Shown here: one piece after another, positions 1-44,027 of the stretch
How the letters are laid out: each line of letters opens with the position of its first letter
How positions within the stretch are numbered: the stretch's first letter is position 1
Origin: Chloroflexota bacterium
GTDB lineage: Bacteria; Chloroflexota; Dormibacteria; Dormibacterales; Dormibacteraceae
Direction: 5' to 3'
Assembly (NCBI GenBank): GCA_005879985.1
Contig: VBIA01000162.1
Coordinates: 1-44,027, forward strand
DNA length: 44,027 nucleotides
The notes under the pieces: generated by a model
What the model saw: the letters and a program-made list of their open reading frames with translations, nothing else
Databases searched by the model: none
What the model was told of the DNA's origin: nothing
Position numbers and translations under genes: made by a program

Positions 1-514
1 GTTCCTCTTCGGGTCACTGGCCATGCTGGCGGTCGGCCGCGCGGGCGGCTTGGTCGTGCAGGAGGTGCGCCGCCAGTTCCGCGAGATCAAGGGAATCATG
101 GAAGGCACCGCCAAGCCCGAGTACGGGACGGCCGTGCGCATCGTCACGGCGGCGGCGCAGCGCGAGATGATCCTGCCAGGCATCATCCCGGTGCTGGCCC
201 CGCTGGCAGTGGGCTTCATCCTCGGCCCGCGCGCGCTGGGTGGAATGCTGCTCGGCGCCATCATCACCGGGCTTTTCCTCGCCCTGCAGATGACCAGCGG
301 CGGCGCCGCCTGGGACAACGCCAAGAAATACATCGAGGAAGGCCACCTCGGCGGGAAGGGCTCAGAGGCTCATAAGGCTTCGGTGACCGGCGACACGGTC
401 GGCGATCCCAACAAGGACACGGCCGGGCCGGCGATCAACCCGATGATCAAGGTCATCAACATCATCGCGATCCTGATCGCGGCCGGGGTCGCGTCCCACT
501 CCCTGTTCCAGTAA
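1..514 (+). CDS. hppA: C-terminal part of membrane-bound proton-translocating pyrophosphatase (truncated by window start)
   Basis: Translation has the typical C-terminal H+-PPase sequence ([32 protein letters not shown]...[13 protein letters not shown]...[28 protein letters not shown]). Confidence 0.93.
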
Positions 515-517
515 CGG

Positions 518-538
518 CCCTGTCCCTCCGGGACAGGG
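518..538. terminator. Hairpin CCCTGTCCC-TCC-GGGACAGGG just after hppA stop; likely terminator
   Basis: Perfect 9-bp stem with 3-nt loop 4 bp after the stop codon; no strong U tract. Confidence 0.55.
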
Positions 539-580
539 TTAGGATGAGGGCGGCCTTAGACTCTTCTTCGGAAGGTCGAC

Positions 581-910
581 GTGGACGACTACCAGAAGGA
601 GATCGCCGACCTGGAGCGCCAGCTCGAGCAGCTCGTTGAAGCGGAAGGCGACGCCAAGACCATCGCCGAGCTGACCATGCAGCTCGACATCCTGAAGGCG
701 ATCTACACGCGCGCGACCGACCTTTACGTGCAGGGTCGCGGCGAGGAGGGCCTGCGCTTCGGGCTGCGCATCCAGGGCTACGGCGACTGGAACCTCGACA
801 ATGTGTATGCGTTCGTCTACGAGCGCTCGGTCGAGCTCGACGCGGGGGCGCACGGCGCGTTCGTCGGTGGGATCAACCAGGCTGACTTCGCGATGATGCT
901 CAACTCTTAG
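581..910 (+). CDS. Small uncharacterised protein with predicted coiled-coil N-terminus
   Basis: 109-aa ORF MDDYQKEIADLERQLEQLVEAEGDAKTIAEL...; good codon pattern, 13 bp before the next gene. Confidence 0.65.
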   Translation: MDDYQKEIADLERQLEQLVEAEGDAKTIAELTMQLDILKAIYTRATDLYVQGRGEEGLRFGLRIQGYGDWNLDNVYAFVYERSVELDAGAHGAFVGGINQADFAMMLNS

Positions 911-923
911 GCAGGAGGGCCGC

Positions 924-2501
924 ATGGAGACTCCGCTAACGCCGCTCGAGTTCGCCCGCCGCGCCCGCAAGCTCTATGGCTATCGCGAAGCAGTCGTCGA
1001 CGGCAGCCTGCGCCTGACATACGAGCAGTTCTTCGAGCGGTGCGACCGATGGTCGGCTGCGCTGCAGGCGATGGGCGTGCGCAAAGGCGACCGGGTCGCA
1101 TACATCGCGCCGAACACGCACGAGCAGCTGGAATCGTTCTACGCGGTGCCGCAGACCGGCGCGGTCCTGGTGCCCATCAACTTCCGCCTGACCGCGGACG
1201 ACTTCGTCTACATCACATCGCATTCCGGCGCGAAGGTGCTGTGCGTGCACCCGGACTACCTCGAAGTGGTGGACGGCGTTCGAGGCCGGCTGACCGGTGT
1301 CGAGCACTTCATCAGCCTGGGAAGCGCCGGCGGCCGCAAGGGCTGGAAGGAGTACGACCCGCTGCTTGCCAAGTCAGGCCCTCGGTTTGACCGACCAGAC
1401 ATCGCTGAGAACGACCTCCTCGCTCTCAACTACACCAGCGGCACCACCGCGCGTCCGAAGGGCGTGATGATCACGCACCGCAATGCGTGGATGAACGTGA
1501 TGGACACGCTCGTCCATTTCCACATCACCGTGGACGACACCTACCTCTGGACCCTGCCGATGTTCCACGCCAACGGCTGGACGTTCGTGTGGATCATCAC
1601 GGCCGCAGGCGGACGTCACATCTGCCTGCCCAAGGTCGAGCCGGCGCGCGTCTTCGACCTGGTGCGCAGTGAGCACGTCGGCTGGCTGTGCGCTGCACCG
1701 ACCGTGCTGATATCGCTGGCCAACGCGCCCGCGAGCGCGCGCGGCGATGTGCCAAAGGGCGTGCAGGTGATCACGGCAGGCGCACCGCCGGCCGCGGCGA
1801 CCATCGAGCGGCTCGAGGGCGAGTTCGGATGGAACGTGACCCAGGTGTACGGACTGACCGAGACGTCGCCCTTCCTGACCATCTGCGAGCCGCGGCCGGA
1901 GCACGCGAAGCTGTCGCCGACTGAGCGAGGCGTGGTCAAGGCCAAGACCGGCGTCGAGATGATCGGCGCTGGCGAGATGCGCGTCGTCGACAGCGAGGGC
2001 AAGGAGGTTCCGATGGATGGCGAGCACATGGGCGAGATCGTCTTCCGCGGCAACGTCATCCTCCAGGGCTACTACCGTGACCCCGAGGCGACGGAGAAGG
2101 TGATGGCCGGCGGGTGGTTCCACACCGGCGACGCCGCGGTCGTGCACCCCGACGGCTACGTCGAGATCCGCGACCGCATCAAGGACGTCATCATCTCCGG
2201 CGGAGAGAACATCTCCTCGATCGAGGTCGAGGGCGTGCTGCTGCGCCACCCGGCCGTGCAGGAGGCGGCGATCGTCGGGCTGCCGCACGAGAAGTGGGGA
2301 GAGGCGCCCTTCGCGTTCGTGGTGCTGAAGTCGGGCGCCACCGCCACCGAAAAGGAGCTGATCGACTACACGCGCGAGCGCCTGGCGCATTTCAAAGCGC
2401 CGCACGGCGTCTCGTTCGTGAATGAGCTGCCCAAGACCGCGACCGGGAAGATCCAGAAGTTCGTGCTGAGGAAGGGCGCGGCCGCGATAGTCCGCCAGTA
2501 G
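924..2501 (+). CDS. AMP-dependent acyl-CoA synthetase/ligase (fatty-acyl-CoA ligase family)
   Basis: LNYTSGTTARPKGVMITHRN, YGLTETSP, GWFHTGD, DRIKDVIISGGENISSIEVE, KTATGKIQK motifs. Confidence 0.93.
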   Translation: METPLTPLEFARRARKLYGYREAVVDGSLRLTYEQFFERCDRWSAALQAMGVRKGDRVAYIAPNTHEQLESFYAVPQTGAVLVPINFRLTADDFVYITSHSGAKVLCVHPDYLEVVDGVRGRLTGVEHFISLGSAGGRKGWKEYDPLLAKSGPRFDRPDIAENDLLALNYTSGTTARPKGVMITHRNAWMNVMDTLVHFHITVDDTYLWTLPMFHANGWTFVWIITAAGGRHICLPKVEPARVFDLVRSEHVGWLCAAPTVLISLANAPASARGDVPKGVQVITAGAPPAAATIERLEGEFGWNVTQVYGLTETSPFLTICEPRPEHAKLSPTERGVVKAKTGVEMIGAGEMRVVDSEGKEVPMDGEHMGEIVFRGNVILQGYYRDPEATEKVMAGGWFHTGDAAVVHPDGYVEIRDRIKDVIISGGENISSIEVEGVLLRHPAVQEAAIVGLPHEKWGEAPFAFVVLKSGATATEKELIDYTRERLAHFKAPHGVSFVNELPKTATGKIQKFVLRKGAAAIVRQ

Positions 2502-2513
2502 GCGAACCCTCCG

Positions 2514-2566
2514 GTTGTATACAGAGGCGCGTTATTTCGCGCAGATTTCCTTCGTCTGTATACAAA
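2514..2566. repeat. Paired-palindrome intergenic element A (TTGTATACAGA ... TCTGTATACAA)
   Basis: TGTATACA palindromes at 2516-2523 and 2557-2564 (41-bp period), with inner GCGCG-TTATTT-CGCGC hairpin; lies between convergent gene ends. Confidence 0.75.
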
Positions 2567-2570
2567 CTCG

Positions 2571-2876
2571 CTACCACCACGCCCGCCGGCGGGCGACCCG
2601 GGCGTAGTAGCGGTCCTCGAGCCCGCCGATCGGGGGCAGCAGATACAGCGAGCCCAGGAGGCGCCAGCCGCCGCCCAGCTCGCGGAGAACCCGGTTCACG
2701 GCTGCCGCCCCGACGAACCGCCGCCCGCCTGGCTCGGTGGCGACCAGCGCGGGCGCGTCCGCCAGGCCGACGAGCTCGATCCGGCGGTCGGGGTCGTGGC
2801 GCTGGACCCAGCGCGACCGGCGAATTCAAAAGTCGCACGCGCCGTCGTACACCAGGGTTAGCCGGGCATCCGCCAC
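2571..2876 (-). CDS. DCC-family (DUF393) thiol-disulfide oxidoreductase-like protein with in-frame TGA; candidate selenoprotein (Cys14-x-x-Sec17)
   Basis: Read-through from GTG 2876: MADARLTLVYDGACDF(U)IRRSRWVQRHDPDRRIELVGLADAPALVATEPGGRRFVGAAAVNRVLRELGGGWRLLGSLYLLPPIGGLEDRYYARVARRRAWW*. YDGxCxFC motif, GGxWRL and terminal ARxRxxW typical of the DCC family; the only internal stop is TGA at 2826-2828, at the second Cys position. Confidence 0.7.
2792..2818 (-). promoter_or_regulatory. Bacterial SECIS-like hairpin downstream of the TGA codon
   Basis: Minus-strand GGTCG-CGCTG-[GGTC]-CAGCG-CCA-CGACC: 10 bp in two segments with a 3-nt bulge; apical loop GGUC starts 17 nt after UGA. Confidence 0.5.
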
Positions 2877-2900
2877 AAGCCGAAACTACACTCTCGGAAG

Positions 2901-4460
2901 ATGAGCCGCCTCGACCTGCCCGAGCACTACAACGTCGCCTCCGACCTGCTCCAGCGCAACCTCAAGGCCGGGAGGGGCAAGAAGGTCGCTATCAATCACG
3001 CGGGCGGCGAGGTCACGTACGACGAGCTGCACCGCCTGGCAGCAGGTGCGGGCCGCGCCCTCCTCGACCACGGCGTCCGGCGCGAGGAGCGCGTTCTCAT
3101 CGCCGCTTACGACGCACCGGGCTGGGTGGCTGCGTTCCTCGGCGCGGGCCTCATCGGCGCGGTGCCGGTGCCGGTCAACCCCCTGCTGCAGCGGTCCGAG
3201 GACTATGACCACTTCATCGAGGATTCGCTGGCGCGCGTGATCGTGGTCGACGGCAACACCGACGAGAAGCTCAAGGCGGCCGCGGACAGGGCGCACGCCA
3301 GGCCGCGCATCGTGCGCACCGATCACATCCAGCCGAGTGACGAGCTGACGCCGGCGGCGACGCGCCGCGACGACATGGCCTTCTGGCTCTACAGCTCGGG
3401 ATCGACCGGCAAGCCGAAGGCGGTCGTGCACCTGCAGCACGACATCCCGTACACATGCGTCACCTACGCGGAGCAGGTGCTGGGGATCAAGGAGTCCGAC
3501 ACCACGTTTTCGACCACTGGACTCTTCCACGCGTACGGCTTCGGCAACAACCTGACGTTTCCGTACTGGTTCGGCGCGTCGACGGTGCTTCACGCCGGTC
3601 GCAACACGCCGCAGACCGTGCTCGACACCATCGAGAATCGCAAGCCGACACTGTTCTTCTCCGCGCCGACTCTCTACAACGCCATCCTCAACTTCGAAGG
3701 CTCGAAGCAGCGCGACCTCTCGTCGATCCGCCACTGCGTGGCCGCTGCGGAGTCGCTGCCCGCCGAGGTGTGGAAGCGCTGGAAGGAGGCCTACGGCCTG
3801 ACCATAATCGACGGCGTCGGCTCGACCGAGATGCTGCACATCTACTGCTCGAACCGAGTCGACGACGTGAGGCCTGGCTCGAGCGGCAAGCCGGTGCCCG
3901 GCTACGAGCTCAAGATCCTCGACCCCGACGGCAAGCCAGTGCCCGTCGGAGAGGCGGGCGATCTCTACGTCAAGGGCGACAGCGCGCTGGCGCTGTATTG
4001 GGCGCAGCACGAGAAGTCGAAGCGAAGCATCCTCGGCGACTGGTTCTTCAGCGGCGACCGGTACCGAGTCGACGAGGACGGGTACCACTGGTACGAGGGC
4101 CGCTCCGACGACATGATCAAGGTGAGCGGGCTGTGGGTCTCGCCGATCGAGATCGAATCGGTCCTGCTCGAGCACAAGGCGGTGGCGGAAAGCGCGGTGG
4201 TCGGAATCAGCGTCGATGGGTTCACCAGGATCAAGGCCTTCGTCATCGCGCGCCCGGACGCGGTGACCGGCGACGCGCTGGTGGCGGAGCTGCAGGAGCA
4301 CTGCAAGTCGCGCCTCCAGCGATTCCAGTACCCGCACATGATCGAGTTCGTCACCGAGCTGCCGAAGACGGTGACCGGCAAGATCCAGCGCTACAAGCTG
4401 CGCGAGCAATCAGTAAGTCCCAACCCGGTCGCGCAGCGCAAGGAAACCGCCCCTGCCTAA
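2901..4460 (+). CDS. Benzoate-CoA ligase family acyl-CoA synthetase
   Basis: WLYSSGSTGKPKAVVH, GSTEMLHIYCSN, DWFFSGDRY, GRSDDMIKVSGLWVSPIEIE, KTVTGKIQRYKLR; PEHYNVASDLLQRN N-terminus typical of the family. Confidence 0.9.
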   Translation: MSRLDLPEHYNVASDLLQRNLKAGRGKKVAINHAGGEVTYDELHRLAAGAGRALLDHGVRREERVLIAAYDAPGWVAAFLGAGLIGAVPVPVNPLLQRSEDYDHFIEDSLARVIVVDGNTDEKLKAAADRAHARPRIVRTDHIQPSDELTPAATRRDDMAFWLYSSGSTGKPKAVVHLQHDIPYTCVTYAEQVLGIKESDTTFSTTGLFHAYGFGNNLTFPYWFGASTVLHAGRNTPQTVLDTIENRKPTLFFSAPTLYNAILNFEGSKQRDLSSIRHCVAAAESLPAEVWKRWKEAYGLTIIDGVGSTEMLHIYCSNRVDDVRPGSSGKPVPGYELKILDPDGKPVPVGEAGDLYVKGDSALALYWAQHEKSKRSILGDWFFSGDRYRVDEDGYHWYEGRSDDMIKVSGLWVSPIEIESVLLEHKAVAESAVVGISVDGFTRIKAFVIARPDAVTGDALVAELQEHCKSRLQRFQYPHMIEFVTELPKTVTGKIQRYKLREQSVSPNPVAQRKETAPA

Positions 4461-5484
4461 GCACATCGCGGTGGTGCCGTGCGACGGCGCGGGCAAAGAG
4501 GTAGTGCCCGAGGCCGTCAAGGTGCTGCGCGCTGCCGGCGCCGACTTCGAGTTCGAAGAGCTCGACATCAACGCCGACGCCTACCTGCGCGACGGAGTGC
4601 CGATCCCCGCCGATGCCTGGAAGAAGCTGGCCGCCGCGGACGCCATCCTCTTCGGCGCCGTCGGCGATCCGCGCGTCCCGGATCCCAACTACCTGGCAGG
4701 AGTCCTGCTGCGCCTGAGGTTCGAGCTCGACCTCTACGTCAACCTGAGGCCCGCGAAGCTGTATGACGACCGGCTGTCACCGCTGCGTCGCGAGGAGCGC
4801 CGGCATATCGACCTGATGGTCGTTCGCGAGAACACCGAGGGCGCCTACGTCGGAATGGGAGGCCGCTTCAAGAAGGGCACCGCCGACGAGGTCGCGATCC
4901 AGGAGGACGTGAACACCCATCTCGGCGTCATGCGCATCATCGAGCACGCGTTCCAGATCGCGAAGAACGAGGTCGTGATGGTCGACAAGTCCAACGCGAT
5001 GACCTTCGCGGGCGGCTTGTGGCAGGAACGCTGGAAGGACGTCGCGCGTGCTCATCCGGCCATCAAGACCCGCCATCTCTTCGTCGATGCCGCCGCCATG
5101 CAGCTCGTCAAGGACCCGAGTCAGTTCGACGTCATCGTCACGAGCAACCTGTTCGGCGACGTCCTCAGCGACCTCACCGCCGAGCTCGTGGGAGGCATGG
5201 GCATCGCGCCGTCCGCCAACATCAACCCGAAGACCGGTCGCGGCCTGTTCGAGCCCGTCCACGGGACGGCGCCGGACATCGCCGGCAAGGGCCTCGTGAA
5301 CCCGATCGGGGCCATCTTGAGCGCCGGTATGATGGTCCAACACCTGGGTCATCACGAAATGGCAAGCGCGATCGAGGGGGCGGTCGAATCGGCCATTCGC
5401 GCGGGTGAGTGCACGCGCGACGTGGGCGGCAACCTTTCCACCTCCCAGGCCGGTGACGCTGTGGTCAAGAGACTCAGGGACTAG
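4453..5484 (+). CDS. leuB: Isocitrate/isopropylmalate dehydrogenase family (LeuB-like); probable CTG start overlapping upstream stop
   Basis: L(M)PKHIAVVPCDGAGKEVVPEAVKV...MVVRENTEGAYVGMGG...DVIVTSNLFGDVLSDLTAELVGGMGIAPSANIN..LFEPVHGTAPDIAGKGLVNPIGAILS. Track start GTG 4471 would cut the first beta strand. Confidence 0.88.
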   Translation: MPKHIAVVPCDGAGKEVVPEAVKVLRAAGADFEFEELDINADAYLRDGVPIPADAWKKLAAADAILFGAVGDPRVPDPNYLAGVLLRLRFELDLYVNLRPAKLYDDRLSPLRREERRHIDLMVVRENTEGAYVGMGGRFKKGTADEVAIQEDVNTHLGVMRIIEHAFQIAKNEVVMVDKSNAMTFAGGLWQERWKDVARAHPAIKTRHLFVDAAAMQLVKDPSQFDVIVTSNLFGDVLSDLTAELVGGMGIAPSANINPKTGRGLFEPVHGTAPDIAGKGLVNPIGAILSAGMMVQHLGHHEMASAIEGAVESAIRAGECTRDVGGNLSTSQAGDAVVKRLRD

Positions 5485-5490
5485 ACAGAA

Positions 5491-6684
<1,194 letters not shown>

Positions 6685-6698
6685 CTCCCATCCCTGCG

Positions 6699-6751
6699 TT
6701 CGTGCACAAAAACGGGTTATCACGGCGGAATTCCCCGCGTTTGTGCACAAA
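6699..6751. repeat. Paired-palindrome intergenic element B (TTCGTGCACAAA ... TTTGTGCACAAA)
   Basis: GTGCAC cores at 6702 and 6743 (41-bp period); spacer shares about 18/33 positions with element A by manual alignment. Confidence 0.75.
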
Positions 6752-6769
6752 AAAGGGTTTCAAACAATG

Positions 6770-7309
<540 letters not shown>

Positions 7310-7311
7310 CG

Positions 7312-8706
7312 GTGGACGGCTCTAAACCCGTCGACCTGCAGGAGCCGCTCGAAGAGCTTGCCCGCGACCCTACCCTCTTCAGCCACGACCTGAAGTTCCC
7401 GCCGGCGGACCGAATCCGCGTCTACGACGACACGCTGCGCGACGGCGAGCAGATGCCCGGCGTCGCGATCACGCCGAAGGACAAGTACGAGCTCGCGCGC
7501 ATGCTCTCGGACATCGGCGTCCACATCATGGACGTCGGATTCCCATACGTCTCCGAGGGCGAGCGCGAAACGCTGCGGCTCGTGCTCGAAGGCCGCAAGC
7601 GTGGCGAGCTGAGGCCAGACCTCGAGGTCGTCTGCATGATGCGCAGCACCAAGGGCGACATCGACGCGACCATGCAGGTGATCGATTCGCTCGGCCACAA
7701 GCGCGACGAGGTGACCTACTTCGTCTTTACGTCGGCCTCCGACCTGCACGTGAAGTACAAGCTCGGCAAGACGCTGCTTCACCGCGAGGGCATCCCCGAA
7801 TCTGAATGGCTCGAGCTGCCCGTCTCCCACTACCGGGAAGCGAACCTCCGGATGATGTGCGAGGCGATCGCGTACGCGCGCTCGCAGGGCGCCACGTCGA
7901 TCGAGTTCGGCGGGGAAGACGGAAGCCGCGCCGATGTCGACTACATCGCCGAGATCCACCGCGAGGGCCTGAAGGCCGGAGGCACGAGGCCCTCGACGCC
8001 CGACACGGTCGGCTGCTACTCGCCCTATGCCGTTCGCGAGTACATCCCGAAGATCAAGGCCGCCGCGCCCGACGCGCCGCTCGTTGTGCACTTCCACAAC
8101 GACCTGGGCATCGGTGCGTGGAACACCGTGACCGCGCTGGGCTCAGGCGCCGAGGTGTTCACCACGAGCGTCAACGGAATCGGCGAGCGCACCGGCAACG
8201 CGCCGATGCACCAGGTGCTGCTGCAGCTGCGCTACCTGTTCGGCATCGAGATCCCAAATTTCAAATACGAGAAGCTGCGCGACCTCGCACGTCACCTGGA
8301 GCGCGTCAGCGGCATACCCGTGCAGCCGACCGAACCCGGCATCGGTCTCAACGTCTTCTCACACGAGTCGGGCATACACACTGCGGGCATGCTCATCCAT
8401 CCGGCGATTTACCAGTTCATCCCGCCCGCCGACATGGGGGCGAAGGTCGAGTACGTCTACGGCAAGCACTCGGGCGCGGTGGTCGTCGAGCACGCGCTGC
8501 GCGGCGCCGGCATCACGCCCGAACCCAAGCTGGTTGCGCGCGTTCTCGAAGAGGTGAAGCGGATCCGTGAAGAGCGTGCGGAGCGCGCGGACTTCTCCGA
8601 GTTCCACCGCAATTACTACGAGCACCTCGGCCATCTGGGCCTGACCGCGGCGGAAGTCGTCGACATCGCGCGCGCCATCTCGGCCGACTCGAGTGCCAGG
8701 GGCTGA
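7312..8706 (+). CDS. 2-isopropylmalate/homocitrate synthase family protein without a LeuA-type regulatory C-terminal domain
   Basis: RIRVYDDTLRDGEQMPGV...VVHFHNDLGIGAWNT...VNGIGERTGNAP...HESGIHTAGMLIHP...YGKHSGAVVVEHAL; about 464 aa from GTG 7312. Confidence 0.88.
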   Translation: MDGSKPVDLQEPLEELARDPTLFSHDLKFPPADRIRVYDDTLRDGEQMPGVAITPKDKYELARMLSDIGVHIMDVGFPYVSEGERETLRLVLEGRKRGELRPDLEVVCMMRSTKGDIDATMQVIDSLGHKRDEVTYFVFTSASDLHVKYKLGKTLLHREGIPESEWLELPVSHYREANLRMMCEAIAYARSQGATSIEFGGEDGSRADVDYIAEIHREGLKAGGTRPSTPDTVGCYSPYAVREYIPKIKAAAPDAPLVVHFHNDLGIGAWNTVTALGSGAEVFTTSVNGIGERTGNAPMHQVLLQLRYLFGIEIPNFKYEKLRDLARHLERVSGIPVQPTEPGIGLNVFSHESGIHTAGMLIHPAIYQFIPPADMGAKVEYVYGKHSGAVVVEHALRGAGITPEPKLVARVLEEVKRIREERAERADFSEFHRNYYEHLGHLGLTAAEVVDIARAISADSSARG

Positions 8707-9692
8707 TGGCGACCACCACGGCGAAGGACACGGCCACAAAAGAGGAATACCTGCAGCTGCATCGCTGGATGTGCATGGCCAAGGCGCTCGACGACCGCAT
8801 GCACATCCTTGTCAAGCAGGGTCGCGCGCCGTTCGTCGGCTCGAGCCGCGGCCATGAAGGTATCCAGGTCGCGTCCACCGCGGCGCTCAGCCCGGACGAC
8901 TGGCTCGTGCCTCACTACCGCGGGCTGGCCAACGCGATCGTGCGCGGCTTGACGATGAAGGAATGGATGCTGGCCGTCTTCGCCAAGGCGGGCGACCCGC
9001 TGTCGGCGGGCCGCAACATCCCTGGCGGGTGCTACAGCTACCACCGGCTGAACATCGCGCCGGTGTCGCAGGTGGTGGCGAGCTGGGTCCCCAAGGCGGC
9101 GGGCATCGCCTACGCGGCCAAGCTGCGCGGCGAGGGCACGGTGACGCTCTGCACTTTCGGCGACGGCGCGACCAGCCAGGGCGCCTTCCACGAGGGCGTG
9201 AACTTCGCCGCCGTGCACAAACTGCCGGTCGTCTTCGTCTGCGAGAACAACGGCTACGCGATCTCGGTGCCGCTCCGACTGCAGATGCAGAACCCGAACG
9301 TCGCCGAGCGCGCCGCGGGCTACGGCATGGCCGGCGAGACCGTGGACGGCACCGACGTGCCGGCGTCATTCGCTACGTGCCGGGAGGCGGTCGCTCGCGC
9401 TCGCCGGGGCGAGGGGCCGACGCTCATCGATGCCAAGATCTGGCGCCTCAACTCGCACACCTCCGAGGACAACCAGGTGAAGTACCGCGGGACGGAGGAG
9501 ATCGCCGAAGCCGCCCGGCACGACCCGATCTCGCGCTTCAACGGCTGGCTCATCGATCGGGGTTGGCTGACCGCCGAGGAAGCCGCCGTGGTGCAGAAGC
9601 GGTACGACGAGGAGGCTTCGGAGGCCGCGGACTGGGCGGAGCAGCAGCCCGACCCGGCTCCAGACGACGCCCTGAAAAACGTTTTTGCCTGA
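8706..9692 (+). CDS. Thiamine-PP-dependent 2-oxoacid dehydrogenase E1 component, alpha subunit
   Basis: LVPHYRGLANAIVRGL...GDGATSQGAFHEGVNFAAVHKLPVVFVCENNGYAISVP...WRLNSHTSEDNQVKYRG. No E1-beta follows. Confidence 0.9.
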   Translation: MATTTAKDTATKEEYLQLHRWMCMAKALDDRMHILVKQGRAPFVGSSRGHEGIQVASTAALSPDDWLVPHYRGLANAIVRGLTMKEWMLAVFAKAGDPLSAGRNIPGGCYSYHRLNIAPVSQVVASWVPKAAGIAYAAKLRGEGTVTLCTFGDGATSQGAFHEGVNFAAVHKLPVVFVCENNGYAISVPLRLQMQNPNVAERAAGYGMAGETVDGTDVPASFATCREAVARARRGEGPTLIDAKIWRLNSHTSEDNQVKYRGTEEIAEAARHDPISRFNGWLIDRGWLTAEEAAVVQKRYDEEASEAADWAEQQPDPAPDDALKNVFA

Positions 9693-9730
9693 TCTGCGGG
9701 CCCGTCTTTCAAAATAGACTGACCGTCCCA

Positions 9731-10982
9731 GTGGAACCCGACGACCCCGCCGCCACCCCATCCGACGCCGAGACCAGCCAGATGCCGGCCGTGGCTCCGG
9801 ACAAATCCGAACCCGAATCTGTGGTCTGGCCCGAAGACCCATGGGTTGCGGACGGCCGAGCAGCCGACGATCCAACCCTGGAGAACGGACCCGTCGTGAC
9901 CTCGCCGGTCATTTCCACGTGGCCGGAGGGCACGGCCGGTGAGCCCTCGGTTCCCAGCCATGCAGGCATGAACCCGATCGCCGAAGACCCCGTGACGGCC
10001 CCGTTCCCGACACGGAAGGCCGCCGAGCCGTTCGAGGCCGCGGTGATGAGGACAACGCCGCCGCAGCCGGCCCCGCCGGCCGAGCCGGCGGAAGAAGTTC
10101 ACGACACGGTGCCTCCGGCCCCCGCGGCCGAGGCGGCTGCACCGATGGAGACGGAGGAGGTGGACACGGCGGACGCGGCGCTCGAAACGCTGCCGCCCGA
10201 GGTCGCCGCGGTCGAAGCATCCGAAGAGGAGAGTGCGGGTCCGTCGGCCGAGGAAGCGGTCATCGAGGCGATTGCCGAGGACGAGCCGGCGGCCGCCACC
10301 AGCGACGGACAGGCCGCCGAGGCGGACGCCGAGGAAGCCGAGCCCGTCGAGGCGGCCGAGGAAGCGGCCGTTCCGGGCGAGACGGCCGAGGAAACGCCGG
10401 TTCCGGTCGAGACGGCCGAGGAAACGCCCATCCCGGTCGAGACGACCGAGGAAACGCCCATTCCAGTCGAAGCGGCCGAGCCCGAGCCGGAACCGATGCC
10501 CGAGCCCGTGCCCGAGCCGGCGCCGATGCCCGAGCCGGAGCCGATGCCCGAGCCGGAGACCGAGCCCGAGCCCACGCCTGAACCCATGAAAGCGGAGGAG
10601 CCTGAGCCGGCTCCGCCGGTGGAGACGGCAGTGGAGCCCGCCTCGCCGGCCGCCGGGACACCGGTGTGGGCTGCGCAACCGGCGAAGCCCGCGACTTCCG
10701 CACCGGCGTCCCCGTTCGTGCCCGCAAGCCCCGCGATCCCGAGCTGGGCCCCAAACGCGCCGCGGGCGGCCGACAAGCCTCAGCCCGAGGCGCCGACCCA
10801 GTGGCCCGGCATCAACGTGCCGGCCTGGGCTCCCCAGCCGACTGCGTCGCATCCAGGCACGGCGAATCCGCTGCCCGGGGCGGGCAGCCCGTACGCCGAT
10901 CCCGTTCGAGCATCCCAGCCGGCGCCTGCACCGCCGGCAGCTGCGCCTGCACCGGCTCCCGCACCGACCGCCCGCGCGATTT
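9731..10982 (+). CDS. N-terminal Glu/Pro/Ala-rich, low-complexity part of a protein whose C-terminal domain is in another frame
   Basis: GTG 9731 VEPDDPAATPSDAETSQMPAVAP...VETAEETPVPVETAEETPIPVETTEETPIPVEAAEPEPEPMPEP...; frame becomes Arg-rich nonsense after about 10980. Confidence 0.6.
10351..10470 (+). repeat. 30-bp tandem repeat (about 4 units) encoding ETAEETP(V/I)PV-type decapeptides
   Basis: Units 10381-10410, 10411-10440, 10441-10470 near-identical; 10351-10380 degenerate. Confidence 0.85.
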
Positions 10983-11339
10983 CCGAGCCCAGAGGACAAG
11001 TCGTACGCGGAATGGTTTGCGTGGGCGAAGAGGTCAGGCGCCCCGGCCGGCGCGTGCCACGCGGCGGCGCAGGGAGCCTTCAGAGCGCTCGCGGCCGGGC
11101 ATGACATGAACACCGCGGTCCAGTGGGCGACCCTCGCCATGGCGTCACCGCCCGGGCTCGTCGGGCAGAGCCGCCAGATCTACTGCGCGTGGTTCTCGCT
11201 CGGCAACATCGACCTGAAGCTGCCGACGGCTCAGGCGCACGCTTTCGCGAACGGCGCAATCCAGGCCCTCGAGTCTGGCGCGGACTCGATGGGCGCGCAC
11301 CAGGCCGGCCTGCTCGCGGCAGGCATCACCGGCGGCTGA
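10983..11339 (+). CDS. C-terminal domain of the preceding protein, +1 frame
   Basis: Frame-0 translation PSPEDKSYAEWFAWAKRSGAPAGACHAAAQGAFRALAAGHDMNTAVQWATLAMASPPGLVGQSRQIYCAWFSLGNIDLKLPTAQAHAFANGAIQALESGADSMGAHQAGLLAAGITGG*; ORF track starts only at internal Met 11106. Confidence 0.6.
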   Translation, partial: PSPEDKSYAEWFAWAKRSGAPAGACHAAAQGAFRALAAGHDMNTAVQWATLAMASPPGLVGQSRQIYCAWFSLGNIDLKLPTAQAHAFANGAIQALESGADSMGAHQAGLLAAGITGG

Positions 11340-11359
11340 GCGCCCTGCTCGGCTAAGCC

Positions 11360-11539
11360 CTAAGGAAGCTCTCTCCGGTCCTGGCCGGTGGGGTCGAGGC
11401 GGTCAGCCAGCCGGCGCAGGAAGTTGCTCAGCAATCCTGACCGGGAGTGACGCGCCCGCATTGCCTCGACCGCGGCCTCCCGCTGTCGCGCCTGCATCAT
11501 CTGCTTGACCAGGTGAAGGGTCGGGTCCGAGTCGCGCAT
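11360..11539 (-). CDS. 59-aa small protein, third gene of the DUF2089/DUF4097 operon (missed by ORF track)
   Basis: MRDSDPTLHLVKQMMQARQREAAVEAMRARHSRSGLLSNFLRRLADRLDPTGQDRRELP*, preceded by AGGAGAAAGAGGT Shine-Dalgarno, 11 bp after upstream stop. Confidence 0.65.
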   Translation of the reverse strand: MRDSDPTLHLVKQMMQARQREAAVEAMRARHSRSGLLSNFLRRLADRLDPTGQDRRELP

Positions 11540-11550
11540 ACCTCTTTCTC

Positions 11551-11934
11551 CTATTGGGACTCGAGTCGCTGGAGCGCCTCGTCCACGTCGATCTCGCCGC
11601 GAGCCACCTGTTCCATCAGCTCGAGTCGCGACGACGCCGGAGCGGCCGAAGCGCGCTCGATGCCCATCTTCGCGAGCAGCGAGTCGAATCGCGCCCGCGC
11701 GGTGGGGTAGCTGACGCCGAGGTGGCGCTCGAGCCCCTTCATGTTTCCGCGCGAGGCGAGGAACACACGCAGCACCTCACGGTCCTCGTCTGTCAGACCG
11801 CAGAACTCGCAGGTCATGAACACGCCCGAAAGCTCCGTGGAGCAGGACGGACACGACAGCCGAGTCAGCGCGAGGCGTTCACTGCAGACGGGGCAGTTGA
11901 GCGGTGGGCGGCGAGCCGCGGTGGATGACGTCAC
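11551..11934 (-). CDS. DUF2089-type zinc-ribbon/HTH protein
   Basis: NCPVCSERLALTRLSCPSCSTELSGVF...LTDEDREVLRVFLASRGNMKGLERHLGVSYPTARARFDSLLAKMG. Confidence 0.85.
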   Translation of the reverse strand: MTSSTAARRPPLNCPVCSERLALTRLSCPSCSTELSGVFMTCEFCGLTDEDREVLRVFLASRGNMKGLERHLGVSYPTARARFDSLLAKMGIERASAAPASSRLELMEQVARGEIDVDEALQRLESQ

Positions 11935-12737
11935 CCGACGCTGATCCGAACGTTGCCCATCATGCCTTCGATGTCGAGAGTGGCGGCGCCGGAACCGATG
12001 GTCACTGCCTTACCGCCCGGCCCCGCGATGGCGCGCTCGCCGCTCTCATCCTCGATCGCGACCTTGCCCATGGTGGCGCGAGCGGTGATCTTCACGCTGG
12101 ACTGCTTGTTGAGGTTGAGCCGGATCGAACCCATCTCGCAGCGGACCTTGCTCGTGCCTGAGTCGATGCAGCCGCTGGCGGTGACGCTGCCGGCCTGAGC
12201 CACGACGTTGAGCGGGCCCCGGAAATCGTTGACGATGCAGCTGCCCGCCTGCACCTCGGCCGTGATGGGCCCGTGCACGCCGTCTACCCGAAAGCTGCCC
12301 GCCTGCACACTGGCGTTGAGCGGAAGATCCGGATTCATGCGGACCTTCAGGCTGCGGCGGCCCTTGAAGTCGAAACCGTTGATCTCGATCCGGCGTCCGG
12401 CCACGCCGAACGTGAAGGTGTCCTCCTCCTGGAAGGGAACGTGCTCGATGACCAGCGTGCCGCCGTCGACGCGCGCCCGGTGCGGGCCCTCGGCGACGGC
12501 TGTGGCCACAGTGGAGTCGGCCACTACCTCCGCGCTGCCGAACTGAGAAAGGACCTTCACCGACCTGGCGGCCGGCGCGGTTGGGGCGGAGATGTCGCCG
12601 AGGCGCGGCGCGGTGGTGGCCGTGGCGGCAGGCGGCTCAGCCTGGGCAGCCAGGGCGTCGAGGCGGGCGGCGCCCTCCTCGGCGGTGATGGTTCCGGTGC
12701 GCACCTGGTTCAGGATTTCACGCTTCTTTTCGTCCAT
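11931..12737 (-). CDS. DUF4097/bactofilin-like beta-helical protein with N-terminal SHOCT-like region
   Basis: MDEKKREILNQVRTGTITAEEGAARLDAL... then repeated V..A.AGSFRVDGVHGPITAEVQAGSCIVNDFRGPLNVVAQAGSV; 4-bp overlap with the DUF2089 gene. Confidence 0.75.
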   Translation of the reverse strand: MDEKKREILNQVRTGTITAEEGAARLDALAAQAEPPAATATTAPRLGDISAPTAPAARSVKVLSQFGSAEVVADSTVATAVAEGPHRARVDGGTLVIEHVPFQEEDTFTFGVAGRRIEINGFDFKGRRSLKVRMNPDLPLNASVQAGSFRVDGVHGPITAEVQAGSCIVNDFRGPLNVVAQAGSVTASGCIDSGTSKVRCEMGSIRLNLNKQSSVKITARATMGKVAIEDESGERAIAGPGGKAVTIGSGAATLDIEGMMGNVRISVG

Positions 12738-12741
12738 GCCT

Positions 12742-12791
12742 CAAATTAGAAAGCATGACCTATCAATTTGTCAAGTCCGACATCCAAATTG
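12742..12791. promoter_or_regulatory. Candidate operator: three CAAATT/AATTTG boxes at 21-22 bp spacing in divergent promoter
   Basis: CAAATTA 12742, CAATTTG 12764-12770, CAAATTG 12785-12791. Confidence 0.45.
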
Positions 12792-12814
12792 GGATGAACG
12801 CGTGCGGCTAAGCT

Positions 12815-13441
12815 ATGCCCGTGGCCAGGATCGGGGTGGTGGCGGACACTCACTGCCCCGAGTTCATCGACCGACTGCCGGACCGCGTCTTCGAGTTGCT
12901 GGCCGGGGTCGACCTGATCCTTCACGCCGGGGACATCAACGGCCAGGCCACGCTGGCGGAGCTCGCCAGGATCGCCCCGGTCGAGGCGGTGCAGGGCGAC
13001 CACGACCGCGGTCTGGCCTCGCTGCCGCCCCATCGAGACGTGGTGGTGGAGGGCAGGCGTATCGTGCTCGTCCACGGCAATCGAAGCCGCTGGCTGGAAG
13101 AACCCGCCACGTTTCTGTGGACTGTCAGCCTCGGCCACTACAAGCCGCATGGCGGGCTTCCCGCGTCGCTCAGGCGCCGTTTCCCGGACGCGGATGTGAT
13201 CGTCCACGGCCACACACATCGACCTCTCATCGACACATCGGGCAGACCGTTGGTGTTCAATCCCGGCGGCGTGCATCAGTGGACGCCCGCGACCACCAGC
13301 GAGCGTTTGCGCCGTCACCCCGGATGGTTCGAGTGGTGCTGGCTGCAGGTCGCGCGCCACATCCGAAGCTACCCATCACCGACGGTCGGCATCCTCGAGG
13401 TGACGCGCTCGACCATCGAGCCGAAGATCATCGCTCTCTAG
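12815..13441 (+). CDS. YfcE/MJ0936-family metallophosphoesterase
   Basis: ARIGVVADTHCPEF...DLILHAGDIN...VQGDHDR...VHGNRS...DVIVHGHTHRPLI...NPGGV. Confidence 0.88.
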   Translation: MPVARIGVVADTHCPEFIDRLPDRVFELLAGVDLILHAGDINGQATLAELARIAPVEAVQGDHDRGLASLPPHRDVVVEGRRIVLVHGNRSRWLEEPATFLWTVSLGHYKPHGGLPASLRRRFPDADVIVHGHTHRPLIDTSGRPLVFNPGGVHQWTPATTSERLRRHPGWFEWCWLQVARHIRSYPSPTVGILEVTRSTIEPKIIAL

Positions 13442-13454
13442 AGTTAGTCACCTC

Positions 13455-14429
13455 ATGAAGAAGCCGACCTTCCGTGCGGCCGCATTCGACGACGCGGCCC
13501 TTGCCGCCGACATCATGACGGCCGCGTTCCCGCGCGAGCCTGCAGATCCAGTCCTGACCCTGGAGCGCTGGCAGCGCGGGCGCGAGGACTTCATCTGGGG
13601 ACGGTTCATCGCCGAGGTCGACGGTGTGCCTGTCGCATTTCTCGAGTGGGCGCACGGCCCGTGGGAGCAGCTTCCCGAGCGGCACTGCTACGTCGACGTG
13701 TTCCTCGACCTGACCTATTTGAGCAAGACCCTCCTCACGCAGCTGTGGAAATGGCTCGAGGAGGAGGCCGGCAAGCAGGGCGCATTGACGCTGAACGCAT
13801 CCGCGGGCGAGGAGGAGACGGAGCTGCTCGGCGTCCTCAAGGCTGTCGGTTATGAGCGCCAGCGGCAGGACCGCGTATGGATCCTGGATCTCAACGCGCA
13901 CGGAGCGCGCCTCACCGCGGAGGCCGCGGCAGCCCGAGAGCAGGTGAAGGCCGAAGGCATCACCCTCACGACGCTGAGCGAATGGCACGACCCCGACCGC
14001 GTCGCAAAGCTGTTCAAGCTGAGTGAGGAGACGCGGCAGGACATCCCGCACTCGACCCCGATCCTTCCCCAGCCGAAGGAATACTTCGTCAACCGCATGA
14101 ACGCGCCTGACCGCCGGCAGGATAGGTGGTGGCTGGCCCTGGACGGCGACCGTCCTGTCGCCATGTCGTTCCTGAGCTTTCCACCTGTGCGGGGACATGT
14201 GTGGACCGGGTACACGTGTTGCGAGCGCGACTATCGGGGCCGAGGCATCGCGCGCGCGGTCAAGCTGCAGACGCTCGCCCAGGCCGTCGAGCTGGCCATC
14301 CCGTCGGTGCGCACCGACAACGACTCCGAGAACGCGGCCATGCTGCACATCAACGAGACGCTGGGTTACGAGTCGCTACCGGGCTACGTCAACTTCGTGA
14401 AACGGTTACACGCGCGCGCTTTGCGGTAG
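13455..14429 (+). CDS. GNAT-family N-acetyltransferase (two-domain)
   Basis: WLALDGDRPVAMSFLSFPPVRGHVWTGYTCCERDYRGRGIARAVKLQTLAQAVELAIPSVRTDNDSENAAMLHINETLGY. Confidence 0.85.
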   Translation: MKKPTFRAAAFDDAALAADIMTAAFPREPADPVLTLERWQRGREDFIWGRFIAEVDGVPVAFLEWAHGPWEQLPERHCYVDVFLDLTYLSKTLLTQLWKWLEEEAGKQGALTLNASAGEEETELLGVLKAVGYERQRQDRVWILDLNAHGARLTAEAAAAREQVKAEGITLTTLSEWHDPDRVAKLFKLSEETRQDIPHSTPILPQPKEYFVNRMNAPDRRQDRWWLALDGDRPVAMSFLSFPPVRGHVWTGYTCCERDYRGRGIARAVKLQTLAQAVELAIPSVRTDNDSENAAMLHINETLGYESLPGYVNFVKRLHARALR

Positions 14430-14442
14430 AACCGAGAAGTAG

Positions 14443-15339
14443 ATGGCGAAGACCAGGGACTACTACGACGTGCTCGGGGTGCCGCGGACGGCGAGCCAGA
14501 AGGACATCGGCGCCGCCTTCCGCAAGCTTGCGCGCAAGCATCATCCGGATTTGAATGCGGGCGACAAGCAGGCGGAGCTGCGATTCAAGGAGATCTCGGA
14601 GGCGCACGAGGTGCTGTCGGACCCCGAGAAGAAAAAGCTCTACGACGCGTTCGGTTCTGACTGGGCCGCGGCGAAAGCCGCGGGTGTGCAGCCGGGGCAG
14701 GGCAATCCGTTCGGCGGTGGCGGCGTGCGCCGCGGCACCGGTGGGGCCGGCGGATCGCGCGTGGAGTACCGCACGGTCTCGCCCGAAGAGGTCGAGGATA
14801 TGTTCGGCGACGCCGGCGGAATCGGCGACATCTTCGGGTCGATCTTCGGCGGCCCTCAGCGCGGCGCCCGGGCGCAAGCGCTCGATGTGGATATGCCGAT
14901 CTCCGTGAGCCTGGCCGAGGTGCAGCGCGGCACCAGCCGCACCGTCGAGCTGCCTGGCGGCCGTCGCGTCGAGGTCAATGTGCCGGCGGGGGTGAAGGAA
15001 GGAACGGTGCTGCGAGTACCCGGTCTGCGCGCGCAGGTCCAGGTGGCGCCGGATCCGCTGTTCACGCGAGAGGGCAAGGACCTGCGCGTCGTCGTGCCGG
15101 TGCCGCTGAACGTCGCGCTCAACGGCGGCGAGGTCGCGGCGCCGACCCTCAAGGGCGGTCGCGTCCAGTTCAAGGTTCCGCCTGAGACACAGAACGGCAC
15201 GAAGATCCGGCTGCGCGGGCTCGGGCTGCCCGACCCCAAGGGCGGTCCGGCCGGCGACCTTTACGCGGAGGTCAAGGTCCAGCTGCCGGTGCCGATGGAC
15301 GAGCGCACCCGCAAGTGGGCGTCCGAGCAGCCGGTCTAA
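14443..15339 (+). CDS. DnaJ/CbpA-class J-domain chaperone
   Basis: DYYDVLGVPRTASQKDIGAAFRKLARKHHPDLN (HPD motif), C-terminal substrate-binding domain. Confidence 0.93.
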   Translation: MAKTRDYYDVLGVPRTASQKDIGAAFRKLARKHHPDLNAGDKQAELRFKEISEAHEVLSDPEKKKLYDAFGSDWAAAKAAGVQPGQGNPFGGGGVRRGTGGAGGSRVEYRTVSPEEVEDMFGDAGGIGDIFGSIFGGPQRGARAQALDVDMPISVSLAEVQRGTSRTVELPGGRRVEVNVPAGVKEGTVLRVPGLRAQVQVAPDPLFTREGKDLRVVVPVPLNVALNGGEVAAPTLKGGRVQFKVPPETQNGTKIRLRGLGLPDPKGGPAGDLYAEVKVQLPVPMDERTRKWASEQPV

Positions 15340-15351
15340 AGTACCTCCGAC

Positions 15352-16872
15352 TTGCGCGCGCGACTTTTACTCCCACTCGTCTTCGTCGCGGGCATGGGGT
15401 CGCTCGCAGTCGAGTTCGGAGCCGCGCGGCTCCTGGCGCCCTACTTCGGCACGAGCCTCTACGTGTGGGGCGTGCTCATCGGGCTGGTGCTCATCTATCT
15501 GTCCGCGGGCTACGTGATCGGCGGCCGTCTCGCCGACTCCCGTCCGGACGAGATGCTGCTGTACCAGATCACCGCGTGGGCCGGGCTATGGATCGGCGTC
15601 ATCCCGCTCGTCAGCTATCCGATCCTTCTCGCGTCGCAGCAGGGATTCAGGGAGCTGAGCATCGGACTGGTGGGCGGCACGCTGGTCGCGGTGATGCTGC
15701 TGTTCGCGGTGCCGGTGATCCTGCTCGGGTGCGTGAGCCCCTTCGCTATCCGGCTGCTGCTCAAGAACGTGGAGTCGGGCGGCAACACAGCCGGACGCGT
15801 GTACGCGCTTTCGACCGCGGGCAGCATCCTCGGCACCTTCCTGCCGGTGTTCTGGTTCATCCCGACTTACGGCACGAGGCCGACCCTTGAAGGCTTCGGC
15901 CTGGTGCTCGTGCTGTTCTCGGTCGCAGCGATGTGGCCGCGCAAGCGCTTCTACGCCGCGTTTGCCATCGCCGTGATCCTCGCCTGGATCGTTCTGCCCT
16001 CCGGGATCAAGGCGCCTGAGGTCGGCACGCTGCTCACTGAGCGCGAGTCCGCCTACAACTACATCCAGGTCGTGCAGTCCGGCACGGTGACCGAACTCAT
16101 CCTCAACGAGGGCCAGGCGATCCACTCCGTCTACGACTCGGCGGACAACCTCACGCACGGCTACTGGGACTACCTGCTGGTTGCGAACGCCTTCCGGCCG
16201 GCGCAACCGTCCGAGACCAGTCCGCGCTCGATCGCCATCCTGGGTCTCGCCGGCGGCACCACCGCGCGTCAGTACCGGCTTGCCTATGGCGACTCGATCG
16301 ACATCACCGGTGTCGAAATCGATCCAGTCATCCTGTCGCTCGGCCACCAGTACTTCCATCTCGGCGACGCGCGTGCGCACGAGGTCACATCCGACGCGCG
16401 CTACTGGATCGCCACCCAGGCGGGGCACTACGACGTGATCGTGCTCGACGCGTACCGGCAGCCGTACATCCCGTTCCACCTCACGACCAAAGAGTTCTTC
16501 GCGCAGGTGCGTCAGCACCTCAACCCGGGCGGAGTGGCCGCGGTCAACGTCGGCCGGACCAGCACCGACTATCGACTGGTCGCCGCGCTCGCCAGCACGA
16601 TGGCCGCGGTGTACACGAACGTCTTCGTGATCGACGACAAGTCCTTCAACAACACGCTCGTGTACGGCACCACCGAGAAGACGACACGCGATGACATCAC
16701 GCACAACCTGGAGCAGATCTCGGCGCCGCTCGCGAGCGACGCCGCCAAGGACTCGCTGCTGCCCGGCCGGCTGCTCCCGTCGCCCTACAACGGACAGGTG
16801 TACACGGACGACCTCGCGCCGGTGGAGCAGCTGATCGACGAGATCATCTTCAGCTACGTGACCGGCACCTAG
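15352..16872 (+). CDS. Membrane-fused spermidine synthase-like protein (TTG start)
   Basis: Hydrophobic N-terminal half GMGSLAVEFGAARLLAPYFGTSLYVWG then ILGLAGGTTARQYRLAYGDSIDITGVEIDPVILSLGHQYF...YDVIVLDAYRQPYIPFHL. Confidence 0.88.
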   Translation: MRARLLLPLVFVAGMGSLAVEFGAARLLAPYFGTSLYVWGVLIGLVLIYLSAGYVIGGRLADSRPDEMLLYQITAWAGLWIGVIPLVSYPILLASQQGFRELSIGLVGGTLVAVMLLFAVPVILLGCVSPFAIRLLLKNVESGGNTAGRVYALSTAGSILGTFLPVFWFIPTYGTRPTLEGFGLVLVLFSVAAMWPRKRFYAAFAIAVILAWIVLPSGIKAPEVGTLLTERESAYNYIQVVQSGTVTELILNEGQAIHSVYDSADNLTHGYWDYLLVANAFRPAQPSETSPRSIAILGLAGGTTARQYRLAYGDSIDITGVEIDPVILSLGHQYFHLGDARAHEVTSDARYWIATQAGHYDVIVLDAYRQPYIPFHLTTKEFFAQVRQHLNPGGVAAVNVGRTSTDYRLVAALASTMAAVYTNVFVIDDKSFNNTLVYGTTEKTTRDDITHNLEQISAPLASDAAKDSLLPGRLLPSPYNGQVYTDDLAPVEQLIDEIIFSYVTGT

Positions 16873-16975
16873 CCCCAGCGGAAGACGACATGCGCGCTCC
16901 TGACTCTTTCCCGCTGTTGGGATTGACTCAAGGATTTCGCCTGGCGACGTCTGGGTGATGCGGAAACAAAGCTAT

Positions 16976-16994
16976 GGCCGGGCAAAGCCCGGCC
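16976..16994 (-). terminator. Hairpin GGCCGGGC-TTT-GCCCGGCC, intrinsic-type terminator between convergent genes
   Basis: Perfect 8-bp stem; T-richer flank on the minus-strand side. Confidence 0.6.
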
Positions 16995-17009
16995 AACCCC
17001 GCCACGCCT

Positions 17010-17484
17010 CTATGCCGGCGGGTGCAGAGGCCCCCGCACCTGCTGACCGGCCAGCGCCTCCTCCTTCTCGAGGACGAGGAGTCGCACACGTCCCGTGGCG
17101 ACCACGCGGCCGTCGCCGTCCTCGATCTTCGCGTCCCACACCTGGGTCTTGCGGCCGCGGGTGATGGGCGTGGCCACCGCGCGCAGCGTGGCTCCGGCGC
17201 GCACCGCCCTGATGAAGCTGGTGTTGTTCTCCAGCCCCACCACTGTCTGCGAGCGCGGCAGCGCGTACAGCGCGGCGCCAATGGAGGCGAGCGACTCGAT
17301 CATGCCGCAGTGCACGCCGCCATGGACGATGCCGTAACCCTGCAGGTGCTGAGGCCCGACGGTCATCTCTGCGCGAACTTCGTCGGCGGTGGCCTTCGTG
17401 ATCGTGATGCCCATCGCCTGCAGCCAGCCTTCGGGCATCTCGTTGAGCCGCTGCGAGAAGTCCTCCTGGGCCACGTCGGCAAAT
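17010..17484 (-). CDS. PaaI-family hotdog thioesterase (start uncertain)
   Basis: MPEGWLQAMGITITKATADEVRAEMTVGPQHLQGYGIVHGGVHCGMIESLASIGAALYA...VGLENNTSFIRAVRAG...ATGRVRLLVLE. Confidence 0.88.
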
Positions 17485-17506
17485 GCTAGCGACCGCCAGA
17501 AAAGCA

Positions 17507-17533
17507 CAAGGGCCGGGACAATCCCGGCCCTTG
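17507..17533 (-). terminator. Perfect 12-bp hairpin CAAGGGCCGGGA-TTG-TCCCGGCCCTTG followed by TGCTTTTCT (minus strand)
   Basis: Stem-loop plus T tract on the minus strand; weaker ATTT tract on the plus strand. Confidence 0.65.
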
Positions 17534-17549
17534 CTATTTCGTTCGCAGT

Positions 17550-17715
17550 GCTCCACCTCCGACTCCAGGAGCCGGATTCAGAATTGGGAACCTCTAGAGG
17601 ACCGCTTCCTCCCGAGCTCCCGGCTGGCAAACGAGGCGGCTGGCACCGCGACTCGGTTTATCCAAGGTTCCGCCTCACCTCCTTTGCCCATCGGGCAGTG
17701 AACTTCGGAGGAGAG
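17550..17715 (+). promoter_or_regulatory. Structured leader, candidate T-box-like translational switch upstream of 17731 CDS
   Basis: TGGCACCGCG (17641-17650) inside helix GAGGCGG(17633-17639)/CCGCCTC(17670-17676); competing helix CTCACCTCC(17674-17682)/GGAGGAGAG(17707-17715) covers the SD-like GGAGG. Confidence 0.35.
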
Positions 17716-17730
17716 TTTACCATCCACGCG

Positions 17731-18174
17731 ATGCCGCGCCGTTATGTCGCCGTTTGCGGAGCCTCCGAGGCGAGCGACGCGCAGCTCCACGCGGCGCACG
17801 AGGTCGGCAGGCTGCTCGCAGAAGCAGGGGCCGTCATCATCAACGGTGGCCTCGGTGGTGTGAGCGGAGCGGCAAGTGAGGGCGCGGCCTCGGCCGGTGG
17901 AACAGTCATCGGACTCCTGCCCGAGTCGCACCGCGCCGGCGCGAACAAGCACCTGACGATAGCCTTGCCCACCGGCATGGGGCAGGGTCGCAACGTCCTC
18001 ATCGTCACCGCCGCACAGTCCGTGATCGCCATCGGCGGCGGATGGGGGACGCTCAGCGAGATCGCGATCGCAAAGCGCCTCGGACGGCCCGTGGTGACCC
18101 TCGACAGCTGGCCGATCACGGGCCTCGAGGCCGTGGCGACTCCCGCCGAAGCTGTGAGGAGGGCGCTTGAGTAG
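17731..18174 (+). CDS. TIGR00725/LOG-like Rossmann-fold protein
   Basis: YVAVCGASEASDAQLHAAHEVGRLLAEAGAVIINGGLGGVSGAASEGA...QSVIAIGGGWGTLSEIAIAKRLGRPV. Confidence 0.85.
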   Translation: MPRRYVAVCGASEASDAQLHAAHEVGRLLAEAGAVIINGGLGGVSGAASEGAASAGGTVIGLLPESHRAGANKHLTIALPTGMGQGRNVLIVTAAQSVIAIGGGWGTLSEIAIAKRLGRPVVTLDSWPITGLEAVATPAEAVRRALE

Positions 18175-18219
18175 CTCAGCCGCGCGCGCCGAGGACACCG
18201 CGGCCGAGCTGCGAGACGC

Positions 18220-19128
18220 GTGAATGTAGCTCCAAGCTGGCACGGGCGCGCGCCCGGCCGGGTGAACCTGATCGGCGAGCACGTCGACTACCTCGGAGGG
18301 GTCGTACTGCCCGCCGCGGTCGATCGCTTCACCGACACAAGGGGCATCACATCCGACAAGTGGTCAGTCCACAGCGACATCGGCGGTGGCCTCGACTACG
18401 TCCGAGCCATCGGCGAAGAGCTGGGTGCGCCGCCGCAGATCGTGAATGTTGCTTCGGACATTCCGCCTGGCTCCGGGCTGAGCTCATCCGCAGCGCTCCT
18501 GGTTTCAGTTGCATCGGGCATCGCTCCTGACATCGACGGCAAGGAGGCAGCGCTCGCATGCCAGCGCGCCGAACAGAAGGCGACAGGGGTGCAGGTGGGC
18601 GTCATGGACCAGTTCGCCTCAGCACTCGGGAGGCGCGGCCACGTGCTGCTGCTCGACTGTGCGACCCTCGAATACCGTGCCGTGCCTTTTCCCGATGAGC
18701 TCGTGATCGCGGTAATCGACTCCGGCCAGCACCGCAACCTCGCGCACACGCCCTACAACAAACGCCGGCGCGAAGCCGAGGCGGGGAAGAAAAAGCGCAA
18801 GCGCCACGTCGACTCCGAGATCCAGCGCGTGCATGAGTTCGTGCGAGCGCTCGAGGAGCGGCGGTTCGACCGCCTCGGCGAGCTGCTGAAGGAGTCTCAC
18901 GCCAGCCTGCGCGACGACTTCGAGGTGTCGACCAAGGAGGTCGACGCGCTGGTGGAGCAAGCCTGGTCGATTTACGGTTGCCTGGGCGCGCGCATCATGG
19001 GCGCCGGTTTCGGCGGCAGCATCATCGCGTTGGTGCGGCGAGGCAGCGAGCGCATCTTCGTGGCGCAGATGGGCCGGCCAGTCATCCTCTGCGCCACTGC
19101 AGACGGCGCGTACACGACATCGCAGTGA
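18220..19128 (+). CDS. GHMP-family kinase, galactokinase-like
   Basis: APGRVNLIGEHVDYLGGVVLPAAVDR, DIPPGSGLSSSAALLVS, MGAGFGGSIIALV. Confidence 0.88.
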   Translation: MNVAPSWHGRAPGRVNLIGEHVDYLGGVVLPAAVDRFTDTRGITSDKWSVHSDIGGGLDYVRAIGEELGAPPQIVNVASDIPPGSGLSSSAALLVSVASGIAPDIDGKEAALACQRAEQKATGVQVGVMDQFASALGRRGHVLLLDCATLEYRAVPFPDELVIAVIDSGQHRNLAHTPYNKRRREAEAGKKKRKRHVDSEIQRVHEFVRALEERRFDRLGELLKESHASLRDDFEVSTKEVDALVEQAWSIYGCLGARIMGAGFGGSIIALVRRGSERIFVAQMGRPVILCATADGAYTTSQ

Positions 19129-21761
19129 GCGATTGCCTGCTGTTGCCGCTCGAGCAGCGCTCCGGCGGCAAGCGTGAGCTCAGCGGTTGGGAAGCGGTGT
19201 GGAAGTCTCTCGGTGAGGGCGAGGCGGAGCGTCTGCCGTTCGGCCGCGGCGTCGGATGGAAGCCGGTCGGCGTGCCGCGCCAGCTTGCGGCGACGAGCGG
19301 CGCACAGAGCGTGTGGTACCGGACGGTGTTTCCGCGACCGGATCACTCGGGTCGCGTGGTGTTGCGCATCGGCGGCGCGTTCACCGCCACCCATGCGTGG
19401 TTGAACGGACGCCTTCTCGGATCGCACTACGGCCACTTCTCGGCCTTTGGCTTCGACCTAACTCCCTATCTGAAACCCGACAACGAGCTCGTCATCTGCT
19501 GCGAATCGCCGGTGGAGGCGCGGCTCGACCGCAAGCGCCACATCATGGGCCACTTCAACGATGGCGACCTGCGGCCCTATCCGGCTTCGGCGTACATGAG
19601 CCTGGGCGAACCGTACCGGTGGGAGGTTCCGCTCGGTCTGTGGCGGCCTGTCGAGCTCGAATACGTCGGCCCGATCGTCATCGACTGGCTCCGCCTCAAG
19701 CCGAGCTTTGAAGCCGGCGACGGGCGCCTCGAGGTGGAGGCACGGCTGCGCAACCTCGACGGCAGGCAGATGGACGGCGAGGTGGAGCTGGTCGTGTCCC
19801 CAGGTCAGGGTGAGGGCGTCCTGCGGCTGAAGCGAGAGTTCCGCATCGCCGGCGGCGGCGACCAGCCGATGTCCATGCGCCTGGCGCTGCCGGGCGCGCG
19901 GAAGTGGGAGCCGTGGCGATTAGGGGAGCAGGCAATGTATCGCGCCGAGATGGCTGTGCAAGTGAGCGGCGCCGAGTCATCGCGCGTGGAAGACGCCTTC
20001 GGGTTCCGCGACCTCAAGTGGGACATCGGGCCTCGCCGGTGGAGCCTGTCGGTCAACGACCGCCCGATGTTTCTGCGCGGCGCCTGCTACGCGCCGTCAC
20101 ATCGAATGGACGAGCTCACCGCCGAGCAGTTCGCGGCCGACCTGCGGCTGGCGAAGGAAACGAATCTCGATGCCCTGCGGGTGATCGCCAACGTGCTGCC
20201 ACGCGATTTCTACCGGCTGGCGGACCAGGCGGGGGTGCTGCTGCTGCAGGAACTGCCGCTGCTCGGCACGTACGCCTATCAGGCCCGCGCGGATGACGCG
20301 CGCTTCTTCGAGACGACCGCGAAAGAGATGCAGGCCGAGATGGTCGAGCTGCTGCGCAACCATCCGTCCATCGCAGTGTGGATCGCGCACGACGATCCGC
20401 CATGGCTGCCGGACAACGCCGACATGGGCGACGTGCATGTGGTGCGCCAAAACCATTCGATCGACCAGGACCTGAAGGCCGGCTTCGAGGCGCTGGACCC
20501 GACACGTCCCGCGCTCCCTGCCAGCGGCGAAACCGATGTTCACCTGAGGCTCGGCTGGGAAGAAGGGACGTGGAAAGACGTCATCGACACCGAGCCGTTG
20601 ATCGTCACCGCGTTCGGCGCGCAGTCGCTGCCGTCCATCGGCTCACCTGTGTGGGACGAAATCGGCGATCGCTTTCCAGTCGCGGACGACGAACCATCCT
20701 GGCGCTACGCCGGATTCCAGCCTGTCAACTGGGCGGAGCGTGGCGTGGGTCTGCCTTCGGCGCATCCGAGCCTCGACGCATACGTCCGCGCGTCGCAGAA
20801 CTATCACGCGCTGCTCGTGCGCGTGACCGCCGAGCACTTGCGGACGCGCAAGTTCGAGCCGTGCTGGGGCGCGTTCGCTTTCCACCTGATCGATCCCTTT
20901 CCGGCCATCGGCTGGGGATTGCTCGACGGAGCGCGTCAGAAGAAGGACGCACCGCTGGCGGCCTTGGCCGAAGCATTCCGGCCGACGCGCGTGATCATCG
21001 ACCCGCTCAGTACTGAGCCTGACCGTCCGGCCGGCGTCATCCAGCGACCAGACAAACCATTCAACGCGCGCATCGTCGTCGTGAATGACGATCCGCGAGT
21101 CGCGGGCGCGGGATCGGTGCGCTGGTCCGTCACGCGCGAGCGCGGCGTCGGGCTGCGGGGAGTGAGCCGCATCATGGACGCCGCGCAGCGCAAATCTTTT
21201 TCCGGGTCTGCGCAGTGCGAGGTGCCCACCGCGTTCGAGCCCGCGATCCACGCCGCCACGGTGAGCCTGGCCCTCCAGGCCGAGGGCGAGTACGTGCTCG
21301 CAGCGACGCTGCTCATCGCGGGCGAGGAGATCGATCGCACCGAGCTGCGATTCAGCGTGACGGCCAACGTTCCGCCCGCGCGACTGCGCCCCGAGCTTCC
21401 GCACTACCTCGCGGATCGGCTCGCCGACCTGCGCAGCCTGCAGGCGGAGAAGGACGGGCTGAGCCTGGTGCTCGAAAACAAAACGCGTCCCGCGGTTCTC
21501 ACCACGATGACCGGCCTCCGTCTCGACGGCAGGCTGCTGACCCGTCACGACATACAGATCGAGACGCACGCTGGACGCGCACCGCTGCCACGCCGGCTCG
21601 ACCTCGGGCTCGGACGGCGCGTCCGCGTCTACGTCGTTACCGGCGAACCCCTCGCGCCCGGGGCGCACACGCTCGAGGCGGACGTCAGCATCGCGGGAGT
21701 TGGCTCAGGGCGGCTGCTGATCGAAGGTCAGGTGCCGGCTGAGGCGCCATCGGCTCTGTAA
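19125..21761 (+). CDS. Glycoside hydrolase family 2-like protein lacking canonical catalytic residues
   Basis: Sugar-binding/beta-sandwich N-terminus (GGAFTATHAWLNGRLLGSHYGHFSAFGFDLTPYL), RGACYAPSHR, LLLQELPLLGTY, NHPSIAVWIAHDDPPW, LIVTAFGAQSLPS. GTG start overlaps upstream TGA. Confidence 0.82.
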   Translation: MSDCLLLPLEQRSGGKRELSGWEAVWKSLGEGEAERLPFGRGVGWKPVGVPRQLAATSGAQSVWYRTVFPRPDHSGRVVLRIGGAFTATHAWLNGRLLGSHYGHFSAFGFDLTPYLKPDNELVICCESPVEARLDRKRHIMGHFNDGDLRPYPASAYMSLGEPYRWEVPLGLWRPVELEYVGPIVIDWLRLKPSFEAGDGRLEVEARLRNLDGRQMDGEVELVVSPGQGEGVLRLKREFRIAGGGDQPMSMRLALPGARKWEPWRLGEQAMYRAEMAVQVSGAESSRVEDAFGFRDLKWDIGPRRWSLSVNDRPMFLRGACYAPSHRMDELTAEQFAADLRLAKETNLDALRVIANVLPRDFYRLADQAGVLLLQELPLLGTYAYQARADDARFFETTAKEMQAEMVELLRNHPSIAVWIAHDDPPWLPDNADMGDVHVVRQNHSIDQDLKAGFEALDPTRPALPASGETDVHLRLGWEEGTWKDVIDTEPLIVTAFGAQSLPSIGSPVWDEIGDRFPVADDEPSWRYAGFQPVNWAERGVGLPSAHPSLDAYVRASQNYHALLVRVTAEHLRTRKFEPCWGAFAFHLIDPFPAIGWGLLDGARQKKDAPLAALAEAFRPTRVIIDPLSTEPDRPAGVIQRPDKPFNARIVVVNDDPRVAGAGSVRWSVTRERGVGLRGVSRIMDAAQRKSFSGSAQCEVPTAFEPAIHAATVSLALQAEGEYVLAATLLIAGEEIDRTELRFSVTANVPPARLRPELPHYLADRLADLRSLQAEKDGLSLVLENKTRPAVLTTMTGLRLDGRLLTRHDIQIETHAGRAPLPRRLDLGLGRRVRVYVVTGEPLAPGAHTLEADVSIAGVGSGRLLIEGQVPAEAPSAL

Positions 21762-21844
21762 CTTGGCCCAAGTCCAGACCGGATGGCATACTTCGCAGCA
21801 CCGCTTTCGTAACGAGATTCCCAACAGGGAGGCCCTTCCACCGG

Positions 21845-23329
21845 ATGCCGATCGAGTACGCAGAAATAATCCTGGCCGTCGTGGCCCTGTTCGCCGGAAT
21901 CCTTTACCTCAGGGTCCGCCGGACGCGGTCCAAGGGCAAGAAGAACAAGAACGCCGTCCGGCCCGCGTCACCGTCGCGCACCGGGATGGCGAGCCAGCCG
22001 GCCCCGGAACAGCCTGCGGTGCAGACCTGGGCTCCGCCGGTGACAGCTCCGCGACCGGGGTCGGTTGCGTCGACGGTCGTCCAGACTCCTCCGCAGCCGG
22101 CGGCCAGCCCGAGCTGGGATCAGCCGGCCGCGGCGCCCGCTCCTGGCGCGCAACCGACGTGGGGCTCGGCCCAACCCGCGCCTTCGTGGGGCGCGCCGCC
22201 GGCAGGCTCACCTGGCAGCACGCCGACATCGACGTGGGGCGCACGGCGCCCGACAGGCGCGCAGTCTCCAGCTTGGGGCGGGCCTGGCGGTCCGCAAGCG
22301 CCTGCTCCACCGGTATCCGCACCGCCGCCCGCGGGAGCGCCGCCTCCGCCGCCACCCGCAGGGGCGCCACCTCCGCCGCCACCCTCAGCCGCGCCGCCTC
22401 CACCTCCGCCGGCCGCCGCACCGCCTCCTCCCGCGCCTGCGTGGGACGCCGCGCCTGCCGCCCCGGCCGCCCCTGCGGCAGCACCGCCTCCGTCCTGGGG
22501 AGCGCCCGCCGGTGCGCCGCCCGCGTGGGGCCCTCCGGCCGCCGCACCGGCGCCGCCTCCGGCCGCGCCCGCAGCGTCGTGGGACGTGCCTGCCGCGCCG
22601 CCCGCAGCCTCAGGTCCGGCTGGTTCCTGGGAGCCGCCCGCCGCGCCCGCGCCCTCGACCGCATGGCCTGCTGAGGCCCAGCCCGAGTCGTCTTCGCCAT
22701 GGGACACACCCAAGAGCGACGAGTCGCCCGCCGGATCGGCGTGGACCGTTCCCGCCGAGGCGCCGGTCGCCCAGCCGTCGTCGCCCCCGTGGAGCGCTTC
22801 GACGCCCGCGGCTCCAGCCCCACCGTGGAGCCCGCCCGCGCCGCCGGCCGCTTCAGCGCCCCCGCCCGCACCGCCCGCACCGCACATTCCCGTGGCGGAG
22901 CGCACGATCATCGCGCCGCCTCCGCAGCACGAGTCGACCACCGTCATCCCGGCCTGGCAGCCACCTCCCGCACCGGCGGCCAGCACAGGCGGGGAGACGC
23001 AACCGATCCTTCGGGCGCAAACAGGCGCCGGACCGCAGGCGCAGCTGAACATCGAGTCAGGTCCGGACGCCGGCAACAACCACCGCGCCGGCGACGCCGC
23101 CCTGCGCGTCGGCCGCTCGCCGGACAACGACCTGATCCTCCGCGACCCCGCGACCAGCGGCCATCACGCGCGTATCGAGCGGCGTGGCCAGCAGTTCTGG
23201 ATCGTCGACCTCGGCAGCACCAACGGCACCCTGGTGAACGGCGAGCCCATCCAGGAGAAAGAGCTGAACCACGGCGACCGCATAACGGTCGGTCAGAACG
23301 CAGTCAGCTTCGCGATCGTAGAGGCGTAG
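21845..23329 (+). CDS. FHA-domain protein with N-terminal TM segment and long Pro/Ala-rich linker
   Basis: AEIILAVVALFAGILYL; Pro/Ala-rich linker; LRVGRSPDNDLILRDPATSGHHARIERRGQQFWIVDLGSTNGTLVNGEPI. Confidence 0.9.
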   Translation: MPIEYAEIILAVVALFAGILYLRVRRTRSKGKKNKNAVRPASPSRTGMASQPAPEQPAVQTWAPPVTAPRPGSVASTVVQTPPQPAASPSWDQPAAAPAPGAQPTWGSAQPAPSWGAPPAGSPGSTPTSTWGARRPTGAQSPAWGGPGGPQAPAPPVSAPPPAGAPPPPPPAGAPPPPPPSAAPPPPPPAAAPPPPAPAWDAAPAAPAAPAAAPPPSWGAPAGAPPAWGPPAAAPAPPPAAPAASWDVPAAPPAASGPAGSWEPPAAPAPSTAWPAEAQPESSSPWDTPKSDESPAGSAWTVPAEAPVAQPSSPPWSASTPAAPAPPWSPPAPPAASAPPPAPPAPHIPVAERTIIAPPPQHESTTVIPAWQPPPAPAASTGGETQPILRAQTGAGPQAQLNIESGPDAGNNHRAGDAALRVGRSPDNDLILRDPATSGHHARIERRGQQFWIVDLGSTNGTLVNGEPIQEKELNHGDRITVGQNAVSFAIVEA

Positions 23330-23332
23330 CGC

Positions 23333-24163
23333 ATGCGGGTGAGGACCGCATCGGCGACCGATCCGGGTCTCGAGCGCGAGGAGAACGAGGACTCGGTCGT
23401 CGTCTGGCGCAACAAGGCGGGGCTCGAGTCGCTGCTGGTCGTCTGCGACGGGATGGGCGGCCACGCGGCCGGCCAGACCGCGAGCTCGATGGCGGTAAAG
23501 ACGTTCACCGCGGCGCTCGCCGAGGATGGAGACGAAGGTCCTGACCTCAACCGCTTGAAGCGCGCGTGCAAGGCGGCCAACACGGCGGTGTTCGAAGCGG
23601 CGAAGTCGAACCCCGCGTGGGAAGGGATGGGCAGCACGATCGTCGTGGTCGCCATCCGCGGCGGCGAGCTCGGGCTCGTCAACGTCGGCGACAGCCCCGC
23701 GTATCTCTTTCGCAACGGCGGTGCCAGGCTCATCTCGCAGGACCACTCGTGGCCGGCAGAGCAGGTGCGCCTCGGCGTCATCAAGCCGGAGGAGGCCGCG
23801 GACCATCCGCTCAAGCACCGGCTGACGCGCGCCATCGGCGTGTGGGAATCGATTCAGTCCTACACCGATAAGGTGAAGCTCGAGGCCGGTGACACGATCG
23901 TGCTGTGCAGCGACGGCATCGAGACTGCAGGCGTGAGCGTCGAGGAGATGGGGGAGCTGCTTCTCCAGGGCGGCGACCTGGACAAGGGCATCAAGCGCGT
24001 TATCGAGCGATGCCGCGACCTCGGGGCGCCCGACAACATCACGCTCGCGGTCGCCCGGGCCGAGGTTGACATCACCGCGACGCAAGCGCTGCCGAAGCTG
24101 ACGTCAACCACTGCGATCCCGAGGCTGAAGAAGATCAGCCAGCTACAGAAAGGATCCAGCTAG
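23333..24163 (+). CDS. PP2C-family Ser/Thr protein phosphatase
   Basis: TDPGLEREENEDSVVVW, VVCDGMGGHAAGQTASSMAV, NVGDSPAYLFRNG, LCSDGIE, GAPDNITLAVAR. Confidence 0.92.
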   Translation: MRVRTASATDPGLEREENEDSVVVWRNKAGLESLLVVCDGMGGHAAGQTASSMAVKTFTAALAEDGDEGPDLNRLKRACKAANTAVFEAAKSNPAWEGMGSTIVVVAIRGGELGLVNVGDSPAYLFRNGGARLISQDHSWPAEQVRLGVIKPEEAADHPLKHRLTRAIGVWESIQSYTDKVKLEAGDTIVLCSDGIETAGVSVEEMGELLLQGGDLDKGIKRVIERCRDLGAPDNITLAVARAEVDITATQALPKLTSTTAIPRLKKISQLQKGSS

Positions 24164-24185
24164 CGGATTTCGCCTCTCTGGCGCC

Positions 24186-24202
24186 AAACGGGTGGAATTG
24201 AC
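24186..24202. repeat. Degenerate/half copy of the palindromic intergenic element (TCTGGCGCCAAACGGGTGGAATT)
   Basis: TGGCGCCA palindrome followed by AACGGGT..GGAATT, as in element B; no second arm. Confidence 0.4.
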
Positions 24203-24212
24203 GGACCCTCGA

Positions 24213-25394
24213 TCAGTAGGCTCTGACCAGCAGCTCGCTCACGTGCTCGACGCGCACCTGCGACCCGCGCGCGCTTAGCCCCGCCGCGAGCTGCATCTGG
24301 CAGCCCGGGTTTGCGGTCACGACCAGCTCCGCGCCGGTGCTGGTCAGGTCGTCGATCTTCTCATCCAGGATCCGCCTGGACATCTGCGCCTCGAGGGTGC
24401 TGTACAGGCCTGCGGCGCCGCAGCAGATGTCGGGGTGGCGCATCTCCACGAGCTGCACGCCCGGCACTGAACGGATGAGCTCGCGCGGCTGCTTCTTGAT
24501 TCGCTGTGCGTGCGCAAGGTGGCATGCGTCCTGATAGGTCACCTTCACCTTCACGTCGCGCTTCGGTTGCGGCATGCCGATCTCGGCGAGCCATTCGCTG
24601 AGGTCCTTAACGCGTCCCTTCAGCTCGGGGTAGAAGTCCTTCAGATGCGAACCGCAGCCGGCGGAGTCGACCACGAGTGCGTCGAACTGGCCTGACGCGT
24701 AAACGCGCGAGTTGTAGTCGCGCAGACGCTCGGCCTCCTGGAGGTCGCCGTTGTGCGCGTGCAGCGCACCGCAGCAGCGCTCGTTCTGCGGGAACCACAC
24801 GTCGCAGCCCGCGAGCTGCAGCAGCTTGACCGCGGCGTCATGCGATTGCGGGTACAGGATCGGCATCACGCAACCGACTAGGAAGGCGACGCGGTAGGGC
24901 CGCGTGCCGATCGCCGGCGCCACGCCATCTGCCGGCGGCTTGAAAGCCGCGCGCAGCGCTGGCAGCTGGCGGCCTGAGCTCACCACCGACGTCAGGCGCA
25001 CCGCCTGAGCGACCCTGGTCATGGCGCCGAACGCGCGCAGCCGCCGCGGATGCGCGACCAGCTGGCGCAGCGCGGTCTTCGCGATCCAGCGTTTGGCGGT
25101 CGGACGCCGCATTCGCTCCACCTCGGAGCGGCCTGCCTCGATGATGCGGCCGTACGGCACGCCTGACGGGCACACCGCCTCGCATGTCCTGCAGCCGAGG
25201 CACAGGTCGATGTGCTTCACCTGCTTCTCGTCGAAGGTCATCTGCCCGCGCTTCCACTGCGTCATCAAGTAGATGCGGCCGCGCGGCGATTCGGTCTCGA
25301 GCCCGGTGACGCGGAACGTCGGGCAGGCGTCGAGGCACAGCCCGCAGTGCACGCACGTCGCGAGATCGTCGTCACTCAGCAGGTTGAAGCTCAG
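24213..25394 (-). CDS. glcF: Glycolate oxidase iron-sulfur subunit; CTG start overlapping glcE stop
   Basis: CTG AGC TTC AAC CTG CTG..: (M)SFNLLSDDDLATCVHCGLCLDACPTF...CLGCRTCEAVCPSGVPYG; two 4Fe-4S motifs. SD GGGGAGG 8 nt before CTG. Track start GTG 25352 would remove the first cluster Cys. Confidence 0.87.
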   Translation of the reverse strand: MSFNLLSDDDLATCVHCGLCLDACPTFRVTGLETESPRGRIYLMTQWKRGQMTFDEKQVKHIDLCLGCRTCEAVCPSGVPYGRIIEAGRSEVERMRRPTAKRWIAKTALRQLVAHPRRLRAFGAMTRVAQAVRLTSVVSSGRQLPALRAAFKPPADGVAPAIGTRPYRVAFLVGCVMPILYPQSHDAAVKLLQLAGCDVWFPQNERCCGALHAHNGDLQEAERLRDYNSRVYASGQFDALVVDSAGCGSHLKDFYPELKGRVKDLSEWLAEIGMPQPKRDVKVKVTYQDACHLAHAQRIKKQPRELIRSVPGVQLVEMRHPDICCGAAGLYSTLEAQMSRRILDEKIDDLTSTGAELVVTANPGCQMQLAAGLSARGSQVRVEHVSELLVRAY

Positions 25395-26467
25395 ACCACA
25401 AACCTCCCCGGATTCAAGACGTGGTGCGGGTCGAAGGCATCCTTGAGGCGTCGCATGACGTCGAGCGTGGGCGGTGGGGTGCCCCAGGCGCCGACCTCGT
25501 TCTTTACATCGTCAGGTGCGGCCATCAGGACAAGCGATCCGCCCGCGGCCTCGGCGAGCTTGCGCACCTTCTCCACCTCGGCGGCATCGCCGAAAGACCA
25601 GTGCGCGAGGCCGGTGCCTGGTGAGCACCACCAGCGCGCGCCGGCGGGCAACGACTCGATGACCCGGCGAAGCTCAGTCCGTGGCGTGGCGATCCGCGCC
25701 CATCGAGCAGGCGCGGAGCGCGAGTGCTCACGCCAGACGCTCTCGTCAGCTTGCGCCCAACCCGTGGCCTTGACGGTGACGTCGACGGCGTCCGGGCTGC
25801 CGAAGTAGCGTGCGATCACGCGACCATCGGAGAAGAGCTCCAGCGCTGCCGGCGCCATGGGCAGCGACAGCACGTGATCGGCCGCAGTCCAGCCGTCCTG
25901 GGATTCGACGGTCACGTCGCGCAGCGGACGTGGGAAGACCTTGAACGACGCCGCCACGATGACGCCGAGCGAGCCGTGGGCGCCGACGTGCAGCTTCATC
26001 AGGTCGTAGCCGGAGACATTCTTGACGACGCGCCCGCCGGCGCTCGCGAGCTTGCCGTCGGGCAGCGCCACGCGAATGCCGATCGTGAAATCGCGCGCGG
26101 AGCCGTAGCGCAGTCGCAGCGGCCCGGTCCAACCGCCCGCGAGCAGCCCGCCTACCGTGTGACCCGGCGAGTTGAACGGGTCGAGCGGCAGGAACTGACC
26201 GGATTTCGCGAGGTGCTCCTGCAGAGCCTCGAGCTGGATCCCAGCCTCCACTGTCACCACCATGTCGGCGGCAGCGTGCTCGATGACACGGTCGAGCGCG
26301 GTCATCCGAAGCTCGACGTCGCATCTTTCCAGGAGGCCGCCCATGGTCGCGGCGCGGCCGCCGCCGATCGGCGTCACGCTTTTGCCTGCCGCGGCCGCCT
26401 CGCGCAATGAGCTCGCGAGCTCGTCCGCTGATCGCGGCTTTACGACAGCGACATTCGTCACCACCAT
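25391..26467 (-). CDS. glcE: Glycolate oxidase FAD-binding subunit
   Basis: VTPIGGGRAATMGG...PGHTVGGLLAGGWTGPLRLRYGSARDFTIGIRVALPDGKLASAGGRVVKNVSGYDLMKLHVGAHGSLGVI...FDPHHVLNPGRF; start ATG 26467. Confidence 0.88.
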   Translation of the reverse strand: MVVTNVAVVKPRSADELASSLREAAAAGKSVTPIGGGRAATMGGLLERCDVELRMTALDRVIEHAAADMVVTVEAGIQLEALQEHLAKSGQFLPLDPFNSPGHTVGGLLAGGWTGPLRLRYGSARDFTIGIRVALPDGKLASAGGRVVKNVSGYDLMKLHVGAHGSLGVIVAASFKVFPRPLRDVTVESQDGWTAADHVLSLPMAPAALELFSDGRVIARYFGSPDAVDVTVKATGWAQADESVWREHSRSAPARWARIATPRTELRRVIESLPAGARWWCSPGTGLAHWSFGDAAEVEKVRKLAEAAGGSLVLMAAPDDVKNEVGAWGTPPPTLDVMRRLKDAFDPHHVLNPGRFVV

Positions 26468-27900
26468 TTCGCCTCGACGGCGAAGCCGGTGCGGCCTGCG
26501 AGGCGCACCTGCCTTCGGGACGGGTCGGGGAAGATCTTTCCCGGATTCAGAAGCCCGTTGGGGTCGAGCGTGTCCTTCACGCGGTGCATCGCGTCCAGGT
26601 CGTCTGGGCTGAACACCCACGGCATGTAAGCGTTCTTCTCCAGTCCGATGCCATGCTCGCCCGACAGCGCCCCCCCGAGCTCGACCACCGCGCGCAGCAT
26701 CTCCTCGCCCGCGTCCTCGACCTGGTGCAGCACCTCGCGGTCGCGCATGTCGAACAGGATGTTGGGGTGAAGGTTGCCGTCGCCCGCGTGAAAAACGTTG
26801 GCGACCGGCAGCCGGTAGTGCTCGCCGATCTCTCCCACCGCTGAGAGCACCTGTGGCAGCCGGGACCGCGGCACCACCCCGTCGTGCAGGTAGTAATTGG
26901 GCTTGATCCTGCCCAGCGCGCCGATGGCTCCCTTGCGGCCCGCCCACAGCAGGTCGCGCTCGGCGGGGCTCTGGGCCTCGCGCATCGCGTAGCCCTGGTT
27001 CTTCGCCAGCACGTCGCGGATCGCCACGATCAGCTCGCGCGTGGCCTCGGGGATGCCGTCGACCTCGACGAGCAGCACCGCGCCCGCATCGGTCGGATAG
27101 CCGGCGCGGTAGTGGGCTTCGACCGCGCCGACCGTGACCTGGTCCATCATCTCGAGCGCCGCCGGGACGATGCCGCTGCTGATCACGCCCGACACGGCCT
27201 GGCTCGCGGTCTCGATGGAGGGAAAGGCGGCGAGCAGCGTCGCGATGCTCGGCGGCGTGCGCAGCAGCCGCACCTTGATCCTGGTGATCGCGCACAGCGT
27301 GCCCTCCGATCCGACGAGCACTCCGCAAAGATCGAGGCCCACGCGGTCCGGTGCGTCACCGCTGACCCAGTGCACGCTGCCGTCTGCGAGCACAACCTCC
27401 ATGCCCAGCACGTGGTTGGTGGTGACGCCGTAGTAGAGGCAGTGCGGGCCGCCCGAGTTCTCGGCCGCGTTGCCGCCGATGGTGCAGGCCTTCTGGCTCG
27501 ACGGATCGGGCGCATAGAAAAGGTGATGCGGCGCCGCGGCCAGCGACAGCTCCTGATTCACGACGCCGGGCTCGACCAGTGCTGTCTGGGCGACCGGATC
27601 GATCTCGAGGATGCGGCGCATGCGGGTCACCTGCAGCGCGATGCCGCCGCGAATCGTGACCGCGCCGCCCGACAATCCCGTGCCCGCTCCGCGCGGCACG
27701 ACCGGGATGCGGTGGCGAGCCGCGACCTTCATCACGTCGCTGACCTGCTTGGTGTTTGCGGGCAGCACGACGGCGTCAGGCACCGCGCCCTCGATCGACG
27801 CGTCGCGCTCGAAGATGCGCAGGTCGTCAGCGCCATCGATGACGTGGTCTCTGCCGACGATGCGTCGCAGCTCTTCGATGACCTGTGGGGTGAGAGGCAT
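26458..27900 (-). CDS. glcD: Glycolate/D-lactate dehydrogenase FAD-linked subunit
   Basis: MPLTPQVIEELRRIVGRDHVI...VVPRGAGTGLSGGAV...TIGGNAAENSGGPHCLYYGVTTNHVLGMEVVLADG...HAGDGNLHPNILFD...GEHGIGLEK. Confidence 0.92.
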   Translation of the reverse strand: MPLTPQVIEELRRIVGRDHVIDGADDLRIFERDASIEGAVPDAVVLPANTKQVSDVMKVAARHRIPVVPRGAGTGLSGGAVTIRGGIALQVTRMRRILEIDPVAQTALVEPGVVNQELSLAAAPHHLFYAPDPSSQKACTIGGNAAENSGGPHCLYYGVTTNHVLGMEVVLADGSVHWVSGDAPDRVGLDLCGVLVGSEGTLCAITRIKVRLLRTPPSIATLLAAFPSIETASQAVSGVISSGIVPAALEMMDQVTVGAVEAHYRAGYPTDAGAVLLVEVDGIPEATRELIVAIRDVLAKNQGYAMREAQSPAERDLLWAGRKGAIGALGRIKPNYYLHDGVVPRSRLPQVLSAVGEIGEHYRLPVANVFHAGDGNLHPNILFDMRDREVLHQVEDAGEEMLRAVVELGGALSGEHGIGLEKNAYMPWVFSPDDLDAMHRVKDTLDPNGLLNPGKIFPDPSRRQVRLAGRTGFAVEAKWW

Positions 27901-28238
27901 CAGGCCAGCGGCGCCTCGCGCTCGGGATCGCGCTCGAAGAGCTCGAAACGACGCGTCATGGAGCCAGGCATGCTCGGCGCCTCGACCGCCTCGCCGTCCG
28001 TGACGAGGAGCGCCAGCCAGCGATTGCATTCCTCATCGCCTGGCATGCGGTCGGAGCGCTCGAACACGGCTTCCTGGATGCGGCTGTGCGGCGAGACCTG
28101 GATCGTGTACCACACCGAGAGGCCGTCAGCCGTGATGTGGTGGTGGGTCTCGTCGATGCGCCGGTTGACCGGCAGCTTCATCGGCTTCGCCTCAGCGGCC
28201 GACCGTAGGCGGGCCGCTTCGGCCTCGATGGTCCCCAT
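27900..28238 (-). CDS. Uncharacterised 112-aa protein translationally coupled to glcD
   Basis: MGTIEAEAARLRSAAEAKPMKLPVNRRIDETHHHITADGLSVWYTIQVSPHSRIQEAVFERSDRMPGDEECNRWLALLVTDGEAVEAPSMPGSMTRRFELFERDPEREAPLA; TGATG overlap with glcD. Confidence 0.7.
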   Translation of the reverse strand: MGTIEAEAARLRSAAEAKPMKLPVNRRIDETHHHITADGLSVWYTIQVSPHSRIQEAVFERSDRMPGDEECNRWLALLVTDGEAVEAPSMPGSMTRRFELFERDPEREAPLA

Positions 28239-28266
28239 CGATCCCAGCTTAAACTCGACTGAGACC

Positions 28267-29253
28267 ATGACTGGGCGCGAGAGGGTGGAGGCTGCGATCG
28301 CCCTCGGGCTCGGCGACCGGCCGCCGATGAGCGCGTGGGGCCACACCTTCAAAGAGGAGTGGACGCCCTCGGAGCTCGCGCGCGTTACTGTCGAGCGAGC
28401 GCGGAAGTTCGGCTGGGACTTCGTGAAGTTTCAACTTCGAGCGTCCTGCTTTGCGGAAGCGTTCGGCTCGGTGTATCACCCAAGCGGCCATCGCCTGAAG
28501 GCGCCGGTGCTGGAGCAGGTCGCGGTGCCTGACGTGGAGTCGTGGCAGAAGCTGGCGCTCGTCAACCCGAAGGCCCTGGACGACCAGGTCGAAGCGATAG
28601 GCCTCGTAGCGCGAGAGCTCGGTCCCGGCGTCCCGGTCATCCAGACCGTGTTCAGCCCGCTGACGGTGGCGGGCTACCTCGTTGGCCGTTCCAAGTCGCG
28701 CGTGATGCGCGACCTGCGCAAGCACGCCGAAGTGGTGGAGCCGGCGCTGCAGCGCATCGCCGACGTGCTCGTTGACTTCAGCGAGCGCTCGGTGGACGCC
28801 GGCGCCGCGGGCATCTTCTACGCCATCTCCGGATATGCCAGTCGCGACACCATGCCGGAGCAGGTTTACCGCGACCTCGTGCTGCCGCTCGACCTCAGCG
28901 TGCTCGAGCGCATGCCGAGTGGCGCGTGGTTCAACGTCGCGCATCTGTGCGGCTCCAACCTGCACTTCGGGCTGTCGCGCGACCTGCCGGCGCAGGCGAT
29001 CAGCTGGTCGGTGCACAACCAGGGCAACCCGATGCTGGTCGAAGGCCGGCGGATGAGCGGCAAGGCGGTGATGGGCGGGCTCGGCCAGCGCTCGACGCTG
29101 CTGTACGGCCCGCCGCCCGAGATCGAGGCCGAGGTACGGCGGGTGGTGGGCGAGACGGGCGGCCGCGGCCTGCTGGTAGCGCCAGGCTGCTCGGTGCCGC
29201 CGCGCGCCCGCGAGGCGAACCTGGCCGCGATGGCTGCCGCGATGGCTAAGTGA
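28267..29253 (+). CDS. Uroporphyrinogen decarboxylase (URO-D) family protein
   Basis: MTGRERVEAAIALGLGDRPPMSAWGHTF...LCGSNLHFGLSRDLPAQAISW...GRRMSGKAVMGGLGQRSTLLYGPP. Confidence 0.8.
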   Translation: MTGRERVEAAIALGLGDRPPMSAWGHTFKEEWTPSELARVTVERARKFGWDFVKFQLRASCFAEAFGSVYHPSGHRLKAPVLEQVAVPDVESWQKLALVNPKALDDQVEAIGLVARELGPGVPVIQTVFSPLTVAGYLVGRSKSRVMRDLRKHAEVVEPALQRIADVLVDFSERSVDAGAAGIFYAISGYASRDTMPEQVYRDLVLPLDLSVLERMPSGAWFNVAHLCGSNLHFGLSRDLPAQAISWSVHNQGNPMLVEGRRMSGKAVMGGLGQRSTLLYGPPPEIEAEVRRVVGETGGRGLLVAPGCSVPPRAREANLAAMAAAMAK

Positions 29254-29684
29254 GCCGGCCGGTCGCCGGGCTGGCCGAGATCGTGCTGTGGGTGCGCGAC
29301 ATGCAGGCCGCGCTCCATTTCTATGGGGATCTGTTCGGGCTCGAGCTCATATCGTCGCCGGAGCTGCCGAACAAGTTCCTTCGCGCGGGCCCGGGGGCGG
29401 ACGGAGTTCCGGAGATGATCGTGCTGATCCCGCATCCTGACCCGTCGGGGAGCTTTCCGCGCGAGAAGCCGAAGCGCGTTCTGCACCACATGGCGTTTCG
29501 GGTGACTGTCTCCGACTACGACGACCTGCAGCGCCGGTTCGAGGCTGAGGGGATCGAGGTTCGGGGAGGCGTCCACCCGGTGCTGAAAGGCGTTCGGACT
29601 TTCTACGTCGACGACCCAGACGGCAACGAGTGCGAATGTATAACCCAGGATCCCGGGAAGCCCGACGCGACGAAAACCGGCTAG
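29250..29684 (+). CDS. VOC (glyoxalase/bleomycin-resistance) family protein
   Basis: LAEIVLWVRDMQAALHFYGDLFGLELIS...HHMAFRV...DDPDGNECECI. Confidence 0.88.
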   Translation: MSRPVAGLAEIVLWVRDMQAALHFYGDLFGLELISSPELPNKFLRAGPGADGVPEMIVLIPHPDPSGSFPREKPKRVLHHMAFRVTVSDYDDLQRRFEAEGIEVRGGVHPVLKGVRTFYVDDPDGNECECITQDPGKPDATKTG

Positions 29685-29707
29685 GATCCTGCCCCTAGAA
29701 CAGCGGG

Positions 29708-29893
29708 ATGGGCAGCCGACGACTAAGAATCGCTATTGGCGGCGGCATCGGCGTTTTTGTTTTGATCGCGATTGCGTCGCTGGTATCAGGGAAGCTGCCT
29801 GCCGCCTTAGAGGTTCTAGGAGCGCTCCCGCCTGCGGTAATCGTTGGAGTTCTTGTCTACCTGCTGCTGCCCGTCTTCGAATCGCGTCGATAA
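29708..29893 (+). CDS. Small (61 aa) membrane protein
   Basis: MGSRRLRIAIGGGIGVFVLIAIASLVSGKLPAALEVLGALPPAVIVGVLVYLLLPVFESRR; two hydrophobic segments. Confidence 0.55.
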   Translation: MGSRRLRIAIGGGIGVFVLIAIASLVSGKLPAALEVLGALPPAVIVGVLVYLLLPVFESRR

Positions 29894-29907
29894 CGGTTCG
29901 CTTGGCG

Positions 29908-29970
29908 AAGACGGCTGTCCACAACCCGGACGGCAACGAGGTCGAGGTTGTCGCCCCCGGTAGAGGCTAG
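29908..29970 (+). pseudogene. VOC-family C-terminal remnant
   Basis: Translation ..KTAVHNPDGNEVEVVAPGRG* resembles the DDPDGNEcEci end of VOC proteins, with no N-terminal part upstream. Confidence 0.4.
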
Positions 29971-30557
29971 GGGACAGTGATCAGTGGGCTCTGGTTGTAT
30001 GTGTCGAAGTTCATCGTGAGCGCCGAATTGGGATCGGTGAACTGGATGTACACGATGTATCCGTCCGTCTCTCGAACCCAGATGTCGTACGTGCTTCCGT
30101 TCTCGGCCGTGCTCGCGTGCCAGGTCATCGTGCCGCCGATGACCTCTTCGCCGACGTACGTGGTCGGGGCGGTGGGGGAGATGGTCGATGTGTCGGGCAC
30201 GGACGTCCACTTGCCGTTGCCGGTTCGCGTGTAGGTCCGGCCCCCGATGACGACCTCCTGCACCGTGAGGTTGCCCGCCCTGGTGTTCGTCTGCACGGTG
30301 AGGTTCAACGACAGCGCGGTCGTCGGGCTCTTCTCGAGAACACCGTCACCCGTGATCGGGAAATGGTTGCCCTGTATCCCGAGCGTGCCCGTGGCCCGGA
30401 AATGGGCGTTCTGCATGTTCGAGTTGTCGACGGCGGCGCGCACTGTGGCGGCGGTGACAGGGCTCGGGCTCGGCACATTGGCGAAGAAGGCGCCGCCGCA
30501 TGCGGTGGTCAGGGCCAACAGGCCGAGCGGGACAGTCACCAAAGCTCGCCGAACCAT
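29967..30557 (-). CDS. LppX/LprG-like lipoprotein
   Basis: Lipobox LLALTTACGG; about 197-aa secreted domain. Confidence 0.7.
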   Translation of the reverse strand: MVRRALVTVPLGLLALTTACGGAFFANVPSPSPVTAATVRAAVDNSNMQNAHFRATGTLGIQGNHFPITGDGVLEKSPTTALSLNLTVQTNTRAGNLTVQEVVIGGRTYTRTGNGKWTSVPDTSTISPTAPTTYVGEEVIGGTMTWHASTAENGSTYDIWVRETDGYIVYIQFTDPNSALTMNFDTYNQSPLITVP

Positions 30558-30637
30558 GGGAGATCGGAAGCTACCACGGGGGCGCCGGATTTCAGCTCAC
30601 TTAACGGCTCCGCGGCCGGGTTTGAGCTCGATTCGGG

Positions 30638-31159
30638 CTAGGCGGTTTCGGTCTTTGGCGCCTCGGCCGGCTTGCGCGAGCCGAGCGCCACGGCCACTCC
30701 GAGGATCACCGCGATCGTGAGCACGATGAGCGTGGCGGGCTCGGGCAGGTGGATCCGCAGCGCCGCGTCGAGCGAAGCGTCACCGGGGCCGACGAGGGCC
30801 AGCGCCGCGATGGCGCCAAGGATCGAGAGATTGAACTCGTAACCGCCCTTGGTGACCCAGAAGCCCTTGGGCAGATGCACCAGCATGATCGCGACCAGCA
30901 TCGAAGCGGCGATCGCGGCGCAAGCGAGCGGTGTCAGCAAGCCGAGAATCAGCAGGGTGCCGCCGCCGAGCTCGCCGAACGCGGAGATAAGAGCCCATGC
31001 GCGTGGCGGGCGGATTCGCATCCTGGTCATGGCCTGCGTCCAGCCGGCGAGACCTGGCCCACCCCACCATCCAAAAACCTTCTGTGCGCCGTGGCCGAAA
31101 AGGATTCCGCCGATCGCGAAACGAAGAATCAACAGGCCCACAGCCACCATCACGTGCAC
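30638..31159 (-). CDS. DoxX-family membrane protein
   Basis: LLILRFAIGGILFGHGAQKVFGWWGGPGLAGWTQAM...SAFGELGGGTLLILGLLTPLACAAIAASMLVAI. Confidence 0.9.
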   Translation of the reverse strand: MHVMVAVGLLILRFAIGGILFGHGAQKVFGWWGGPGLAGWTQAMTRMRIRPPRAWALISAFGELGGGTLLILGLLTPLACAAIAASMLVAIMLVHLPKGFWVTKGGYEFNLSILGAIAALALVGPGDASLDAALRIHLPEPATLIVLTIAVILGVAVALGSRKPAEAPKTETA

Positions 31160-31254
31160 CTCCTGCTACCTCTGTCCAACCCCCGCTCGCCGAGACTTAG
31201 TCCCCGCCTAGACTCTTGATGCCTTCGGTGCGCGCGAGGCGCGCATGGTGCTGC

Positions 31255-31331
31255 GGGCCCGTAGCTCAGTTGGTTAGAGCGGCTGACTCATAATCAGCTG
31301 GTCGGTGGATCGAGGCCACCCGGGCCCACCA
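31255..31331 (+). tRNA. tRNA with CAU anticodon (elongator Met or Ile2-lysidine), CCA encoded
   Basis: Cloverleaf: GGGCCCG/CGGGCCC acceptor, GCTC..GAGC D-arm, GCTGA-CTCATAA-TCAGC anticodon arm, GGTGG-ATCGAGG-CCACC T-arm, discriminator A, CCA. G1-C72 excludes a bacterial initiator. Confidence 0.95.
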
Positions 31332-31338
31332 ACGACCC

Positions 31339-31394
31339 GTTTGGCGCCAAACCCGCGCCTGATACCGAAAGGAAGGGCCTGTTTGGCGCCAAAC
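31339..31394. repeat. Paired-palindrome intergenic element C (two copies of GTTTGGCGCCAAAC)
   Basis: 14-bp perfect palindromes at 31339-31352 and 31381-31394, 42-bp period, between tRNA and DedA gene. Confidence 0.85.
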
Positions 31395-31405
31395 GTGGCA
31401 ACAAG

Positions 31406-32005
31406 GTGCGGCAATTGACCGCCACACTCAGCAGCCTCGTCTCCCATTACGGCGTCCTGGCCGTGCTGCTCCTCATGGCCGCCGAGAGCTGCGGCATCCC
31501 ATTCCCCAGCGAGGTCATCATGCCCAGCGCCGGGGTGCTGGCCGCGACCGGCCACATGAACCTGGCCGAGGCGATCCTGGCGGGCGCCGCCGGCAACCTG
31601 CTCGGCTCGCTGGTCGCCTTCGCGCTGGCGGCGCGCTTCGGCGAGCCGCTGCTGCTCGGTCCAGGCCGATGGATCGGAATCCGCGCCCACCACCTCGAGC
31701 TCGCCGACGGATGGTTCCAGCGCTGGGGGTTATGGGCCGTGTTCTTGGGCCGCGTGCTGCCCGTGGTGCGCACGTACATCTCGTTCCCGGCCGGCCTCGC
31801 GCGCATCAACCTCGTGTGGTTCTCGGTGCTCACCTTTGTCGGCGCGCTGCCGTGGTGCGCGGCGCTTGCGCTGGTCGGTTACACGCTCGGCAAGAACTAC
31901 GACCGCGTCAGCGGGCCCATCCAGCTCGCTGCGGTCGTGATCGCCGTGCTGGTGGCGATGGTGGTCGTCGTCTGGTACTTGAGGGGTAGATCGACCGCTA
32001 GGTAA
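31406..32005 (+). CDS. DedA/SNARE-associated family membrane protein
   Basis: AESCGIPFPSEVIMPSAGVLA...LGSLVAFALAARFGEPLLLGPGRWIGI...FLGRVLPVVRTYISFPAGLARI. Confidence 0.9.
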   Translation: MRQLTATLSSLVSHYGVLAVLLLMAAESCGIPFPSEVIMPSAGVLAATGHMNLAEAILAGAAGNLLGSLVAFALAARFGEPLLLGPGRWIGIRAHHLELADGWFQRWGLWAVFLGRVLPVVRTYISFPAGLARINLVWFSVLTFVGALPWCAALALVGYTLGKNYDRVSGPIQLAAVVIAVLVAMVVVVWYLRGRSTAR

Positions 32006-33098
32006 ATCGCTGCAGCGCGAGGCGCGAGATGTCGCGGCGCGTGCCGCCTTCGAGCACGAGGTCGGCCGCGATGTCGCCCACGACGGGCGAGAACTTGAAG
32101 CCGTGACCCGAGCACGCGCTCAGGATCACCACGCGCTCCGACTCGGGGTGCACGCCGATCGCGAAGTGCTGGTCCGGCGTGTTGGTGTACAGGCACACGG
32201 CGCTCCGTGTCACGTGCCGCGTCACGCCGCGGAGATACTTCGTCACAAAAAGGCGCAGCGGGTCGAGGTCGGCGTCGGTCGCGGCCCGGCGCACGGTGGC
32301 CGGATCGACCGTCTCGCCGCCGTGATGCCGGGCCAGTTTGATCGTCCCGCCGTCCAGGGTGGGCAGTCCATAGACGTCGCCCTGCGGCGTCCCCTCGCGG
32401 ATCCACACCGGGAAGCGGTCGGGGCTGAACTCGTCGGCGCCCGACTGGATCGCAAGCCACACCAGCACCTGCCGCTCGACTTTGAGCGGAAGAAAAGGCA
32501 CGAGCTCGCTCATCCACGGTCCGGTGGCGATGACCGCCCCATCGAACATCTCGGACCCCTGCGCCGTCGCCACTTCGACGCCTCCGGATTTGGGCTCCAC
32601 GCGTGTCACCTGCGTGTTGCGCCGGACATTGAGCTCGCGCGTCATCGCCGACACGACCGCCTCGACGCGCAGGAATCCAGCCTGCGGATCAAACACCGCG
32701 ACCTCGCCGTCGCCCACGATGTGGCCGGGGTAGCGCCGGCGCAGCTCGGACGCATCGAGGACCTTGATCTCGAGGCCGTGCTCCTTCGCCGCCGCCTGCG
32801 AGGCGACCACCGCCTCCGAGTCGGGAGCACCGATCATCAGCAGCCCGGTCAGCGTGAGCAGCTGCTGCTTGGACTCCGCCTCCAGCTCGCGCCACATGCC
32901 GAACGTCTCTTTCAGCAGCGGCACGTACCAGGGACCTTCGAAGTACGCGGTGCGAGTCACGCGCGACTCACCGTGCGTCGAGCCGAGGTCGTGCGGCGGT
33001 GAATAGCGATCGAAGCAAACGACCTCGGCGCCGCGCTTCTGCAGTCGCCAACCTGTGGCGGCCCCCATCGCGCCGCAGCCGACGACCGCGATTCTCAT
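31998..33098 (-). CDS. FAD-dependent monomeric sarcosine/N-methyltryptophan oxidase family
   Basis: MRIAVVGCGAMGAATGWRLQKRGAEVVCFDRYSPPHDLGSTHGESRVTRTAYFEG...CLYTNTPDQHFAIGVHP...ACSGHGFKFSPVVGDIAADLV. Confidence 0.88.
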   Translation of the reverse strand: MRIAVVGCGAMGAATGWRLQKRGAEVVCFDRYSPPHDLGSTHGESRVTRTAYFEGPWYVPLLKETFGMWRELEAESKQQLLTLTGLLMIGAPDSEAVVASQAAAKEHGLEIKVLDASELRRRYPGHIVGDGEVAVFDPQAGFLRVEAVVSAMTRELNVRRNTQVTRVEPKSGGVEVATAQGSEMFDGAVIATGPWMSELVPFLPLKVERQVLVWLAIQSGADEFSPDRFPVWIREGTPQGDVYGLPTLDGGTIKLARHHGGETVDPATVRRAATDADLDPLRLFVTKYLRGVTRHVTRSAVCLYTNTPDQHFAIGVHPESERVVILSACSGHGFKFSPVVGDIAADLVLEGGTRRDISRLALQRFT

Positions 33099-33110
33099 GC
33101 TCGAATCCGT

Positions 33111-33350
33111 CTACTCAGGCGTCACCGTGGCGATCGGCTGGCCGGCCTTCACCGGGTCGCCTTCGCCGACGAGCAGCTCCTCAACGGTGCCGGTGACAGG
33201 TGAGGGAATCTCCGCGTTCACCTTGTCGGTGCGCGCCTCGACGATGGTCTCGCCCTCGACCACGTGATCGCCCTTTTTCTTGGTCCACGCGCCGATGACG
33301 ATGTCCTCGGCGCCCTGCAGGTCGGGCATCAGGATTTCAGTGACGCTCAC
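33111..33350 (-). CDS. Stand-alone 79-aa lipoyl/biotinyl-attachment domain protein
   Basis: MSVTEILMPDLQGAEDIVIGAWTKKKGDHVVEGETIVEARTDKVNAEIPSPVTGTVEELLVGEGDPVKAGQPIATVTPE; TDK(V/A) lipoylation-type hairpin. Confidence 0.88.
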   Translation of the reverse strand: MSVTEILMPDLQGAEDIVIGAWTKKKGDHVVEGETIVEARTDKVNAEIPSPVTGTVEELLVGEGDPVKAGQPIATVTPE

Positions 33351-33365
33351 GTGATCAATTCTGGG

Positions 33366-34952
33366 CTACGCCATCGAGACGACGTCCAGCAGCTCGTCGT
33401 CCCAGTAGTCGACGCGACCTTCGGGCATAAAGATGACCCGGCCGGGCTTGAGCGCGTCGACGAACTCTGTGTCATGGCTGACGATCACCATCGTCCCCGG
33501 CCACGCGGCCAGCGCCCGCGCCACGCCCACGCGCGACGGCGGATCCAGGTTGTTGGTCGGCTCGTCCAGCAGCAGCACGTTGTGACGGCCCGCCACCAGC
33601 TGTGCCAGGGCAAGCTTTGTCTTCTCGCCACCGGAGAGCGTGCCCGCGTCCTGGCGCGCGACGTCGCCGGTGAGCCCGAACATCCCAAGCAGCGCGCGCA
33701 GCACCGGCTCCTCTACGTCCGAGTGCTCGCGCATCTGCGTCAGCACCGGCACGCCCGCGCGAATTCCTTCGTGCTCCTGTGCGTAGTAGCCGAGCGACAC
33801 GGCGTGCCCGAGCCGGAATCTGCCCGCGCTCGGCTGCGATTCGCCGGCGAGTATGCGCAGCATGCTCGTCTTGCCCGCGCCGTTGAGGCCCATCACCAGC
33901 AGCCGCTGGCCACGCTCGACGTCGAACGAGACGTCGCGAAACACCAGCGGTCCGCCGTAGCCCTTGGCCAATCCTTCGACGCTCAGCGCGACGAGCCCGC
34001 TTCGCGGCGGATCTGGAAAGGAGATCTTCACCTTGCGCTCGCGCCGCGGCGCGCTCACCTGCTGCGCCTTCAGCCGGTCGACCCTTGCGAAGATCGCCTT
34101 GGCTGTGCGCGCCCGCTTTTCGGTCTGCCTGCGCATGACCTCCGCGAGCACGCTCAGGCGCTTGATCTCCGCCTGCTGGCGATGCGCCAGCGAGGTCAGG
34201 CGGGCCTCTGCCGCCTTGCGCGCGGCCTGGTACTGCGAGTAAGTGCCGCGGTACTCGACCATGCGACCGGCATCAAGATGCAGGACGCGCGTGATGGCCT
34301 CGTCCAGCAGGATCAGGTCGTGGCTGACCACGATGACCGCGCCGCGGTTCGTGCGCAGAAAGTCCATGAGCCACGCCTTGGCGTCGCTGTCGAGGTGGTT
34401 CGTCGGCTCGTCGAGCAGCAGCAGGTCGGCGTCGGCGAACAGCACGCGCGCGAGCTCGATCCTCCGCCGCTCTCCTCCGGACAGCACGCCCAGGGGAAGG
34501 TCGACGCGGCCTTCCTTCAGCCCCAGGCCGGCGGCGATGCGGCGGGCATCCGACTCGGCCGAGTAGCCGCCATCCAGCCGGTATCGCTCCTCAGCGTCGG
34601 AGAACCGCTGGACGTTGGCCAGCGACGCGTCCTTCTCCAGCAGCTCGTGCAGCTGGGCCAGCCTCTCGGCTGCGCGGTCGAGGCCGCGGCCGGACAGGAT
34701 GTGGGACAGCGCCGAGTGCGTCGCCTCTGTGCGCGGCTTGGGGTTCTGCGGCACGTATCCGAGGCTTCCGCGCCGAAGCACCAGGCCGGCGGTCGGGTCG
34801 TCCTCGCCCGCAAGCACCTTTAGCAGGCTCGTCTTGCCGGCGCCGTTGCGTCCGACCAGTCCGACCTTGTCGCCCGGCCCGACCGTGAAGTCGGCGCCGG
34901 TCAGGACCCGGCGCGCCGCGACATCGATGGCGAGGTTCCGAACCTGAAGCAC
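33366..34952 (-). CDS. ABC-F family ATPase
   Basis: Two Walker A (GRNGAGKTSL, GLNGAGKTSM), LSGGERRRIELARVL and LSGGEKTKLALAQL, DEPTNHLD/DEPTNNLD. Confidence 0.93.
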   Translation of the reverse strand: MLQVRNLAIDVAARRVLTGADFTVGPGDKVGLVGRNGAGKTSLLKVLAGEDDPTAGLVLRRGSLGYVPQNPKPRTEATHSALSHILSGRGLDRAAERLAQLHELLEKDASLANVQRFSDAEERYRLDGGYSAESDARRIAAGLGLKEGRVDLPLGVLSGGERRRIELARVLFADADLLLLDEPTNHLDSDAKAWLMDFLRTNRGAVIVVSHDLILLDEAITRVLHLDAGRMVEYRGTYSQYQAARKAAEARLTSLAHRQQAEIKRLSVLAEVMRRQTEKRARTAKAIFARVDRLKAQQVSAPRRERKVKISFPDPPRSGLVALSVEGLAKGYGGPLVFRDVSFDVERGQRLLVMGLNGAGKTSMLRILAGESQPSAGRFRLGHAVSLGYYAQEHEGIRAGVPVLTQMREHSDVEEPVLRALLGMFGLTGDVARQDAGTLSGGEKTKLALAQLVAGRHNVLLLDEPTNNLDPPSRVGVARALAAWPGTMVIVSHDTEFVDALKPGRVIFMPEGRVDYWDDELLDVVSMA

Positions 34953-34994
34953 CGGGCAATGTTACGTAGGCGGCCAACCGTCGTTTCGTGAGTC

Positions 34995-35873
34995 ATGAAA
35001 AAGCTGCTCATCGCCGCCGTCATCCTCGCCGCTGCCGTCGCTTGTGGCGAAGCATCGTCGAGCTCCCACCAGCCCCTATCCCTGTCCGAGGGTACTGCCA
35101 AGCAGGCCCCTGACAAGTCGACCGCCGCCCTCCCGCCGGGTCAGACGAGCTACGCGCCGAACCAGCCGGCCCCAACGCCGATCCAGGGTCCGCTCGTCAT
35201 CAGGCAGGCGCAGCTCACCGTCAGCGTCACGTCGGGCTCGTTTGAATCAAAGCTCACCGACGTGCGTCATCTCGTCGAGCTTGAGCAGGGCTTCATCGCC
35301 GGCACCGACGCCCAGGTGAACCCGCAGCTCTCCGATGACCGCATCCGCACGGGCGTGATCAGCTTCATGGTCCCGGCGAAGAACTTCGACGAGACGATCG
35401 ACGCGCTCGCGAAGCTCGGCAAGGTGCAGAACGAGCACATCAGCGGCCAGGACGTGAGCGCGCAATACGTCGACCTGCAGGCCCGACTCGCCAACGCGGA
35501 AGCGCAGCGCAACGCGATGGTCGCACTGCTGCAGAGGGCGCAGTCGGTGTCCGACATCATCGCGATCCAGAACCAGCTGGGTCAGATCACGCAGCAGATC
35601 GAGCAGCTGAAGGGACAGATCCAGTACCTCGATCACAACACCTCGTTCAGCACCGTCACCGTCAACATCGTCGAGGCCGGCGCGCCCGCGCCGACGGCAG
35701 CAAGCGACAACTGGGGCTTCGTCACGGCCATCAGCGACGCGGCGCACAACTTCGTGACCACCATCAACTACCTGATCACCGGCCTCGGCGCGATCGGCCC
35801 GGTGCTGGTGCTGCTGGCCCTCGCCTATTTCGTGTGGCGGCGGCTCGGAAGCCCGATGTGGCGGCGCGCTTAG
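34995..35873 (+). CDS. DUF4349-type lipoprotein
   Basis: Lipobox AAAVACGE; coiled coil ISGQDVSAQYVDLQARLANAEAQRNAMVALLQRAQSVSDIIAIQNQLGQITQQIEQLKGQIQYLD; C-terminal TM. Confidence 0.85.
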   Translation: MKKLLIAAVILAAAVACGEASSSSHQPLSLSEGTAKQAPDKSTAALPPGQTSYAPNQPAPTPIQGPLVIRQAQLTVSVTSGSFESKLTDVRHLVELEQGFIAGTDAQVNPQLSDDRIRTGVISFMVPAKNFDETIDALAKLGKVQNEHISGQDVSAQYVDLQARLANAEAQRNAMVALLQRAQSVSDIIAIQNQLGQITQQIEQLKGQIQYLDHNTSFSTVTVNIVEAGAPAPTAASDNWGFVTAISDAAHNFVTTINYLITGLGAIGPVLVLLALAYFVWRRLGSPMWRRA

Positions 35874-35963
35874 AGGGATTCCCGTACAGGGCCGAAACCG
35901 GTGTCGCGTCCAGTAACCTGCACGGGTAATGCCCGTGAACGGTGACCTGTCGAGGCTGGATTC

Positions 35964-36428
35964 GTGAGGCGAGCGATCGCACTGCTGATGCTGGTGACGG
36001 CGTCGGCGGTCGCTTGCGGCGGCGACTCTACGACCGCGGCGACGACGCCCACGCCGGCGGCAAGCCCGAGTCCGAGCCCGAGCCCAACCGGGCTGCAGTT
36101 CGCGCTGGGCGGGATCCACACAAGCGCGTCGGGAAAGATCATGGTGACCACGACGCCTACGTCGACGACCATCGAGCTGATGATCACGGGCCTGGCGGCG
36201 AACTCAACGCACGTCTCACACGTGCACTCCGGCAGCTGCCAGCAGCCGGGCGGAATCCTGTACGCGCTGAACCCGGTGGTGGCGGACGGCACCGGAGCTG
36301 CCGACGCGCGCACCACGATCCAGGCGAAATATCCGCCCGCCACCGGCCACTGGTACGTGGTGGTACACGCCGGGCCCGACATGCAGGGCAGCAACGCCAC
36401 GTACCTGATGTGTGGCAACTTGTTCTGA
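35964..36428 (+). CDS. CHRD-like secreted lipoprotein
   Basis: Lipobox ASAVACGG; STHVSHVHSGSC...GHWYVVVHAGPDMQGSNATYLMCGNLF. Confidence 0.65.
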   Translation: MRRAIALLMLVTASAVACGGDSTTAATTPTPAASPSPSPSPTGLQFALGGIHTSASGKIMVTTTPTSTTIELMITGLAANSTHVSHVHSGSCQQPGGILYALNPVVADGTGAADARTTIQAKYPPATGHWYVVVHAGPDMQGSNATYLMCGNLF

Positions 36429-36438
36429 GGGTCCTGGG

Positions 36439-36990
36439 GTGACCTCGGAGTCGAGGCCGCCCGATCCGGTGCCCGAGGGACCAGAGCAAGGCCAGGTCGT
36501 CGAGCTGCCCGCGGCGTCGCGGGTCGCGGATATCGCGATCGACGAGCTCGAGATGATCTACGCGTTCATCTACTCGCGCGTCGGCAACCGGGCGGACGCC
36601 GAGGACCTCACCCAGCAGGTGGCGATGAAGGCCATCCCGCGACTGCGCCAGGGCGCGCCGGCGAGCGCTGTCCGCGGGTACCTCTTTGCGACGGCGCGGT
36701 CGGTGCTCGGAGGCTTCTGGTCGACACGGCTAGGCCTCTCCGAGTCGGAGCTGCACGACGACCTTGCGATGGCCATGCCGCAGGCCGGCTACTCGGAGGA
36801 GTCGGTCGAGCGAGTGAGGCGGATCCTCGAGCAACTTTCGGACAACTACCGCCGCGTCCTCGAGCTGCGTTTCCTGCACGGGTATTCCCTCAAGGAAGTG
36901 GCGGTTGAGATGCGCTCCACGGTTGGAGCGGTGAAAGTCATGCAGCTGCGCGCGCTGCGCGCGGCGGCGAAGGTGCGCTTCGATGGGTGA
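36439..36990 (+). CDS. ECF-type RNA polymerase sigma factor
   Basis: IYAFIYSRVGNRADAEDLTQQVAMKAIPRL...LEQLSDNYRRVLELRFLHGYSLKEVAVEMRSTVGAVKVMQLRALRAA. Confidence 0.9.
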   Translation: MTSESRPPDPVPEGPEQGQVVELPAASRVADIAIDELEMIYAFIYSRVGNRADAEDLTQQVAMKAIPRLRQGAPASAVRGYLFATARSVLGGFWSTRLGLSESELHDDLAMAMPQAGYSEESVERVRRILEQLSDNYRRVLELRFLHGYSLKEVAVEMRSTVGAVKVMQLRALRAAAKVRFDG

Positions 36991-37639
36991 GCGTCCCGAG
37001 AACCGGGTCGACCGCATCGTCAGCGGCCTCCTGCACGGGCGCCGCCTGAGGCTTCGCGGCGGGGACGCCGAGGAGAAGGAGGCGGTCGTCATGGCCGCGC
37101 GCCTTGCAGCTGCGCGGCAGGGCCCGCAGCGCATGAGCCCGGCGTTCCGGAAGCGGCTCGTGAAGCAGCTCGAGGCCGCCACGCCGCCGGCGTCTTGGAT
37201 GACGCGGCGCGCCGCGCTCGTGGCGGGCCTGGGCGTCGTGGCGGGGGCGGTGGGTGGAGGCCTGCTGGGACGGGCGCTCGAGGGCAGCGGCAGCCAACCC
37301 CCAGCGACCGCGGGCCATGTCGTGAGGCCGACGAACGGCCGCTGGGTCGACGTCGGCGCGCTCGCCGACTTCACTCCTGGCCAGGCCCGCATCGTGAAGG
37401 CCGGAGCTGTCGGTGCGTTCGTAACACGCGACGGCGACAGCGTGTCCGCCGTCTCGTCGATCTGCTCCGACCTGCCGTGCGAGCTGTGGTGGGATTCATC
37501 GCAGCACACGCTGGTGTGCCCGTGCCACAACCGCACGTTCACGGCGCAGGGGTCGTCGATCGGGACGTACAGGCTGCCTTCGCTGGACGTGGTGCAGGTG
37601 CGCGTGCGCGACGGCCGCGTCGAGGTGCTGGGGGTATGA
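36983..37639 (+). CDS. Anti-sigma-like membrane protein with C-terminal Rieske-type domain (CxD instead of CxH)
   Basis: N-terminal SPAFRKRLVKQLEAA region, TM AALVAGLGVVAGAVGGGLLGRAL, then SSICSDLPCELWWDSSQHTLVCPCHNRTFTAQGSSIGTYRLPSLDVVQVRVRDGRVEV; overlaps sigma gene by 8 bp. Confidence 0.8.
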   Translation: MGERPENRVDRIVSGLLHGRRLRLRGGDAEEKEAVVMAARLAAARQGPQRMSPAFRKRLVKQLEAATPPASWMTRRAALVAGLGVVAGAVGGGLLGRALEGSGSQPPATAGHVVRPTNGRWVDVGALADFTPGQARIVKAGAVGAFVTRDGDSVSAVSSICSDLPCELWWDSSQHTLVCPCHNRTFTAQGSSIGTYRLPSLDVVQVRVRDGRVEVLGV

Positions 37640-37902
37640 GCGGCCGGCGTGAGCACCGGCTGCGCCAGCTGGCGCTGGACCGTTGCCTGCAGATCCTCGA
37701 GGAGGCGCAGATGCGCGGCCAGGTGCGCGTGGACGGACCGCTGGGCGCGGCGCTGAGACGAGCGCTCGAGCACTCGGGCGTCATCGCCGAGCACCGGCTC
37801 GAGGGACGCCGCATCGATCGCGTGCTCGACGACATCTTCACGCTGCAGGCGCAGCTTCTCGGCCAGGAACCGGAGGAGCGCAGGCAGAGGACGGCGTCGT
37901 AA
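37636..37902 (+). CDS. Small uncharacterised protein, third gene of the sigma/Rieske operon
   Basis: ATG overlaps TGA of the preceding gene (ATGA): MSGRREHRLRQLALDRCLQILEEAQMRGQVRVDGPLGAALRRALEHSGVIAEHRLEGRRIDRVLDDIFTLQAQLLGQEPEERRQRTAS*. Confidence 0.7.
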   Translation: MSGRREHRLRQLALDRCLQILEEAQMRGQVRVDGPLGAALRRALEHSGVIAEHRLEGRRIDRVLDDIFTLQAQLLGQEPEERRQRTAS

Positions 37903-37958
37903 TCGCCCCACGCACCTGACGCGCCTGGCCGGGCTCGTGTAACTATGATGTGCGACCT

Positions 37959-39191
37959 GTGGCTACTTCATTCAGCGAGTCGCCTTCGTATCTCCTGACC
38001 TCCGAATCCGTCACCGAAGGTCACCCCGACAAGATCTGTGACCAGGTCTCCGACGCGGTGCTTGATGGCATGCTCGCGCAGGATCCTGCGGCGCGCGTCG
38101 CGTGCGAGACCGCGATCACCAAGGGACTCTGTGTCGTCATCGGCGAGGTGACCACGCACGCGGAGCTGGACATCCAGCGCACCATCCGCGACACCATCCG
38201 CGGCATCGGCTACAACGCTGAGTCGATCGGATTCGACGCCGACCACGCGCTCATCCAGGTCTACCTGAAAGAGCAGTCGCCGGACATCGCCGCCGGCGTC
38301 GGCCACTCGCTCGAGTCGCGGCAAGGCGCGCAGCAGGGTGATGACCCGTTCGAGCTGCAGGGGGCCGGCGACCAGGGGATGATGATCGGGTTCGCCTGCC
38401 GCGAGACGCCGGAGCTCATGCCGCTCACCATCTCGCTGGCGCATCGGCTCGCGCAGCGGCTCGCGAAGGTGCGCAAGAACGGCACGCTTCCGTTTCTGCT
38501 GCCGGATGGCAAGACGCAGGTCACCGTGGAGTACGAGCTCGGCTTGCCGAAGCGGATCGAGGCCGTCGTGGTGTCGACGCACCACACGCATGACGTGACT
38601 CAAAAGGAGATCGCGGAGGGCGTCGGCGCCGAGGTCATCGACCCTGTTTTGAAGGACTACACCCGTGACGCCCGCACCAAAGTCCTCGTCAATCCGAGCG
38701 GCATGTTCGTGGTGGGCGGGCCCGCTGCGGATGCCGGTCTGACCGGCCGCAAGATCATCGTCGACACCTACGGCGGCGTCGCCCGGCACGGCGGCGGCGC
38801 GTTCTCCGGCAAGGATCCGAGCAAGGTCGACCGCTCGGCCGCATATGCGGCGCGGCACGTCGCCAAGAACCTGGTGGCGGCGGGTCTGGCCGACCGTTGC
38901 GAGGTGCAGGTTTCGTACGCGATCGGCCGGGCGCATCCGACGTCGATCGCGGTCGAGACTTTCGGCACGGGAACCGTGTCCGAGGACGAGCTGCTCACGC
39001 TCGTGCGCCGGCATTTCGACCTGAGGCCGGGGGCGATCATCGATCGCATGGACCTGCGCCGCCCGATCTATCTGCCCACCGCGGCTTATGGGCACTTCGG
39101 ACGTGACGATCTCCGCGTGCCGTGGGAGCTGACCGACAAGGTCGAGGCACTGCGCGCGGACTCGTCCGTACGCGCGCGCGCGGTCAGCTGA
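37959..39191 (+). CDS. metK: S-adenosylmethionine synthetase
   Basis: [28 protein letters not shown]...[13 protein letters not shown]...[29 protein letters not shown]...[27 protein letters not shown]. Confidence 0.96.
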
Positions 39192-40435
39192 CCGCAGCGT
39201 TTCGGCTGCGTGTTCATGACACGCTGACCGGGCGCCTGCTTCCGATGCGGCCGCGCCTGGTGCGAGGGCGGCCGGAGCTTTCGCTCTACGTCTGCGGCGT
39301 GACTCCATATGACTCAGGACACATGGGCCACGCGTTCACGTTCTGCACGTTCGATGTCCTGGTGCGGTTCATCGAGGCTTCGGGCGTGCGCGTCCGTTAT
39401 GTGCAGAACATCACCGACGTCGATGACCCGCTGTTCGAGCGCGCGCGCCGGGACGGAGTCGGCTGGCGTGAGCTCGCCGACAGCGAGATGGAGTCGTTCA
39501 TCCACGACATGAGCTTGCTGGGGTGGCGGCGCCCGGACGTGATGCCTGCAGTGTCGCGTCACATCCGGCCGATCCTCGACGCCGCCAAGCGTCTCAATGC
39601 GGGCGGCTACGGCTACCAGACCGACGCGCTCTACTTCGACGCGTCGCGGTATCGCGGTTACGGCCGGCTCTCGCATCGGACGCGTCGTTCGATGGTGCGC
39701 AAGCTGCGCGACGAGAGGCTGCTGGGCCAGGTGGGTCCGGGCGCCAAGCAGGACGAGCTCGACTTTCCGTTGTGGCGCGGATCTGCGGCAGACGAGCCGG
39801 CGTGGCCGTCGCCGTTTGGGCCGGGGCGTCCCGGCTGGCACATCGAGTGCTCGGCGATGGCGATGAAATACCTCGGCGAGCAGATCGACATCCACGGCGG
39901 GGGCCGGGACCTGGTCTTCAGCCATCACGAGTCGGAGCGCGCGCAGTCGGAGTGCTTAACAGGCAAGGTTCCCTTCGCCCGCGCCTGGATGCACACTGGC
40001 CTTGTCCGGTACGAAGGCCGGAAGATGAGCAAGTCGCTCGGGAACCTGGTGCTTGTCAGCCAGGCGCTCGAGCGCGCGCCCGCGGCCGCGGTGCGGCTCT
40101 ACCTGGCCTCGCATGGATATCGGCGCGACTGGAGCTTCGAGTGGTCGGGCCTCGCGAAGATGGCCCGGCTGGTCGAGCGCATCCGCGTGCTACTGGAAGG
40201 GGAGGTGCGGGGGGCGGGCGCACCTCGACCCGGCGTGGTGGTGGCAGGGGCGGGCCCCGGCGCTCGGCGTGGTACGGCGGGGGGCGGGCTCCCCGGGCCG
40301 TTCGCGGCGGCCCTTGCCAACGACCTGGACACCCCGAGCGCGATCCGCGAGCTCCGAGCCGCGCTGCGGGCACGGGATCGCTACGCGGTGCGCTCGATGC
40401 TGAGCGTGCTCGCCGGCACCGCCTCGCTCAGCTGA
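39188..40435 (+). CDS. Cysteinyl-tRNA synthetase-family ligase, MshC-like (start uncertain: CTG 39188 or GTG 39122)
   Basis: [20 protein letters not shown]...[16 protein letters not shown]...[43 protein letters not shown]...[18 protein letters not shown]; no obvious anticodon-binding domain. Confidence 0.8.
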
Positions 40436-40493
40436 GCGGCAGGAACCCAGGCTGTCCTGTCCCCGAGTTAGTGAGACTTCCTTCACTCTGATG

Positions 40494-40551
40494 GCCGCGA
40501 GCGCCGGCACCGGCGGGTTTGAAGTCGATTCGAATGCCGCGAGCGCCGGCA
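40494..40551. repeat. 16-bp direct repeat GCCGCGAGCGCCGGCA at 42-bp period
   Basis: Exact copies at 40494-40509 and 40536-40551 in an intergenic region. Confidence 0.8.
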
Positions 40552-40584
40552 GGCGCGCTTTCTGGTCAGCGAACGGCCGGCAGC

Positions 40585-40893
40585 CTAGGCGACCTCCAGC
40601 GGCGCCCCGCAGTTCGGGCACTCCATCTCGTCGCCGACCTGCACGAGGGTCTCGCAAACGGGACACAGGATGTCGGCCTTCTCTATGAACGTGGGCCCCT
40701 CGGCCGCAGCCTCGGCCTCCATCTCCGCCGGAACCATGCCCAGGTCGAACGCCGGCGCGCCGCAGTTCAAACAGATATACCCGGGCTGCGCGATCCGGTG
40801 GTCCTGGTAGACGCCGTCAGCGTCCAGGTCGACCTCCGCAAACAGCGCGCGGTATAGGCTGCCTCCGCAGCGGCGCGAGCATGCGAGTTGCAT
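40585..40893 (-). CDS. Zinc-ribbon protein (multiple CxxC)
   Basis: MQLACSRRCGGSLYRALFAEVDLDADGVYQDHRIAQPGYICLNCGAPAFDLGMVPAEMEAEAAAEGPTFIEKADILCPVCETLVQVGDEMECPNCGAPLEVA. Confidence 0.72.
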   Translation of the reverse strand: MQLACSRRCGGSLYRALFAEVDLDADGVYQDHRIAQPGYICLNCGAPAFDLGMVPAEMEAEAAAEGPTFIEKADILCPVCETLVQVGDEMECPNCGAPLEVA

Positions 40894-40925
40894 GCCGCGC
40901 AGCTTACGGAGTCCTCGATCAGGAA

Positions 40926-42020
40926 TTACGCGACGCGCCTGCGCAGCGTCGCCGTCCCGGCCACCACGAATGCCACCACGAACGCGGCCACCACACCAAC
41001 GTCCAGCTGCAGCGACGACCACGTGAGGTCGGCGCCCTTCACCATCACGTCACGCAGCGCGTTGACCGCGTAGGTCAGCGGGAGCACGTCCGACAGGTAC
41101 TGCAGCCATGTGGGCTCCGACCGGACTGGAAACAAGATTCCAGAGAGCAGAAATTGCGGCACGATCACAAGCGGGATGAACTGAACGGCCTGGAACTCAG
41201 TGCGCGCGAACATGCTGAGGAAGATCCCGAGGTTCACCGCTGTGATCGCCATCAACGCCTCGATGCCGAAGATGAGCAGCACGTTGCCTTCGTTGTGCAC
41301 GTTGAGTACGTACAGCGCAAACAGCAGCACCTCCGCCGACTGGATCAGGGCCAACACGGTGAACCCGATCATGTAGCCGACCACGATCTCGCCGCGCCTC
41401 AGCGGGCTCGCCATCAGACGCTCGAGCGTGCCCTGCGACCTCTCGTTGAGGAAGGAGACGATCGTGACGACGAACACGAGGAAGAACACGATGAGGCCGA
41501 TCGCCGCAGCTCCGAAGTAGTCGAGCGTGTCCAGGTTCGGACCGCCATACAGATATGAGACCTCGGGCTGCACCCGCACCGCACCAGGCCTGTTCGACGC
41601 GGCCGTCGCGAGCGCCGCCTGCAGCGCCTGCAGCGCCTGCGCCGCCGCGTTGGGCTGCGAGCCTTCGAGATGAACCTGCGGCGCGATGACGCCACTCTGC
41701 GCGCGCTGGCTGAAATCAGATGGAAAGACGATGTACGCGACGATCGATCCGTCCTTCAGCTTCGCATCGCCGTCAGACGCCGCGATGGTCGTGGTTGTGA
41801 TCTTCGTCGATTGGTCCAACGCCGAGGCCACCACGGCCCCGAGCGGTCCGCCGTCCTCGTTGGCCACCCCGACCGCCGGAGTTGACGAGTTGCGAAGCAT
41901 GTAGCCCAGCAGGCCGAGGATGATCAGTGGCGCGACAAACAGGAGCGCCAGCGTGCGCCGGTCGCGCCGGAATCCCTGCAGCAGTCGTCGCGTGATGGCC
42001 GCGATGCGATGGCCGCTCAT
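40926..42020 (-). CDS. ABC-2 type transporter permease
   Basis: MSGHRIAAITRRLLQGFRRDRRTLALLFVAPLIILGLLGYML...FLNERSQGTLERLMASPLRRGEIVVGYMIGF; ATGA overlap with the ATPase gene. Confidence 0.92.
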   Translation of the reverse strand: MSGHRIAAITRRLLQGFRRDRRTLALLFVAPLIILGLLGYMLRNSSTPAVGVANEDGGPLGAVVASALDQSTKITTTTIAASDGDAKLKDGSIVAYIVFPSDFSQRAQSGVIAPQVHLEGSQPNAAAQALQALQAALATAASNRPGAVRVQPEVSYLYGGPNLDTLDYFGAAAIGLIVFFLVFVVTIVSFLNERSQGTLERLMASPLRRGEIVVGYMIGFTVLALIQSAEVLLFALYVLNVHNEGNVLLIFGIEALMAITAVNLGIFLSMFARTEFQAVQFIPLVIVPQFLLSGILFPVRSEPTWLQYLSDVLPLTYAVNALRDVMVKGADLTWSSLQLDVGVVAAFVVAFVVAGTATLRRRVA

Positions 42021-42733
42021 GACACCTTCTCCCCGGCGAGCTTGAGAAACGCTTCTTCGAGGTTCTGCGTGCCCGCCTGCGCGCGCACCTCCGAAGGACT
42101 GCCCTCCGCGAACAGGCGGCCGTACTGGATCAGGCCAAGGCGCCGGCACCGCTCGGCCTCGTCCATGACGTGGCTCGAAACGATGATGGTCGTGCCGCCG
42201 GCGGCCATGCGGCGGAACTGCTCCCAGAACTGGACGCGGAGCTGCGGGTCGACGCCGACCGTCGGCTCGTCAAGCAGAAGCAGCTGCGGGCGATGGACGA
42301 GTGCGCACGCCAGGGAGCACCGCTGCCGCATGCCGCCGCTCAGCGTCGAAACGACCGAGCCTCGCCGCGCGTAGAGGTCGACGAACTCGAGCGCGTCTTT
42401 GACCCCGCTTTCGACGCCGTTGATGGCGGCGAAGAAGCGGAGGTTTTCCTCCACCGACAGGCCGGGATACAGAGCCGCCTGCTGCGTCATGTAGCCGACC
42501 TCGCGCAGCACGTCGAGATTGGGCAGCTTGCGCCCGAGCACGGTCACTGTCCCTGACTTGGGTGCGATCAGCCCGACGATCGCCCTGATGAGCGTCGTCT
42601 TGCCCGAGCCGTTCGGCCCCAGCAATCCGTATATCTCACCTCGCCGCACGCGTAGCGTCACCCGGTCGAGGGCCTTGATATCGCCGAACACCTTGGTGAC
42701 GGAGTTGACCTCCACGGCTACCTGCTCACTCAC
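42017..42733 (-). CDS. ABC transporter ATP-binding protein
   Basis: GLLGPNGSGKTTLIRAIVG, TLSGGMRQRCSLACALVHRPQLLLLDEPTVGVDPQ; GTG 42733 preceded by GAGGAGGAG SD. Confidence 0.94.
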   Translation of the reverse strand: MSEQVAVEVNSVTKVFGDIKALDRVTLRVRRGEIYGLLGPNGSGKTTLIRAIVGLIAPKSGTVTVLGRKLPNLDVLREVGYMTQQAALYPGLSVEENLRFFAAINGVESGVKDALEFVDLYARRGSVVSTLSGGMRQRCSLACALVHRPQLLLLDEPTVGVDPQLRVQFWEQFRRMAAGGTTIIVSSHVMDEAERCRRLGLIQYGRLFAEGSPSEVRAQAGTQNLEEAFLKLAGEKVS

Positions 42734-42747
42734 GCTCGCTCCTCCTC

Positions 42748-43521
42748 TCAATCCGGCTTCATGGAACGAAGCCAGCCTTCGGCGAGCGCGGTGACGGCCG
42801 CCTCGCCCTCCATGTTCAGACCGAGCACGCGCTCGGCCAGCGGTCGCGTCATCAGGTGAAAGAAGATCGGTCCGATGAAGGACTGCAGGGCCAGGATCGG
42901 ATGGACCATGCGCAGCCTGCCCGCCTGCATCTGCTTCATCACGTACGCGCCCACGCTGCCCAGGACTGTGGTGGCCAGCTCGCGCGCCGCTTCATCGGCG
43001 TCAGGGCTGAGCGTGCCCACTTCGAAGAAGATCGCGCGCAGCAAGCCGATACGCGGCGCGTGCGGCCCGGCCACCACGCGATAAACGGTGCGCGCCAGCT
43101 CCGGCATCACGACCTCCGGCGGCTCCTCGCTCATCGCGGTTGCCGCCTGGCTGACGGGATCCAGCGGGGAGTAGGCGTGGATCACGCCGATGAACAGGGC
43201 CTGCTTGCCGGGAAAGAGGCGGTAGAGGTTGGCCCGCGAAACGCCTGCGCGTGAGGCCACCTGGTCCATCGAAAGCGCGGTGAGGCCGTAGGCTCCGACG
43301 AGCTCGAAGGCGGCCTCGAGGATGCGCTGGCGGGCGTCTGGTTCCGGCTCGAGGCTCAGGGCGCCGAGGAGCGCGGCCCGGGACTCGAATTCGCGGTAGA
43401 AGCCGGCCTTGGACGTGCCCGACGCGGCCGCGATCGCCGCGACGGAGGCTCGGTCGTCTCGCGACAGCACGCTCCTCGCGCCTGCCAGGATTCGATCTCG
43501 CCGCGGCCTTCCTCGGGGCAT
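42748..43521 (-). CDS. TetR-family transcriptional regulator with two HTH-like segments
   Basis: RDDRASVAAIAAASGTSKAGFYREFESRAALLGAL and RQRILEAAFELVGAYGLTALSMDQVASRAGVSRANLYRLFPGKQALFIGVI. Confidence 0.9.
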   Translation of the reverse strand: MPRGRPRRDRILAGARSVLSRDDRASVAAIAAASGTSKAGFYREFESRAALLGALSLEPEPDARQRILEAAFELVGAYGLTALSMDQVASRAGVSRANLYRLFPGKQALFIGVIHAYSPLDPVSQAATAMSEEPPEVVMPELARTVYRVVAGPHAPRIGLLRAIFFEVGTLSPDADEAARELATTVLGSVGAYVMKQMQAGRLRMVHPILALQSFIGPIFFHLMTRPLAERVLGLNMEGEAAVTALAEGWLRSMKPD

Positions 43522-43533
43522 GAGTCGATACTA

Positions 43534-43554
43534 GACTGGACATCTCGTCCAGTC
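43534..43554. promoter_or_regulatory. TetR-type operator GACTGGAC-ATCTC-GTCCAGTC
   Basis: Perfect 8-bp inverted repeat with 5-bp spacer, 12 bp upstream of the tetR start codon. Confidence 0.8.
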
Positions 43555-43614
43555 AAGTACCAGGGTTAACAGGCAAGGTTTCAGCTCCGCTGTCTGTCGC
43601 CTAAGTTGGCCGTC

Positions 43615-44027
43615 GTGAGGCGTGTTTCGGGGGCGGCGGCGGCTCTCGTGCTCGCGCTGCTCCCTGGCCCGGCGGCCGCGGCGTCGGCGTGGGGCAGTCC
43701 GACCTATGGCGACCCTCCGGGTTGGTGCACCAGGTTCTCAGACATGTGGACGGCCTCGGTCGTCACCAACGATCCGCTGGTGGGCACCAATCCCGAGGAA
43801 GACACCTTCTACGGCTTTCATCCGGATCCCGGCTACGACGACTGGTACGGCTTCTTCTACGGCGACTTCCGTGGGCGGCCGGGCGATTCGTCAGGCTGGA
43901 TCAAGCTCCTGCACGAGCGATATCCGCAGCACTATCACTGGAACTTCGTCGACAACGGCTGGGCCGTGCACGGCCACGTCAAGCAGTACATCGCTTACTA
44001 CAACTGGACATTCGGCGGCCAGTGCGG
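43615..44027 (+). CDS. Secreted protein, truncated by window end
   Basis: GTG 43615: VRRVSGAAAALVLALLPGPAAAASAWGSPTYGDPPGWCTRFSDMWTAS...; signal peptide, open to window end. Confidence 0.6.
   Translation, partial: MRRVSGAAAALVLALLPGPAAAASAWGSPTYGDPPGWCTRFSDMWTASVVTNDPLVGTNPEEDTFYGFHPDPGYDDWYGFFYGDFRGRPGDSSGWIKLLHERYPQHYHWNFVDNGWAVHGHVKQYIAYYNWTFGGQC

Follow-up and report, generated by a model that had tools for sequence, protein, structure and literature searches.

A DCC/DUF393 protein with an in-frame UGA is a likely new selenoprotein of Chloroflexota, with exchange of selenocysteine and cysteine among its relatives

The stretch of DNA analyzed here (the window, 44,027 nucleotides of contig VBIA01000162.1) raises the question of whether a small gene with a stop codon inside its reading frame is broken or whether this codon is read as selenocysteine (Sec). 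The minus-strand frame concerned opens with GTG at 2876, runs to the TAG at 2571-2573, encodes VADARLTLVYDGACDF-TGA-IRRSRWVQRHDP...RRRAWW before that stop, and contains a single internal stop, the TGA at 2826-2828 (Table 1). The original prediction had taken it for a DCC/DUF393 oxidoreductase with a C-D-F-U active site due to this lone in-frame TGA, and this part held. The TGA occupies the second Cys position of the YDGxCxxC motif, with the active site reading YDGACDF[U], and the 101-aa read-through product, with the TGA entered as Cys, matched the Pfam profile PF04134 (DCC1-like) with 55.3 bits over profile positions 1-110 of 113, the gathering cut-off being 27.8 bits. The further claim, that the UGA is decoded as Sec, was supported by every sequence test run and is considered very likely (probability of about 0.95); it is inferred from sequence, and there is no direct proof of insertion. 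With the same reservation, the seemingly broken gene at 2574-2876 (minus strand) is very likely an intact selenoprotein gene.

Table 1. Features of the DCC selenoprotein locus in the window
Feature	Coordinates	Strand	Remarks
DCC/DUF393 (PF04134) selenoprotein gene	2571..2876	-	GTG start 2876, stop TAG 2573-2571; 101 aa, C14-D-F-U17 active site
In-frame TGA, proposed Sec17 codon	2826..2828	-	homologues carry TGA or TGC/TGT only; downstream purifying selection
TTT codon directly 5' of the Sec codon	2829..2831	-	T immediately before TGA; 8/8 CxxU genes
Bacterial SECIS hairpin	2792..2818	-	stem GCGCTG/CAGCGC, loop GGTC 2808-2805, lower stem GGTC/GACC
Short conserved intergenic region with TAGTTT	2877..2900	-	AGTGTAGTTTCG kept in most CxxU and CxxC orthologues

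A first rival explanation is that of a pseudogene or of a sequencing or assembly error, namely, a recent TGC-to-TGA nonsense mutation or a wrong base call. In its favor, the source genome is a fragmented MAG of 235 contigs in which other errors are possible, such as a gap of 32 residues in an aconitase-family ORF. The homologues speak against it. DCC matches were found in 41 of the 101 genomes comprising the source and its relatives, and four active-site types, CxxC, CxxU, UxxC, and UxxU, emerged once the loci were translated with TGA open; a Cys-only pattern search of the genome contigs for related loci had recovered CxxC homologues only. The CxxU type is formed by the source genome and seven relatives, all eight, from different genera, with the TGA at the identical codon, and the source protein shares 55-76% identity with the seven others. 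The UxxU type, with two TGAs (DGTUGVUTR and variants), was found in 20 sequences and the UxxC type in 5, the remaining homologues being CxxC, and 25 homologues beyond the eight CxxU genomes carry TGA at one or both active-site codons. Across 39 homologues, the codons at the two active-site positions numbered 53 TGA, 22 TGC, and 3 TGT, with no TAA, TAG, or any other codon. The recurrence of the TGA in seven further genomes and the restriction to TGA, TGC, and TGT are therefore above chance, and the conservation of the TGA is a direct observation. Since the frame is also open and under purifying selection past the TGA (see below), the error explanation is all but excluded, and the fresh mutation or sequencing error that the original prediction had named as its alternative is rejected, as the TGA recurs in independent genomes.

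The gap mentioned above concerns the ORF at window positions 5491-6684 (plus strand) and includes a TTATCGACLGG segment with a conserved Cys. The 32 residues exist in an otherwise near-identical relative, pointing to either an in-frame deletion or an assembly error.

The spread of the trait goes beyond what had been predicted, both in the presence of Sec at the first Cys position (UxxU and UxxC) and in its distribution over several Chloroflexota lineages. A sample of 400 Chloroflexota genomes yielded five outside the source class with TGA at active-site positions, with the motifs DGTUGLU, DGWUGFU, DGGUPFC, DGAUAFU, and DGAUGFU, and these five genomes belong to other Chloroflexota families. The survey of TGA-bearing DCC genes was confined to Chloroflexota, and absence from other phyla is not implied. 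Two genomes with family members, G017 and G013, match the Chloroflexi MAGs CF_138 and UBA6019 by exact sequence. Two further observations concern gene copies: genome G005 holds a UxxU and a CxxC gene at different loci (L161 and L151), and the CxxU gene of G025 is closely followed downstream by a second partial DCC match (C133:22314-22490, minus strand), which may be a duplicate or fragment.

The codons 3' of the TGA are under purifying selection, with a dN of 0.17 and a dS of 0.76 between the window and its nearest relative (dN/dS of about 0.22), and the median pN/pS downstream of the TGA is 0.41 within the CxxU and 0.34 within the UxxU type. The CxxU gene is located between two opposite-strand AMP-binding (acyl-CoA-ligase-type) genes. 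This gene order is the same in G009, G029, and G025, so that at least three of the seven TGA-bearing relatives are syntenic; G006 and G003 have TGC orthologues at this same syntenic locus. These data bear on a second rival, according to which translation stops at the UGA, be it constantly or only under selenium shortage, and reinitiation yields the downstream part as a separate product, as in a split or selenium-regulated gene. In support of this view, UGA serves as a stop at other places in the source genome, and Sec decoding and termination are known to compete in established systems. However, termination would cut the motif-bearing strand-helix unit across the active site, both sides of the TGA are conserved together, and the frames of the Cys orthologues are uninterrupted. 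This second rival is consequently judged very unlikely, and Sec decoding remains the preferred reading.

Exchange between Sec and Cys is evident from the alleles themselves. A tree of 49 sequences, in which many forks are weak, requires no fewer than 8 changes at the first Sec/Cys position and no fewer than 11 at the second; Sec and Cys have therefore likely been exchanged repeatedly. The neighborhood points to no functional partner, the genes flanking the CxxU gene being on the other strand, and no neighborhood of the UxxU genes is shared between lineages. Shortly upstream of the GTG start, between divergent genes, a TAGTTT sequence resembles the -10 box of a leaderless mRNA, a function that is only inferred; the surrounding AGTGTAGTTTCG is conserved at this position in loci L019-L028, whether the orthologue has Sec or Cys.

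The machinery for Sec insertion looked for in the source genome, a 2.85-Mb MAG of 88% completeness, is present. The tRNA-Sec with anticodon TCA (UCA) was located on contig C59, selA and selB are adjacent on C117, and selD on C167 has an in-frame TGA of its own (SHGAG-TGA-ACK, i.e., SHGAGUACK) and is a Sec-SelD. It may be added that this selD (L050) has a layout like that of the DCC gene, with GGT before the TGA and another GGT 17 nt after it. A third rival explanation holds that UGA is decoded as another amino acid, Cys or Trp, by a reassigned code or a suppressor tRNA, and UGA read as Cys would likewise give a CxxC motif. Against this stand the full Sec system, including the Sec-SelD, and the SECIS-like hairpin 3' of these TGAs. 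A reassigned code is, moreover, unlikely because TGA is an ordinary stop for other genes of the window, those at 7255-8706 and 8706-9692. Decoding as an amino acid other than Sec is thus very unlikely.

Among the 101 nearest relatives, the tRNA-Sec was detected in 24 of the 29 genomes with TGA alleles versus 35 of the 72 others (P of 0.002, uncorrected for relatedness). It was not detected in G009, G015, G022, G032, and G038; given the completeness of the 29 genomes, about 3.6 such misses are expected. The five genomes from other families of Chloroflexota whose DCC genes are of the Sec type all possess a tRNA-Sec. The phylum-wide contrast was uninformative, as 31 of the 39 other sampled DCC-bearing genomes, without TGA at the site, have one as well; co-occurrence outside the source family says little because the tRNA-Sec is common across the phylum.

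A hairpin had been predicted directly 3' of the UGA with its loop 17 nt away, and it is present as described: GGTCG (2818-2814), CGCTG (2813-2809), the GGTC loop (2808-2805), CAGCG (2804-2800), CCA, and CGACC (2796-2792), the GGUC apical loop beginning 17 nt after the UGA. The published bSECIS model (PMC13188914) calls for an apical loop of 3-9 nt with a G in the first two places, a stem of 4-16 bp, a distance of 16-37 nt from the UGA, and an MFE of at most -7.5. It is met by the GGUC loop, the 6-bp stem, the 17-nt distance, and the -16.5 kcal/mol of the 39-nt element. When folded alone, this element forms the hairpin as its MFE structure, with a z score of only -1.8 against dinucleotide shuffles, and a 48-nt segment around it adopts a competing fold; for these reasons the hairpin energy alone is weak evidence and, by itself, is unexceptional for such GC-rich DNA. 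Conservation is more informative on this point: the hairpin sequence GCGCTGGGTCCAGCGC is shared without change by the eight CxxU genes, whereas three Cys orthologues differ at the hairpin position (GGGTGGGTGGAGCG, CGGTGGGTTCGGCG, and ACGTGGGTGGCGAG), so that the hairpin is kept where the TGA is kept and eroded where TGC is found. Compared with synonymous-codon shuffles, the fold was more stable in the Sec genes but not in the Cys genes, the mean z scores being -0.83 for CxxU, -1.35 for UxxC, -1.81 for UxxU, and 0.00 for CxxC. An Rfam scan of the hairpin matched no family, a scan that is not informative for bacterial SECIS elements.

The stem sequence and register vary between DCC lineages. Within the source family, the UxxU relatives have a different stem, CGCGCTGG-GTCCG-CCGGCGCG, with GU at the same place, and their loop lies about 18 nt after the second and about 27 nt after the first of two UGAs that are 9 nt apart; from this arrangement it is inferred that one hairpin could serve both UGAs. 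As a separate observation, codons +13 to +17 past the second TGA of the UxxU genes (L030-L047 and L156-L157) read GCC GGC CGT GTG CTG, a run beyond the hairpin that is near-invariant at synonymous positions, also in distant families. The CGT is present in 17 of the 20 UxxU genes versus a usage of 6%, and a further RNA element is possible.

The codon before the Sec codon shows a marked preference. The codon preceding the active-site position is TTT in 8 of 8 CxxU genes and TTC in three Cys orthologues, and TTT makes up only 6% of the Phe codons in six neighboring genes. Within the source family, a T precedes 42 of 42 Sec-TGAs versus 2 of 24 Cys codons (Fisher P of 1.5e-15, uncorrected for relatedness and thus overstating independence), arising mostly through the rare codons TTT, ACT, and GTT. 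Outside the source family, a T precedes the TGA in only 1 of 11 cases, i.e., without preference; this context is therefore a lineage habit and not a rule. A bolder reading would combine two claims, namely, that a single SECIS serves two UGAs, making the UxxU proteins natural diselenide thioredoxin-like enzymes, and that the T-ending rare codon is an unnoticed cis-element favoring Sec decoding over termination in the source lineage. Taken jointly, these claims are less likely than not and are offered as tentative.

As to function, "thiol-disulfide oxidoreductase" is, for DCC/DUF393 proteins, an annotation name. The AlphaFold2 model (pLDDT of 79 overall and about 90 for most of residues 1-60) has a beta-alpha-beta topology in which C14 and U17 lie where helix 1 begins. 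The best fold matches in the PDB included mycoredoxin, thioredoxins, glutaredoxins, and SelW-like proteins, all of them weak (E of 0.03 or higher; TM of about 0.4 for the best match), and a PDB sequence search with the DCC protein gave no credible or solved relative. The protein sequence shows no evident signal peptide. The protein is likely a cytosolic thioredoxin-like thiol/selenol oxidoreductase, with its redox activity being inferred and its substrate and electron donor unidentified. In the proposed mechanism, SelB and Sec-tRNA-Sec, guided by the 3' hairpin, would decode the UGA as Sec at the second CxxC-like position, placing Sec17 where helix 1 of the presumed thioredoxin-like fold begins; the enzyme would then alternate between a reduced form with thiol and selenol and an oxidized one in which a selenenylsulfide bond joins Cys and Sec, and the UxxU relatives may cycle through a diselenide.

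The protein has a full-length match, the YDGxCxF[C] motif, and a comparable size in common with the DCC/DUF393 oxidoreductases (PF04134, COG3011, B. subtilis YuxK type). Unlike typical members, it has Sec for the second motif Cys, and in relatives Sec can replace both; it also lacks about 14 mid-protein residues present in most relatives and ends in RRRAWW, whereas the UxxU relatives have Cys residues at the C terminus. With the SelW-like selenoproteins (PF10262, CxxU) it shares the small size, a predicted thioredoxin-like topology, and the CxxU motif, SelW structures being among the weak PDB matches, but it has no Pfam match to PF10262, and its motif and C-terminal half are specific to DCC proteins. 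Families predicted to carry two Sec residues as UxxU have been listed before (PMC13188914, Table 1), namely, the Prx-like thiol:disulfide oxidoreductase PF00578, the FmdB-type TIGR02605, and NF041115. The UxxU DCC relatives resemble them in having Sec for both active-site Cys residues, although the domains are unrelated and, in the DCC case, CxxC, CxxU, UxxC, and UxxU all occur within one family. The SECIS of E. coli fdhF has a GGUC apical loop about 17-18 nt 3' of the UGA on a GC stem. The source hairpin is of this type, with its GGUC apical loop about 17-18 nt past the UGA; unlike in fdhF-type elements, stem and register vary by DCC lineage, and the source family strongly prefers a T before the UGA.

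No described DCC-family selenoprotein was known to the original prediction, and none was found in the inventory and open-access literature searched. The inventory of 119 prokaryotic selenoprotein families and subfamilies of May 2026 (PMC13188914, Table 1) has no entry for PF04134, DCC, or COG3011, and the main text of the deep-Sep paper has no DCC entry. Nothing on DUF393, DCC, or COG3011 as selenoprotein or selenocysteine was found in the open-access literature searched, a scope that excludes a survey of groundwater MAGs with candidate selenoproteins, which PMC13188914 cites as Deng et al. 2026. NCBIfam 20.0 has no model for the source protein, with one weak unrelated hit (E of 0.008) among 18 homologues. 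The DCC proteins of Chloroflexota thus likely constitute a new selenoprotein family in which Sec and Cys have repeatedly replaced each other, and priority is likely but unproven; the novelty is that of the family, not of the mechanism.

PF04134 extends the inventory of prokaryotic selenoproteins in a phylum whose Sec usage is little studied, and automatic annotation would miss or truncate such TGA-bearing DCC genes. The occurrence of CxxC, CxxU, UxxC, and UxxU among relatives, partly at the same locus, is a natural experiment on the contribution of Sec at each active-site position, and the family is likewise one on the rise and decay of SECIS elements and UGA context.
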